Under the pieces are notes generated by a model. It did no database searches, was not told where the DNA came from, and was given only the letters and a program-made list of their open reading frames with translations. A stretch of DNA of 47,051 nucleotides from a virus: the IMG/VR virus record IMGVR_UViG_3300036851_000739, positions 1-47,051 of that record, one strand, 5' to 3'. Positions 1 to 47,051 of this stretch are shown here, piece by piece (the stretch's first letter is position 1; each line of letters begins with the position of its first letter). A program made the position numbers and the translations under genes.

Positions 1-186
1 CCCCGCCGCGTGGAGGCCTGCTTCGCAGTCCTCCACCCAGCGGATTGGCATCGGTTCCATGCCAAGCCGGAGGAAGTGCTCAGCCAGGGCGTCCTCGGCG
101 GCGGCTCGATCGAGCACCGGATCCGGCGCCCAGGCGCGATCGATGCGCTCGATCAGCGCCTGGGCTTCAGCAGAGACCGCTGCCAT
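1..186 (-). CDS. DUF6745 protein, N-terminal part (cut by window end)
   Basis: The frame opens with ATG at 186-184 and is still open at base 1, giving 62 residues that end ...ADWCEAG-like and then His-Ala-Ala. The sequence around residue 50 (PIRWVEDCEAGLHAA) matches how I remember DUF6745 proteins beginning, just before an Ala-rich repeat tract. The rest of the protein (repeats and conserved C-terminus) is at 46298-47051 on the same strand, so the gene most likely crosses the join of a circular molecule. Joined directly, the frames differ by one base, which fits miscounted or missing repeat sequence at the break. Its start lies 6 nt after the stop of the 109-residue gene upstream, so the two are probably cotranscribed. 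Function is unknown. Confidence 0.7.
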   Translation of the reverse strand, partial: MAAVSAEAQALIERIDRAWAPDPVLDRAAAEDALAEHFLRLGMEPMPIRWVEDCEAGLHAAG

Positions 187-192
187 CGGTGG

Positions 193-522
193 TCAGTCCG
201 CGACGAAGCGCGGCGCCTCCGGTGCGTACTCCCTCTGCCTCACGACCTCGAAGTCGCCGGGCGGGAGCGTGATCGTGTCGTGCTCCTCGTGTACGAGCAT
301 CGACTCCGCTTCGACATGCAGGAAGCGGCGCTCGAGCTCCTCGACATCGGCCGCCCGGAAGAGCAGCTCGGCCTCGCCCTCGACGACATGGGAATGGCCG
401 GTCACTTCGCCGTATGCGAGCACGAGGCGGCCACGATCGCGCGGCACCGGCAAGAGCTTTCTGCGCTCGCGCGTCGGGATCCTCTTGACGGGGATCAGCA
501 AAATGTCACCTTGCCTCAGCAA
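193..522 (-). CDS. Small conserved protein paired with DUF6745
   Basis: A 109-residue protein with a TTG start preceded by a strong AAGGAGG with 5 nt spacing. The N-terminus (LRQGDILLIPV), the central AYGEVTGHSHVV and the C-terminal HEEHDTITLPPGDFEV / QREY segments belong to a small beta-rich family that I recall as a frequent neighbour of DUF6745 proteins; this is memory and was not searched. Here it ends 6 nt before the DUF6745 start, which supports a two-gene cassette. The conserved GHSH and HEEH histidines could bind metal, but that is inference. No signal peptide or membrane segment is visible. Function is unknown; in a phage the pair is either a cargo (moron) cassette or part of early takeover. 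Confidence 0.7.
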   Translation of the reverse strand: MLRQGDILLIPVKRIPTRERRKLLPVPRDRGRLVLAYGEVTGHSHVVEGEAELLFRAADVEELERRFLHVEAESMLVHEEHDTITLPPGDFEVVRQREYAPEAPRFVAD

Positions 523-579
523 ATCTGCCTCCTTCTCTCTGCGCCTTCGAGCGCGTTGTTTTTTCCCGGATGGTTCGGT

Positions 580-798
580 TCACAGGTTGAGGTCGCTCCA
601 GACGCCCCAGCCAGCTTCAAAGAACTGCGCCGCCAGGCCGAGGACGGCGGCCAGGACGAAGATGACCGCCAGCAACAAGCCGAGCGAGAAGAGCACGAGC
701 GTGAGCAGGGCGATGCTCGCCACGACGCAGCCAGAGCCCGACTCGCGGCCCGTGCCTCCGTTCCCGTGCCCGGGCAGGAAGCCCTCGTGTGCGCTCAT
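580..798 (-). CDS. Small single-span membrane protein
   Basis: A 72-residue protein with a Gly/Ser-rich N-terminus and one long hydrophobic segment at about residues 25-57, followed by a short aromatic tail. Its ATG overlaps the stop of the upstream gene by ATGA, so translation is coupled. No family is recognised. It sits in the early operon, far from the lysis genes, so a holin role is not favoured; an accessory membrane role (superinfection or host-envelope interaction) is only a guess. Confidence 0.55.
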   Translation of the reverse strand: MSAHEGFLPGHGNGGTGRESGSGCVVASIALLTLVLFSLGLLLAVIFVLAAVLGLAAQFFEAGWGVWSDLNL

Positions 799-1382
799 CC
801 CGAGCCCTCCCGCGTCGGCGCCTCCTCAGCAGGGTCGGCCTGTACCTCGGGGTTGACATGCGGGGAACTGCACCTGGCCCTGGGCCGACCCTGCTCAGTG
901 GCGCCCGCCGGCTCCGGCACCATCCACCAGCTTCTCGGCCAGCCGGCGCTCGCCAGCTCGGGCTGGCGAGCGATACAGCGCCGAACGCGGTCGCGGACCA
1001 GCTCGCGCGGCACCTCGCCGAGGTTGCGGGCGCTGCGCAGATAGCGCTCGCGCTCGAGCGCGCTCACGACCAGCACCTCTGGCAGTTCGGGCAGCTGCTC
1101 CGCCGCCCAGGCCCGCAGCTGGGCCAGGTGCGCCACGGGATCCCGCCGTGCAGCGCGGCCGCGCTGCACCCGCAGCGCGTTGCGCAGCTGCACGGCCGCG
1201 TCGTGGACGCGCACCTGGCCGGCGCGCCGCCAGTCGAGCACCGTCCGCGCCGCGGCCACGCCGTTGCCGTCCGGGTAGGCCGCGAGGACGCTCGCCACCG
1301 CCGACGCTCGGAGCTCGAGCCCCGAGCCTCGCAACAGTTCCAGCACCTGGTCCAGCTGGGTGTCCTTTTCCACGTCGATCAC
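795..1382 (-). CDS. Early protein of unknown function
   Basis: A 195-residue, Arg- and Leu-rich protein predicted to be mostly helical over residues 1-150, with a Pro/Ala-rich tail. It starts with GTG in a GTGA overlap with the small ORF upstream and ends in an ATGA overlap with the membrane protein downstream, so it is tightly embedded in the early operon. No motif is recognised. Its position directly after the replication-initiator-like gene makes a replication partner conceivable, but nothing in the sequence proves it. Confidence 0.6.
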   Translation of the reverse strand: MIDVEKDTQLDQVLELLRGSGLELRASAVASVLAAYPDGNGVAAARTVLDWRRAGQVRVHDAAVQLRNALRVQRGRAARRDPVAHLAQLRAWAAEQLPELPEVLVVSALERERYLRSARNLGEVPRELVRDRVRRCIARQPELASAGWPRSWWMVPEPAGATEQGRPRARCSSPHVNPEVQADPAEEAPTREGSG

Positions 1383-1537
1383 GGCCGCTGGATCGCCCGC
1401 CCGCGCGACGTCTGCCTCGACGGTGGAGGAGAGGAAGCAGTTATGGGATGGGACTGGGTATGGGTATGGGGCGGCCGGACGTCCGGCGGACAGGACATGG
1501 GAGTCCCACCGGACGTCCGGTGGGACATCGCGCTCAT
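1379..1537 (-). CDS. 52-residue Ser/Pro/His-rich ORF after the initiator gene
   Basis: The ORF is joined at both ends by 4-bp overlaps: ATGA with the initiator-like gene upstream and GTGA with the gene downstream. The peptide has an RTSGG / PPDVR pattern and a PHTHTQSHP stretch. I recall similar RTSGG-PDVR tails at the C-terminus of phage replication proteins with the same N-terminal domain, so this may be the continuation of that protein displaced by a frameshift. The DNA carries two CCGGACGTCCGG palindromes and a G-quadruplex-type tract, so the segment may act mainly as DNA rather than as protein. Confidence 0.4.
   Translation of the reverse strand: MSAMSHRTSGGTPMSCPPDVRPPHTHTQSHPITASSPPPSRQTSRGRAIQRP
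1444..1526. repeat. Paired palindromes and G-run tract, candidate origin or operator
   Basis: Plus-strand GGG runs at 1445, 1450, 1456, 1462 and 1468 are separated by loops of 2-3 nt, a textbook intramolecular G-quadruplex pattern. Next to them are two palindromes sharing the core CCGGACGTCCGG, at 1475-1486 and 1509-1520, spaced 34 bp apart. The second extends to a perfect 24-bp palindrome at 1503-1526. They lie at the 3' end of the replication-initiator-like gene, which resembles phages whose origin lies inside the initiator gene. That they form an origin is inference. Confidence 0.5.
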
Positions 1538-2025
1538 ACCGCCGCCTCCGGGGAGCTCCAGGGGAGCACCTGCTGGCGTCCCTTGAGGCGCGTGTGGCGC
1601 TTGCGCTTGGCCTCCTGGTCGCGGTCCTCGGCGACCTCCTCGGTGGTGCGGTGGTAGTGGAGGAAGTCGTGGATCAGGTAGCCGGGCTCGGGGAAAGGAC
1701 CGACGATCAGGTTGACCGGATCGCTGCGGATCGTGGGCGACGGCGGTCCCTCGAGCTCGTGGATCTCGCCGCCGGAAACCGGCTCTAGAATGCGCTCTCT
1801 GACCATCTCGCCGACGATCTCGCGCCGCAGCCGGCGGTCGCGGCGGCGGAACTGCTCGGCGACCCAGGCGTCCTCGATGAAACCATCCAGCGGAGTGTCG
1901 CCGGCAGCGTTGCTGCGCTCCGCGGCGTAGGACATCGCGCGCGCCAGCAGCCCGTCCGAGGCGAGCCGCAGACGGCGGCGCTTGGGGTGGCGCCAGAAGC
2001 CGTCGTCGAGCCTCGCCCAGGCCAT
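1534..2025 (-). CDS. Replication initiator-like protein (phage winged-helix type)
   Basis: A 163-residue protein starting at the ATG of MAWARLDDGFWRHPK, with GGGAGG upstream. An opening of the form MAW.R.DDGF..HPK, a central FIEDAWVAEQF..R segment and a late HDFLHYHRTTEEVAE..RDQEAKRKR segment are features I recognise from actinobacteriophage replication or primosome-type proteins with a DNA-binding N-terminal domain. The basic helix near residues 135-155 probably contacts DNA. An upstream extension (TTG/GTG frame to 2103) exists but runs through repeats and lacks this family's start. It overlaps its neighbours by ATGA. It would work with the AAA_25 ATPase at 42607-43581. Confidence 0.6.
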   Translation of the reverse strand: MAWARLDDGFWRHPKRRRLRLASDGLLARAMSYAAERSNAAGDTPLDGFIEDAWVAEQFRRRDRRLRREIVGEMVRERILEPVSGGEIHELEGPPSPTIRSDPVNLIVGPFPEPGYLIHDFLHYHRTTEEVAEDRDQEAKRKRHTRLKGRQQVLPWSSPEAAV

Positions 2026-2342
2026 CAGTTGGAGCCCTCCCAGTGCAACGAAGCGACACGCTCGTGCACGCGAAGCGACCGCGAAGCGACCGGCAACCGA
2101 CACGCTTGCTGCACGCTTGCTGCACGCGAGGCGACCGGCTGGCGTTCACATACGAGCCGGAAGCGGCCGGTCGGCAGGTCCGCGTCGGGCTCGAGCGGGA
2201 CGCCGCGGAGGTCCTCCCAGCCGAGCTGCTCGAGGTCGTCGGGGTTGAGCAGGATCACCAGCAGCCGACGTCCGCAGGACTCCGCGTGGCTGTCGATCGC
2301 CGCGCAGATCACCTCGAGGTTGGCGGCCGCGCCGGCGCTCAC
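2025..2342 (-). CDS. Early protein with LNPDDLEQLGW motif
   Basis: A 105-residue protein with a GTG start. Residues 1-70 look like a compact alpha/beta domain (LLVILLNPDDLEQLGWEDL, then DADLPTGRFRLVCE). I have seen this kind of fold-like pattern in small phage proteins next to replication genes, but I do not know its function. Residues 70-105 are encoded by a set of short direct repeats and look unstructured. Its stop overlaps the start of the initiator-like gene. The C-terminal tail may exist only because the DNA repeats are needed there. Confidence 0.55.
   Translation of the reverse strand: MSAGAAANLEVICAAIDSHAESCGRRLLVILLNPDDLEQLGWEDLRGVPLEPDADLPTGRFRLVCERQPVASRAASVQQACRLPVASRSLRVHERVASLHWEGSN
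2049..2136. repeat. Iteron-like direct repeats upstream of initiator gene
   Basis: The 9-mer cgaagcgac occurs at 2049-2057, 2071-2079 and 2082-2090, with a one-mismatch copy at 2127-2135. An 11-mer, acgcttgctgc, is repeated head to tail at 2102-2112 and 2113-2123. The cluster lies just upstream of the replication-initiator-like start, inside the 3' end of the preceding gene. Short direct repeats in this position suggest initiator binding sites. No AT-rich element accompanies them. Confidence 0.5.
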
Positions 2343-2354
2343 GCCGACCCCCCG

Positions 2355-2705
2355 CTACATGGTGTGCAGGCGGCCCTCGATCCGCTCGACGCGGCCCTCG
2401 AGCTCCGACGTGCGCGCCTCGAGCTTTGAGACCCGCGGGCCGAGGCTGCGGCGCGGCAGCTTGAGCGTGTAGCTCGTGCCGTGACGCGGGTGGTCGTAGG
2501 GCTCCACCTCGTACTCGATGAGCTGGCCGATCGGCAGGTCCTCGGCGAAGGTGCGCAGCGGCACGGCGATGGGGACGCCGTTCTCGGCGTTCGCCAGCAC
2601 CTCGTAGAGCTGCCCCTCGGAGCCGTCCTGGCGCGTGAAGGTCGACAGCGGCCGCAGCTCGGTGACGATGAGCTTGCGCTTCGCGTTCGCCGGCTGCTGC
2701 TCCAT
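2355..2705 (-). CDS. Early protein, beta-rich domain plus coiled coil
   Basis: A 116-residue protein. Residues 10-88 alternate in a beta pattern (RKLIVTELRPLSTFTRQDG, then GQLYEVLANAENGVPIAVPL) and could be a small OB- or barrel-type fold. Residues 90-114 form a short heptad-like helix (VSKLEARTSELEGRVERIEG). A single-strand-binding role is conceivable but not shown. It lies in the early operon between a DUF-free helical protein and the origin-proximal genes. No family is recognised with confidence. Confidence 0.55.
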   Translation of the reverse strand: MEQQPANAKRKLIVTELRPLSTFTRQDGSEGQLYEVLANAENGVPIAVPLRTFAEDLPIGQLIEYEVEPYDHPRHGTSYTLKLPRRSLGPRVSKLEARTSELEGRVERIEGRLHTM

Positions 2706-2763
2706 CTCGTTCCCTCCCGCCCCACAGGATCGGGCATCGGGGGGACATTGTGCGAAATCGCAC

Positions 2764-3117
2764 TCATAGCGCGGCGCCGGGGCTACGGGAGCTGGCCGCC
2801 GGCGGACTCTGGCGGACCGCCAGCACGCTCACGCCGCGCCGCTCGAGCCAGCGCCGGCCGACGCGCAGCGCATGCTCCTGCGAGCTCGCGAAGACGGGGA
2901 AGCTGAGCTCGATCTCGGGGCCGGAGGCGGGCGGCCAGCGTTGGATCGAAGGCCCGCCCGGGCCCAGGAGCGGCGCCAGCGCGGAGACGGCGCGCTCCTG
3001 CTCGACCGCCGGCACGCGCACGTCGATGAAGACGCGCCGGACCGGCCGCAGCGAGGGCTCGAGGTCGGGCTGGCGCCGCGCGCGCAGCAGCCGCCGGACG
3101 TGCCCGCGCAGCCTCAT
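2764..3117 (-). CDS. Early protein of unknown function
   Basis: A 117-residue basic protein starting MRLRGHVRRLLRARRQPD. This start is chosen because its ATG overlaps the TGA of the upstream gene (ATGA); the longer open frame has no coupled start. The middle (RRVFIDVRVPAVEQERAV) and the FPVFASSQEHALRVGRRWLERRG segment suggest an alpha/beta domain. There is no recognised family. Cotranscribed with the Cro-like regulator. Confidence 0.5.
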   Translation of the reverse strand: MRLRGHVRRLLRARRQPDLEPSLRPVRRVFIDVRVPAVEQERAVSALAPLLGPGGPSIQRWPPASGPEIELSFPVFASSQEHALRVGRRWLERRGVSVLAVRQSPPAASSRSPGAAL

Positions 3118-3380
3118 CCGACCGGCGCCGTCGCTCGCTCCGGCTCGCGCGCCGGGCGGAGCCGCGAGCGCGAACGGCGCCAGTGGCCGACCACGAGCCG
3201 GGCGCGGACGTAGAAGGTGGTGCCGCCGGCGAGGCGCCGGACGCGCAGCTGACCGCCGGCGGCGCCCTCGAGCACGAGCGCGTGGTAGCGGGCGAGGCCG
3301 CCGACGGGGCCGTCCGAGCCCTTGGCGGCCGGACCGTCGAGCTCGACAATGTCGCCGGGGCGGATGCCGGAGAGGTTCAT
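3114..3380 (-). CDS. Small early protein
   Basis: An 88-residue protein, MNLSGIRPGDIVELDG..., with an SH3-barrel-like strand pattern in its first 65 residues (GDIVELDG, HALVLEGAAGGQLRVRRL, TTFYVRARLVVGHW) and a basic tail. Such short 'PGDIVE' proteins are common in phage early regions. It is coupled by ATGA overlaps to the regulator upstream and the next gene downstream. Specific function unknown. Confidence 0.55.
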   Translation of the reverse strand: MNLSGIRPGDIVELDGPAAKGSDGPVGGLARYHALVLEGAAGGQLRVRRLAGGTTFYVRARLVVGHWRRSRSRLRPAREPERATAPVG

Positions 3381-3607
3381 GCGGCCTTCCGTTCCTTCGA
3401 CCAGCCCATGACATAGGCGACCGAGACGTCGAAGAGGTTGGCGAGCTGGATCTTGCGGTGGTCGGGGATGGCGCCCCGGCCGCTCTCCCAGCGGGTGATG
3501 GTGCTGGTGTCGACCCGCAGCTTGGCGGCGAGGTCATGCGGTTTCAGGCCGCGAGCCTTCCGAAGCTCGCGGACGCGGTTCTGGGGTATGGATCTCGTAG
3601 CGGGCAT
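3377..3607 (-). CDS. Cro-like XRE-family regulator
   Basis: A 76-residue helix-turn-helix protein. Residues 10-66 form an HTH_3 domain (RELRKARGLKPHDLAAKL, then TITRWESGRGAIPDHRKIQLANLFDV). The start at MPATRS is chosen because longer extensions run back through the divergent promoter region. It is first in the leftward early operon and is transcribed away from the repressor gene, as cro is from cI. A possible promoter (ATGTCA, 17 nt, TATACG) ends only about 10 nt before the ATG, so the message may be leaderless. Confidence 0.8.
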   Translation of the reverse strand: MPATRSIPQNRVRELRKARGLKPHDLAAKLRVDTSTITRWESGRGAIPDHRKIQLANLFDVSVAYVMGWSKERKAA

Positions 3608-3718
3608 GCGGTGCACCGTATAGCACGAACCGGAACACGTGACATGACGTGATCTGCGGGCCTTCCCGCAAAGTGCAGGGAGTGCACGGCGTGCACGGCA
3701 TACACTGCACTGCACGGT
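3608..3718. promoter_or_regulatory. Divergent immunity promoter/operator region
   Basis: The 111 bp between the two divergent regulators hold repeated GTGCAC half-sites at 3611, 3682 and 3691, plus TGCAC at 3706 and 3711. The palindrome-like gtgcaccgtatagcac (3611-3626) covers the likely -10 of the leftward promoter (TATACG, minus strand, 3617-3622). On the right, TACACT at 3701-3706 could be the -10 for the repressor, only 12 nt before its ATG. These look like Cro/repressor operators. Sites were found by eye. Confidence 0.6.
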
Positions 3719-4027
3719 ATGGCTCGCCAGAACATTGAGTGGGGCGACGAACTTCTCGTCTGGCTTGGGAGGACCGCGCGTCAACTCCGCCAGGGCGCCA
3801 AGCCGCGACCGAAGATGACTGAGCTGGCAGCGCGAGCCGGGGTGGATAATTCGACCCTCCGCCGCTTCGAGCTTGGACGAGGTTGGCCCCGGAATCCCGG
3901 CCGCATCGTGGCGACCTACGCAGAAGCTCTGGATATGTCGCCGATCGAATTCTGGGAGGAGGCGGTGGGCCGCTGGCGGTCTTCGCTCGATGGTGACCAA
4001 CCACCGCGCCAGGGCGTCACCAGCTGA
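3719..4027 (+). CDS. CI-like XRE-family repressor (probable)
   Basis: A 102-residue helix-turn-helix protein. The motif lies at about residues 30-75 (MTELAARAGVDNSTLRRFE, then GRIVATYAEALDMSPIEFWEEA). It is the first gene of the only plus-strand unit and faces the Cro-like gene across shared operator-like repeats, so it is the best candidate for the lysogeny repressor. It has no LexA-like peptidase domain, so induction would not be by self-cleavage. No Shine-Dalgarno is seen; the ATG lies within 13 nt of a possible -10, suggesting leaderless translation. Its stop overlaps the next start (TGATG). Confidence 0.75.
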   Translation: MARQNIEWGDELLVWLGRTARQLRQGAKPRPKMTELAARAGVDNSTLRRFELGRGWPRNPGRIVATYAEALDMSPIEFWEEAVGRWRSSLDGDQPPRQGVTS

Positions 4028-4323
4028 TGGAGCTCACGGGACTCCTGATCCTCACCATCATCGCTACTTCGATTTGGGTCGCGTTTGACGCTCCTAGTCG
4101 AGGCCTCTCGTGGACCTGGGCGCTCGGCTGCCTACTTCTGTGGATCGTGGCGTTTCCTTGGTATCTGGTCGTTCGCCAGCAAGCGCCGCGGCATGCTCCT
4201 GCGCCCACATCATCCATCCACGCGGCCGACCAGGACGGCTGGCAGCCTGACCCCCGCGATCCAACGCTCGAACGGTGGCGTGAGGGCTCGCACTGGACTC
4301 GTCAGACCCGACCGCGGCCTTGA
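4027..4323 (+). CDS. DUF2510-type membrane protein
   Basis: A 98-residue protein with two N-terminal membrane segments (about residues 5-23 and 30-49) followed by a short C-terminal domain. The C-terminal pattern GWQPDPRDPTLERW..G.HWT matches DUF2510, a small Trp-containing module common in actinobacterial membrane proteins. It is coupled to the repressor gene and is therefore probably expressed from the prophage, which suggests a lysogenic-conversion or superinfection-exclusion role (inference). Confidence 0.7.
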   Translation: MELTGLLILTIIATSIWVAFDAPSRGLSWTWALGCLLLWIVAFPWYLVVRQQAPRHAPAPTSSIHAADQDGWQPDPRDPTLERWREGSHWTRQTRPRP

Positions 4324-4344
4324 GCCCCCATAAACGACAACGAA

Positions 4345-4482
4345 TTGGCGAGCCGCATTGACCGATGGCGACGGGACGCGCAGGAGCGGGTGAAGATGCT
4401 CCACACGGAACGAGTTCGGCCCGCGCCCGGAGATGAGGTCCGAACTAAGAACCAGACAGGAGACGGGAGGGAGCCAGAATGA
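4345..4482 (+). CDS. Possible 45-residue ORF after the DUF2510 gene
   Basis: The reading frame of the DUF2510 gene stays open after its TGA and gives a charged, protein-like peptide (ELASRIDRWRRDAQERVKML...) that ends in an ATGA overlap with the next gene. The only upstream start is a TTG at 4345, with no Shine-Dalgarno; an ATG lies at 4393. It may be a small gene, a readthrough extension, or chance. Confidence 0.25.
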   Translation: MASRIDRWRRDAQERVKMLHTERVRPAPGDEVRTKNQTGDGREPE

Positions 4483-5027
4483 AGAAGAGGCTGACGGGTT
4501 GGATGCCTCGAGCCGGCATCGCCTTGATCGCGGTCGCATTGATCGGGGCCGACGATTCGAGCTGCTCGACCGAGACGAAAGACAAACCCGAGGGGGGTGG
4601 GGCGAAGAAGGGCCAGAAGGCGAAGCTCGGCGACGCGATCACGCTGGAGGGAACCGACAACAAGATGCGGGTGACGGTCTCGAGGGTGACCGATCCACTA
4701 CCGGCCGGGGAGTTCGATCAGGCGGAGTCCGGCAACCGCTTCGTTGGCGTGCAGATGGTGCTCGCGAACGTGGGCGCCAAGACCTACAGAGATGCGCCCT
4801 CCAACGGCGCCAAGATCGTCACAGCGAGCGACGAGCAGGCCGACCCGACGATCCTGACCGGCGGGCCATGTAGCGGCAGCTTTGCCTCCGATACCACGAT
4901 CGCGGTCGGCGCGAAGCGCACGGGCTGTATCCCCTTCGAGGTGCCGCAGGGCCACAAGCTCAAGACCTTCCAGTTCGCGCTTGACTCGGGCTTCGGGCCA
5001 CAGTCAGGCGAGTGGCGATTGCGCTGA
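4479..5027 (+). CDS. Secreted DUF4352-type protein, possible lipoprotein
   Basis: A 182-residue protein with a clear signal peptide (MKKRLTGWMPRAGIALIAVALIG) and a Cys at residue 29, although DDSSC is a poor lipobox. After a Lys/Gly-rich linker, residues 48-178 look like a DUF4352 immunoglobulin-like domain (GDAITLEGTDNKMRVTVSRVTDP, NRFVGVQMVLANVGAKTY, GCIPFEVPQG). GGGAGGGAG precedes the ATG. It is the last gene of the immunity unit and is probably displayed at the lysogen's surface, as with other phage-encoded conversion lipoproteins. Its target is unknown. Confidence 0.7.
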   Translation: MKKRLTGWMPRAGIALIAVALIGADDSSCSTETKDKPEGGGAKKGQKAKLGDAITLEGTDNKMRVTVSRVTDPLPAGEFDQAESGNRFVGVQMVLANVGAKTYRDAPSNGAKIVTASDEQADPTILTGGPCSGSFASDTTIAVGAKRTGCIPFEVPQGHKLKTFQFALDSGFGPQSGEWRLR

Positions 5028-5069
5028 GCAGAGTTGTTCCCTGATTTCTGTCGCCCCGCTGAACGGAAA

Positions 5070-5128
5070 AGCGGCCCCCGCCGGAGGGCGAGGGCCGCTC
5101 GAGGCACGGCAGGAGAGAGCGCCGTGCC
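5070..5128 (-). terminator. Terminator hairpins closing the late unit
   Basis: Two hairpins separate convergent genes. The first pairs AGCGGCCC (5070-5077) with GGGCCGCT (5092-5099) and, read on the minus strand, is followed by TTTT, the form of a Rho-independent terminator for the leftward late unit. The second pairs ggcacggc (5103-5110) with gccgtgcc (5121-5128). On the plus strand neither has a T-run, so rightward termination is less certain. Confidence 0.6.
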
Positions 5129-5146
5129 GACCGGGAGGCACGGCGC

Positions 5147-6193
5147 TCAGCACCGCCCCGCTAGCCGCCCCCCGATGCGCTGATAGCGCCCGCCGCGATG
5201 GCGCGGGCGCCAGGACCCGGCGCGGCGCGCGAGCCGGCGTAGGAGCCGCAGGCGCGCTCTGGCGAGTCGCTGCCAGTGGGGCAGATAGCGCTGCCCGTGC
5301 CGGCGGTGGTAGCAGAGCCGGTGCGCGATCCGCCGCTCGGCTCGAGGGATCGCGTAGCCCGCGCCGGCGCGCGCCGCGCGAGACGCCGTGATCACGGCGT
5401 CGACCGAGTAGGGCCGGATGTCGGTGTGGTTGTTGCCGCAGCCGAGCGAGTCGTGGTCGACGACGCCCGAGCGGACGATCGTGCAGCCCGAGGTCCGGCC
5501 GCGCCGGAGCGGGATGCCCCAGCGCCTGGTCGCGTCGGAGACGACGAGCCCGAGTTTCGCGAGCCCGGCGGTCCCGGCGTAGCTCGACTCGGAACCGGTG
5601 TTGATGACCTCGACCGAGATCGACCAGGGGTTCATGTAACCCTGCGTCCAGGCCTTTGCCGACTCCGGCACGATCAGGTTGCAGTTGCCCTCGTTGTCGA
5701 TCACGTAGTTCGACGACGCCTGCGAGCCCGGGTTGTTGAAGTAGGCGGTGATCCCGTCCACGTCGGAGCGGCCGGGCCGGTTCGGCGAGACGGTGTAATG
5801 GAGCACGAACAGCGCCGGCCGGCCGCCGTTGCGCGAGGACTGGTTGCGCACGATCCGGGTGCGGCAGCCGCGCTGAAAGGGCGAGGCTAGCGTCAGCGTC
5901 TCGGGCAGCACCGCGGGCCCGCGGGTCGTGCGCGCGGCGGCGTCCTGGGAGAGGTTGCGCGAGCGCTCGGAGCCGCCCGCCTCCGAGCGCTCGCCGGCGT
6001 GAGCGTCGGCCTCGCCGGGCGCCGGACCGGCGCGCTGCGCCGCCGGCGGCGAGCCGGGCAGCTGGGCTCGCGGCACCGTCACCGTTCGCAGCTCCGGCTC
6101 GCCGAGCGCGGCGCCGACGAGCACGCCGGTAAACGCGGACGCGGCGAGCGCCAGCAGCAGCGCGAGCAGGCGGGCGGATCTCTGACTATGCAT
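5147..6193 (-). CDS. Endolysin, N-acetylmuramoyl-L-alanine amidase
   Basis: A 348-residue protein. Residues 8-30 form a signal peptide or signal anchor; a Pro/Ala-rich linker follows to about residue 105. The amidase_2/PGRP-type domain spans about 125-275 and shows LFVLHYTVS (zinc His132), SSNYVIDNEGN, WSISVEVINTG, and DHDSLGCGNNHTD (His247, His256). It should cut the amide bond between muramic acid and the stem peptide. Residues 285-348 are very Arg-rich and may bind the wall or envelope. Export by its own signal suggests activation after secretion rather than simple passage through a holin hole. It is the last gene before the late terminator. Confidence 0.85.
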   Translation of the reverse strand: MHSQRSARLLALLLALAASAFTGVLVGAALGEPELRTVTVPRAQLPGSPPAAQRAGPAPGEADAHAGERSEAGGSERSRNLSQDAAARTTRGPAVLPETLTLASPFQRGCRTRIVRNQSSRNGGRPALFVLHYTVSPNRPGRSDVDGITAYFNNPGSQASSNYVIDNEGNCNLIVPESAKAWTQGYMNPWSISVEVINTGSESSYAGTAGLAKLGLVVSDATRRWGIPLRRGRTSGCTIVRSGVVDHDSLGCGNNHTDIRPYSVDAVITASRAARAGAGYAIPRAERRIAHRLCYHRRHGQRYLPHWQRLARARLRLLRRLARRAGSWRPRHRGGRYQRIGGRLAGRC

Positions 6194-6288
6194 ATCTGCA
6201 TACCTCCTGAGGTGGTGGGTAAGAGCGAGCCCGCCGGGCGAGGCCGCGCGGGAGGAGAGAGGAACGCGGCTCGAGCGCCGCGGCGGGC

Positions 6289-6396
6289 TCAGCTTCGAGT
6301 CGTGCTCAAGCAGTTCGGCAGCAGCGAGCAGACGATCTGCTGGATCTGCTCAGGGCTCGGCGGCGAACCCGGAACCGCTCTGAGCGCCGCTGCCAT
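6289..6396 (-). CDS. Possible 35-residue ORF between collagen-like and lysin genes
   Basis: An ATG directly follows the stop of the collagen-like gene (TGAATG) and opens a 35-codon frame, MAAALRAVPGSPPSPEQIQQ..., with two Cys (IVCSLLPNC). It would fill half of the otherwise empty 200 bp before the lysin. Coding potential is uncertain at this length. The remaining 6194-6288 holds the lysin's leader with TCAGGAGGT upstream of its ATG. Confidence 0.3.
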   Translation of the reverse strand: MAAALRAVPGSPPSPEQIQQIVCSLLPNCLSTTRS

Positions 6397-6975
6397 TCAC
6401 GGGTCCAGCACGCAGGTCTGCGTTGTCGGCGGATCGAGCACGTCGGCGGTCGGCTGGCAGGTGAAGGTGCGGCCGTCGAGGAACGCCGCGATCGCAGTCT
6501 GAAGCTCGGCAGCCGTGGGCGGTGGGCCCGACTCGCCCTGCGCTCCGGGGGAACCCTGTTCGCCCTGCGGTCCCGGTTCGCCCTGCGGTCCCGGCTGGCC
6601 TTGGGGCCCAGGTGTGCCGTCCTTCCCGGCAGCGCCCGTCTGCCCGATCGCCCCGAACGGTCCCTCCAGTCCCCGTGGCCCCACGCCTCCGGGCCGACCA
6701 ACGCCACCCGCGGGGCCGGCTGGCCCCGGTCCGCCCTCCAGTCCCCGTGGCCCCACGCGCAGAATGCCCTTCTGGATCAGCACCCGCTGGATCGGCAGCA
6801 CCTTGCGCTCAGTGCTCCGGATCTTGCGGGTGTTCGCCTTGATCTTGCGCTTGTTCGACTTCGCGGTGTCGGCGACCTGCTGGCGCTCCGTGCCCGAGTT
6901 GCGGGCGACGAGGAACACCACGACCACCAGCGCCAGCCCGAGAGCGACGAGCGCGGCCCAACGTAGGCCAGTCAT
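6397..6975 (-). CDS. Membrane-anchored collagen-like repeat protein
   Basis: A 192-residue protein. Residues 5-24 are a membrane segment, residues 28-62 a basic heptad-like helix ([18 protein letters not shown]), and residues 73-152 an uninterrupted run of Gly-X-Y triplets ([19 protein letters not shown]). A short C-terminal domain with two Cys follows ([16 protein letters not shown]). Collagen-like stretches form triple helices and are common in phage fibres, but an N-terminal membrane anchor is not typical of a tail fibre. Placed between holin-like and lysin genes, it might be a spanin-like or envelope factor (inference). Its ATG overlaps the stop of the holin-like gene. Confidence 0.7.
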
Positions 6976-7220
6976 CCGCCCGCCTTCAGGACGATCAAGG
7001 ACATGGCGCCGCTGCCGACGAGCGCGCCGATGGCTGCGTAGAAGGCGAGCTTGGTCTTCATGGCGGTGATCTCGGTCGTCACGACGTCCTGGCGCTCATC
7101 GACCTTCTCGAGCAGCTTGCACATGCGTTCGAGCGTGCCGTTGTTCGTCTTCAGGTGCCACTCGTGCTCGGTGAGGCGCTCCTCCACCTCGCGCAGGCGC
7201 ACGTTCTCCACCTCAGACAT
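6972..7220 (-). CDS. XhlA-like holin candidate
   Basis: An 82-residue protein starting [16 protein letters not shown]. Residues 5-57 form a long amphipathic or coiled-coil helix and residues 58-79 a single C-terminal membrane span, with a Lys-Ala-Gly-Gly tail. This is the arrangement of XhlA/haemolysin-type holin accessory proteins. Its place in the lysis region supports a role in permeabilising the membrane. A longer in-frame extension exists but lacks a good start and overlaps the upstream gene. Confidence 0.65.
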
Positions 7221-7255
7221 GTCCCGTTCGGCTCCTGCACACGGTGACCTCCTGG

Positions 7256-7798
7256 TCAGGGTTGGCGGCGGATCAGGGCGCAGGCGCGGCGCTGCTGGCG
7301 GCGGCTGGGGTAGTACCAGTAGCCCCAGAAGACGCGGCTGCGGGCGCTGCGGTTGCCGAGCGCGCAGAAGGCGTAGGCATCGGCGAACCACTCGCCTGGC
7401 GGCACCGGGCCTCCCCACCAGGGCCTGCGCTCGACCCCCATGATGCGCTTGAAGGCGACGCGCTCGCGGCGGCTCAGGTAGAGCAGGTCGACGACGTGGC
7501 CGAGCTCGTGCATGAACTCGTAGTGGGCCGCCCGGTCGCGTTCCCCGGCGTAGAAGACGATCACCGGCCGCGGGCGATAGACGCAGGCCGCCGAGCTGCC
7601 ACAGCCGCGGTCGGTCAGCCACACCACCACGCGCCCGCGCGGGGTGGGCACGCGCGAGCGGTCAACCCAGCGCTGGAGCTGGCGCAGCCCTCGAGGGTCC
7701 TGACCGCGGGCGGGCACAAGCGTGGTCGCGAAGCCAACGCCGGCGCTGACACTGAGCGCGGCGAGCGCGCAGGCAAGGGTGAGCCGCGCTCTCGGCAA
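7256..7798 (-). CDS. Secreted zinc metallopeptidase (HELGH)
   Basis: A 180-residue protein with a signal peptide (residues 1-25). The zinc-binding motif is EFMHELGHVVDLL with His97, Glu98 and His101. GEWFADAYAF at residues 135-144 supplies a likely third ligand, Glu136, in the ExxxD pattern of gluzincin-like peptidases. The peptidase family was not identified. Its location at the start of the lysis block suggests action on envelope proteins or wall cross-links during lysis; it could instead be a virion-associated enzyme. Cys residues at about 66, 72 and 145 may form disulfides, consistent with export. Confidence 0.7.
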   Translation of the reverse strand: MPRARLTLACALAALSVSAGVGFATTLVPARGQDPRGLRQLQRWVDRSRVPTPRGRVVVWLTDRGCGSSAACVYRPRPVIVFYAGERDRAAHYEFMHELGHVVDLLYLSRRERVAFKRIMGVERRPWWGGPVPPGEWFADAYAFCALGNRSARSRVFWGYWYYPSRRQQRRACALIRRQP

Positions 7799-7840
7799 GG
7801 CGTTCTCCTCTCGGTGTGGGTCAGAGGTTCGGGGGTGCGC

Positions 7841-10675
7841 TCAGCGCTGCACCTGCTGGAGCTCGATCGCGTAGCTGATGTCGCCGGTGCCGCCGCTGGC
7901 GACGACCCTCATGCTCGGGGCGCCACCGTCGCGGTCGAGCCACTGCGTCAGGTCGATGCGGCCGGCCGCCGTCACGCTCGCCCGAGCCGTGCCGTTCACA
8001 GCCACAGACCAGGAGCTTTGGTCTGACTTCGAGGTCACGACCAGCGTCGCCTTGATGATGTCGTCGAGGTTGGGCGGCAGCGCCACCCGCGACGTGCTGG
8101 TGCCGGCGCCCGCGCCCGTCGTCCCTCCGAGCGAGCCGCTGACCGTGGCCAGCTGCCCCTGGAAAGTTCGACGGCCGCCGAAATACTGGCGCTGCAGCCG
8201 CTTCAGCGTCTCGAGCCAGCCGCGCGGCCGGTCGCGGAAGGAGACGTTCGCCCCGCGCAGGCCCTGCGGGACGAAGTCCCTGGCCAGTCCCGTGATCTGG
8301 CGCGGCGCCAGGTCGTAGACACCGATCTCGGGCTGCTGGATGCGGATCCCGTCGCCGGGCAGCCAGTGGAACTTCTGAAGCGCCCCGGTGAGCGGGAACG
8401 AGTCGAGCAGCTGGCGCTGCCCGCGCGGCCGCACCGCGACCTGCTCCCAGGGCGTGCCCCGGATCGCCAGGATGCTCTCGAGGCGGGTCTGCAGCAGCGC
8501 CTCGAAGGTGATCTCGGCCAGGCTCTCGTGGTCCTGGTGCAGGAACAGCCCCAGCTGCGCGAGCACGCCGTCGAGCAGCTCCGCGCTCAGCTGGCCGGAG
8601 CCCTCCTGGTCGGCGAGCCCGGCCGCGTCGGCGAGCAGATCGTCGACGACGTCCTCGGCGTTCACCTCGACCTCGGGGTCGACGCCCTCGAGCGTGTCCA
8701 GCACCTTCGCCGTGTCGCGGCCCACCCGCACCCGCGGCACCAGCGCGCCGGGGAACTCGCCCGACTCGAGCGAGCGCGGCTCGCACACGAACTGGTGCGT
8801 GAAGGTCTGCGCCAGCACGCTCAGCTTCTCGAAGTGCGAGTCGAAGTGCACGTCGTCGAGCACGCAGCCGAGCGGCGACAGGGCGGGCGCGCCGGCCTGC
8901 GTGCCGCCGACGGCGTAGTAGCTCGAGGGCGCGTCCGAGCGCGCGTAGTTGAACGCCGGCGTGTAGCCCTTCGCCTCCAGCACCAGCGGATACCAGCCCG
9001 AGACCGAGCCCAGCAGCGAGCGCAGCGCGGCCGTCGTCAGCGTGCTCGAGCCGTGGCTGCCCGCCGGCCAGTCGTCGATCAGCTGCTCGCCGAAGCGCGT
9101 CTTGCCGACCCACAGCCGGACGCCGTTGGTGGAGATCGTCTGGAGCGTGTAGTCGAAGTTCGCGAGGTCGAGGTAGATCGCGCCGGTCCAGCGCACGGAC
9201 CAGGTCGTGCCGCCGCCGGCGGGCGGCGCGGCGCCGCCGACCAGCGTCACGTCGGTGCGGCTCGCGTAGTGCTCGCGCGTCGGGTTCAGCACGCGGTCGT
9301 AGGCGATGCCGTCCGAGTCGTCGAAGTAGCGCCCCTCGAGCCCGCCCGGGGTGAGCGCCCGCGGCAGCTGGTAGTCGCCCTTGTCGGCACCGCGCATCAG
9401 CACGGGGCGCGTGCGTCGGAGGCCGACCAGCTCGACCCACACGCCCTGGCCGCTCTCGACCGCCGCGCTCGTCTGGTAGACGCGCACGCCGGGACGAGCG
9501 GCGCTGAAGTTGGCGGGCAGCGGCACCACGCCCAGCAGCACGCCGTTCACGTAGCAGAAGGCCCAGCGCTCGCGCGCCTCGATCGCGAACCGCAGCGTGA
9601 ACGGCACGCTCAGCGCCGGCCCGTTGACGTCGATCGTCGTGCCGCCGACCTTCAGCTGCCAGGTGACGCGGGCGGCGCCGGCGCGCAGGCCCGTGGCGAT
9701 GATCTCGATCGCACTGCCGCCGGCCCCGTCCTCGAGCCCCAGCGCCAGCAGCGTGTTTGCATGCGTGAAGGGCCAGGCACCGTCGTCGGGCGATACGACC
9801 GTGCCCTCGACCTTCCAGCTGCTGTAAGCCTCCGAGGACTGGTAGCCGATCGGATAGCCCGTCTTGCCGAGCACGAAGCCGCTCAGCGCCGAGCCACCGC
9901 CGGTGTTGTCGAGGTAGATCCGCGCCCGGCTGTCGGTCGGCGCGGCCTGGCTGGCGCGCAGCACGGTGAAGCGCCCGCTCGGCGTGTCGGCCGCCGAGGA
10001 GCTCCAGGCGAAGCTGTCGCTCTCGAACTCGTCGTACAGCTCCAGCTTCCACAGCTGCGTCCAGAACTCGTGCACGTCGCGCGGGGCGTGATGCCAGCTC
10101 CAGTTGGCCAGCTCGCGCGCCCGCTTGGTCAGGAAGTAGGCATCGACGCCGCGCAGCTCGATCCGCGCCCGGCTGCGCTTGAAGGCGATCGGCGTGCCGA
10201 CGAACAGCAGCTCCGAGGGCTGCCCGGGGCCGGGGCCGAGCCAGATCTCGAACCACTCGTTGCCCATGCGATAGTTCGGGTCGTTGACGATCTGGAGCCG
10301 GGAGCCGTGCAGCACGCCGTCCTCGCCGGTCGCGTTCGGGAACACCAGCGAGAAGGTGCCCTCCTCACGCAGCCGCCGCTCGTAGCTGCCGCTCTGGTAG
10401 CCCTGCTCGCCGTTGACGCCGCGCACCGACTGCGGCACCAGGTAGCGGCCGAGCAGCGCCGTGGCGCCCGTCTCGGAGGCGCTGCCGAACTTGATGTGGC
10501 GCAGCCAGCAGAGGCCGGGCTCGAGCTCGGCCAGCTCCTGGATCCCGGAGCGCGGCGCCCCGGCCGTGCCGAGCGCGGCGGGCGGTGCCGGCGGCGAGGG
10601 CCCGACGACCGCAGCGCCGGGCGAGAAGTTGCCGGGTCGGGCCTCGAAGCTGCCCGGCTGCGAGGTGCGGGCCAA
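7841..10675 (-). CDS. Large tail tip protein with PA14-like domain
   Basis: A 944-residue late protein. About residues 90-175 resemble a distal-tail/hub type segment (LRIHIKFGSASETG, GNEWFEIWLGPGP). About 205-420 look like a jelly-roll lectin (FAWSSSAADTPSGRFTVL, ITVDVNGPALSVPFTLRFAIEARE). About 443-575 match PA14 (GLEGRYFDDSDG, TWSVRWTGAIYLDLANFDYTLQTISTNGVRLWVG), a carbohydrate-binding module. The C-terminal part, after about 860, is a further beta domain. It follows the tape measure and another tip protein, so it most likely belongs to the adsorption apparatus. PA14 suggests a glycan receptor. The exact tip role is not resolved. Confidence 0.7.
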   Translation of the reverse strand: MARTSQPGSFEARPGNFSPGAAVVGPSPPAPPAALGTAGAPRSGIQELAELEPGLCWLRHIKFGSASETGATALLGRYLVPQSVRGVNGEQGYQSGSYERRLREEGTFSLVFPNATGEDGVLHGSRLQIVNDPNYRMGNEWFEIWLGPGPGQPSELLFVGTPIAFKRSRARIELRGVDAYFLTKRARELANWSWHHAPRDVHEFWTQLWKLELYDEFESDSFAWSSSAADTPSGRFTVLRASQAAPTDSRARIYLDNTGGGSALSGFVLGKTGYPIGYQSSEAYSSWKVEGTVVSPDDGAWPFTHANTLLALGLEDGAGGSAIEIIATGLRAGAARVTWQLKVGGTTIDVNGPALSVPFTLRFAIEARERWAFCYVNGVLLGVVPLPANFSAARPGVRVYQTSAAVESGQGVWVELVGLRRTRPVLMRGADKGDYQLPRALTPGGLEGRYFDDSDGIAYDRVLNPTREHYASRTDVTLVGGAAPPAGGGTTWSVRWTGAIYLDLANFDYTLQTISTNGVRLWVGKTRFGEQLIDDWPAGSHGSSTLTTAALRSLLGSVSGWYPLVLEAKGYTPAFNYARSDAPSSYYAVGGTQAGAPALSPLGCVLDDVHFDSHFEKLSVLAQTFTHQFVCEPRSLESGEFPGALVPRVRVGRDTAKVLDTLEGVDPEVEVNAEDVVDDLLADAAGLADQEGSGQLSAELLDGVLAQLGLFLHQDHESLAEITFEALLQTRLESILAIRGTPWEQVAVRPRGQRQLLDSFPLTGALQKFHWLPGDGIRIQQPEIGVYDLAPRQITGLARDFVPQGLRGANVSFRDRPRGWLETLKRLQRQYFGGRRTFQGQLATVSGSLGGTTGAGAGTSTSRVALPPNLDDIIKATLVVTSKSDQSSWSVAVNGTARASVTAAGRIDLTQWLDRDGGAPSMRVVASGGTGDISYAIELQQVQR

Positions 10676-10684
10676 ACTCAGCCC

Positions 10685-11038
10685 CTACGTGATCTCGAGC
10701 AGCGAGGCAACAAACTCCCTGACAGTGCTGTCGTCCTGCCACACCTTCAGGATGTCGCCACCCTCAAGCACCAGCGGCTGCGAAAGCAGCTCCATGCTGG
10801 TCTCGGCGCCGACCGCCGCGGTTGGGGCCTGCCTGGTGACGATCTCGCGATCCACCGCTGCCGACGAGTCCCGCACCGCGACGTGCACTACGGCAGTGCT
10901 GCCGCCCGACTTCACACGGATCGAGCGCACGATCGCGACCCCCGGCGCGGCTGGTGTCGTGTAGAGGGTCACCGCCGTCCCGAGGCTCGTGGTGCCCGCG
11001 AGCGTTATGGCCTGCGCGTTCTTGTAGGTCTGAGGCAT
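10685..11038 (-). CDS. Small beta-rich tail protein
   Basis: A 117-residue protein, MPQTYKNAQAITL..., with alternating beta strands typical of small phage structural domains (AVTLYTTPAAPGVAIVRSIRVKSGG, then LEGGDILKVWQDD). It lies between two tip or fibre genes. Proteins of this kind often decorate or trimerise on tail structures; the specific role is unknown. Confidence 0.6.
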   Translation of the reverse strand: MPQTYKNAQAITLAGTTSLGTAVTLYTTPAAPGVAIVRSIRVKSGGSTAVVHVAVRDSSAAVDREIVTRQAPTAAVGAETSMELLSQPLVLEGGDILKVWQDDSTVREFVASLLEIT

Positions 11039-11050
11039 GTTTCCCCTCTC

Positions 11051-11347
11051 TTAGGCGCCGAACCAGAGCCGCTCTTGTTGCAGCTGGCGGAAGGTCTCGG
11101 CCGTCATCACCATCGCGACGGGCGTGTTGTTGGTGTGCGTCGCAGCGGTGCTCCCCTCGACGCCCCGCTCCACGGTCCAGGTCGTCGTCGTGCCGCCGGC
11201 CGTGACCAGCATGTACTCCGAGTCGATCCTGATCCGGAACGGCGCCGCCACCGGCGCCGCGGTCACGACCGAGATCGAGGTCGCGCTGGTGGACGTGATC
11301 GCGGCCGCGAGCGTGGTCTGAAAGTCGTTGGCGAGGTTCTCGGGCAT
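11051..11347 (-). CDS. Small tail protein with IDSEYMLVT motif
   Basis: A 98-residue protein. The segment FRIRIDSEYMLVTAGG, followed by TWTVERGVEGSTAATH, is a pattern I recognise from many actinobacteriophage structural genes near tail fibres. It is predicted to be beta-rich with a short C-terminal helix. It is coupled by a one-base start/stop overlap to the large tip protein upstream. Function beyond being structural is unknown. Confidence 0.6.
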   Translation of the reverse strand: MPENLANDFQTTLAAAITSTSATSISVVTAAPVAAPFRIRIDSEYMLVTAGGTTTTWTVERGVEGSTAATHTNNTPVAMVMTAETFRQLQQERLWFGA

Positions 11348-13782
11348 TACCTGGCCACCAGGGTCGGAACGGGTCGGAGGTCATAGAGGTTGCTGGCGCC
11401 GAGATCGCGCACGCCGTCGTACTGGGCGTCTGCCTCGGTGCGCTGCTCTGACGGGACGAGCCGCACCCGGTCGACGCGCACGGGGCCGCTGCCGGCCGAG
11501 CGCCAGGCGGCCATACCGATCACGTCGCTGCCGGCGGCGACCACGACCTCGCCCAGCGACAGCCACTGGTAGTCGATGTCGCTGGAGCCGGCCACCACCT
11601 GCACGGCGTCCCAGTAGACGGTCGCCTGGGGCGCGTAGAGCCGCACGTTGATTTTCCCGTCCGACCCCGCGGTCCACACTACTGTGTGGCGAACCCAGCC
11701 GGAGGTGACAGCCGTGATCTGGGTGTTCACAAAGCCCGCCACGCCCAGGCTCAAGGCGAGCAGCCCGCGATCACCTGTGGCCCCCGCCGTGAACGCGGTG
11801 ACCCTCGCCCACGCCGAGATCGTGTATGTGGCTCCGGGGGTCAGCCCCGCCACATCCGTGAAGATGTAATCACCCGAAGACGCCTCCGTGTTGACGAGCT
11901 TCGAGGAGTAGCTACCGGAGAACGCCTGCTCCGTCGAGCGCGTCCAGGTGACCGAGGCGTTCGTGTCGGCGAGTGTCCAGTTGACGGTGTCGGCCTCGAA
12001 GCTCGGGTTCGTGACGAGGTTCACGAACGGCGAGGTTCGCGTCACGGCCGCGAGCGAGGTCATCGTGGTGTCGGCCGCGAACGAGCCGGTCGCGCCGGCG
12101 AGCACGGCCCACACCCGCGCGAGCATCTGGTACTTGCCGAGCCCCAGCCCGAGCTGCGTCGCGGTCGGGTTGGTGGTCCGCGCGGTACGCGCGGTCTGGG
12201 TGTCCTCGACAGCGTTGCCGCCGTAAGCAGCGGCGTCGGCGACCGACGACGTCGTCCCCGAGCCCGTGTTGCGATAGCTCTCGGCCTCGTGATCGGCCAC
12301 CGCCTCCGCGCCGTAGCCGAGCCGCAGCTCCGCATAGCCCGCGCCGGCAGTCCCGTACTCGGCCGCCAGCGCCAGGCAGGAGCGGCTCGAGCCGTGGCCG
12401 AGCGAGCTGGTCTGCAGGATCAGCTTCTGGCCCGCCCGCAGGAAGGCGAACTGCGCCACCGGGCGTCCGCTGCTCGCCAGCACGGCCCAGGGAATGTCGT
12501 CTGCGGTCAGCAGCGCAGCCGTCAGCGGCCAGCCGCCGGCGTCGTCCGAGGCGCGCGCGACGGTGGTGAAGCCGCCACCGCCGCCGCCGGCGAAGAACTG
12601 CGTGCCGCTGTCGGCCGGGCTGTAGACGAGCATCGCGCCGAGCGCGCCCGAGCCGCCCCAGCTCGTGTAAAGCTCGAAGCGCGGCCCGAGCCAGCCGCGC
12701 TGGAGCGTGATGTAGAGGTCGCAATAGCTGTCGGTGCCGACGCGGCGCAGGCGCACCCGCAGCACCGCGCGCTCCGGCGTCCACTCGGCCACGGCTGCGC
12801 TGAGCAGCGTGTCGAACGCGGCCGTCGTGCCCGCCGGCTGGTCGCGCTTGCAGAACACCCGCCCCTGCTCGACCCAGGCGCCGGCAACGACCGTCTCGAT
12901 GACGAGGGTCGGCGTCCCGCTCTGCACCAGGTAGCGCAGCCGGCAGAGGCCGTTCTGGAGCACCGGCACGTCGCCCGAGCTGAGCGGGTACTTCGGCCCG
13001 TAGAGCTCCTCCCAGCCGTAGGCGGCCTGGGGATCGAGCAGGCCGGGCGCCGTGTCGTATACGCCGCCGCCGAACGGCCCCAGCTCCCCCCGCCGGTCGT
13101 AGATCACGACGTCGCCGAGGCCCTGGTCCGCCTCGCCCTGCTCGAAGCTGTAGACGTCGCCGTCGACGGCGCCGACGACGAACGGCACGCTGCTGCCCAG
13201 GCCGTCGCGCTCGAGCGGCGTCACGATCGCGCGGCCAGTCCCCAGCACGTCGCTGGCGCCGTGAGGCAGGAACACCAGCGCCAGCGCGCCGGCGGCGGCG
13301 AAGTCGGTCGAGTAGACGGTGCCGAGCATGTCGCGCGGCACCGTCTGAAGGCGGCGGTCGTGCAGCTCCAGCCGGCGCGCCGGGCGGTGGCTCCAGGGCG
13401 TGCCGACGAGGTAGCAGTCGCTCAGCGGCACCTTGAAGTCGGCGAACGTGATCCCGCCCGCCGCGTACTCGATCTCGCCGCCGCCCACCAGCAGCCAGCC
13501 GTTCAGCTCCGGATCGACCGCCCACTTGAGGTAGATCGGCGCCAGCGCGGGCGGATTGCTGAGCAGCGAGCGCAGCTGCCGCCGCATCCGCACGCCGATC
13601 TCGTAGCCGTCGGCGTCGCTCTGATCGCCGTGGACGGGCAGGGTCAGGCCGAGTGGCTGCGGCTTGGGCTCGGCCGGCACCAGCGCTGCGCCCGCGGCCT
13701 CCAGCGAGCCGCCGAGCGCCTCCTTGACGTCGTCGAAGAGGGTCGGCAGGGCGATTCGGCCGAATGTCAGGTCGCGCGGCAT
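11347..13782 (-). CDS. Minor tail / tip protein with CBM-like module
   Basis: An 811-residue protein. The ATG of MPRDLTFGRIALP is chosen because it overlaps the tape-measure stop (ATGA); the frame extends further upstream without a coupled start. The N-terminal third resembles a distal tail protein (DVKEALGGSLEAAGAALV, ITFADFKVPLSDCYLVGTPW). About residues 590-735 look like a CBM_4_9-type galactose-binding fold (NLVTNPSFEADTVNWTL, GATYTISAWARV, GKINVRLYAPQATVYWD). It follows the tape measure directly, the usual place of the Dit/Tal-type tip genes. The CBM suggests binding of a surface polysaccharide. Confidence 0.7.
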   Translation of the reverse strand: MPRDLTFGRIALPTLFDDVKEALGGSLEAAGAALVPAEPKPQPLGLTLPVHGDQSDADGYEIGVRMRRQLRSLLSNPPALAPIYLKWAVDPELNGWLLVGGGEIEYAAGGITFADFKVPLSDCYLVGTPWSHRPARRLELHDRRLQTVPRDMLGTVYSTDFAAAGALALVFLPHGASDVLGTGRAIVTPLERDGLGSSVPFVVGAVDGDVYSFEQGEADQGLGDVVIYDRRGELGPFGGGVYDTAPGLLDPQAAYGWEELYGPKYPLSSGDVPVLQNGLCRLRYLVQSGTPTLVIETVVAGAWVEQGRVFCKRDQPAGTTAAFDTLLSAAVAEWTPERAVLRVRLRRVGTDSYCDLYITLQRGWLGPRFELYTSWGGSGALGAMLVYSPADSGTQFFAGGGGGGFTTVARASDDAGGWPLTAALLTADDIPWAVLASSGRPVAQFAFLRAGQKLILQTSSLGHGSSRSCLALAAEYGTAGAGYAELRLGYGAEAVADHEAESYRNTGSGTTSSVADAAAYGGNAVEDTQTARTARTTNPTATQLGLGLGKYQMLARVWAVLAGATGSFAADTTMTSLAAVTRTSPFVNLVTNPSFEADTVNWTLADTNASVTWTRSTEQAFSGSYSSKLVNTEASSGDYIFTDVAGLTPGATYTISAWARVTAFTAGATGDRGLLALSLGVAGFVNTQITAVTSGWVRHTVVWTAGSDGKINVRLYAPQATVYWDAVQVVAGSSDIDYQWLSLGEVVVAAGSDVIGMAAWRSAGSGPVRVDRVRLVPSEQRTEADAQYDGVRDLGASNLYDLRPVPTLVAR

Positions 13783-16700
13783 CAGAAGCCGGTCCCCAGC
13801 CCGACGAAGTCGCTCCAATTCTGACCGCGCTGCTCAAAGCCGATCGTGCCGCCGAAGTTCTTCAGCGCCGCGGCCGTCTGCTCGGTGTTCTCGGCCGTCG
13901 ACTCGGTGTTGGCGGCGGTCAGCTCCATCGCCGCCAGCAGCGCCGTGAGCCGCTCGTTGTCCTTGCCCGCGATCAGCTCCGCGAGCTCGCGCAGGCGCGC
14001 CTGGTCTGACTGCGCCTGCGCCAGCGCCTGCTCCGAGCGCAGCGCCTCGAGCTCGCGCTCGATCCCCGGCACGACGGACTCGCGGATGAACTTCGCACGC
14101 TCAGCGCCGCCCGATTCGAAGGTGCCGGCGAGCTTCTGCTCGAGCTCCAGATGGGAGAGCCCCAGGTCGGCCATCGTGCTGATGTGGGCCGCGCTCTCGG
14201 TGACGGCGTGCGCCGCAGCCTGGATCGCCTCGCGCGCCGCCTGCATCGCGCCGACGATCTCGGTCTGGACCGACTGGATCGCCTCGAGCGTGGAGTCGAC
14301 GAGCGACTGCTGGGCGAGCTCGAGCGCGACCTTCAGCTGGTCGTTCAGCGCCCGGAGCTGTGCCTGCAGCGCCGGGATGATCTGGCCCGAGATCAGGCTC
14401 TCGCGCTCGAGCGCGGCGCCGGCCATGCCGGCGGTGCCGCGCAGCTGCTGCTGGGCCTCGAGCAGCGTGAGCCCGCCCTGGGCCATCGCGACGACGCGCT
14501 GGGTCGCCTCCGTGGCGGCCTGGGCGGCCTGGGCGAGCAGGTCCTTGGCCTCGACCTGGGCGTTCAGGATCTCTAGCTGGTACTGCGAGATGTCTAGCTG
14601 CTGGGACTCGATCTGCTCCTGGAGGCCGAAGATGTCGGCCAGGGGGGCGTGAGTCGCGACAGCCAGCTTGAGCTGGTCGCGCAGCGCGGCCAGCACGCCC
14701 TTCATCGTGGGGACGGCGGCCTGCATCGCCGGAATGACCGTGGAGGTCGTAAGCGCCGCCCGGGCGCGCAGGCTCTCGGCGGTGTCCTGTGTCCCGGCCA
14801 TGCGCTGCTGGGCCTCGAGCAGAGCGACTCCGCCCTGCGCCCTCGCGGTGGCAAAGCCGGCCATCGTGACCATGTGCTGAGCGGCCTGCGTTGCCGACTC
14901 TGCCGCCTGGCGCAGCAGCTCCACCGCCTCGACCTGGGCGTTCAGGATCTCCAGCTGCTGGGCTTGAATCTGCTCCTGCAGCGCGAAGATGTCTGCAATC
15001 GGCGCCTGGGTCTGCTGCGCGGCCCGCAGCTGGCCCTGGAGCGCGCCGAGCACCGCCTGCATCCCGGGGATGACCGTCCTGGTGGTGGCCGCCGCGCGGG
15101 CGCGCAGGGCGGCTGGCGTCTCGGCGGTGCCTGCCAGGCGCTGGCGGGCCTCTGTGATCGAGAGCGCGCCCTGGGCCATCGTCGTGCGGTGGCTGGCGAC
15201 GTCGAAGCCGCGCTGGGCGGCCGCCCTGATCCGTTCGCGCCACAGCTCGGCCAGGCTCGTGACCGTCTCGGAGATCTCCTCGCCAATCTCCGTCAGGCGG
15301 TCGCTGATGTCCTTGACCGCGTCGCGGTCGCCGGCCTTGAGCGCCCTGCGCAGAGCGGTGCGCAGCTGCGCGCGCATCCGCTGCAGCCCCTCGAGCTGTG
15401 CCTTCTGCAGCCCCTGGAGCGCCCTGATGCCCTCGACTGAGGCCTCGTCGATACCGCGCCAGCGCAGGAACTGCGAGAGGCGCGTGCGGGCGCGCTCGAG
15501 CACCTGGGCCTGCTTCTCGACGCCCTCGACGATCATCGCCGTGCGGCGGCCCATCTCGGTCTGGACGATCCGCTGGGCGGCCTCGAGGCGGCGGATCTGT
15601 ACGCGCTCGTCGCGCGTCACGCCGCCGCGCTGCAGGCGCGCGATGCGGCGGCCGAGGCTGCGCTCCATGCGCTCGAGCCGGCCGTAGCTGGGCGCCGCGG
15701 CGAGCCGCTGCACGTCCGCCCTGGCCTCTTCGCGCAACCGGCGCAGCACCGGCCGCTCGCGGCGCGTCACGCCGCCGCGGCGGATGCGCCTGATCTGCGC
15801 TCGCACGCGCGCCAGGTGGGCGCGCACGATCTGCGCGCTGGTCTCGTCGAGCTGCTCGACGAAGCTCGCGAAGCCGCGCAGCACGGCCTGGGCGGCCTTG
15901 TTGTCCATCCCGGCTCGCCCCAGCGTCCCGACGGTCGCCCGCAGCGAGCCCGCCCGCGCTGCCGGCGGCCTGTAGTGCGTCGCCCGACGCATCAGGATCT
16001 CGACGAGCTGCATCACCATTGCCCGCGGCAGGCCGGCGAACAGCGTGCCGCGCGGCTGGCGGGTGATGCCGCCACCCTGGAAGCCGACGATGCCGCCGCG
16101 GCGAAAGCCCTTCGGGTGTCGGACCGTAAAGCCCGAACGGGAGTTGTAATCGAGCCAACCGGCGCCGCCGCCGGGGTTCGAGCTCGAGGTGCCGAAGCCC
16201 TTCCCCCTGATCGCCATGAAGGTGTGCTGCGGGTTGGCGAAGATCGAGATGTGGCGACCCTTGCCCGGGGAGCCCCAGCCCGCGTAGCTCCCGCTTACCC
16301 CGGTCGGGAAGTTGAAGCCCGCCCGCTGCATGACGCGCGCCACCGCACCCGAGCAGTCGTAGCCGCCGCCCGTCGCCCTGGCCGGCTGGGTGTGGCCGCC
16401 GCCCCAGACGTAGGGATAGTGGGCACGGTCGATCCGGTTCGCCTCGGCGACCGCAGCCTGCACCTTCGCCGGCAGTCCCGAGCGCCCCCCTCGAGACGCC
16501 CGCGGCGCGCTGCCGCGTCCACCGCGGCCGCTGGGCGGATCAATCGTCTGAATCTTGGCGCTGGCGCCAGCGAGGATCTCGCCAATGCCCCCCGCCAGGG
16601 GTGCGCCACCGAGCTCGTAGCCGGCGGCCCAGGCGCTGGCCGCGCTGGGAAGGGCGCCGCCGAAGCTGAGCTTGCTCTTGCCGGCCGGAGCGCGAGTCCC

Positions 16701-19700
16701 ACCACTACGCGGCTCGCGCCCTCCGGCCCGGCCCATGCCACGCACTGCGGCGGCGGCCCGGCCCAACCAGCCCCTGTGGGTCCCCTCGCGGAAGGTCGTC
16801 CACGGCTGCCAGTTCGAGCCCCCGCTCGAGATCGCGGCCATCGCCTGGGCGTTGTAGTCCGGATCGAAGATGCGGCCCGCCTGGCGGTAGTACTGCGGGT
16901 GGGCCGGCTTGTGGATCTGCCACAGCCCGAAGCTGCCGCCGAGTCCCCTGTCGCCGTGCGCCCGCTCGTTCCAGCCCGACTCGGCGCCTGCGACAGCAAC
17001 CGCGGTCAGCAGCCTGCTGCCGCGCAGCCCCGCCTTGCGCGCCGCCTGGGCGACCCGTCCACCGGAGGCGAAGTGCGGCAGCTGGTGGGTGAGCGTCTCG
17101 TCGATCGTGGCGCCGCGGGCAAGCAGCTGCTGGCCGGGGCCGGTGATGATCGCCGTGTCGCGCCTGAACAAGCCGAGCACGCTGTCGGCGCCCGTACGCC
17201 GGCCCGGGATCATGAAGGACCGGCCACCAGGCTCGACCGCGAGCTCGCCCGGCGAGACCATCGCCAGGCCGCCAGCCTGACCGCCGCGCCTCAGTTTCGG
17301 CAGCGTGATGTGGATGTCCGGCCCGTGCGGAATGTCGATCCCGACCTTGTCGCCGAGCGGGGTGTGGTCGTTCAGCCAATCGGCGATGGCCCGACCTATG
17401 TCGCCGATCCACTTGCCCGCGCTGCCGAGCGCGTTCTTGATGATGCCGGGCAGCTTGCCGAAGGCGTCGCCGATCTTGCTCAACACGCTGCCCACGGCCC
17501 TCACCGCCGGCCCGCCGATGCCCTTGATGGCGTCCGCCACCGCCCCGACAGCTCTACGCACCGGCGAGGTGAGCACCTTGACGATGTTCCAGGCCCCCCT
17601 GATGGCGCCCACCGCTGCCCTCACACCACCCCGGGCGACTCCCGCCAGCGTGCCGATCACCGCTCGGACGCCACGCACCCCCGCCCGGGCCGGGCCGCGC
17701 AGGGCGCCCACGATCGCATCCCAGACGCGGCCGATCGTGCGCACATAAGTCCTGACCATCGCGGCCACAGTTCTGAAGCCAGTGCGGAAGGCGTTCGCGA
17801 TGAAGCGCAGCACCGGCATCACGACCGCCTTGAACGCCGCCAGTCCGACCTTGAACACGGTGCTCCAGACCTTGACAACGGTCTGGATGTGCGATTTGAC
17901 CAACCCGAAGCCGGCCTTGAACGGCGCCAGCAGCACCTTGCCCACCGGCTTGATCGAGTTGCCGAAGTGCTTGACCACTAGGAGCCCGAGGCGCACGATC
18001 GGCCCGATGATGGGGAAGTTCTTGGCGAAGGTGAGGGCGAACGCCTTCAACTTCCCGCCGATGCCCTTGGCGCTGAAGATCGACGTGACGTACTCGGCGA
18101 CCGTGCCGAGCGCGAGGCCGATCGGACCGGCCTTCCCGAGCAGCCGGACCGGAACCCGCTTCAACGCACTGCCGAGCACCGCCGGCAGGGCCTTCAACTT
18201 CCCGGCGAACCCCGCAAGGAAGCCGCCGCCCGCTGCTGCGCCCGTGGCCTTGGTCGCGTTGGCCGTCATGCCTGGAGCCAGCGCACCGGGGCGTTGCACC
18301 ACTGCCGGAGCCCCACGGCGAGCGAGAGCGCCGACTACAGGTACACCTCCAGCCGCGGCCGCGACACGCTCCGCCGCGGCCGCGCCGAGCGCGGTGGTCC
18401 GCAGGGTCTTGTAACCGGCGGCGAGTCGCCCCACACCCGTGATCGCCGCGGCGAAGCCGAACGCCTTGCTCACCGCGGCAAGGCCCGCGAGTGTGACCAC
18501 CAGCGTCTTCAGCCCCGGCACCTTCTGGAGCAAGACGGTTGCACCCCTCGCCATCCCGCCGAGCATCTTCACGACCAGCGTCAGCGGGCCATTGGCGCCG
18601 GCGAGTTGCCCGAATAGCAGCGCCACGTTCGCCAACGCTCGAATGACAGCGGGCCCAAAAGCGGCGGTCGTCGCCTTCACGAGCGACACGAACGACGGCA
18701 GCAGCTCGGTGCGGACAATCTTCAGCAGCTGACCGGCCTCCTTGCCCCGCGACAGGCTGAAGAACGCCTTGGTGACGTCGCGGATCAGGCGACCCATCTC
18801 GAAGATCGCGGGCTTCGAGTCCGCGAAATACTTCTTCAGCTCGTTGCGGCCCTTCACGCTCGAGGTCCACTTGGCGAACCCGCCAGACGCCTTGTCGAGC
18901 GCACCGAGAATCTCGCGGCCGAGCGGTGCCGCCGCCTTGCCGATGTTCCAGAACGCCTTGCCCAGCGATCCCGCGATCGAGCCGACCCGAGTCATCACCT
19001 TGCGAGTGGACTCGAAGAACTTCGCCATCCGGCCGGACTCCCGACCCGCCTTCGCAGCACCGTCGATGTTCTTCGCCCAGCCCCCCGCCATCTTCCCCAT
19101 CCAGAGGACCAGGGGTCCAGCAGCGACCATCACGTGACGGAAGGCACTGGCGAGCTTCAACCCCGCACCACCGAACGACCGGATCAGCGCGATGTTCGTG
19201 CGCCCGAGCGCCTGCAGATCGCGTCCGAACCCCTTCGAGCCCGCCAGCTTGCCCGCACGCTCAGCTAGCTCACCGATCGCCCGCGCCGTTCCGCGCACGG
19301 CGCCTGGCAGGATCTTGAAGTTCTTCGACGCGGCGTCGACGCCGCGGGTGAGGCCCTTCAGGATCGGCCCCTCGGCTTCCTTGCGCAGCCGCGCGAGCTG
19401 CGGCGCGAACTTCTCGAGGTGCTTGCCGAACTTCAGCATCGCCGGGGTCGGCTCCTTGAGGCCCTTCGTCAACCCCTCGAAGGCCTTGTCCATCCCGAGC
19501 GTCGCGAGCTTGAAGACACCCATCGCCTGCGCTGCCGCACCTAAGATCACCGGATAAGCGGCGATAGCACCGGAGAGCGGGGCAAGTGCAGCGACAGCGG
19601 CAGCGGCGCCCGCTCCGAGAGCCGCCGCTCCTTGTGCAACAGCACCGAGACCGGCGATCATGGCCGGGAACTTGATCAGCGAAACGATGCGGCTGAAGAT

Positions 19701-19988
19701 CTTCGTCTGGTGCGTGGAGTTGCCCAGCGCGACATTGAGATGATCGACTCCGCTGGCGGCCCGCTTCGCCCTCGCCCCAACGGTGTCGTAGTCGCGGCTG
19801 ACACGCTGGGCTGAGACCCGCTGCCGCTTGCCCGTAGTCTCGGCGGTCGATGCGCTCTTGCGCATCTCCTTCGCCGTTTCCTTGACCGACTGCCGGATCT
19901 TGCGGTCCTCGGCGAGCAGGTGCTTCGTGCCCTTGTCCACCACGGAAACCGCGTAGCGCACAGAGATCTCCCGACCGCGGCCAGCCAT
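13782..19988 (-). CDS. Tape measure protein with two wall-hydrolase domains
   Basis: A 2068-residue protein. Residues 1-60 hold a basic helical start; about 60-950 are long helical and hydrophobic segments typical of tape measures. About 990-1075 form a lysozyme/transglycosylase-like domain (LLTAVAVAGAESGWNERAHG, SFGLWQIHKP). About 1190-1310 match NlpC/P60-type cysteine peptidases (YPYVWGGGH, GGYDCSGAVARVM, then a His in QHTFMAI). About 1605-2030 contain four related helical repeats, each beginning near LxxxEAxQxLxGT. By the usual 0.15 nm per helical residue the tail could reach about 300 nm. The hydrolase domains would open the wall during DNA entry. Confidence 0.9.
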   Translation of the reverse strand: MAGRGREISVRYAVSVVDKGTKHLLAEDRKIRQSVKETAKEMRKSASTAETTGKRQRVSAQRVSRDYDTVGARAKRAASGVDHLNVALGNSTHQTKIFSRIVSLIKFPAMIAGLGAVAQGAAALGAGAAAAVAALAPLSGAIAAYPVILGAAAQAMGVFKLATLGMDKAFEGLTKGLKEPTPAMLKFGKHLEKFAPQLARLRKEAEGPILKGLTRGVDAASKNFKILPGAVRGTARAIGELAERAGKLAGSKGFGRDLQALGRTNIALIRSFGGAGLKLASAFRHVMVAAGPLVLWMGKMAGGWAKNIDGAAKAGRESGRMAKFFESTRKVMTRVGSIAGSLGKAFWNIGKAAAPLGREILGALDKASGGFAKWTSSVKGRNELKKYFADSKPAIFEMGRLIRDVTKAFFSLSRGKEAGQLLKIVRTELLPSFVSLVKATTAAFGPAVIRALANVALLFGQLAGANGPLTLVVKMLGGMARGATVLLQKVPGLKTLVVTLAGLAAVSKAFGFAAAITGVGRLAAGYKTLRTTALGAAAAERVAAAAGGVPVVGALARRGAPAVVQRPGALAPGMTANATKATGAAAGGGFLAGFAGKLKALPAVLGSALKRVPVRLLGKAGPIGLALGTVAEYVTSIFSAKGIGGKLKAFALTFAKNFPIIGPIVRLGLLVVKHFGNSIKPVGKVLLAPFKAGFGLVKSHIQTVVKVWSTVFKVGLAAFKAVVMPVLRFIANAFRTGFRTVAAMVRTYVRTIGRVWDAIVGALRGPARAGVRGVRAVIGTLAGVARGGVRAAVGAIRGAWNIVKVLTSPVRRAVGAVADAIKGIGGPAVRAVGSVLSKIGDAFGKLPGIIKNALGSAGKWIGDIGRAIADWLNDHTPLGDKVGIDIPHGPDIHITLPKLRRGGQAGGLAMVSPGELAVEPGGRSFMIPGRRTGADSVLGLFRRDTAIITGPGQQLLARGATIDETLTHQLPHFASGGRVAQAARKAGLRGSRLLTAVAVAGAESGWNERAHGDRGLGGSFGLWQIHKPAHPQYYRQAGRIFDPDYNAQAMAAISSGGSNWQPWTTFREGTHRGWLGRAAAAVRGMGRAGGREPRSGGTRAPAGKSKLSFGGALPSAASAWAAGYELGGAPLAGGIGEILAGASAKIQTIDPPSGRGGRGSAPRASRGGRSGLPAKVQAAVAEANRIDRAHYPYVWGGGHTQPARATGGGYDCSGAVARVMQRAGFNFPTGVSGSYAGWGSPGKGRHISIFANPQHTFMAIRGKGFGTSSSNPGGGAGWLDYNSRSGFTVRHPKGFRRGGIVGFQGGGITRQPRGTLFAGLPRAMVMQLVEILMRRATHYRPPAARAGSLRATVGTLGRAGMDNKAAQAVLRGFASFVEQLDETSAQIVRAHLARVRAQIRRIRRGGVTRRERPVLRRLREEARADVQRLAAAPSYGRLERMERSLGRRIARLQRGGVTRDERVQIRRLEAAQRIVQTEMGRRTAMIVEGVEKQAQVLERARTRLSQFLRWRGIDEASVEGIRALQGLQKAQLEGLQRMRAQLRTALRRALKAGDRDAVKDISDRLTEIGEEISETVTSLAELWRERIRAAAQRGFDVASHRTTMAQGALSITEARQRLAGTAETPAALRARAAATTRTVIPGMQAVLGALQGQLRAAQQTQAPIADIFALQEQIQAQQLEILNAQVEAVELLRQAAESATQAAQHMVTMAGFATARAQGGVALLEAQQRMAGTQDTAESLRARAALTTSTVIPAMQAAVPTMKGVLAALRDQLKLAVATHAPLADIFGLQEQIESQQLDISQYQLEILNAQVEAKDLLAQAAQAATEATQRVVAMAQGGLTLLEAQQQLRGTAGMAGAALERESLISGQIIPALQAQLRALNDQLKVALELAQQSLVDSTLEAIQSVQTEIVGAMQAAREAIQAAAHAVTESAAHISTMADLGLSHLELEQKLAGTFESGGAERAKFIRESVVPGIERELEALRSEQALAQAQSDQARLRELAELIAGKDNERLTALLAAMELTAANTESTAENTEQTAAALKNFGGTIGFEQRGQNWSDFVGLGTGF

Positions 19989-20050
19989 CAGGCGGTCCCC
20001 CGAGACGCACGAAGGCGAGGCCGGAGCCTCGCCTTCTTGAAAGTCGCCAT
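19988..20050 (-). CDS. Possible 20-residue coupling ORF before tape measure
   Basis: The frame MATFKKARLRPRLRASRGTA starts just after the second chaperone ORF and ends in a TGATG overlap with the tape-measure start. A perfect 10-bp hairpin lies within it. It probably serves translational coupling rather than making a functional protein. Confidence 0.3.
   Translation of the reverse strand: MATFKKARLRPRLRASRGTA
20011..20036. repeat. 10-bp perfect hairpin before the tape measure gene
   Basis: gaaggcgagg (20011-20020) pairs perfectly with cctcgccttc (20027-20036) around a 6-nt loop, 23 bp upstream of the tape-measure ATG. There is no T-run, so it is not a typical terminator. It could hide or expose the tape-measure ribosome-binding region or stabilise the transcript. 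Confidence 0.5.
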
Positions 20051-20052
20051 CC

Positions 20053-20220
20053 TCAACGCCCCGCGCTCGACTTCATCACGCCCTTGGCGAGCTCGATCAG
20101 CAGTTCCTGATCTCCCTTGTGCAGACGGCCCACCTGCTTCGCGAGCGCCACCGCGTCGTCCTCGAGCATCTGCTCGAACTCCGAAGGCGCGACGTTGCCG
20201 TAGCGGGCCAGGTGCGCCAT
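20053..20220 (-). CDS. Tail assembly chaperone, second (T-like) part
   Basis: A 55-residue frame, MAHLARYGNVAPSEFEQMLEDD..., overlapping the stop of the first chaperone gene (TGATG) in the -1 frame. In siphoviruses the two ORFs between the tail tube and tape measure make chaperones G and GT, the latter by -1 frameshift. The -1 frame stays open upstream into the first gene with plausible residues (GPYAGDDSYFEL), so a fusion is possible. No clear slippery heptamer was found; separate reinitiation at the ATG is the alternative. Confidence 0.6.
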   Translation of the reverse strand: MAHLARYGNVAPSEFEQMLEDDAVALAKQVGRLHKGDQELLIELAKGVMKSSAGR

Positions 20221-20777
20221 CAGCTCGAAGTAGGAGTCGTCTCCGGCGTAGGGTCCGGCTCCACGGCGGCGGCCCCGGGCGACACCTGCCGCAGTAGGCC
20301 CGGCATGTCCTCGAGGTCGAGGTGCTCGGCGATCCAGGCCGCGTCGACCGGCTCGTCCTCCTTCACCGGCTTGAGCCAGATCGCGATCAGCTCGAAGCCG
20401 ACCTTGTCGCTCTCTTCCTCGAGCTCGTCGCGGCGCGGCTCGATGTCCTCAAGCAACACGCCGGGGGCGCAGATGTCGTTGTCGCGCAGCAGGTTCAGCA
20501 GCAGCGCCCTGCGGCTCTGCCCCGGCTCGATCTCCGGCTCGGCGACGCCGTTCTCGGCGGCCAGCTCGATCAGCGTCTCGAGCGTGAGGTCTGAGAGGCC
20601 GTCAAGCTTCGCCTGCTCGCGCTCGAGTGCCGCCTGGCGGCGCAGGAGGTTGCGATAGCCGCGCATGACCTCGTTCGTACGCCGGGCCTGTTTGGCCTTG
20701 CGGCCGCCGATCGTGTGGACCTTGCGCTCGCGCTCGGCGATCTTCTGGTCAGCGTTGAAGCCGTTGTTGCTCGGCAT
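20220..20777 (-). CDS. Tail assembly chaperone, first (G-like) part
   Basis: A 185-residue, highly charged helical protein starting MPSNNGFNADQKIAE, with AAGGAG 7 nt upstream (a GTG start 7 codons earlier is less well placed). It contains long Arg/Lys/Glu helices (KQARRTNEVMRGYRNLLRRQ), a KLDGLSDLTLETLIELAAE segment and a Pro/Thr tail. Position between tail tube and tape measure identifies it as the chaperone that coats the tape measure during tail assembly. Its end overlaps the T-like ORF. Confidence 0.65.
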   Translation of the reverse strand: MPSNNGFNADQKIAERERKVHTIGGRKAKQARRTNEVMRGYRNLLRRQAALEREQAKLDGLSDLTLETLIELAAENGVAEPEIEPGQSRRALLLNLLRDNDICAPGVLLEDIEPRRDELEEESDKVGFELIAIWLKPVKEDEPVDAAWIAEHLDLEDMPGLLRQVSPGAAAVEPDPTPETTPTSS

Positions 20778-20821
20778 CTTTGTGCTCCTTCGCCCCACAC
20801 TCGGGGCCGTGGTGGGTTTCG

Positions 20822-21058
20822 TCAGGACGTCGTGCTGACGAGCAGCACGACGTCGACCTGCCCCCGCTCCGAGAGAGCGAGAGCGATCAGCTCGGCCGCG
20901 GCGGCGACGTCGTCCTGCGAGCGCACCTCGCAGGAGCCGAAGCTGTCGTAGCCGTCAGCCGATGCGGCCAGCAGGCGGGACGCCTTGCGCACAGCGCCGA
21001 GCGCCTGGCCGGCTCGCCGGCGCGACAGCTCGAGCGCCGCCGCGGCCTCGCGATCCAT
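20822..21058 (-). CDS. Small protein after the tail tube gene
   Basis: A 78-residue protein, MDREAAAALELSRRRAGQAL..., with an Ala-rich helical first half and a hydrophobic C-terminal strand (GQVDVVLLVSTTS). It starts 9 nt after the tail-tube stop. No family is recognised; its position suggests a tail-assembly role. Confidence 0.5.
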   Translation of the reverse strand: MDREAAAALELSRRRAGQALGAVRKASRLLAASADGYDSFGSCEVRSQDDVAAAAELIALALSERGQVDVVLLVSTTS

Positions 21059-21067
21059 CGCCAGTCG

Positions 21068-22129
21068 TTACGTGATGGCGACGTTCGAGGCGTCGACGAA
21101 CTCGATCTTGAAGTCGTCCTGCGTCGCGGGATCGATGTACATCCCGAACTCGAACGTCGAGGACAGCGAGTCCTCGTCGGTCAGCTGCTCCGGTCCGCCG
21201 CCGGTGCGGACGATCACCGGGGCAGTGACGCGCAGCAGCTCCTTCGCCGCCGGCGTCGTCCCGAGGTCCTCGAGCTCGCACTCGAACACCAGCTGCTCGG
21301 CGTGCGCCAGCTCGAGCTTGAGGTCCTCGTCGGCGACCGCGTCGGCGAGCGTGAAGCTGCCGGTAGCGGCGTGCGAGAGGAACTTGTGCCGGTAGGGCCA
21401 CCAGACGGTGCGCTTCACCGCCGGCGTGCCGTAGTCGGTCACGACGCGATTCTTCTTCTGCGCGAAGCGGTCCTCGATCGCGTCCGAGTGGTTGTTGTTG
21501 AGCGCGAACGAGATCGCCGACAGCGCCGCCAGCGAGCTGCCCGAGCCGGCCAGGTAGACCGCCGCGTCGCGCAGCAGGTAGCCGCGGCGGTCGTAGTCGC
21601 TGTAGTCGGCCGTCGGGGGGCTGCCCGACTCGCGTTTGGCGTACTTGCCCCAGAACTCGCCCGAGACCTTGGCGAAGTCGCCCATCGAGAACGCCAGCGA
21701 CAGCTCGTTCAGGACCGCGCCCGCGACCTTCATGTAGTGGTCGTCGCGCACGATCGCGAGGTGGACGGCGGGCAGCTCGCCGGTCTGGACGGGCTCGAAC
21801 AGGTGCGTGATCGCCGCCGGCGGCGTGCCCGAGCGCGAGTCGGTCGCCCCGGTCCACTTCTGCACGAGCTTCTTCACCAGCAGCGCGTAGGCGTTGCCCT
21901 CGAACGGCACGCGCGGATCGGCGCGGAACTCGATCGGCGCCACCGAGCCGCGCAGTCCCCGTACCTCCTGGTTGCGGGTCAGCTGGTTGACGTTCTGGTT
22001 GACGTTCGCGTTGTCGACCGGCACGAAGAAGTCCGGGTCGGGGATCGCCCCGGCCGCGAGAGCGTCGTAGTCCTTCCCGCCCGCCGTCACGTCGTTGATC
22101 CAGCCGAACAGCCGTCGCCAGGTGGCCAT
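21068..22129 (-). CDS. Major tail (tube) protein
   Basis: A 353-residue protein identified mainly by position and pattern. The N-terminus (WINDVTAGGKDYDALAAGAIPD) and the repeated beta-strand segments (FRADPRVPFEGNAYALLVKKL, THLFEPVQTGELPAVHLAIVRD, LSLAFSMGDFAKVSGEF) fit phage tail-tube proteins of the long-tailed actinophage type. It lies after the tail terminator and before the chaperones. It would polymerise as hexameric rings around the tape measure. Starts in a TAATG overlap with the small gene upstream. Confidence 0.75.
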   Translation of the reverse strand: MATWRRLFGWINDVTAGGKDYDALAAGAIPDPDFFVPVDNANVNQNVNQLTRNQEVRGLRGSVAPIEFRADPRVPFEGNAYALLVKKLVQKWTGATDSRSGTPPAAITHLFEPVQTGELPAVHLAIVRDDHYMKVAGAVLNELSLAFSMGDFAKVSGEFWGKYAKRESGSPPTADYSDYDRRGYLLRDAAVYLAGSGSSLAALSAISFALNNNHSDAIEDRFAQKKNRVVTDYGTPAVKRTVWWPYRHKFLSHAATGSFTLADAVADEDLKLELAHAEQLVFECELEDLGTTPAAKELLRVTAPVIVRTGGGPEQLTDEDSLSSTFEFGMYIDPATQDDFKIEFVDASNVAIT

Positions 22130-22278
22130 TACTCGCTACCTCCGAAGTCGGGGGCCTCTTCGACCCGCTCGTCCTTTGCCGCCTTCTCCGCCACCTCGCG
22201 AGCCGTCGGACGGCCCTTGGGCTTGAAGGCGTCGTCAGCCTTGGCCTCGCTCTTCTGAGCGGGCTTCTCGTCGGCCAT
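22129..22278 (-). CDS. 49-residue charged protein before tail tube
   Basis: The ATG of MADEKPAQKSEAKADDAF has an excellent AAGGAGGGG upstream, so the shorter start is preferred over a longer frame. The peptide is Lys/Glu/Ala-rich and probably disordered, ending EEAPDFGGSE. It is coupled to the tail-tube gene by TAATG. Function unknown. Confidence 0.55.
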   Translation of the reverse strand: MADEKPAQKSEAKADDAFKPKGRPTAREVAEKAAKDERVEEAPDFGGSE

Positions 22279-22289
22279 GTGGCCCCTCC

Positions 22290-22766
22290 TTACTGGGGAT
22301 TGATGAGCTGGTGAGTCAGCAGCCGCAACGGCAGCTCCACGCACAGCACCGGCGTGTCGCCGAAGCTGTCGACGACGAGCCGGCGCCCCGTGCGATCGGC
22401 GATCTGGGCCGCGCCGCCGAGGAATGGGCTGTTGCGGAAGTCGAGGTCGAAGACCTGGCAGGCGACGTCGGCGTAGAGCTCGACGGCGGCCAGCTGCTCG
22501 ACGTCGTCGGAGTGCTCGATGCCGACATAGGCGGAGAGCGGGAAGGCGTCGCGGTTCGCCGCGGTGTCGAGCTTCTCGGCGCTCGCCTGCGAAGGCAGCC
22601 AGTTGTAGATCGCCGGCAGATCGGGCAGTTGACGTGTGCGCCAGCGATAGACGACGAGCTCCTTCGTGCCGGCGGGCAGCTGCTCGTTGATCGTGCGCTC
22701 GAGCGCCTCGAGCCCGTCCATCAGGCGCGCGAAGGGTCCCGGCTGCTCGAGCGGCGGGATCGCCAT
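22290..22766 (-). CDS. Tail terminator protein (probable)
   Basis: A 158-residue protein. The start MAIPPLEQPGPFARLMDGLEALERTI is set by ATGA overlap with the preceding gene. Its length, an N-terminal helix followed by beta strands (ELVVYRWRTRQLPDLPAIYNWL, AAVELYADVACQVFDL), and its place between the HK97-gp10-like gene and the tail tube fit a tail terminator that caps the tail and joins it to the head. Identification is by context. Confidence 0.55.
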   Translation of the reverse strand: MAIPPLEQPGPFARLMDGLEALERTINEQLPAGTKELVVYRWRTRQLPDLPAIYNWLPSQASAEKLDTAANRDAFPLSAYVGIEHSDDVEQLAAVELYADVACQVFDLDFRNSPFLGGAAQIADRTGRRLVVDSFGDTPVLCVELPLRLLTHQLINPQ

Positions 22767-23182
22767 CAGAGCCGCGCCTCGATCTGCGAAGCGGCGCGCT
22801 CGGCGCCGGCGGCGAGCAGCTGCTCGGCCTCGTCCGAGATCCCCGCGTCGACGCGGTCGACGAACGGGTTCGCCCGGGCGGCCGGATAGGCGCGGCCCGT
22901 GCGCTTCGAGCGACCGGCGCTGCGGCCGCGCTCCACGACGGCGCCGTACCAGGCGTCCTGGCTGCGCCGGACGCGGCCCTGGTAGCCGACTGGCGTCTTG
23001 CGGACCGAGGGCTTGTGAGAGCGCGAGAGCCTGCGCGTGGGGCCCACGGGCGCGGCGGCGTTGATCGCCGTCGCGCGCAGCCTCGTCGCCGCGCGCACCG
23101 AGCGCTGAGCCTCCTGGTCGAGGACCCCGAGCACCTTCCGCTCGGAGAGGTCGAGCTTGCCCGTGATCTGGACGCCGCTCAT
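22766..23182 (-). CDS. HK97 gp10-like head-tail joining protein
   Basis: A 138-residue basic protein. Features typical of the gp10/tail-completion group: an N-terminal helix, RATAINAAAPVGPTRRLSRSHKP, then RVRRSQDAWYGAVVERGRSAG and RANPFVDRVDAGI near the C-terminus. It follows the gp6-like connector, as expected. It is coupled to both neighbours by 4-bp overlaps. Confidence 0.7.
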   Translation of the reverse strand: MSGVQITGKLDLSERKVLGVLDQEAQRSVRAATRLRATAINAAAPVGPTRRLSRSHKPSVRKTPVGYQGRVRRSQDAWYGAVVERGRSAGRSKRTGRAYPAARANPFVDRVDAGISDEAEQLLAAGAERAASQIEARL

Positions 23183-23997
23183 GCCACCAGGGGCAGCCGG
23201 TACGACTTGAAGACGGCGCGCGCCCAGCCGGGCGGGCGCGAGTAGGGGAGCTGCCCGTACTCCTCGGAGGCGGCCGAGTCGGCGTTGCCGGTCTCACGCT
23301 CGTAGTAGCGGTTGGCCGCCTCCTCGATGATCGCCTGGCGCAGGTCGTCGGGCAGCGGATCGAAGCCGAACTTGCCGCTGATCTCGCAGATCGAGCCGGT
23401 GTGCACGGGCAGCTCGATGTCGGTGATGAGGCCGCGGTCGGAGTAGAAGCCGGCGGGCTCGACCTCAACCCCGTCGATCGTGACCGTGACAATCTCCCGC
23501 GCGTCCGGTACGGAAATGATTGACCTTCCGCCGCTGACACGTCGGGTGAGGCTGTGAGTGCCGGCGCCATCCGGCAGCGGATCGAGCTGGCGCCCGGTTT
23601 GGTTGCGGGCGAACTCAATTGCCGCCTGCAGCTTTGCCTCGAGCAATGGCTCCTTGTCGGCGCGGTCGACGTTCACCTGGCGCTTGAGCTCCTCGAGCGT
23701 CGGCGTGCCGTCGCTGATCGAAGGGAAGTAGACCGGCCGCGAGGGCTGTTCGGCATCCTGGGCGTCGAGGAAGACGACCTTGAACCAGCCGGCCGGGATC
23801 GTCGCCTCGGCCGTCGTGAAGTTTCGCGTCTGCGGCTGTGCGGGATCGGCGTCGAGCGGGTCGAGGTTGAGCTCGTCGATCGGTGTGTAGGGCCCGTCGT
23901 AGGCTTCGGCCTCCTCGATCCGAACCCGTGTCCAGGGTCCAACGTCGCCATAGCGCTGGCCTGGCTTGAACTGCTCAAGTGAAACGACGTAGCTCAT
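23179..23997 (-). CDS. gp6-like head-tail connector with N-terminal beta domain
   Basis: A 272-residue protein. Residues 110-272 look like the gp6-type connector: LEELKRQVNVDRADKEPLLEAKLQAAIEFA, then beta strands, then DDLRQAIIEEAANRYYERE. The first about 95 residues form an extra fibronectin/Ig-like domain (LDPLDADPAQPQTRNFTT, GWFKVVFLDAQD), which I have seen fused to connectors in actinophages. It should form the ring below the portal. Starts in a GTGA-type junction after an Ig-like gene. Confidence 0.65.
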   Translation of the reverse strand: MSYVVSLEQFKPGQRYGDVGPWTRVRIEEAEAYDGPYTPIDELNLDPLDADPAQPQTRNFTTAEATIPAGWFKVVFLDAQDAEQPSRPVYFPSISDGTPTLEELKRQVNVDRADKEPLLEAKLQAAIEFARNQTGRQLDPLPDGAGTHSLTRRVSGGRSIISVPDAREIVTVTIDGVEVEPAGFYSDRGLITDIELPVHTGSICEISGKFGFDPLPDDLRQAIIEEAANRYYERETGNADSAASEEYGQLPYSRPPGWARAVFKSYRLPLVA

Positions 23998-24452
23998 CAG
24001 CCTCTCGCTCCTGCGGCCGCCAGACCTCGTGAGCCGCCATCGCTGTTTCCACGGCCGCCGCCGTCCGCCCGCCCGGAGGGGCCTCTGTTGGCGCGCCCTT
24101 GTGGCGCATCTGCTGCCGACCCAGCTACCGCGGGCCCGAGAAGGCGCACCACCACCAGCGTCTCGGAGCGGTAGGTGGCTGCATTCCAGACGGCATCCCG
24201 CAGCACCACCCGCACGTACGCCGGCCCCAGCGCGGTGCTCTCCGGCACGGTGGCGCTGAGGGTGTCCGGGCCCGGCACGAGCGCGACCTCGGAGGCGTCG
24301 GCAAGCACCAGCGCCGCAGCGATGATCTCGCCCTCCTCTGAGAGCTCGTACCCGACCTCGAGCAGCTCGCCGACGGTGACGGTCAACGGCAGCTCCCAGG
24401 TGATCTCCGGCGCCGCGGTGTCGAGCGTGAGGACGAAGCTAGTCGGCGTCAT
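23997..24452 (-). CDS. Ig-like structural protein with Gly-rich tail
   Basis: A 151-residue protein starting MTPTSFVLTLDTAAPEITW. Residues 5-107 form a bacterial Ig-like domain (PLTVTVGELLEVGYELSEEG, RVVLRDAVWNAATYRSETL); the rest is a Gly/Ala/Arg/Ser-rich disordered tail. It is related to the N-terminal half of the 275-residue protein at 27363-28190 (LTLDT..P, then LRD.VWN). It is coupled to the next gene by one shared base and to the previous one by ATGA. A head-surface decoration role is likely. Confidence 0.55.
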   Translation of the reverse strand: MTPTSFVLTLDTAAPEITWELPLTVTVGELLEVGYELSEEGEIIAAALVLADASEVALVPGPDTLSATVPESTALGPAYVRVVLRDAVWNAATYRSETLVVVRLLGPAVAGSAADAPQGRANRGPSGRADGGGRGNSDGGSRGLAAAGARG

Positions 24453-24841
24453 GCGGACCAGTTGCCGGCGTTGTCCTGGCAGAACACCTTGACGATGTTC
24501 GCTCCTTCGGCGCCCAGCGCCGCCACCAGCTCGTCGTCGGTCACGTCCACGTCGCGGTTGACCCCCGCCGAGCCGCCGCCACCGGCTTCGATCTCCGTCC
24601 CTGCCGTGTGGGGGCTGGAGGTCCCGGGCACGACCTTGAGCTTGTACGCCTGGTACGCCTCGTCCACGGAGAAGCTGAACGCCGACACGTCCTGGCCCAC
24701 GACACGACTGATACGGGTCTTCGAGGGGCTGACGGTGATGTTGACCGTCGGAGCGGTTACGTCCGTGCCGACGAACAGGATCGACCACGGACGGGGGCGG
24801 ATCAGTGTCGTGGCCGGAAAACCCCGTCCCGTGCAAGCCAT
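24449..24841 (-). CDS. Ig-like structural protein
   Basis: A 130-residue protein. About residues 28-130 form an Ig-like domain (APTVNITVSPSKTRISRVVGQD, YQAYKLKVVPGTSSPHTAGTEI, ANIVKVFCQDNAGNWS). It is clearly similar to the C-terminal half of the protein at 27363-28190 (EEYKVKVVPASG..NSAGTTI, VVKVFVRDAATNWS), so one arose by duplication. The final NWS pattern is like big Ig repeats in decoration proteins. Probably virion surface exposed. Confidence 0.55.
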   Translation of the reverse strand: MACTGRGFPATTLIRPRPWSILFVGTDVTAPTVNITVSPSKTRISRVVGQDVSAFSFSVDEAYQAYKLKVVPGTSSPHTAGTEIEAGGGGSAGVNRDVDVTDDELVAALGAEGANIVKVFCQDNAGNWSA

Positions 24842-24843
24842 CT

Positions 24844-26061
24844 CTACCTCGTCGCCGCGCGCTGGACGGCCTGGGAGGCGATCAGGGGCCTGGCGGGAGG
24901 AAGTCCCGCCGCCGCCAGCACGTACTCCACGTACAGGCCCATGAAGCAGATCATTCCGTTGCGGGTGTTGGCCTGGTGCCCCACATCCAGACCAGCGGCC
25001 GTGCCTGTTGCAACGCTCGGGGAGTAGACGACCGGGTTGCGGACCAACTTCCAGCCCGTGGGGAAAGCACCAGCGGCTCCAGCGTCGTCGCCGTAGTTGA
25101 AGTTTGTGAACTCGGTTGAGCCGCAGTTACCCCCGTACTGGATGTCTCCCGCCTTCGTCCCGGTGCTGACCGCTTCGCCATGAACCGCCAACTGCTGAAG
25201 CAGGGTGATGGTGTCCGAGGCCCCAATACCAGCATTCGTGTAGGTATCCGTCAGCGCCCTATAGCCCCTAGCCACTGAGGGCGTGTCGCAGACGATCTGC
25301 GAGGTCGTGGTACCAGGTGAGATGGCTCCCACGGGCGGCGTGTTGTCCACCGCCGTCCAGAGATTCGTCGTGCCGGAGTTGCCCGCCCGCCAGGCGTCCG
25401 CGCCGATGTTTGAGTTCGCCCCGTCGTCGGAAACCGGCTTCAGTAGCACGATCTTGCCCTCGCCGGGCCAGGAGTTCTGGTCTGTGCCCTGGTCGTCATT
25501 GACGGCAACGTCGTCGACGTAGACGAAGCCGCCCGGATTAGAGATAGAGTCCGCCCCGGCTGTTAGCCGACCGGGGAGCAAGTCGGTCATGTTGAGTCCG
25601 GTTCCGACCGCGACCAACGTTCCGTCCAGCCGCAGTTCCAGCTCGTCCGTCGCTCCGGTCCCTATCTTGCAGCGCAACTCAATTCGGTACCAAGTGTCTA
25701 CGGCAAGTGTCGCAACGCTGTTGGAGCCAACCTGTTGTGCCGACGAGTCAACTAGAAGAAGCTTCCCCGCACTAGTAACTCGTGCCTGCCCCAATAGCCC
25801 ACCTGTGTCGTCATTCAGAGTGACGACTCCCCGATCTCCCGCCGGTAACGCACTGAGGCGAACGTATGCTCGCCCAAAATACGAACGACCCAAGACGCCC
25901 GTAAAACTCCAAAAGGCAGTGCCGGGACTGCCAGAGGTCGTGTTGCGCACCGACACCGAACCCGTGCGCGCGACGCCAGTGTCGAACGAAGCTGTAGTGA
26001 GGGTAAGCCCCTCCGTCAGCGCGGCCTGCGTCTCCAGCCCACTCGTTACTAGCCGCGCCAC
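24844..26061 (-). CDS. Lectin-like (concanavalin/LamG-type) structural protein
   Basis: A 405-residue protein. About residues 25-195 form a jelly-roll lectin domain (SFDTGVARTGSVSVRN, SYFGRAYVRLSALPAGDRGVVTL, DTWYRIELRCKIGTG, GGFVYVDDVAVND). The second half is also beta-rich (GEGKIVLLKPVSDDGANSN, GASDTITLLQQLAVHG) and resembles proteins I recall from actinophage virions. The 5' half of the gene is visibly richer in A+T than its neighbours, suggesting recent acquisition. It lies among head genes, so it probably decorates the capsid and may bind glycans. Confidence 0.6.
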   Translation of the reverse strand: MARLVTSGLETQAALTEGLTLTTASFDTGVARTGSVSVRNTTSGSPGTAFWSFTGVLGRSYFGRAYVRLSALPAGDRGVVTLNDDTGGLLGQARVTSAGKLLLVDSSAQQVGSNSVATLAVDTWYRIELRCKIGTGATDELELRLDGTLVAVGTGLNMTDLLPGRLTAGADSISNPGGFVYVDDVAVNDDQGTDQNSWPGEGKIVLLKPVSDDGANSNIGADAWRAGNSGTTNLWTAVDNTPPVGAISPGTTTSQIVCDTPSVARGYRALTDTYTNAGIGASDTITLLQQLAVHGEAVSTGTKAGDIQYGGNCGSTEFTNFNYGDDAGAAGAFPTGWKLVRNPVVYSPSVATGTAAGLDVGHQANTRNGMICFMGLYVEYVLAAAGLPPARPLIASQAVQRAATR

Positions 26062-26062
26062 G

Positions 26063-26392
26063 CTAGGCGGGCGGCCAAGGCTCGATCGCAGTTGACTCCA
26101 TGTCGTTCGCGATCGCGCGCATGTACTCGGCCCCCGGCTGGTTCGCGAGCCGGTAGAGCAGGTCGATCATGTCCTGCTTCGAGACGCCCTGGGCGCTGAC
26201 GATGACGACGCGGCAGTCGGGGTCGCCCTCGGCCTCACGGCCGCCGTAGACGGGGGCCTGGTCCCAGCCCTTCAGGCCGCCGTTCCAGAGCTTCTGCGCC
26301 AGCGTCCTGTCCGCGCCCGTGAGCGTCGGCCGCGTCGCCTCGGCGACGATCGGCGTGAGGTCCTGGCGGTTGTAGAAGATCGCGAAGGCCAT
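26063..26392 (-). CDS. Small structural-region protein
   Basis: A 109-residue protein, MAFAIFYNRQDLTPIVAEATR..., with a helical middle (LAQKLWNGGLKGWDQAP) and CRVVIVSAQGVSKQDMIDLLYRLANQPG. It ends AMESTAIEPWPP-like. No family is recognised. It starts 3 nt after the stop of the upstream structural gene. Confidence 0.5.
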   Translation of the reverse strand: MAFAIFYNRQDLTPIVAEATRPTLTGADRTLAQKLWNGGLKGWDQAPVYGGREAEGDPDCRVVIVSAQGVSKQDMIDLLYRLANQPGAEYMRAIANDMESTAIEPWPPA

Positions 26393-26395
26393 CCT

Positions 26396-26869
26396 CTATC
26401 CGACCTCGTACGAAATGTAAGCCCGCGCGTTCACCGCGTCCGGCGAGGTGCAACGGATCACGAAGCCCTCCCCGACGCCCGAGACCTTCTCGCGCCCGAG
26501 CACCTGCTGGAGGTCGATCACGCCCGACTTCTGCTCGATCAACCACTCCGCCAGCGGGGTCACGACGGTTGGCTCGGACGACCAGGCGCGGGCCGCCGAG
26601 GAGGCGTCGTCCACCGCCGGGCCGCGAATCCGCACCGGGGTAACGGAGGTGCTGTTGGTGCCGGGCGCGTTCGTCGCCCAGGTGACGGCGCAGAACTCGA
26701 CCACCACGGCCTCGCGCGTGGCGACGGTGGCGTCGAAGCCGACCGAGAACTCCGTCGGCACGACGACGCGGTTGGCGTCGGCGTCGATGCCGAGCACGCA
26801 CTTGGCGGTGGCGGCGACGAGCGCCACGTCGGCCCCGCAGACCGCCCGGAACTCGGCCGCGGCGGGCAT
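26396..26869 (-). CDS. Beta-rich virion protein
   Basis: A 157-residue protein with regular beta-strand pattern (VVVPTEFSVGFDATVATREAVVVEFCAVTW, SVTPVRIRGPA, VGEGFVIRCTSPDAVNARAYISYEVG). The final segment is like that of trimeric jelly-roll proteins. It lies in the head-decoration block and overlaps the upstream gene by one base. Role is inferred only from position. Confidence 0.5.
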   Translation of the reverse strand: MPAAAEFRAVCGADVALVAATAKCVLGIDADANRVVVPTEFSVGFDATVATREAVVVEFCAVTWATNAPGTNSTSVTPVRIRGPAVDDASSAARAWSSEPTVVTPLAEWLIEQKSGVIDLQQVLGREKVSGVGEGFVIRCTSPDAVNARAYISYEVG

Positions 26870-27153
26870 CAGCCGCCCTTCAGCGCGCTCTTGAGGGCGT
26901 CATCCTTGCCGCCCCGGATCTCGTAGGCCCGCAGGGCCGCGTGACGGGCGAGTCGCTCCGGCTCGGCTTTGGTGGCGGCGGAGAGTTCCGCGCGCCCAGC
27001 GAGCTTCTGGCCCTCGGCACCCGGCGCGCCCTCGATGACCTCGACGCCCCGCTTCAGGCCCAGATATTCCTCGTGGCCGGCTTGGACCAGCGCCTCCTCG
27101 AGCGTTGAGAAATGGGCCTCAGTGCCGCCCTCGTAGCGCAGCGTGACACCCAT
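26869..27153 (-). CDS. Small structural-region protein
   Basis: A 94-residue protein, MGVTLRYEGGTEAHFSTLEEAL..., with an N-terminal beta hairpin, then charged Ala/Lys-rich helices ending DDALKSALKGG. No family is recognised. It lies in the block of small genes between capsid and connector. Confidence 0.5.
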   Translation of the reverse strand: MGVTLRYEGGTEAHFSTLEEALVQAGHEEYLGLKRGVEVIEGAPGAEGQKLAGRAELSAATKAEPERLARHAALRAYEIRGGKDDALKSALKGG

Positions 27154-27156
27154 CGC

Positions 27157-27363
27157 TCAGCCCTTTCCGGCCTCTAGTTCCCAGCCCTCCCAGTCGCCAG
27201 CCCTGAACGCCTGCAACTGACCCTGGAGGTCCGGGTCGTCGTGCTCTATGACCTCGACGTGGGCGAAGCCGTCGGACAGTTCCAGCACCTTGACCTTCAC
27301 GGTGCCGCCCTTGCCCTCTCGCGTCCAGACTTGGCCCTTCTTCGGGGCCTTGCGGGCGGTCAT
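27157..27363 (-). CDS. 68-residue SH3-like small protein
   Basis: MTARKAPKKGQVWTREGKGG followed by VKVKVLELSDGFAHVEVIEHDD suggests a small five-stranded barrel. The KKGQVWTRE opening is similar to many small phage proteins of unknown role. Its ATG shares a base with the stop of the Ig-like gene upstream. Confidence 0.5.
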   Translation of the reverse strand: MTARKAPKKGQVWTREGKGGTVKVKVLELSDGFAHVEVIEHDDPDLQGQLQAFRAGDWEGWELEAGKG

Positions 27364-28190
27364 TACAGGGACCAGTTAGTCGCCGCGTCCCGGACGAACA
27401 CCTTGACCACCTTCGCGCCGTCACCCGTGTCGGCCAGCTCCAGGTCGCGGCCGTCGATGACAGAGTCGATGTTCGTCGTCGCCGGGTAGCCGCCCGCCGA
27501 GCCGGTCATGTTCGTAGAGCCGTTCGTGGTCGGGATCGTGGTGCCCGCCGAGTTCAGTGAGCCCGACGCCGGGACGACCTTGACCTTGTACTCCTCGAAC
27601 ACGGCATTCGACTGCCACGAGAATGAGCAGGTGCGCTTGCCCGCGATCTTCGAGAGCCGGGACACGTCCGGGCCGGTCGTGATGTTCGGCACCGGCAGCG
27701 TCGTGTCGAGCGTGATCGAATCCGATGCCGTCGAGGACTCGTTCCAGACGTCGTCGCGCAGGCGAATCGTGATCGTCTTGGAGCCGTCGCCCGTGAGCAG
27801 GGTGATCGCCTTGGAGGCGTTGAAGGCGATCCAGGCAGAGTTGCCCTCGGTATCCTGCACGTTCGCGTCCGCAGCCAGGTCCACGTCGCCCCAGACCTTC
27901 ATCTGGTAGCCGGTGGTGTCGCCGTCGGACGTGCCGATGCTGAGCGTGGCCGCCTGGCTGGTGGCGTAGGCCGCGGCGGCGTTGATCGACACGGTGACCC
28001 CGGCGGGGCCGGTCGTGTCGAGCGTCAAGGTGAAGTTGGTGGCACCGCCCCAGACAGGCTTGTAGCGGCGCCGAATGATCGCCTCGAGGTCGATCACGTC
28101 GGCGAGCGGGCGCTCGAAGGCGAAGATCTCCTCACGGGCCTTGAGCATCTTGCGCTCGACCTGCTCGCGCTGCGGCATCAGTACGTTCAT
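27363..28190 (-). CDS. Structural protein with two Ig-like domains
   Basis: A 275-residue protein. Residues 1-50 are a helical head-binding-like segment (REEIFAFERPLADVIDLEAIIRRRY). About 50-160 form one Ig-like domain (NFTLTLDTTGPAGVTVSINAA, KTITIRLRDDVWNES) and about 160-275 a second (LPVPNITTGPDVSRLSKIAGKRT, YKVKVVPASGS, KVVKVFVRDAATNWS). The two halves correspond to the separate Ig-like genes at 23997-24452 and 24449-24841. Such repeats are typical of capsid or tail surface decoration that adheres to glycans. Confidence 0.6.
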   Translation of the reverse strand: MNVLMPQREQVERKMLKAREEIFAFERPLADVIDLEAIIRRRYKPVWGGATNFTLTLDTTGPAGVTVSINAAAAYATSQAATLSIGTSDGDTTGYQMKVWGDVDLAADANVQDTEGNSAWIAFNASKAITLLTGDGSKTITIRLRDDVWNESSTASDSITLDTTLPVPNITTGPDVSRLSKIAGKRTCSFSWQSNAVFEEYKVKVVPASGSLNSAGTTIPTTNGSTNMTGSAGGYPATTNIDSVIDGRDLELADTGDGAKVVKVFVRDAATNWSL

Positions 28191-28465
28191 CGGACCCTCA
28201 CACCCTCCGTTTCGTTGAAGAACAGCGGCCGCTCATGGGCCTCCGCGATCTCGACCAGGCGGACCAGGTCGGCTCCCAGCACGGGCTCGATCACCAGCAC
28301 CTTCAGGCTGTAAAAACGGCCACCTGCCTGCAGCGCCTTGCCCGAGTAGAGCTCGACGCGGTAGCCCTGCTCGACGTACTCGTCCATCAGGGCGAGGGCG
28401 GTCTCCCGGCTCAGCGGCTCGACCTCGAGCTCGAGCCGTGGATCGCTGACGGTGATTTCAGCCAT
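28187..28465 (-). CDS. Small alpha/beta protein in head region
   Basis: A 92-residue protein. The N-terminus (EITVSDPRLELEVEPLSRETALALMDEYVEQGYRV) and ELYSGKALQAGG then LVEIAEAHERPLFF suggest one compact domain. No family recognised. It overlaps the next gene by ATGA and starts 2 nt after the upstream ORF. Confidence 0.5.
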   Translation of the reverse strand: MAEITVSDPRLELEVEPLSRETALALMDEYVEQGYRVELYSGKALQAGGRFYSLKVLVIEPVLGADLVRLVEIAEAHERPLFFNETEGVRVR

Positions 28466-28467
28466 AT

Positions 28468-28731
28468 CTAGAGCTTGAGGTGGGGGGCACGTGCTATTCC
28501 CTTTGCTCTGCCGACTCGGCCCTCTTCGAGGTCGCTGTCGCCTTGCGCTCGGCCTGGACCGGCTCGGCGACGCCCTTCTCCACCAGGCGCTCCGGCTACG
28601 AGCGCCTGCGTCTCCTCCAGCGCACCCGCCCCCGCGGCGGGATCCGAGTGCTCGAGATCGCTCTTGCGCAGCGGCCGCTCGGCGCCACCCTCCTCGACCT
28701 GGAGCCGCGCCTTGACCTCGAGGTCGGGCAC
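28468..28731 (-). CDS. Small head-region ORF, possibly frameshifted
   Basis: A GTG-started 87-residue frame (MPDLEVKARLQVEEGGAERP...). Up to about residue 46 it looks like a normal protein; after ETQALVAG it turns Gly/Arg-rich. The neighbouring frame from the same point reads ERLVEKGVAEPVQAERKATA and stops at 28494, which is more protein-like. A single-base insertion or deletion near 28595-28600 (natural or sequencing error) would explain this. It is tucked between two head genes. Confidence 0.4.
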   Translation of the reverse strand: MPDLEVKARLQVEEGGAERPLRKSDLEHSDPAAGAGALEETQALVAGAPGGEGRRRAGPGRAQGDSDLEEGRVGRAKGIARAPHLKL

Positions 28732-28734
28732 GGG

Positions 28735-29016
28735 CTACTTGTCGCTCGCGGCGGTCTTGCCCTTGCCGCGGGACTTCGCCGCGGACTCGGAGCCGCTGCT
28801 CGAGCTCGTCGCACCGCGCTTCTCGCCCGGCGCCGCGGTCGCCTGCTCGACGTCGTAGTGCACCTCGAGCTCGACGGGCTCGAACAGCTCCTCGCGCCCT
28901 TCCGTCAGCGGATGGCCCGCGCGCACGCGCGTGCGGCCCTTCTGCACGACGACAGGTGAGCCGTCGAGCTCCGTCGTGAAGGTCTCCTTCGCCACCAGGA
29001 TCTCGTCGCTGGCCAT
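28735..29016 (-). CDS. Small conserved protein downstream of capsid
   Basis: A 93-residue protein, MASDEILVAKETFTTELDGSPV..., with a VQKGRTRVRAGHPLTEGREELFEPVEL segment that I recognise from genes immediately after HK97-type capsids in actinophages. The C-terminal 35 residues are Ser/Lys/Gly-rich and disordered. Function unknown; a capsid-associated role is likely from position. Confidence 0.6.
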   Translation of the reverse strand: MASDEILVAKETFTTELDGSPVVVQKGRTRVRAGHPLTEGREELFEPVELEVHYDVEQATAAPGEKRGATSSSSGSESAAKSRGKGKTAASDK

Positions 29017-29062
29017 GCTCGCTCTCCTTCCGCCCGCGAGGGGCTTCGGGTCTCAGTAGGCG

Positions 29063-29098
29063 ACGTGGGGAGGCGGCGCTGGGGCCACCTCCCCACGT
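29063..29098. repeat. 11-bp perfect hairpin after the capsid gene
   Basis: acgtggggagg (29063-29073) pairs perfectly with cctccccacgt (29088-29098) around a 14-nt loop, in the 94-bp gap after the capsid stop. There is no T-run. It could be an attenuator or an RNA-stabilising 3' end that keeps capsid mRNA more abundant than downstream message. Confidence 0.55.
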
Positions 29099-29110
29099 TC
29101 TGCGTTATCC

Positions 29111-30646
29111 CTACGGGGCCTTGACCTTCAGCACGCGGAAGGCGGCGGGGCTCAGCACCTCGGCCGAATTCCGCCAGATCGCGTACAGGCCACGCTGGCC
29201 GGTCGGCCGGCGGTTTGAGCCGAACAGGTGCGGCACCAGCTCGACCGCCATCCCCACCCGGTCGACGATCAGGTAATACCTGAAGTCGCCCAGGATGGCG
29301 ATCTTGTTGCCCGCCGCGACCTGCGCGCTCATCGCGGAGGCCTCGTTCGCCGAATAGCCGATCAGCTCGGCCCCCGTGTTGCCGGGCGTCGGCACCTGGT
29401 TGGCGAGGCCCTGCGGCAAGCGCAGCCACAGGTCCGCGCCGCCCGCGGTGTCGAACTGGCGCACCTTGTTGTAGATCGCCCGATTGGCGACCCACTGCGC
29501 CAGCGGCCGGAAGCGCGGCGGCAGCGCCTCCTCGGTCGCGTACACGTCGGCCACGCCGAACGCGGCGGCGGCTGCCGTGTCGAGCGTCGTGGTGGCGCCC
29601 GTGACGACGCCCTCCGGCTCGTCGGAGCCCGAGCCCGCGCCGGTCGTGAACTTCGTCGCCTCGAGGTCGTCCTTGGCGTCCTGGAGCAGGCGCGCCATCT
29701 CCGCCTGCAGCCCGGACCAGTCCTGCCCGATCTCGATCGAGAAGGGGATGAACGCCTGCGCCCGCTCCGGCGTGACGCTCGGCTGGGCCAGCTCTGGCGC
29801 GTCATCCGTCGCCTCGTCGCCCTCGGCGGCGTAGCTGGCCGTGACGCCCGCGGAGGTGACCCCGCGCCACTCGTTCGTCACGATCGTCTCGACCCTCGAA
29901 ATCGCCCGGTAGGGATTCACCGAGTGGTTCGAGGTCGGGATGATCGTCGGGTCGAGCTGGTAGGGAACCGCGAAGCCGCCCTCCGTGGTGGTCAGCGACA
30001 GCGCCCGCAGCTCCTCGGAGCTGAGCGGCCTGCCAGCCAGCGCCTTGCCGAACGCCCGCTTGTAGGTCGGGCTGCCGGTGACGAGCAGGTGGCGCGCAAA
30101 CGCGCCATCCTCGGGATCGGCCAGGTCGAGCAGGCGCTCGATGTGAGCACGGCAGCGCTCGCGCTCCGCCCGCTCGTGCGGGAAGCTCGCGGCCTCGACC
30201 GAGCGCAGCGCCCGGTCGCGCATTTCGCGTGTCGCCTCGGCGGGGTCGGACACCGACGCGCGCACCGTGGAGAGGTCGTAGATGTCCTCGCCACGGGCAG
30301 CGCCGGGCCGCCGCGTCTCGAAGCTCGCCCCAGGCTCGCTCCGGCCGGGGTCGTTGCCGTTCTCCCCGATCACCCGCAGACGTGCCTCGAGCTCCTCGAT
30401 CAGCCGGGTGGTCTCGTCGCGCTCCTTACCGAGCTGGTTCCATTCCGCCCGGGCGGCCTCGGGGAGGGCCTGGCCGGCGAACTCGGTGTCGAGCTCCTGC
30501 AGGCGCCCCTGAATCTCGGTCAGGCGCGCCCGGTGCTCCTCGATCGTCGGCTCACCGCCAGCGACGATCGGCATCACCCGACCGCCCATCACGATGTGCT
30601 CGACACCCCGGATCACGGTCCGGGTCCATTCCTTCACAGCAGCCAT
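29111..30646 (-). CDS. HK97-fold major capsid protein with scaffold domain
   Basis: A 511-residue protein. Residues 30-95 are a coiled-coil delta/scaffold domain (IEEHRARLTEIQGRLQELDTEF) normally removed by the protease encoded just upstream. The rest carries HK97 capsid features: GGFAVPYQLDPTI, WRGVTSAGVTASYAAEGDEA, GSGSDEPEGVVTG, WVANRAIYNKVRQFD, AILGDFRYYLIVDRVGMAVELV, and a final AAFRVLKVKAP. The start overlaps the protease gene by 13 nt. It forms the icosahedral shell. Confidence 0.9.
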   Translation of the reverse strand: MAAVKEWTRTVIRGVEHIVMGGRVMPIVAGGEPTIEEHRARLTEIQGRLQELDTEFAGQALPEAARAEWNQLGKERDETTRLIEELEARLRVIGENGNDPGRSEPGASFETRRPGAARGEDIYDLSTVRASVSDPAEATREMRDRALRSVEAASFPHERAERERCRAHIERLLDLADPEDGAFARHLLVTGSPTYKRAFGKALAGRPLSSEELRALSLTTTEGGFAVPYQLDPTIIPTSNHSVNPYRAISRVETIVTNEWRGVTSAGVTASYAAEGDEATDDAPELAQPSVTPERAQAFIPFSIEIGQDWSGLQAEMARLLQDAKDDLEATKFTTGAGSGSDEPEGVVTGATTTLDTAAAAAFGVADVYATEEALPPRFRPLAQWVANRAIYNKVRQFDTAGGADLWLRLPQGLANQVPTPGNTGAELIGYSANEASAMSAQVAAGNKIAILGDFRYYLIVDRVGMAVELVPHLFGSNRRPTGQRGLYAIWRNSAEVLSPAAFRVLKVKAP

Positions 30647-31521
30647 GACGGCTTCTCCTTCCGGGGCTCCTGCCCGTAGAGGGGTTGGTGCTTGCCGCGG
30701 CTCCCGTGGTCGGGGTGGGGCTCGGCCCCGGCGCCGTCCTTCGGGGATCGCTTGTCCTGCTTGCCCGCCTCGGCGGGCTCCTCGCGCTCGGCGTCGTCCG
30801 CCGGCGCGTCACGCCCGGACTGGGGCTCGGCCCCGGCGCCAGGCGGTGAAGATGTCTCGCCCTCGAGGAACCCGACGAGCTCGCGCAGGCGCTCGGGGTT
30901 GCGGGCGAAGCGGCCGAAGACGAACTCGTCGCTGAGCGAGCGCACGCCGGCGCTCGCGCCCGCGTAGGCGGGGAAGGTCACCGGCCCGAACTCCCTCACC
31001 TGGGCCTCCTTCACGGTCCTCTCGGGCAGACCCCCGGGGTTGTGGTCGGAGCTGCCCGGCTCCTCGACGAACTCCTCGCGCATCACCCGGAAGCGCATCG
31101 AGGCGCCGTAGAGCCCGGCCTCGAGGCCGGGCAGGATCTCGTCGCGGACGTAGGAGGCGTCGAGCAGCGGCACCTCGTAGTAGGCGCCCTGCGCGTCCTC
31201 GCGCAGGTCCTCGATCGGGCCCAGCGGCTTGTCGCCGACGCTGTAGTCGAAGCCATGCTGAAACAGCACGCGCATGCCGTCGCGGTTCTCGCGGATCGTC
31301 TTCTTGAACGCCCCGGGCACGAAGCGCTCGAGGAAGTCCCCCTCGAAGATCGAGTGGATCTCCGTCCACTCGTTGAAGACCGCGAAGTGGCCGATCATCG
31401 TCGGCCCGCCATCCTCGCCGTCGTCTGCGGCGCGCAGTTCGACGCCCGGGTAGACGGCCCTGAAGAGGTGGTCTCGCGGTGGGCGACCGTTCGGGCCGTG
31501 GTCCTGCTCCTGCTTTCGCAT
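30634..31521 (-). CDS. HK97-family prohead protease
   Basis: A 295-residue protein of the S78-type prohead protease family. Key segments are HFAVFNEWTEI (about 45-55), MRVLFQHGFDYSVG with the probable catalytic His89, and LYGASMRFRV with probable Ser141, followed by VREFGPVTFPAYAGA. Residues 205-295 are a long charged, Pro-rich disordered tail. It cuts the capsid delta domain and itself during maturation. It begins immediately after the portal stop. Confidence 0.85.
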   Translation of the reverse strand: MRKQEQDHGPNGRPPRDHLFRAVYPGVELRAADDGEDGGPTMIGHFAVFNEWTEIHSIFEGDFLERFVPGAFKKTIRENRDGMRVLFQHGFDYSVGDKPLGPIEDLREDAQGAYYEVPLLDASYVRDEILPGLEAGLYGASMRFRVMREEFVEEPGSSDHNPGGLPERTVKEAQVREFGPVTFPAYAGASAGVRSLSDEFVFGRFARNPERLRELVGFLEGETSSPPGAGAEPQSGRDAPADDAEREEPAEAGKQDKRSPKDGAGAEPHPDHGSRGKHQPLYGQEPRKEKPSWLL

Positions 31522-32901
31522 CTAATCCTCCGTGTTGCCGTGCAGCAGCCCCGCGAGCGCTTCTCGCACGCGCTGAGCGGCCACACCGTTGGCATTCGGG
31601 TCGCCGGCGCCGGCCGGCCGCAGCTGGACTGAGAACAGCCCCGTGTGATCGAGCCGGCCGAGATCGCCGGCGACGATCGCCTCAACGACCGCCTCCGGCC
31701 TGAAGCCGGCCTCGGTCAGGGCCTTGATCGCCTGCGCCTGGACCTGCTGGATCTCAGCCGCGTCCTTGAGGTCCTCCTGCAGGAACGAGATGTCGCGGTC
31801 GTCGTACCAGAGCTCGGCGGCGGCGGGGACGTCGACGATCGTGGCGAGCGAGCCCGCCATGTTGCGCCACAGCGGCCGCATGGTGCCGTCGGCGAAGCGT
31901 CGGCGGGCCTGACCGTAGTTGGAGTAGGTCGCGGCCTCGAGCCCCTCGGAGAGCCCCACGATCACGGGCGGCACGCCCGCGGCCGCGGCGATCCTCGTCT
32001 CGCCAGCGCCCTGGGTGTCCTTGAACTGCAGCTGGCGCAGGTCCTTGCCGACGACCTCGACGTTGGCCCCGCCGCCGAGGTAGAGGGTCTTGTAGGCGTT
32101 CAGCACGCCCTCGTGGCTGTCCTCGAAGGTCTTGATCCAGCGCTCGAAGGCCTCGCGCTCGATCGAGGGGTCAAGCGACACCACCAGGTTGGGGGTGGCG
32201 CCGTTCTCGAAGAACTTGAGCTTGTGCGTGGTCGCCGCGCCGTCGGCCATCAGCTCGCGGATCACGGGCGTCAGCCACGACATGCCGCGGAAGCTCGCGG
32301 CCGGGTCGGGGATCGGCGCGAAGTGCGCGACCTGCTGGCGCAGCAGCGGCACCGGCTTGGCCCCCGAGCGGGGCCCGCCGGGCTGGTAGACGTAGCCGAT
32401 CACCTCGGCGTCGATGTCGCCGGCGCCAATGTCGGCCTGGGGCTCCTGCTCGGAGCCGAGCACGATCGTCATCCAGTCGGGGCGCAGGCGGCGGATGCGC
32501 CCGGGCCGCCGGACGGCGTAGAAGTTGCCGGCCAGGTCGGCGTCCTGGATCGCGCGCGTCAGCAGGTCGCCGGTCGTGCCGCCCGGCCAGGGCTGCTCGA
32601 GCGTCCTGAGCGCTGTCGTGCCGAACAGCTCGCCCGGACGTCCGGACTGGATCCGCCGGAACTGGAAGCGCGCCTCCGAGAACAGCAGCAGTCGCACCAG
32701 CATGCAGGCGAAGACGACGCCATTGGCCTTGTAGATGCCCTGGACGTAGCCCTCGAAGTTGGGCGGGATCTCCTCGGCCTTGGCGCCGAGCGTAGTCGAG
32801 GGTCCGAGCGGATAGGAGAGCCCGTTGAAGTTGAAGTAGTTGGCCCAGTCGTCGAGCCCGAGGGGACTCGAAGAGCGCCTGAGCCAGCGCAGCAGATTCA
32901 C
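31522..32901 (-). CDS. Portal protein (HK97 family)
   Basis: A 459-residue protein with portal features: ANGVVFACMLVRLLLFSEARFQF near residue 60, PWPGGTTGDLLTRAIQDADLAGN, HFAPIPDPAASFRGMSWL at about 190, FENGATPNLVVSL, a helix KTFEDSHEGVLNAYKTLYLGGG, and GVPPVIVGLSEG. It would form the dodecameric ring through which DNA is packed. A CCGGACGTCCGG palindrome lies within the gene (32634-32645), possibly by chance. It is followed by the protease with no gap. Confidence 0.9.
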   Translation of the reverse strand: MNLLRWLRRSSSPLGLDDWANYFNFNGLSYPLGPSTTLGAKAEEIPPNFEGYVQGIYKANGVVFACMLVRLLLFSEARFQFRRIQSGRPGELFGTTALRTLEQPWPGGTTGDLLTRAIQDADLAGNFYAVRRPGRIRRLRPDWMTIVLGSEQEPQADIGAGDIDAEVIGYVYQPGGPRSGAKPVPLLRQQVAHFAPIPDPAASFRGMSWLTPVIRELMADGAATTHKLKFFENGATPNLVVSLDPSIEREAFERWIKTFEDSHEGVLNAYKTLYLGGGANVEVVGKDLRQLQFKDTQGAGETRIAAAAGVPPVIVGLSEGLEAATYSNYGQARRRFADGTMRPLWRNMAGSLATIVDVPAAAELWYDDRDISFLQEDLKDAAEIQQVQAQAIKALTEAGFRPEAVVEAIVAGDLGRLDHTGLFSVQLRPAGAGDPNANGVAAQRVREALAGLLHGNTED

Positions 32902-33065
32902 CGGTTGCCTCCGACGTCGAGGCCGAGCAGGCCGAGCGCGCAGATCCCGCCGCCGCCGGCGATCAGCGCCGCCGGCGGATAGACCAGGGCGATCCCGGCC
33001 AGGGCCAGGCCGGCGCCGACGAACGAGAGCCCGGCAGCGATCAGGTGTCTGCGCTTCAGCTCCAT
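32898..33065 (-). CDS. 55-residue membrane protein after terminase
   Basis: MELKRRHLIAAGLSFVGAGL... has two hydrophobic spans (about residues 8-29 and 31-48) with a short turn. The ATG lies within the last codons of the terminase gene and the stop overlaps the portal start, so it is fully coupled. Function unknown; small two-span proteins occur here in some phages. Confidence 0.5.
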   Translation of the reverse strand: MELKRRHLIAAGLSFVGAGLALAGIALVYPPAALIAGGGGICALGLLGLDVGGNR

Positions 33066-34666
33066 GCGACCAGCGGCTCCTTCTCGGGGGTGTCCTGCTC
33101 GCCGACCGCGACGCTGTGGCCGATCAGCACGCCGGTGAGCGCGTCGATCGGGAACTTGGCCCGCTTCTCGCCCTTGGCATCCGACGGACGGTCGTACTTC
33201 CACTTCTCGCCGCCGAGCTGACGCCGCACGGCGTTCAGCACATGGGCGCGCAGGCCCGGGTCCCCGTCGTGGCGCAGCCAGCCGGAGCGGATCGCCTCGT
33301 CGAGTCGGGCCGCGGCGAGCGCCATCGGCGCGTTGTCCTGCGAGTGCTCGATGAACGCGAGCGGGCCAATGCCGCGGGCGACTTGGCGCGGGTGCTCACC
33401 CTTCTCGAGCAGCTGTGCCATCTGGTGGCCGCCCGCGTTGGGGTCATAGACGAAGCCCTCGGGCAGGAACTCCTCCTGCAGGTCGAGCAGGCCCTCGACG
33501 ACGTCGCCCTCGTCGACCGGCGGCTCGATGATCCGTACGCCCGCGACCACGCGCCGCTCGGACGACTCCCAGACCAGCATGCCCATCGCGGTCGTGTCGA
33601 TCTTCCAGCCGAGGTCGAGCCAACCGAAGCACGGCCTGGAGCGGTCGGGGTCGAGTCCTTCCTCGCGCAGGGCATCCCAGTCCTCTGGCGTCACCGCCTG
33701 GCCGGAGATCCGCGTCGCGATGTTGCAGACGAAGCGCTGCCAATGGGCGGGCGTCATCGTCGACGAGCGGCGCTTGCGCCGCAGCTTTGCCTGGGTGATC
33801 GCACGCCGGGGATTTGCCTGCGCTACGACGCGCATGTCCTCGCACTGCTCGCGCCGCGGAACCGCCCAGTCGTGCAGGACGATCCGCTCCGGCGTCACCG
33901 CCCGGGTGTGGCAGCCCTCGACGCTGACCTCGGTCGCGTCGCGATGGATCTGGGCGCGCGTCTCCTCGAAATCCGAACCGGGCTCGCCGGCTGTCGAGAT
34001 CGCGCCGATCTGGCCGTCGCGCTTCTCGAGCTTGCCCGCCCAGGTCCTGTAGAGGCGCAGGTCGCGATGGCGGTGGAGCTCGTCGAGCAGCGCCAGGGTC
34101 GGGATGATCCCGTCGGCGGTGCGGTCATCGGCCGCGTAGATCTGGATCCGCCCGATCGTCCGCAAGCATCTGATCCGCCGGTAGCCCTCCTGGCAGCGGA
34201 AGCGATCGCGGATCGAAGGCGAGCGGAGCACGAAGCCCTCCGCCTGGCGGTAGAGCAGCTCGGCCTGCTCCCGTGACGAGGCGCCGATCGGCACCGAGGG
34301 GGCCTCGACGTGGTCTCCGTGGTAGAGGGCGAAGCCGGCCCAGAAGGTCGTCTTGCCGTTGCCCTCCGGGACGACGGTCCAGACCTCGCGCGCCCCGGCG
34401 AGCAGGTCCTCGACGACCGCCAGCTGCCAGGCATCCGGGTTCCAGCGCCGGCCGGTGTCCAGCACCAGGCGACGGGCCCAGCGCCGGAAGTGGTCGACCG
34501 TCAGCGGCTTCGGCTCGGGCTGGTGCGCCGACTTTTTCTCGCGGCGAGCGGGGAGCGGGTGCCCCGCTGCGCGGTCCTTCTCGCGAGGGGGGGTGCCCCC
34601 CTCGCTCTGGCGCGCCCCGGCTCCCGACCGCCGGCGGCGGGATGGCGCCGGCCTCTTGGCCGTCAC
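33056..34666 (-). CDS. Terminase large subunit
   Basis: A 536-residue protein with a GTG start. Residues 1-55 are basic and disordered. The ATPase has a Walker A at PEGNGKTT (100-107), an acceptable terminase variant, and a Walker B at LALLDELHRH (191-200). The nuclease domain starts at about GWLDLGWKIDTTA (near residue 350) and has further Asp at FVYDPNAGGHQMAQ (about 430). It cuts concatemeric DNA and drives packaging. An HNH nuclease gene lies just upstream, as in HK97-type phages with cohesive ends. No clear small subunit gene is seen. Confidence 0.9.
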   Translation of the reverse strand: MTAKRPAPSRRRRSGAGARQSEGGTPPREKDRAAGHPLPARREKKSAHQPEPKPLTVDHFRRWARRLVLDTGRRWNPDAWQLAVVEDLLAGAREVWTVVPEGNGKTTFWAGFALYHGDHVEAPSVPIGASSREQAELLYRQAEGFVLRSPSIRDRFRCQEGYRRIRCLRTIGRIQIYAADDRTADGIIPTLALLDELHRHRDLRLYRTWAGKLEKRDGQIGAISTAGEPGSDFEETRAQIHRDATEVSVEGCHTRAVTPERIVLHDWAVPRREQCEDMRVVAQANPRRAITQAKLRRKRRSSTMTPAHWQRFVCNIATRISGQAVTPEDWDALREEGLDPDRSRPCFGWLDLGWKIDTTAMGMLVWESSERRVVAGVRIIEPPVDEGDVVEGLLDLQEEFLPEGFVYDPNAGGHQMAQLLEKGEHPRQVARGIGPLAFIEHSQDNAPMALAAARLDEAIRSGWLRHDGDPGLRAHVLNAVRRQLGGEKWKYDRPSDAKGEKRAKFPIDALTGVLIGHSVAVGEQDTPEKEPLVAWS

Positions 34667-34668
34667 GG

Positions 34669-34776
34669 CTAGGCAGGAAGCTCTGCCAGGTCCCGTACCG
34701 GCAGGCCGAGAATGGCGTCGGCCCGCTTGAGCTCCTGCTCGAGCGCGAGCATGCGGGCGAGGAAGACGTGGTACAT
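34669..34776 (-). CDS. 35-residue ORF between HNH and terminase
   Basis: MYHVFLARMLALEQELKRAD then AILGLPVRDLAELPA is a helical peptide placed 2 nt after the HNH stop and 2 nt before the terminase GTG. It may be a remnant or minimal small-terminase-like gene, or just a coupling ORF. Too short to assign. Confidence 0.35.
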   Translation of the reverse strand: MYHVFLARMLALEQELKRADAILGLPVRDLAELPA

Positions 34777-34778
34777 CG

Positions 34779-35093
34779 TCACCGGGCCTTCGGGTCGGTC
34801 AGGCGGTCATGGATCCCGCAGCGCGTCGCCCCGTTGCTCGGGTCGTAGCCGCCGCCCTCGGAGATCGGGACGAGATGGCAGGCGCGCAGGTCCGTCGTGG
34901 CAGGGCAGCGCGTGCCGCTCGCGTCGATCCAGGTGCACCGATGCCCGTCGCGCTCCAGCACCGCCTCGCGGAACCGGCGCTGCGCCGCGTGATCACGGTT
35001 CCGCGACCAGCTCACGTTCTTCGGGCGGCGATGCCGCGGGCAGCGCGTCTGACCCGAGACCCGGCCACAGACGTTGCAGGAGTAGCGCGGCAG
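34779..35093 (-). CDS. HNH endonuclease, probable CTG start
   Basis: From GTG at 35015 the frame gives a 78-residue HNH domain with Cys53/Cys63, His73 (ACHLVP), Asn87, Cys92 and His95 (CGIHDRL), numbered from the upstream start. The same frame is open further up and encodes a zinc knuckle, YSCNVCGRVSGQTRCPRHR (Cys6, Cys9, Cys18, His21), which such phage HNH proteins normally have at the N-terminus. The only start that includes it is CTG at 35093-35091, with GGAGG 5 nt upstream. I therefore annotate a CTG-started protein of 104 residues. Phage HNH nucleases next to terminase assist cos cleavage and packaging. Confidence 0.75.
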   Translation of the reverse strand: MPRYSCNVCGRVSGQTRCPRHRRPKNVSWSRNRDHAAQRRFREAVLERDGHRCTWIDASGTRCPATTDLRACHLVPISEGGGYDPSNGATRCGIHDRLTDPKAR

Positions 35094-35094
35094 C

Positions 35095-35265
35095 TCAGCC
35101 TCCGGGCGAGATCTGCCCGCCGCAGCGGTCGTGCACGTAGGAGACGTGGCCGCGACGCGGGTCGATCGACCAGGAGATCGTGTCCCTGAACCTGCAGCTC
35201 GCGCCCTCGTTGTGAAGCGTGCGCTTGCACCTGAGGCAGAACCAGTCGGTGCGGCGGCGAGTCAT
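35095..35265 (-). CDS. 56-residue zinc-ribbon protein
   Basis: MTRRRTDWFCLRCKRTLHNE... carries Cys10, Cys13, Cys24 and Cys48 in a zinc-ribbon-like arrangement. It starts with ATG and GAGG-type spacing behind the upstream gene, and its TGA lies 1 nt before the CTG start proposed for the HNH gene. Function unknown; possibly an HNH or terminase partner. Confidence 0.5.
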   Translation of the reverse strand: MTRRRTDWFCLRCKRTLHNEGASCRFRDTISWSIDPRRGHVSYVHDRCGGQISPGG

Positions 35266-35270
35266 GGAGG

Positions 35271-35561
35271 TCACCGCCGCGGCGCGCTGGCACTGTCCCG
35301 CCTGGAGCCAGCTCGCCGTGCGCCGCGGCGATCGCCCTCGTACACGGCACTGAGCGCAGCGACATGCTTCGGCAGGTCGTGACGGCAGCTCAGGCGGATC
35401 GTGCGTCCGTCGGGTAGCTGGCCGATCACCACCAGGTACGCGGGCCGGGCGAACTCGGAGACGCTATCCGCCCGGGCACGCCGGATGGCGATCTCGTCGA
35501 TGCCGAGCCGCTCGCAGCTTGCAAGAGCTCCCGGCGAAAGGGTGACATCGGTGGCGTTCAT
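35271..35561 (-). CDS. Small protein with duplicated SPGALASCERLGIDEIA segment
   Basis: A 96-residue protein starting ATG (MNATDVTLSPGALASCERLG). Residues 6-31 are nearly identical to the start of the protein at 36282-36548, so the two are paralogues. The rest (PAYLVVIGQLPDGRTIRLSCRHDL) looks like a small beta domain with a basic tail. It is separated from the upstream gene by about 100 bp that include a run of eight Cs. No family known. Confidence 0.5.
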   Translation of the reverse strand: MNATDVTLSPGALASCERLGIDEIAIRRARADSVSEFARPAYLVVIGQLPDGRTIRLSCRHDLPKHVAALSAVYEGDRRGARRAGSRRDSASAPRR

Positions 35562-35665
35562 TCGCGGTCGATGGTCCGACACTTCGGTGTCCGACTCCTC
35601 CGGTCGATCTTCGGCGGGCCGCCGACGCGGAGGACGAGCTCCTCGCCCCCCCCCACGCCATATTC

Positions 35666-35947
35666 CTAGGTGGTGGAACCGAGATCGCGCTCGTAGCGCC
35701 AGGCGCGCAGCAGCGCCCGCCAGCGGCGCGGATTCCAGGGCGAGCAAAGCGCCGCGTAGGCGCGATTCGCTTCGATCGCGCTCCGCGTGTAGTAGCGGCT
35801 AAGCGCCTCGGTCGCCCTGATACGCGCCTCGGTGCCCGGCTTGCTCGAGATCACCTCGGCACGCAGCTCGAGCTCACGCAACTCGCGCCGCGCCTGCTCC
35901 GTGTCGGCGTGCAGCTCGATCTTGATCGTCTGCATCGCCGGCGTCAC
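35666..35947 (-). CDS. Small helical protein
   Basis: A 93-residue frame with GTG in a GTGA overlap with the upstream gene; an ATG four codons on (MQTIKIELHADTEQARREL) is an equally good start. It is mostly helical (RELRELELRAEVISSK) and ends with Trp/Arg-rich ALLRAWRYERDLG. Function unknown. Confidence 0.5.
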   Translation of the reverse strand: MTPAMQTIKIELHADTEQARRELRELELRAEVISSKPGTEARIRATEALSRYYTRSAIEANRAYAALCSPWNPRRWRALLRAWRYERDLGSTT

Positions 35948-36216
35948 GGATGCCCGTTCGTCGGCGGTACCTCGACCAGCTCGTGCTCATCGACGACGGC
36001 CACCGAGATCGGCGGGATCGGCTCCATGTTCAAGATGCCGATGCGCAGGTTCGCGCCGCGCGCGATCGCGTCGCGTTCGTGCGGCGTCAGCTCGAAGACC
36101 GCCTGCACGACCGTGTCGCCATCCTCGTACTCGATGCGCTGACACGGCAGGTTGCGGATGTCCTCGCGCGGGCCGAGGTAGGTGAAGTTCGAGTTGGGCG
36201 TTCGGATTGCTCGCAT
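35944..36216 (-). CDS. Small conserved phage protein
   Basis: A 90-residue protein, MRAIRTPNSNFTYLGPREDI..., containing AVFELTPHERDAIARGANLRIGIL and PIPPISVAVVD. The LTPHERDAIARG..I.IGI segment is a pattern I have seen in small proteins of diverse phages and prophages. Role unknown. The shorter start is chosen because upstream sequence has no matching signal. Confidence 0.55.
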   Translation of the reverse strand: MRAIRTPNSNFTYLGPREDIRNLPCQRIEYEDGDTVVQAVFELTPHERDAIARGANLRIGILNMEPIPPISVAVVDEHELVEVPPTNGHP

Positions 36217-36281
36217 GGCAAGAGTGCTTCGGGTCAGCGGCCTCGGGTCCCTCTGAGCCCCGCTGCCCTTGCCGCCTGGCG

Positions 36282-36548
36282 TTATCGATCTCGGCGAGCG
36301 AGTGTTGGGATCTCTCCGGACCGATGGGGCGGCATGCCCGCCCTCCGGATGGCCGCGGGGCTCAGACGGATCCGCTTGCCGCAACTGTTGCGACGGTCAG
36401 GCGCTGTGACGGCGCTGCGGGATCGCAGGCAGTGTCGGGTGGCGGCGACGGGATCTGCTCGCAGACGCCTCACCGCGATCTCGTCGATGCCGAGCCGCTC
36501 GCAGCTCGCGAGCGCGCCGGGCGAGAGTGTGACGGCGCTGGTGCTCAG
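36282..36548 (-). CDS. Diverged paralogue with probable CTG start
   Basis: The frame gives LSTSAVTLSPGALASCERLG then IDEIAVRRLRADP, which aligns without gaps from the first residue with the ATG-started protein at 35271-35561. The codon aligned with that ATG is CTG (36548-36546), and it overlaps the recombinase stop as CTGA. After residue 31 similarity fades and the sequence becomes Arg-rich, with only an IRLS piece recognisable, so the gene may be decaying. No strong Shine-Dalgarno precedes the CTG. Confidence 0.45.
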   Translation of the reverse strand: MSTSAVTLSPGALASCERLGIDEIAVRRLRADPVAATRHCLRSRSAVTAPDRRNSCGKRIRLSPAAIRRAGMPPHRSGEIPTLARRDR

Positions 36549-37132
36549 CGTGTCCGCGCCCTAACCCGCTCCTGCAGGTCCGCGTCGACGACCTCGAGGT
36601 AGATCGTCGTTGTACGCACGTCGGCATGACGCATGAGGGTCTGGACCTCCCGGATCGAGAAGCGCTCGCGCAGCAGCTCAGTCGCAAAGGTGTGGCGCAG
36701 CATGTGAGGGTTCACGTGGCGCTCGAGCCCGGCGCGGCGGGCGTAACGGTCGACCATCTCCCAGACGTAGTGGCGGGAGACGCGGGTGCCAGGCAGCGTC
36801 GTGAAGAGCTGCGGTCTGCCGGCGGCAAACTGGCGCCGCACCGTCTTCCAGCGCCTCAGCAGTTGCTCGGTCTCGGGCGCGACGTAGGCAAAGCCCTCGT
36901 GCCCACCCTTAGCCACCTCTGGCCGCAGGTGGATCTGGCCGTCCTGCGCGCGCCAGTCCCGCAGGTTGAGCCCGCAGACCTCGGACACGCGCAGGCCCGA
37001 GCGGTACATCAGCTCGAGCATGCAGCGATTGCGCAGACCCGTCGGCGCGGCCAGATTGGCGCGCGCGAGCAGCGCCTCTGCCTCGTCGCGCGAGAGCGTC
37101 TTCGGGAGCTTGCGCTTCGCCATAGGCATCAC
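36545..37132 (-). CDS. Short tyrosine recombinase (XerC/D-like catalytic core)
   Basis: A 195-residue protein consisting only of the catalytic domain. All active residues are visible: Arg48 (GLRVSEV), Lys75 (AKGGHE), His143 and Arg146 (HMLRHTFA), His169 (MRHAD) and the nucleophile Tyr178 (TIYLEV). The usual N-terminal core-binding domain is missing. It is distinct from the integrase beside attP and lies among head-proximal accessory genes. It may resolve multimers or act on the inverted repeat 40-100 bp upstream of its start. The exact start (GTG 37132, or ATGs 3-9 nt later) is unclear. Confidence 0.8.
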   Translation of the reverse strand: MMPMAKRKLPKTLSRDEAEALLARANLAAPTGLRNRCMLELMYRSGLRVSEVCGLNLRDWRAQDGQIHLRPEVAKGGHEGFAYVAPETEQLLRRWKTVRRQFAAGRPQLFTTLPGTRVSRHYVWEMVDRYARRAGLERHVNPHMLRHTFATELLRERFSIREVQTLMRHADVRTTTIYLEVVDADLQERVRARTR

Positions 37133-37169
37133 ACTTCGCCGGACCGCTCTGCAGCGCCCAAACGTCGGG

Positions 37170-37246
37170 ATAGACCCAACGTTCTGTAGGGAGTGGTGGG
37201 TCTATGCGGCCGCGGGAGCCGCGTGCGAGGCGAAAGTTGGGTCTAT
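37170..37246. repeat. Inverted repeat beside the short recombinase
   Basis: atagacccaacgtt (37170-37183) and aaagttgggtctat (37233-37246) are inverted copies matching at 13 of 14 positions, 49 bp apart. A third copy of the core, gtgggtctatgc, lies between them at 37196-37207 in the second orientation. The block fills most of the 130-bp gap upstream of the recombinase gene. It could be its recombination site or an operator for its expression. Confidence 0.6.
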
Positions 37247-37262
37247 GCGCCGACGCCCGGGC

Positions 37263-37529
37263 CTACGCGACGGAGGCCACGCTGACCGTGACGAGATCGC
37301 GCGAGTAGCCCGTGTCATCGGGCGGGCGGTGGCCGGGGTTCGCATGCCCGCTGGCCGTGACGGCGATCGTTCCCACGCCGACGACGCGGGTGAGCTCCTT
37401 GGCCGCCTTCCTCGCGGCGGCGAGCTGCTCACGCGCCTCCGGCGCCTCGCAGGGTGGCGACTCCTGGGCGACGTCGATCGCGGCGTCGATCTCGTCGTGC
37501 GTGCTCTTCGCTGTGAACGACCAGCTCAT
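37263..37529 (-). CDS. Small protein of unknown function
   Basis: An 88-residue protein, MSWSFTAKSTHDEIDAAIDVA..., helical at first (EAREQLAAARKAAKELTRVVG) then ending in strands (IAVTASGHANPGH, RDLVTVSVASVA). The SGHANPGH part is reminiscent of proteins of other actinophages. Coupled to the upstream zinc protein by ATGA. Confidence 0.5.
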   Translation of the reverse strand: MSWSFTAKSTHDEIDAAIDVAQESPPCEAPEAREQLAAARKAAKELTRVVGVGTIAVTASGHANPGHRPPDDTGYSRDLVTVSVASVA

Positions 37530-37696
37530 GCCAAACCTCCTGTCGCGGGCTTCGAGGTCATCGGATGGGGCTGCGCGTGGTAGCGGCAGCGGGTGTTCGA
37601 GCAGTAGACCCTGCCGTCTCTCAGGACGATCAGGTCATGGCGGCAGTCGCTGCAGATCCCGCCCTGGTCGGGGTGCTTGCGGTTGCGTTGGCTCAT
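37526..37696 (-). CDS. 56-residue zinc-ribbon protein
   Basis: MSQRNRKHPDQGGICSDC... has Cys15, Cys18, Cys32, Cys37 and His40 spaced like a small zinc ribbon. The ATG overlaps nothing upstream; its TGA overlaps the next ATG, and AGGAGG just before that ATG lies within this gene. Function unknown; possibly nucleic-acid binding. Confidence 0.55.
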   Translation of the reverse strand: MSQRNRKHPDQGGICSDCRHDLIVLRDGRVYCSNTRCRYHAQPHPMTSKPATGGLA

Positions 37697-37717
37697 GCGA
37701 ATGCGCGTTCATGCCTA

Positions 37718-38032
37718 CTATCCGTCGAGCGCCTTGACGTGCCAGTGCTCGTAGCTCGAGGAGCTGACGAAGGGCGCCATCGCCTCGGAGAGCTCGTGCT
37801 TCTCGAGGTAGCCGTTCAGGTCGAAGCGGCTGCCGGTCGACTTGCGGATCCGCTTGATCGCGTAGCCACCGACCTCGACGAGCTGCCCGAGGCGCAGCCG
37901 CCGGCGGTGGCGGCCGCGGACCTTCTCACGCTCAGCCTTCGCCTTGTGGAGCGCGCGGCTCGCCGAAGCGACGGCCGCCTCGGCGTCCGCGATCTCGCGC
38001 GCGTGTGTTGAGGTGAGAGAAGGTGCGGGCAT
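37718..38032 (-). CDS. Small conserved phage protein
   Basis: A 104-residue protein. The first 45 residues are a charged helix (EIADAEAAVASASRALHKAK); the rest (GQLVEVGGYAIKRIRKSTGSRFDLNGYLEKHEL, then SSSYEHWHVKALDG) forms a domain that I recall from many actinophages. It overlaps the upstream gene by about 100 bp, unusually much for this genome, so one of the two frames may be displaced. Confidence 0.5.
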   Translation of the reverse strand: MPAPSLTSTHAREIADAEAAVASASRALHKAKAEREKVRGRHRRRLRLGQLVEVGGYAIKRIRKSTGSRFDLNGYLEKHELSEAMAPFVSSSSYEHWHVKALDG

Positions 38033-38261
38033 TGCGGCGTCGCAGGCGAAGCTCCCCGGCCTGGGCGAGGGCCGCTACGGCGAGGTCCAGCAGGGCGAGC
38101 TCCTGGCGCTGGTCGAGACCGAACCGCTCGGCCTTGCGGCAGTCGGCCAGGATCTGCTCGAGCGACTGCGCCGCGGCAACCGCGCCCTGCTCGCGCCGGC
38201 GGATCAGGAAGTCGTAGACGAGCTGGTCGGAAGCTCGCTGCTGCTCACGTACAGCCGGCAC
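37932..38261 (-). CDS. First gene of the late unit, helical protein
   Basis: A 109-residue frame with a GTG start and a good GGAGG 6 nt upstream. Residues 1-70 are helical (QLVYDFLIRRREQGAVAAAQSLEQ, ERFGLDQRQELALLDLAVAAL); the last 35 residues are Arg-rich and overlap the next gene, suggesting either a natural overlap or a frameshift that splits one longer protein. It is the first gene after the proposed late promoter. No family recognised. Confidence 0.5.
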   Translation of the reverse strand: MPAVREQQRASDQLVYDFLIRRREQGAVAAAQSLEQILADCRKAERFGLDQRQELALLDLAVAALAQAGELRLRRRNARTFSHLNTRARDRGRRGGRRFGEPRAPQGEG

Positions 38262-38265
38262 GAGG

Positions 38266-38436
38266 TTCCTCCGGTTGCAGCAGACGCCGTGCCGGGAGGA
38301 AGCCGACGTCTGCGGTGCAAGCGCTCACGGGGAAAGATGAGGTTCCTGCGGGAGCCTATGCCGGACGGGCGCAGGGAGGACTGACAACCGTGCCGCTCCC
38401 CAAGCTATGTAGAGGGCCCTAGCTGGCTCACGGATG
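38266..38436 (-). other. Untranslated leader of the late transcript
   Basis: About 170 nt between the proposed transcription start (near 38430) and the first late gene contain no credible gene. An inverted repeat gcagacg (38280-38286) / cgtctgc (38307-38313) could form a hairpin. Such a leader could hold an antitermination or attenuation signal that delays late expression. Confidence 0.4.
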
Positions 38437-38465
38437 AAGATACGGCGCCGGTCGAGCTGGGTCAA
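38437..38465 (-). promoter_or_regulatory. Near-consensus sigma-70-type promoter for the late unit
   Basis: On the minus strand TTGACC (38465-38460) is followed after exactly 17 nt by TATCTT (38442-38437). The -35 overlaps the stop codon of the ASCH-like gene. It points toward the accessory, packaging, head, tail and lysis genes, which all lie downstream on the same strand with almost no gaps. Confidence 0.65.
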
Positions 38466-39142
38466 GTGGCCGCGCCCAACGCGCGGCGCTTGATCCGCTC
38501 GAGGCGCTGCTCGATCAGGCGCAGGTCGCGGCTGCAGTCGATGCCGCGCCGGCGCGCCGACGCGAGCGCATCTCGCAGACGCTGGTCGAGCGGGAGCTCG
38601 CGCCAGGCGGCGAGCTCCTCCGCTTGACGGGTGCTGTCGCGGTCGCGCGCGTCGAGCGCGAACAGCTCGACGTCGCGCTCGGGCGGAGCCTCGGGTTCAC
38701 CCGGCAGCGCGAGCGAGGGTTTGTCGGTGTAGCCGTACTCGGAGCGCCGGGCGAGCAGGCGCAGCTCCGGGCTCGTGTCGAGCTTCAGCAGGACCACCTC
38801 GACCCGAACCGGGACCGGCCTGGCCATGGGCCGGCGGTGGCCCCAGCCTTCGTGGTGAGTCTCGAGCCACCACTCCCAGAGCTCGTAGGCGGAGGCGAAG
38901 CCGCTGCGGAGTGCCTGCTCGTCGGTGACCTCGTGGAGCAGCTGCTCGTTGACGTCGACGACGAGGGCCCGGGCGATCACCCGGCCCGTTTGGCTGACCT
39001 TCATCTGGTAGCTGTGCCCGGAGACGTACGGGCGAGCAGCTGGTGGGTGCCGCCATTCGGCCGATTGCGAGCGCAATACGCGGGCGATCAGCTCGCGCCG
39101 CAGAATCACGCCTCGCGCGGACCCGGAGGTTGACGACTGCAA
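38462..39142 (-). CDS. ASCH/PUA-like domain protein
   Basis: A 226-residue frame from TTG; a GTG 11 codons later (VILRRELIARVLRSQ) with GCGAGG upstream may be the real start. About residues 36-110 match the ASCH pattern: RPYVSGHSYQMKVSQTGRVIARALVVDVNEQLLHEVT then EQALRSGFASAYELWEWWLETHHE. ASCH domains are barrel-like RNA- or nucleotide-binding folds. A charged helical C-terminal half (RQAEELAAWRELPLDQRLRDAL) follows. It may modify or protect RNA or regulate translation; no more can be said. It ends the early strand before the late promoter. Confidence 0.55.
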   Translation of the reverse strand: MQSSTSGSARGVILRRELIARVLRSQSAEWRHPPAARPYVSGHSYQMKVSQTGRVIARALVVDVNEQLLHEVTDEQALRSGFASAYELWEWWLETHHEGWGHRRPMARPVPVRVEVVLLKLDTSPELRLLARRSEYGYTDKPSLALPGEPEAPPERDVELFALDARDRDSTRQAEELAAWRELPLDQRLRDALASARRRGIDCSRDLRLIEQRLERIKRRALGAAT

Positions 39143-39280
39143 GCCCTCCGCAGCCGCCCGCGAGGGCGTCGAGACCGCCTCGGTCGTGGAGAGCTCGGAC
39201 GCCAGACGAGATCTGCATCGACGTCGCGCGCGGGCGACTTGACTTTTCGAGGGACCGGCGAAGCTAGGCCAGCATGTACT

Positions 39281-39498
39281 TCATGTGGTGCTGTCCTCGC
39301 GGGAAGGGTCCGCCGCGGCTAGCGTCGTGGCTGCACAGGTGAAGCAGAACGGCACGTCAACCATTCCCGTCAGCTCGCTCGCAAAGTCAGCTCGCTCGCA
39401 AAGGACAGCGAGGTGTCCTGCTGCCCAATGCAGATTCCGATCAGCTCCGGGTGGTTGACCTGGCAGAGACAGTGGCAACCCCTCGGCTCGGCGCTCAT
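39281..39498 (-). pseudogene. Small zinc protein broken by a 17-bp tandem duplication
   Basis: The frame starting MSAEPRGCHCLCQVNHPEL runs to SLSFASELT and then stops after a repeat of the same DNA. The second frame continues SELTGMVDVPFCFTCAATTL to a stop at 39281. Removing one copy of the 17-bp repeat at 39369-39402 restores one 65-residue protein with CHCLC and CFTC zinc-binding motifs. The gene is thus disrupted by a very recent duplication (or an assembly error). Its intact form would be a small zinc-binding protein coupled to the gene upstream. Confidence 0.6.
39369..39402. repeat. Perfect 17-bp tandem duplication
   Basis: gtcagctcgctcgcaaa occurs head to tail at 39369-39385 and 39386-39402 with no mismatch. 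As 17 is not a multiple of 3 it shifts the reading frame of the zinc-protein gene it lies in. Loss of one copy would restore the gene. Confidence 0.9.
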
Positions 39499-39513
39499 GC
39501 GCCCGATGATCCC

Positions 39514-39816
39514 TCATGTCACCGGCCCGAAGTGGGCGTCGGGCGCGGCTTGCGGAACGCCGGCGCAATCGGCGTGCACGACGATCGCCAGAGCGCTGTA
39601 CCAGCGATGCATACGCGCCGCACGCTGGCGCTCGGGATGATTCCCGGGCCCGAGCGGGAGCAGGGTCACCTGGTCGCCCTCGGCGAACTGCCTCCAGCAG
39701 ATCAGGCAGTGACGCTCGAGGTGCGAGTGGCCGGCCGGCAGCGGCTCGAAGCGGTGCAGGTCTTCGCGCTCGTGGCCGCCGCGGACCTTCACGGCGCTGA
39801 GGGCGGGCTCAAGCAC
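39514..39816 (-). CDS. Small zinc-binding-like protein
   Basis: A 100-residue protein, GTG start, with GGAGG upstream. It carries HCLICWRQFAEGDQVTLLPLGPG and later VVHADCAGVP, a Cys/His arrangement of a small treble-clef or RING-like finger, which I recall from actinophage early regions. It overlaps the upstream gene by 8 nt. Function unknown. Confidence 0.6.
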   Translation of the reverse strand: MLEPALSAVKVRGGHEREDLHRFEPLPAGHSHLERHCLICWRQFAEGDQVTLLPLGPGNHPERQRAARMHRWYSALAIVVHADCAGVPQAAPDAHFGPVT

Positions 39817-40036
39817 GTTCGGCCTCCAGTTTGCGCCGCCGGTGCAGCTGGCTCACACGCTCGAGCACCTTGCGATGGTGGCGCTGGTCGCGCTCCAGGC
39901 CCTCGAGGACCTGCTCGAGCCCGACGTCGCCCAGGCGCTGCCGGGCCTGCTTGATCGATCTCGCCGCTTCGCGGGCGTGAAGATCGGCGTCGGCGAGGAA
40001 GCGCAGCGGCGAGGATTTGGAAGCGGCGCTCGGCAT
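39809..40036 (-). CDS. 75-residue helical protein downstream of HerA-like ATPase
   Basis: MPSAASKSSPLRFLADADLH... is Arg/Leu-rich and helical (IKQARQRLGDVGLEQVLEGLERDQRHHRKVLERV). Its ATG overlaps the ATPase stop. It may be a partner of the ATPase, but no family is recognised. Confidence 0.55.
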   Translation of the reverse strand: MPSAASKSSPLRFLADADLHAREAARSIKQARQRLGDVGLEQVLEGLERDQRHHRKVLERVSQLHRRRKLEAERA

Positions 40037-41805
40037 CAGGCGAGCGCCTCCTCGAGGAAGAGCAGCGGCTGCGCGACGACCTCGCCACTGCGCGGGTAGT
40101 CGATCAGGCCCAGCGAGCGCAGCCCGCCGAGGTTGTTCGTGTAGCCGGACGAGGTCGGCGACTGGCCGGCGCGCTCGGCCAGCTCGGCCTTCTCGAGCGG
40201 CTCGGGGTAGGCGTCGATCAGCGCCGCCACGATCCGCCAGCGCGCCGGCGGCAGCAGCCGCTCGACGTAGGCGTGCAGCTGCTCCACGCTGGTCGGGGCG
40301 GCACCACCGTCGGCCAGCTCGCGCCCGCTGGCCGTCAGCGTCACGCGGCGAGTCCCGGGGTAGTCGAGCAGCCCGGCGCTGCGCAAGCAGCCGAGGTTGT
40401 TCGTGTAGCCCGAGCTCTTGGGGCTCGCCTGCGCGAACAGCGCCAGCTGGGTCTTGTCCGCCTCCGCGACGCCGATCGCCTCGAGCGACGCGAGCGCGTC
40501 GAGGATCCGCTGGCGCGCCGGCGTCACGACGTCGTGCCCGCTGCCGTTGTCGCGCGCAGCGCTCCGCGCCGGTGCGTGCTTGCGCTCAGGACTGCGCTTC
40601 GGCTTCGCCGGCGGCTGGCGAGCGGCGAACGCTGAGGCCGACTCGAGCCCCTCGGCTTGGATGGCGCGCTTGAGCCGCTCGGCCTGCGCCACGATCGTGT
40701 CGAGACTCGACTTCAGCGCACGTACCGTGCCCTCCATCCCGTCGCTCAGCTCGAGCGCCGCCGTCACCACCTCGTCGGGGATCACCGGCGTCGGGACCGG
40801 GACCTCGACCGGCGCTACCTTGGCCTCCGGCCGCTCCGCGAGCTGCTGCTTGAGCGCCACGACCTGGCGCCGCAGCTGCTTCGGGTCCTCGGCCTTGGCG
40901 CGCTCGATCGTGTCGGCCATCTTGGCTTCGATCGCGCCCATGTCGACGTCGGCGAAGCCCTTCGGATCGGCGCGCCTCTCGCCCCGCTTCTTGGTCGGCG
41001 AGGAGTCGAATGTGCGCGAGGCGCGCACCTGCACGCGCTTCAGCACGCCCAGCTCGGGCACCCACCACCAGCACTCGCCGTTGCCGAGCCCGGCGAGCGT
41101 CGCCTTCACCTTGGCCGCCTCCTCCGGATCGTCGCCGTGGCCGGCGACCCACTTGTCGATCGCCTCGCGGTCGGTGAGCCCCGTTATCCGCATCGCGACC
41201 AGGCCGTCGACCTGGGTCAGCACGTCCTTGTTGAGCACCGCCGGGCGCTGCGTGATCAGCGTGATCCCGATGCCGCGGTTGCGCCCGCGGCGGACGATGT
41301 TCTCCGTCACCCCGAGCAGCGGTCGATCACCGGCCTGCGGTTGCTGCGGGGCGAACAGATCCGCCTCGTCGATCAGCAGGTGAACCAGCTCCTCGTTGCG
41401 GCGGTAGAGACGCTCGAAGAAGTCCAGCGCGAACTGGCGCTCGGCCGCACGGCTGCCGAGCTCCGAGAGGTCGAGGATCATCGACAGCCGCTCGTCGACG
41501 ACCAGGTCGGCGAGCAAGCCGCCGCTCTCGCGCTGCAGCGGAGCATCGGCGCGCTTGCCGCCGAAGATCGCCACCGGGATGCCGTCGCCGCTGCCGTCGG
41601 CCGACACGCGCAGGCCCCACGAGGTGCCCATCGGGTCCAGCAGGACGAACGGGACCCGCGCCTCCCAGAACTCCTCGGCCATCACGCGGGCGAGGTAACT
41701 CTTTCCAGCTCCCTTTTTGGAGAGCAGGCCGAAGGTGCCGCCGCCGACGTAGTCGGCGTCGAGCCGCAACCCCGGGGCAATCTTCAGCGCGCTACTCCTG
41801 CTCAT
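40036..41805 (-). CDS. HerA/FtsK-like ATPase with duplicated winged helices
   Basis: A 589-residue protein. Residues 20-240 form a HerA-type P-loop domain: Walker A LLSKKGAGKSY (28-37), Walker B HLLIDEADLF (142-151), a conserved VRRGRNRGIGITLITQRP (171-188). About 280-350 are coiled coil; a basic linker follows. The C-terminus holds two similar winged-helix units, each with KSSGYTNNLGCLRSAGLLDYP or TSSGYTNNLGGLRSLGLIDYP (about 460-490 and 550-575). Such proteins translocate or pull DNA. No NurA-type nuclease is adjacent, so a role in phage DNA handling, partition or defence is open. Confidence 0.75.
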   Translation of the reverse strand: MSRSSALKIAPGLRLDADYVGGGTFGLLSKKGAGKSYLARVMAEEFWEARVPFVLLDPMGTSWGLRVSADGSGDGIPVAIFGGKRADAPLQRESGGLLADLVVDERLSMILDLSELGSRAAERQFALDFFERLYRRNEELVHLLIDEADLFAPQQPQAGDRPLLGVTENIVRRGRNRGIGITLITQRPAVLNKDVLTQVDGLVAMRITGLTDREAIDKWVAGHGDDPEEAAKVKATLAGLGNGECWWWVPELGVLKRVQVRASRTFDSSPTKKRGERRADPKGFADVDMGAIEAKMADTIERAKAEDPKQLRRQVVALKQQLAERPEAKVAPVEVPVPTPVIPDEVVTAALELSDGMEGTVRALKSSLDTIVAQAERLKRAIQAEGLESASAFAARQPPAKPKRSPERKHAPARSAARDNGSGHDVVTPARQRILDALASLEAIGVAEADKTQLALFAQASPKSSGYTNNLGCLRSAGLLDYPGTRRVTLTASGRELADGGAAPTSVEQLHAYVERLLPPARWRIVAALIDAYPEPLEKAELAERAGQSPTSSGYTNNLGGLRSLGLIDYPRSGEVVAQPLLFLEEALA

Positions 41806-41832
41806 GCCGTGCCACCAGGCGCTGTAGCTCGA

Positions 41833-42030
41833 TCACCCGCTCTCCTTCTTCTCGGTACCCGGCCACGCCGTGCCCTTCGTCAGCCGCCGCAGCCGCGCCT
41901 CTCGCCGTGAGAGATCCGTCCCCTCGGCGCTCAGGCCAGTCGGTCGATGCGTGATCCGCACGTACGCAGGACAGCCGATACCGGTGGTTGAGGTCTCGAT
42001 CACGAGGTCGGCTGAGTCCAACTGGCTCAC
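41833..42030 (-). CDS. Small release-factor-like protein (no GGQ)
   Basis: A 65-residue protein. The segment VRITHRPTGLSAEGTDLSRR then EARLRRL resembles the part of class-I release factors just after the GGQ loop (VRLTHIPTGI.V...RSQ..N...AL). The GGQ tripeptide itself is absent. I have seen such mini-domains in actinophages. It may bind ribosomes or tRNA without hydrolytic function; the similarity is short. Confidence 0.45.
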   Translation of the reverse strand: MSQLDSADLVIETSTTGIGCPAYVRITHRPTGLSAEGTDLSRREARLRRLTKGTAWPGTEKKESG

Positions 42031-42152
42031 GCGGGCACCTTCGCCGGCTCGGCCGGGGTCGGGTCGGGAGCCGGTGCCGGCGGCGGCGGCGCCTTGAACG
42101 GGTCTTTGATCGGCTCGACGATGATCGTCTCCTGCTCTTTGCCGATCTCCAT
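42027..42152 (-). CDS. 41-residue Pro-rich protein
   Basis: MEIGKEQETIIVEPIKDPFK followed by a PPPPAPAPDPTPAEPA tail. An ideal AGGAGGTGA sits just upstream of the ATG, within the end of the preceding gene, so it is probably translated. Function unknown. Confidence 0.5.
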   Translation of the reverse strand: MEIGKEQETIIVEPIKDPFKAPPPPAPAPDPTPAEPAKVPA

Positions 42153-42610
42153 CAGCTCACCTCCTGCAACCGGTCGAGATGTAGCGGGTTGCCGAGTTCG
42201 ACCGGAACCCGGTAGACCGCGCGGAGCGAGGCCACCAGCTCCCAGGCTGCGTATGGGACCCACAGTCGCCGCGGGCGCGCGCGCTCGGCGCGGAAGCCCT
42301 GCTCCGCGACCACGACCCGCCCGGCGAGTCCGACCTCACCGATCACCTGGACAAGGCGACCGCTGGTCGACTGACAGGCCGCGTAGCCGAGCTCGACCAG
42401 CTGCTGGTGGCTGCGCGCAGCGTAGATGCCGCAGCGACAGTGCTCACCGGGCGGCGTGTGGTAACCGCCGCAGTCGGCGACCATCCAGGCGTCCGTCGGC
42501 CACACGTTTGCGTGTACCAGCGAGCACAGCACCGGCACCCGCGGGTGGCGATGCTGCAGCCGCCAGGCGCGCCAGCCGACGACCTCCTCGATCAGGTCCG
42601 GAGCGCTCAT
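42152..42610 (-). CDS. Conserved actinobacterial/phage protein (CGIYA family)
   Basis: A 152-residue protein with GWRAWRL near the start, CGGYHTPPGEHCRCGIYAAR (about 48-66), LVQVIGEVGLAGRVVVAEQGFRAE and RPRRLWVPY. I recognise this conserved pattern (GWRAW, C.CGIYA, VIGEV.LWG.V.E...G.RAE.A) from proteins of actinobacteria and their phages, but no function is known to me. The Cys cluster suggests metal binding. Confidence 0.6.
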   Translation of the reverse strand: MSAPDLIEEVVGWRAWRLQHRHPRVPVLCSLVHANVWPTDAWMVADCGGYHTPPGEHCRCGIYAARSHQQLVELGYAACQSTSGRLVQVIGEVGLAGRVVVAEQGFRAERARPRRLWVPYAAWELVASLRAVYRVPVELGNPLHLDRLQEVS

Positions 42611-43581
42611 GCGCCCTCGCGCACGCGCAGCGGGTGCTCGTCGGGCAGCCGCCAGAGCCAGAAGCCATCGCCGCCGAAGCCGATGCGCAGCTTCTCGGCG
42701 CGGATGCGGATGCCCGCACGCCGCACAGTCTCCCAGCCGTAGCCGGTCTCGGCCGCGGCGGCGCGCAGCTCGCTCGTCTGGCGCTGGCAGCCCTCACCCG
42801 CAGCCAGGTACTCGCTCAGCCACTCGTCGCAGGCGGCGTCGCGGTCGGGGTCGCGTGAGCCGCGGCGCAGCACGTGGTCGCACTCGGCGTCCGACTCGCC
42901 GGCGACCCGCAGGCGCCCGGCCTCGAGCAGCTGACCGCCGCTGCGGTAGTCGACCGTGTCGTGCTCGAGCAGCAGCGCCGGCGGCTCCTCGAAGCCATTC
43001 GCCTTCGCGCAGGCGAGCGCGCGGCGGTCGCGGTCGTCGGGGTCGTGCCCGAAGACGAACGCCGCCCGGCTCGAGCCCAGCAGGCCGCCGTAGGGGCCGC
43101 CGAAGGTGCCCGACTTCGTCAGGTGGTGCACGCCGACGAGCGCGCAGCGTGTCGAGCGCGCGAGGTCGATCACGCGCCGCAGCGTCGGTCGGTCGTGCAC
43201 CCGGCGCTCAGGGACGAAGTGCGCCCCGATCGGGTCGAGCACGACGGCGACAGCGCGCGTCGAGACGATCAGCTCGCCGAGCGCGTCGAGGTCGTGCGGC
43301 AGCGCGAACGAGGCGGACGGGATCAGGTGGACGTGGCGTAGGTCGGCGCCGGCGACGTCGAGCCGCGGCCGCGTCGCGCCGTGGAGGTCGTCCTCGACGT
43401 TCGACACCAGCGTCGGCAGCCCCGCGCGGCTGAGCTCGGCGACCATCAACGCGGTCAGCGTCGACTTGCCGAGCCCGGGCTTGCCGGCGATCACGCTCAG
43501 CGTCGCGGCCGGGATGCGCCCGCGCCACAGCATCGGCAGCGCGCGCGGCGCAATCGTCACGGCCGGAATCGCCTCGATCAT
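42607..43581 (-). CDS. RepA-like AAA_25 ATPase, probable replicative helicase
   Basis: A 324-residue protein starting MIEAIPAVTIAPRALPML. RecA-type ATPase with Walker A AGKPGLGKSTL (32-42), Walker B VAVVLDPIGAHF (111-122) and HHLTKSG (152-158), then LGSSRAAFVFG and KANGFEEPPALLLE, the arrangement of the RepA/AAA_25 hexameric helicase group. A C-terminal region (about 245-320) may carry a winged helix (GYGWETVRRAGIRIRAEKLRIG). It is the best candidate replication helicase and likely partners the initiator-like protein at 1534-2025. Coupled to neighbours by ATGA overlaps. Confidence 0.75.
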   Translation of the reverse strand: MIEAIPAVTIAPRALPMLWRGRIPAATLSVIAGKPGLGKSTLTALMVAELSRAGLPTLVSNVEDDLHGATRPRLDVAGADLRHVHLIPSASFALPHDLDALGELIVSTRAVAVVLDPIGAHFVPERRVHDRPTLRRVIDLARSTRCALVGVHHLTKSGTFGGPYGGLLGSSRAAFVFGHDPDDRDRRALACAKANGFEEPPALLLEHDTVDYRSGGQLLEAGRLRVAGESDAECDHVLRRGSRDPDRDAACDEWLSEYLAAGEGCQRQTSELRAAAAETGYGWETVRRAGIRIRAEKLRIGFGGDGFWLWRLPDEHPLRVREGA

Positions 43582-43898
43582 GCGCCGCCCTTCAGCCGCC
43601 GCAAACGCGCCTTGGCGTTGCGCTCTTGACGCTTCAAGTCCTGCACCCGCTGCTGGACCTGGCGCGCCTCGCGTGCCGCATGGTCGCGCTGCCGGATGTA
43701 GCGCTCGGACGCCCTGGCCAGCTGCAGCAGCACGGCGAAGGCCTCGAGCTCGCACCCGCAGTCGCGGCAGTGCACGCGTCTGGCCTCCTCGTCCAGCTGA
43801 GCCCGGTCGTGTCGGCAATAGCTGCGCTCCGGCGCGCTGGACAGCGGACGCTCGTCGTCGCCCTCCGCCGCGAATAGCGGCACGACTTCGGCGCTCAC
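43578..43898 (-). CDS. Zinc-finger plus coiled-coil protein
   Basis: A 106-residue protein with GTG in a GTGA overlap. The zinc-binding part is YCRHDRAQLDEEARRVHCRDCGCE (Cys28 and His30, then Cys44, Cys47 and Cys49); residues 55-106 are one long charged helix (RYIRQRDHAAREARQVQQRVQDLKRQE). The combination occurs in small phage early proteins near helicase genes. Possibly a helicase loader or DNA-binding accessory (inference). Confidence 0.55.
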   Translation of the reverse strand: MSAEVVPLFAAEGDDERPLSSAPERSYCRHDRAQLDEEARRVHCRDCGCELEAFAVLLQLARASERYIRQRDHAAREARQVQQRVQDLKRQERNAKARLRRLKGGA

Positions 43899-44056
43899 AG
43901 CTCCCGCCCGACGGGCTGGATGATGTAGCCGAGCGCCTGCTGGCGCGCGGCGGCTCGTGCCTCCCGCTCCACCAGCACACGCTGGGCCCCGTCGCGGTCG
44001 AGCGGCACACGCTCCTTGCGGCAGCCGTTGCACCAGAGGATCACCGCCACGCTCAC
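43895..44056 (-). CDS. 53-residue zinc-ribbon-like protein
   Basis: GTG start in a GTGA overlap. VSVAVILWCNGCRKERVPLD has a CxxC near the N-terminus, followed by a helix (RVLVEREARAAARQQALGY). Function unknown; it is tightly coupled on both sides. Confidence 0.5.
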   Translation of the reverse strand: MSVAVILWCNGCRKERVPLDRDGAQRVLVEREARAAARQQALGYIIQPVGREL

Positions 44057-44295
44057 GAGTCGTCCCCGAAGAGCGCGGGCGTGCGATCGACGACCAAGCG
44101 GTAGCGCGTGATCGCGACGTGGAACGGGGGACCGAGCGTCTCCCGGCTCGACTCGATCACGTGGCCCCCCCCCCGCAGCGTTCTGAGCGCCGAGTGATGA
44201 TTCGCGACTCCAGCCTGCGCGAGCTCGGCAGTCGTCACGCCTGTATCGCCGGCGGCGCGCAGGGTGCGCAGCGCGAGCTCGGCGGCGCCTCTCAC
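44053..44295 (-). CDS. Winged-helix protein with a G10 tract
   Basis: An 80-residue GTG-started protein. Residues 5-50 form a helix-turn-helix (LRTLRAAGDTGVTTAELAQAGV, then HSALRTLRGGGHVIESSRE), and AITRYRLVV forms the wing; I recall this kind of small HTH protein from many phages. The codons for LRGGGH contain ten consecutive Gs (Cs at 44165-44174), a tract prone to slippage, so expression may be phase-variable or the sequence may contain an indel error. Confidence 0.6.
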   Translation of the reverse strand: MRGAAELALRTLRAAGDTGVTTAELAQAGVANHHSALRTLRGGGHVIESSRETLGPPFHVAITRYRLVVDRTPALFGDDS

Positions 44296-44492
44296 GCCGC
44301 CAGATCCTCGCGCAGGAACTCGCAGAGGCCATCATCAGCCGGCTGACGTAGCCGCTGCTCTCCCGCGTCCACTGCGCGTCCACCCGCCGCGCAACGCGCG
44401 CCCATGCGCGCATACGCGCGCCTGCCCGTGCTGCCGGCAGAAGCAGGCAAAACGTCGGCGCGCATCGGCGTGCGTCGGCGCGCGTTGCACGC
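44296..44492. other. Non-coding attP arm with short repeats
   Basis: This interval carries no convincing gene; a possible 37-codon frame ending at 44292 (...CEFLREDLAA) couples to the winged-helix start. It contains cgtcggcgcgc twice, at 44453-44463 and 44473-44483, 20 bp apart (about two helical turns), and an inverted gcctgc/gcaggc pair around ctgccggcag near 44420-44448. These may be integrase arm-type or excisionase sites flanking the attP core. Confidence 0.4.
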
Positions 44493-44544
44493 AGCTCCCG
44501 CTCTCGTAAAGCGGGGGTCGTGGGTTCGAATCCCACCGTCGGCT
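44493..44544 (+). other. attP core: 3' half of tRNA-Thr(CGT)
   Basis: The sequence folds as an anticodon arm (CCGCT / AGCGG around CTCGTAA, anticodon CGT), a 5-nt variable loop, a T-arm (GTGGG TTCGAAT CCCAC) and the 3' acceptor strand CGTCGGC. The 5' acceptor strand and D-arm are missing: upstream DNA does not pair with CGTCGGC. It is therefore the tRNA identity segment of a phage attachment site, 20 bp from the integrase stop. The phage probably integrates into the host tRNA-Thr(CGT) gene and restores its 3' end. Confidence 0.85.
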
Positions 44545-44563
44545 TGGCTCTGTACAGCGGTCG

Positions 44564-45673
44564 TCATCCCCCACTCCCGGACGGAGAGGGCACCGCCGCG
44601 TCCCTGGCGCGTCCAGCGCGCGCACGGGCCCGTCGCACCGCCTCCTCGGCCGAGATGCGCTCGGCCGGGTCGAACTCGGCGAAGACGTGGGCGTAGGTCG
44701 AAAGGCAGGTCTGGGGCGAGTGGCCGGCCCGGCGGGCCACCTCCACGATCGAGAGTCCCTCGTGGATCAGGAGCGAGACGTAGGAGTGGCGCAGGTCATA
44801 GGGCCGGCGCGAGCTCGCGCCGGCGGCGTGGGCCGCGGGCGCATAGCTGCGCTTGCGCCAGTTGCGGTAATCGTGCTCGCGCCAAGGCGAGCCGTCCGGG
44901 CGCGAAAAGAGAAGCGTCTCGGGCGGCGGCCGGCCGCAGGCGAGGCGCCACTCGGCGAGATCGCCCTGCAGCTGGGCGAGCAGCGGCACGGTCCGCTCGC
45001 GGCGCGTCTTCGGGGCATAGACGAGCAGGGTGCGCTCGCGGACGTCCTCCCAGCGCAGCCGCAGCGCCTCGCCGAGAGCGCCAGGGCGCAGCCCGCCGTA
45101 GGCATGCAGCGAGATCAGGGTGGCGTCTCGAAGTCCTAGCAGCGCTCGGATCGCTTCGACCATCTCGGGCGGAAGCGGGCGCACCTCGCGTCGGGTTGCT
45201 TGGGAAGGCTTCTGCACGGCGGGCACCGGATTGTGTGGGAGCTCGCCGCGCACGACGGCGACACGTAGCACGCCCTGCAGCAACGTGAGCGCCTTCAGGA
45301 TCGTCGGCTCGCCGACGCCGGCGTCGTAGAGGTCGGCCCGGAAGTTCTCCACCAGCCTGGGTGTGAGCTCCCGCAAGCGGTACCCACCGAGGCGGTCAAG
45401 GATGTGGCTGTCCCAGAGCTGGGCGTAGCGCCGGCGTGTTGAGGGCTCGAGGTTCGGCCGGGCGTGCACCCGCCACCACTCCTTCACGAATTCCTGAAGC
45501 ATCTGCTGGCCGGCATCGATCTCCGCGAGCGTCCCGAGCCGCTTGCGTCGGCGGGTCTCGTCCTCGAGCAGCTCGGCGTCGCGCTTGCGCTTGAAGGAGC
45601 GCGAGTGGCGCACGCCCGCAGCGCGCCAGCGGACCTCCCACATGCCGGTGTCCGGACGTCTGCGAACGCTCAC
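44564..45673 (-). CDS. int: Integrase, tyrosine recombinase
   Basis: A 369-residue protein: residues 1-48 an arm-binding-like beta domain, 55-150 a core-binding domain (EFVKEWWRVHARPNLEPSTRRRY), 165-345 the catalytic domain. Catalytic residues are Arg196 (GLRPGAL), Lys222, Arg295 in YDLRHSYVS (Tyr replaces the first His, a known variant), His318 (AGHSP) and Tyr327 (TYAHV). It starts with GTG overlapping the excisionase stop and ends 20 bp from the tRNA-Thr-derived attP core. It should carry out integration and, with the excisionase, excision. Confidence 0.9.
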   Translation of the reverse strand: MSVRRRPDTGMWEVRWRAAGVRHSRSFKRKRDAELLEDETRRRKRLGTLAEIDAGQQMLQEFVKEWWRVHARPNLEPSTRRRYAQLWDSHILDRLGGYRLRELTPRLVENFRADLYDAGVGEPTILKALTLLQGVLRVAVVRGELPHNPVPAVQKPSQATRREVRPLPPEMVEAIRALLGLRDATLISLHAYGGLRPGALGEALRLRWEDVRERTLLVYAPKTRRERTVPLLAQLQGDLAEWRLACGRPPPETLLFSRPDGSPWREHDYRNWRKRSYAPAAHAAGASSRRPYDLRHSYVSLLIHEGLSIVEVARRAGHSPQTCLSTYAHVFAEFDPAERISAEEAVRRARARAGRARDAAVPSPSGSGG

Positions 45674-45945
45674 GCGGCTCCCTCTTCGCTCGCCATCAGC
45701 GCGCGCAGGCTACCCCGCTTGGCGGGCCGGCCCGAAGTCCTCCGCCCCCTCGCCTGCGGCGGCGACTTTGGCTCGACGAGATTCGCGGCGATCCAGCGCT
45801 CGAAATCATCCTCGCGGATGCGCAGACGGGAGCCATCGCAGACGCGCGAGGCGCGCAGCTCGCCGCGGTGGATGGCGCGGTAGACCGCGTCGGTCGAGAG
45901 ACCGCTGCGCTCAGCGACCTGGCGGGGCGAGAGGAGCTTCATCAT
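45670..45945 (-). CDS. xis: Excisionase / MerR-like HTH protein
   Basis: A 91-residue protein with an HTH_17/excisionase-type domain at residues 4-53: LSPRQVAERSGLSTDAVYRAIHRGELRASR, then RLRIREDDFERWI. The remainder is basic and Pro-rich. It directly precedes and overlaps the integrase gene, the usual place of a directionality factor. Binding near attP would promote excision and may also repress integrase. Alternative: a simple regulator. Confidence 0.75.
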   Translation of the reverse strand: MMKLLSPRQVAERSGLSTDAVYRAIHRGELRASRVCDGSRLRIREDDFERWIAANLVEPKSPPQARGRRTSGRPAKRGSLRALMASEEGAA

Positions 45946-46301
45946 CGGAACAGCCTCGGCTGGCGCTCGTTCGCCGAGCGCAGACGCGCGAAGGCAGCCT
46001 GCGCCTGACGGCGGGCTGACTCGCGCTCACGAGAGAGGGGAGCGCTACGCTCGCGCCGCTGCGCCCTTGAGTTCGGGCAGCTTGTGAAGTGCGAGACGTA
46101 GAGCGAGAAGCCCTCCTCACGCGCTGCTCGAGCGGCCGTGGCGTCGAGCAGGCGGCCGATGCCGCGCTCGATCAGGATGTTGCCGCGGAGCTCTGAGGGG
46201 CGGGCGTCCAGCGGCATGAAGCCGTCGGAGTCCATGCGCACGAAGCGGATCGGCTCGCCGCAGGAGCGGCAGGGACGGACGGGCTTGCGCCGCTGACTCA
46301 G
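45942..46301 (-). CDS. Zinc-binding phage protein, probable CTG start
   Basis: From the GTG at 46241 the frame lacks its N-terminal domain. Extending upstream in frame gives LSQRRKPVRPCRSCGEPIRF, with Cys11 and Cys14, which pair with His71 and Cys75 (SHFTSCPNS) as in a family of small phage zinc proteins (CRSCG.PI...MPLD...SHF..CP) that I recognise. The only start before it is CTG (46301-46299), overlapping the DUF6745 stop as CTGA, with GGAGG 7 nt upstream. The CTG-started protein has 119 residues. It lies between DUF6745 and the excisionase. Confidence 0.7.
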   Translation of the reverse strand: MSQRRKPVRPCRSCGEPIRFVRMDSDGFMPLDARPSELRGNILIERGIGRLLDATAARAAREEGFSLYVSHFTSCPNSRAQRRERSAPLSRERESARRQAQAAFARLRSANERQPRLFR

Positions 46302-47051
46302 CTCTCCGCCTCCAGGGCATATTCGTGGCGCTTGAGGCCGAAGGTCCAGGCGACCGCGCCGCGGGCCGTCTTGTAGCGCGGCGGGACGCGAAGGAAGTAA
46401 GTCTTGCGGGAGCCGCCGGGCTCAGGAGTCGAGTTGACGACCTCGACCATCTGCAGCGGCTCGTCGTCGTCGAACTCGAGGCGCCAGAGCTTGCCGTAGT
46501 CGTCCTGCTGGACGAGCTCGGCGCCGGCGTCACGCAGATAGCGGTCGGCACCGACACGCTCGATCATCACGCGGCGGACCTCTACGTTGGTCTCGGTCGA
46601 GATCTCCTCGGGCGTCAGCAGCTTCGGTGACTCGATCACCTTCTGCGGCACCTGGACGCCGCGCCAGAACCAGTAGCGCGCGGCCCCGGGCCAGGCGACC
46701 GCCGGGCCTTCCTCGCAGTGGAGGCGGTCGTCCTCGACGCGCATGGACGGCCGCGGCACCGCGAGCACCTCGCCGCGCCCGAGCACCCAGAAGAGCCACA
46801 ACCCGGCCTCATAAGCGTCGATGAACGGCAGCCAGATCCCGATGGCCTTGTCGACCTCCGGGAGATCACGTACGCCCGCCGCCGACTCCGCCGCCGACCT
46901 CGCCGCCGACCACGCCGCCGACCTCGCCGCCGACCTCGCCGCCGACCACGCCGCCGACTCCGCCGACCTCGCCGCCGACCACGCCGCCGACCTCGCCGCC
47001 GACTCCGCCGACCTCGCCGCCGACCACGCCGCCGCCGACCACGCCGCCGCC
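46298..47051 (-). CDS. DUF6745 protein, repeat tract and C-terminal domain (cut by window end)
   Basis: The frame is open from the window end. Its first about 60 residues are tetrapeptide-like repeats (AAWS, AARS, with AES variants). It continues VRDLPEVDKAIGIWLPFID, then AYEAGLWLFWVLG, EDDRLHCEEGPAVAWPG, EVRRVMIERVGADRYLRD, MVEVVNSTPEPGG, and RVPPRYKTARGAVAWTFGL, which are DUF6745 landmarks. The N-terminus is at 1-186, so the gene crosses the circular join. Function unknown; usually found in bacterial chromosomes, so its presence in a phage is notable. Its stop overlaps the CTG start of the next gene. Confidence 0.75.
   Translation of the reverse strand, partial: AAAWSAAAWSAARSAESAARSAAWSAARSAESAAWSAARSAARSAAWSAARSAAESAAGVRDLPEVDKAIGIWLPFIDAYEAGLWLFWVLGRGEVLAVPRPSMRVEDDRLHCEEGPAVAWPGAARYWFWRGVQVPQKVIESPKLLTPEEISTETNVEVRRVMIERVGADRYLRDAGAELVQQDDYGKLWRLEFDDDEPLQMVEVVNSTPEPGGSRKTYFLRVPPRYKTARGAVAWTFGLKRHEYALEAES
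46876..47051. repeat. 12-bp-period tandem repeats coding Ala-rich tract
   Basis: Units of about 12 bp (gccgccgaccac, gccgccgacctc) with occasional 9-bp units run to the last base. They encode AAWS/AARS/AES repeats. A repeat this regular easily breaks or collapses in assembly, which explains why the contig ends here. Confidence 0.85.

Follow-up and report, generated by a model that had tools for sequence, protein, structure and literature searches.

The junction between the DUF6745 gene and the zinc protein gene

Where does translation of a small phage protein begin, if its reading frame has no ordinary start codon ahead of a pair of cysteines that its whole family keeps? The question is raised by a gene on the minus strand (45942..46301) of IMG/VR virus record IMGVR_UViG_3300036851_000739, of which positions 1 to 47,051, hereafter the window, were analyzed. 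The gene lies directly downstream of the one for a DUF6745 protein (46298..47051, minus strand; Pfam PF20530, E 5e-50), whose 3' end reads CTGGAGGCGGAGAGCTGA on the minus strand. In this sequence the stop codon TGA occupies positions 46300-46298 and a CTG codon positions 46301-46299 (46299..46301 on the minus strand); the two form the four-nucleotide stop-start overlap CTGA (46301-46298), in which TG is common to both. From CTG 46301 the frame encodes a protein of 119 residues, LSQRRKPVRPCRSCGEPIRF..., and ends at 45942.

The zinc protein frame is open from 46421, the preceding in-frame stop codon being located at 46424-46422. Between this stop and GTG 46241 there is no ATG, GTG or TTG in the frame, hence none before the CRSC motif. 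The ordinary start codons are found further in, i.e., GTG 46241 (46239..46241, codon 21), ATG 46235 and ATG 46217, and the sole other in-frame CTG (46349) is placed deep within the DUF6745 gene and has no Shine-Dalgarno (SD) sequence. CTG 46301, on the other hand, is preceded at a distance of 7 nt by a GGAGG sequence (46309..46313, minus strand) that is located inside the DUF6745 gene, and the calculated duplex with the anti-SD amounts to -9.3 kcal/mol, versus -2.8 for GTG 46241, +0.3 for ATG 46235 and -3.0 for ATG 46217. An SD duplex as strong as this one was obtained at 3.3% of random positions, which, together with the location of the CTG at the usual start place of the family (see below), speaks against a coincidence. 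The folding of the start region of the zinc gene was not unusual (z 0.95).

Since the residues CRSCGEPIRF are residues 11-20 of the protein counted from the CTG, a start at GTG 46241 would remove them. Initiation at CTG 46301, probably by ribosomes that reinitiate once they have terminated at the upstream stop codon, is well supported because there is no other start before CRSC, because of the positions at which the homologues start, because the ligands are invariant, and because an SD is present only at the CTG. Judged from the sequence, the CTG is very probably the start of the zinc protein; our estimate for the complete reading, in which translation of the protein begins at CTG 46301 with the initiator fMet-tRNA through reinitiation at the DUF6745 stop, is a probability of roughly 0.8. 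We infer use of the codon in vivo from the open frame, the lack of other starts, the conservation of the ligands and the SD.

The zinc protein and its family

The zinc protein belongs to the family phrog_5984 (E 6e-15), and the match comprises residues 7-86 of the protein and positions 6-89 of the 90 of the profile, i.e., the whole length of the family including its N-terminal part. In an alignment of 68 diverse members the only invariant columns were those of C11, C14, H71 and C75. This C-x2-C plus H-x3-C pattern, from which zinc binding by the protein is predicted, is present in the window provided that residue 11 lies downstream of the translation start; beginning at GTG 46241 (residue 21) would cost the protein two of the four invariant ligands, C11 and C14. 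An AlphaFold model built from the 68-member alignment had a mean pLDDT of 91, and of 96 over residues 11-20, and its strand 17-23 begins ahead of residue 21. When this model was used in a structure search, it matched a viral protein of this kind, 90 residues long, and Foldseek gave no confident match in the PDB.

Members of phrog_5984 were found in 87 records of Gordonia and Rhodococcus phages. These proteins show the same arrangement, CxxC ... HFxxC, and their genes are often placed at ATGA or GTGA junctions; nevertheless, they start with ATG or GTG and not with CTG. The neighborhood is also different, given that in the Gordonia and Rhodococcus phages the gene is found in a lysin B/RecE-like exonuclease region, whereas in the window its neighbors are the genes for the DUF6745 protein, an excisionase and an integrase. 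The viral collection yielded no close relative of this phage.

Start codons among the members of the family

To compare the starts, 141 non-redundant members of phrog_5984, the window included, were collected from phage records, viral contigs and genomes. They were gathered by protein similarity (tblastn and HMM searches with consensus baits), and start codons played no part in their selection. For each of them an ATG, GTG or TTG was sought within 30 codons before the first Cys of the CxxC motif. No such codon was present in the window, in a Gemmatimonadetes MAG contig (L049) and in three other members; inspection by eye of these three revealed that two of them (L093 and L142) have an ATG beside the true motif, and that in the other (L066) the motif belongs to a domain forming part of a longer protein. 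Therefore, apart from this domain, an ordinary start is absent only in the window and in L049.

In 71 of the 140 relatives the start is an ATGA or GTGA that overlaps the stop of an open frame located upstream and no shorter than 50 codons, and the Gordonia phages Ailee and Galadriel differ at this junction, one having ATGA and the other GTGA. These two observations indicate that CTG 46301 is located at the usual start place of the family, as had been proposed in the first-pass annotation, which considered the CTGA to be the same device as the ATGA and GTGA overlaps and suggested a search for related phages with ATG or GTG at this codon. That annotation had also placed the start at the CTG that overlaps the stop of DUF6745 and has GGAGG 7 nt ahead of it, so that the first Cys pair and CRSCGEPIRF were recovered; the position is borne out by the sequence, and the recovery of the motif agrees with the 141 homologues, the conservation of the ligands and the strength of the SD. 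Homologues that start at the GTG and do not have the CRSC motif were sought, and none was found in the family set; likewise, no member without CxxC was found among the relatives gathered. Other members of the family also carry a CTGA, but in all of them an ATG or GTG is found nearby; for this reason the window and L049 have no counterpart in the set.

L049 carries a distant relative in which CTG is the sole start, since a TAG closes the frame four codons upstream. This CTG is preceded by the SD AGGAGGT, with an anti-SD duplex of -10.9 kcal/mol. The upstream open frame that ends with the CTGA does not resemble a gene, and an overlap with the stop codon of a real gene is doubtful; hence L049 supports the use of CTG but not the coupling. 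In the same contig, a stretch of approx. 170 nt without a clear gene (2301-2471) is located between the gene for a small membrane protein and the zinc gene; this stretch is absent in the relative L085, where these two genes overlap. From the whole set, the use of CTG in the family can be estimated, independently of annotation, as approx. 2 of 140 members (about 1.4%, a value that rests on small numbers).

Possible mechanism and other explanations

The arrangement suggests that ribosomes finishing DUF6745 at TGA 46300 would find themselves next to GGAGG and to the overlapping CTG, and could restart there with fMet, i.e., by termination-reinitiation. The CTG would have replaced the ATG or GTG that the relatives carry at this junction, and being a weak start codon it probably lowers the output of the zinc protein relative to that of DUF6745. 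Both the reinitiation route and the low output are predictions derived from the layout of the junction.

A different reading is that base 46301 was misassembled or mutated recently, in which case the population would have ATG or GTG at this position, or this copy of the gene would be dead. The junction is known from a single copy, the relatives have ATG or GTG at the corresponding place, and one substitution would suffice; we nevertheless regard it as improbable, given that the rest of the zinc gene is intact with its ligands strongly conserved, and that the starts at 35093 (described below) and in L049, with equally strong SDs, would require independent errors.

A start at GTG 46241, or at ATG 46235, would produce a short form without the first Cys pair, and this is the form to be expected from automatic annotation. 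Since CTG is usually not among the starts that gene callers consider, proteins of this kind are annotated without their N-terminus, in the present case without half of the zinc site. Although GTG and ATG are normal starts and both occur in this frame, this possibility is very unlikely: the GTG lacks an SD, no relative was found without CxxC, half of the invariant ligands would be missing, and the SD-CTG upstream would be left unexplained. The zinc region could also be a C-terminal extension of DUF6745, produced by a -1 frameshift at the CTGA without a new start. The zinc frame is indeed -1 relative to that of DUF6745 and open across its stop, and for ppe2 of Mycobacterium tuberculosis the suppression of a stop codon with frameshifting at overlapping ORFs has been reported (PMC11260477). 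However, by inspection no slippery heptamer precedes the stop (GCC CTG GAG GCG GAG AGC TGA), the relatives are independent genes that have starts of their own, and DUF6745 possesses its full C-terminus according to the profile, all of which makes such an extension extremely unlikely. Initiation at CTG 46301 is thus retained as the preferred explanation.

CTG as a start codon elsewhere in the window

The first-pass annotation had noted that ATGA and GTGA overlaps are used throughout this genome, and this was corroborated, since a gene in the corresponding frame follows at 11 of the 15 ATGA stops and at 8 of the 13 GTGA stops. It had also pointed to two further CTG cases, at 35093 and 36548, and suggested that CTG initiation might be regular at coupled junctions; of these cases the one at 35093 is good, albeit without a CTGA overlap, whereas that at 36548 is weak and probably a decayed copy. 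The proposed regularity is weakly supported: the case at 35093 speaks for it, while the lack of SD enrichment and the ATG or GTG available at the other CTGA junctions speak against it.

The gene at 35093 (34779..35093, minus strand) encodes an HNH endonuclease with an N-terminal zinc ribbon, and CTG 35093-35091 is the only possible start before this ribbon. The CTG is located 1 nt after the previous stop codon (TGAG-CTG), with GGAGG 5 nt upstream and a duplex of -9.5 kcal/mol. A related phage (L004), whose terminase is 47% identical, also encodes an HNH protein with this ribbon, started by an ATG at the aligned residue, and from the start to the first Cys of the ribbon there are five residues in both, be it from the ATG or from the CTG. 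Other HNH relatives, from Gordonia phages, begin close to the HNH core and do not have the ribbon; for this reason a shorter product from GTG 35015 is also compatible with the homology. On these sequence features 35093 appears to be a good, if less strict, example of a CTG start.

The candidate at 36548 is a partial copy (36282..36548, minus strand) of the gene at 35561 (35271..35561, minus strand), and its CTG lies over the stop codon of an integrase gene (CTGA). This small gene (VTLSPGALASCERLGIDEIA...) matches no known family; it is thus present twice, at 35271-35561 and 36282-36548, and one of the copies is apparently truncated after approx. 35 codons. In a codon-by-codon alignment CTG 36548 is opposite ATG 35561, and codons 6-25 show eight synonymous differences and no non-synonymous one. 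Nevertheless, the two copies cease to be similar at codon 35, and the partial one has a negative coding score and an SD duplex of just -5.1, from which it follows that this copy may be decayed; it was not counted as a CTG start.

As a sign by itself CTGA was discarded. It is found at 17 stops among the 65 minus-strand genes considered, a frequency that is largely explained by CTGATG, in which an ATG directly follows the CTG; most junctions that lead into an in-frame gene are CTGATG or have another ATG or GTG, and, leaving aside the doubtful 36548, a usable ATG or GTG is present at all the other CTGA junctions with an in-frame gene. The enrichment of upstream SDs in the window was 0.89x for CTG, 1.5x for ATG and 1.2x for GTG, and a general use of CTG for initiation by this phage was rejected given its lack of enrichment. 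The codon is better seen as an occasional start, with two putative good cases in the window (46301 and 35093).

Comparison with known CTG starts

Previous reports indicate that CTG is a weak bacterial initiator, since at SD-led positions it is not enriched in mycobacteria (0.03%; PMC4633059) and 70S complexes are less stable on CUG (PMC11497404); these results count against CTG 46301. In the dnaA mRNA, an SD-led CUG gives a toeprint, yet it is not used in vivo (PMC8443254). On the other hand, the part of PMC11983097 drawn on here describes a CTG start for the Rep protein of RepFIB (P307/F/pO157) plasmids, backed by N-terminal analysis and by the loss of function caused by changing CTG to CTC. 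According to the same part of that report, this CTG has a good SD and the gene is usually misannotated at a downstream GTG, 14 codons away as compared with 20 in the zinc gene; it differs in being a replication gene of enterobacterial plasmids, and in that an overlap with an upstream stop is not mentioned there.

CTG starts are therefore already known elsewhere, and the variant described here is a CTG in place of ATG or GTG at a stop-start overlap. Termination-reinitiation is an established process where stop and start codons overlap (PMC6728339), and the ATGA and GTGA overlaps have the same geometry and the same SD inside the upstream gene as the CTGA junction, in contrast with which the start is here CTG and the coupling is predicted. 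The value of about 1.4% for the family stands against 0.024% of genes annotated with CTG in model bacteria (PMC11983097), and against switches of start codons to CUG of 3e-5 to 4e-4 (PMC5622118). Reinitiation may relax the choice of the start codon, and the CTG junction represents a natural test of this idea. In its broader form, the terminating ribosome would be less strict at overlaps, CTG would work well there, and CTGA or a stop-adjacent CTG would constitute a third class of coupled starts, systematically overlooked in high-GC phages and maintained since a single change turns GTGA or ATGA into CTGA; this generalization is tentative and rather unlikely.

Neighboring genes and other features

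The PF20530 profile is matched up to position 202 of 206, so the C-terminus of DUF6745 is complete. At the other side, its frame passes through an alanine-rich GGCGGCGTGGTC-type repeat (AAAWSAAAWSAARSAES...) up to the end of the window, which is therefore cut inside this gene; TTG 46801, given as the start in the ORF listing, was rejected since the frame continues to the window end. Downstream of the zinc gene, an HTH_17 excisionase-like protein (45670..45945, minus strand) starts at an ATGATG over the zinc gene's stop, followed by the integrase gene. A second, short tyrosine recombinase (36545-37132, 195 residues, Phage_integrase E 2e-37) is located far from this integrase. The window contains no special phage-encoded tRNA, only a tRNA-Thr (cgt) on the plus strand (44467-44545), which directly adjoins the end of the integrase gene (44564). 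An ORF with a GGIRTHDP-type sequence that overlaps the tRNA-Thr is probably spurious, and the position of this tRNA beside the integrase gene makes it a likely attachment site.
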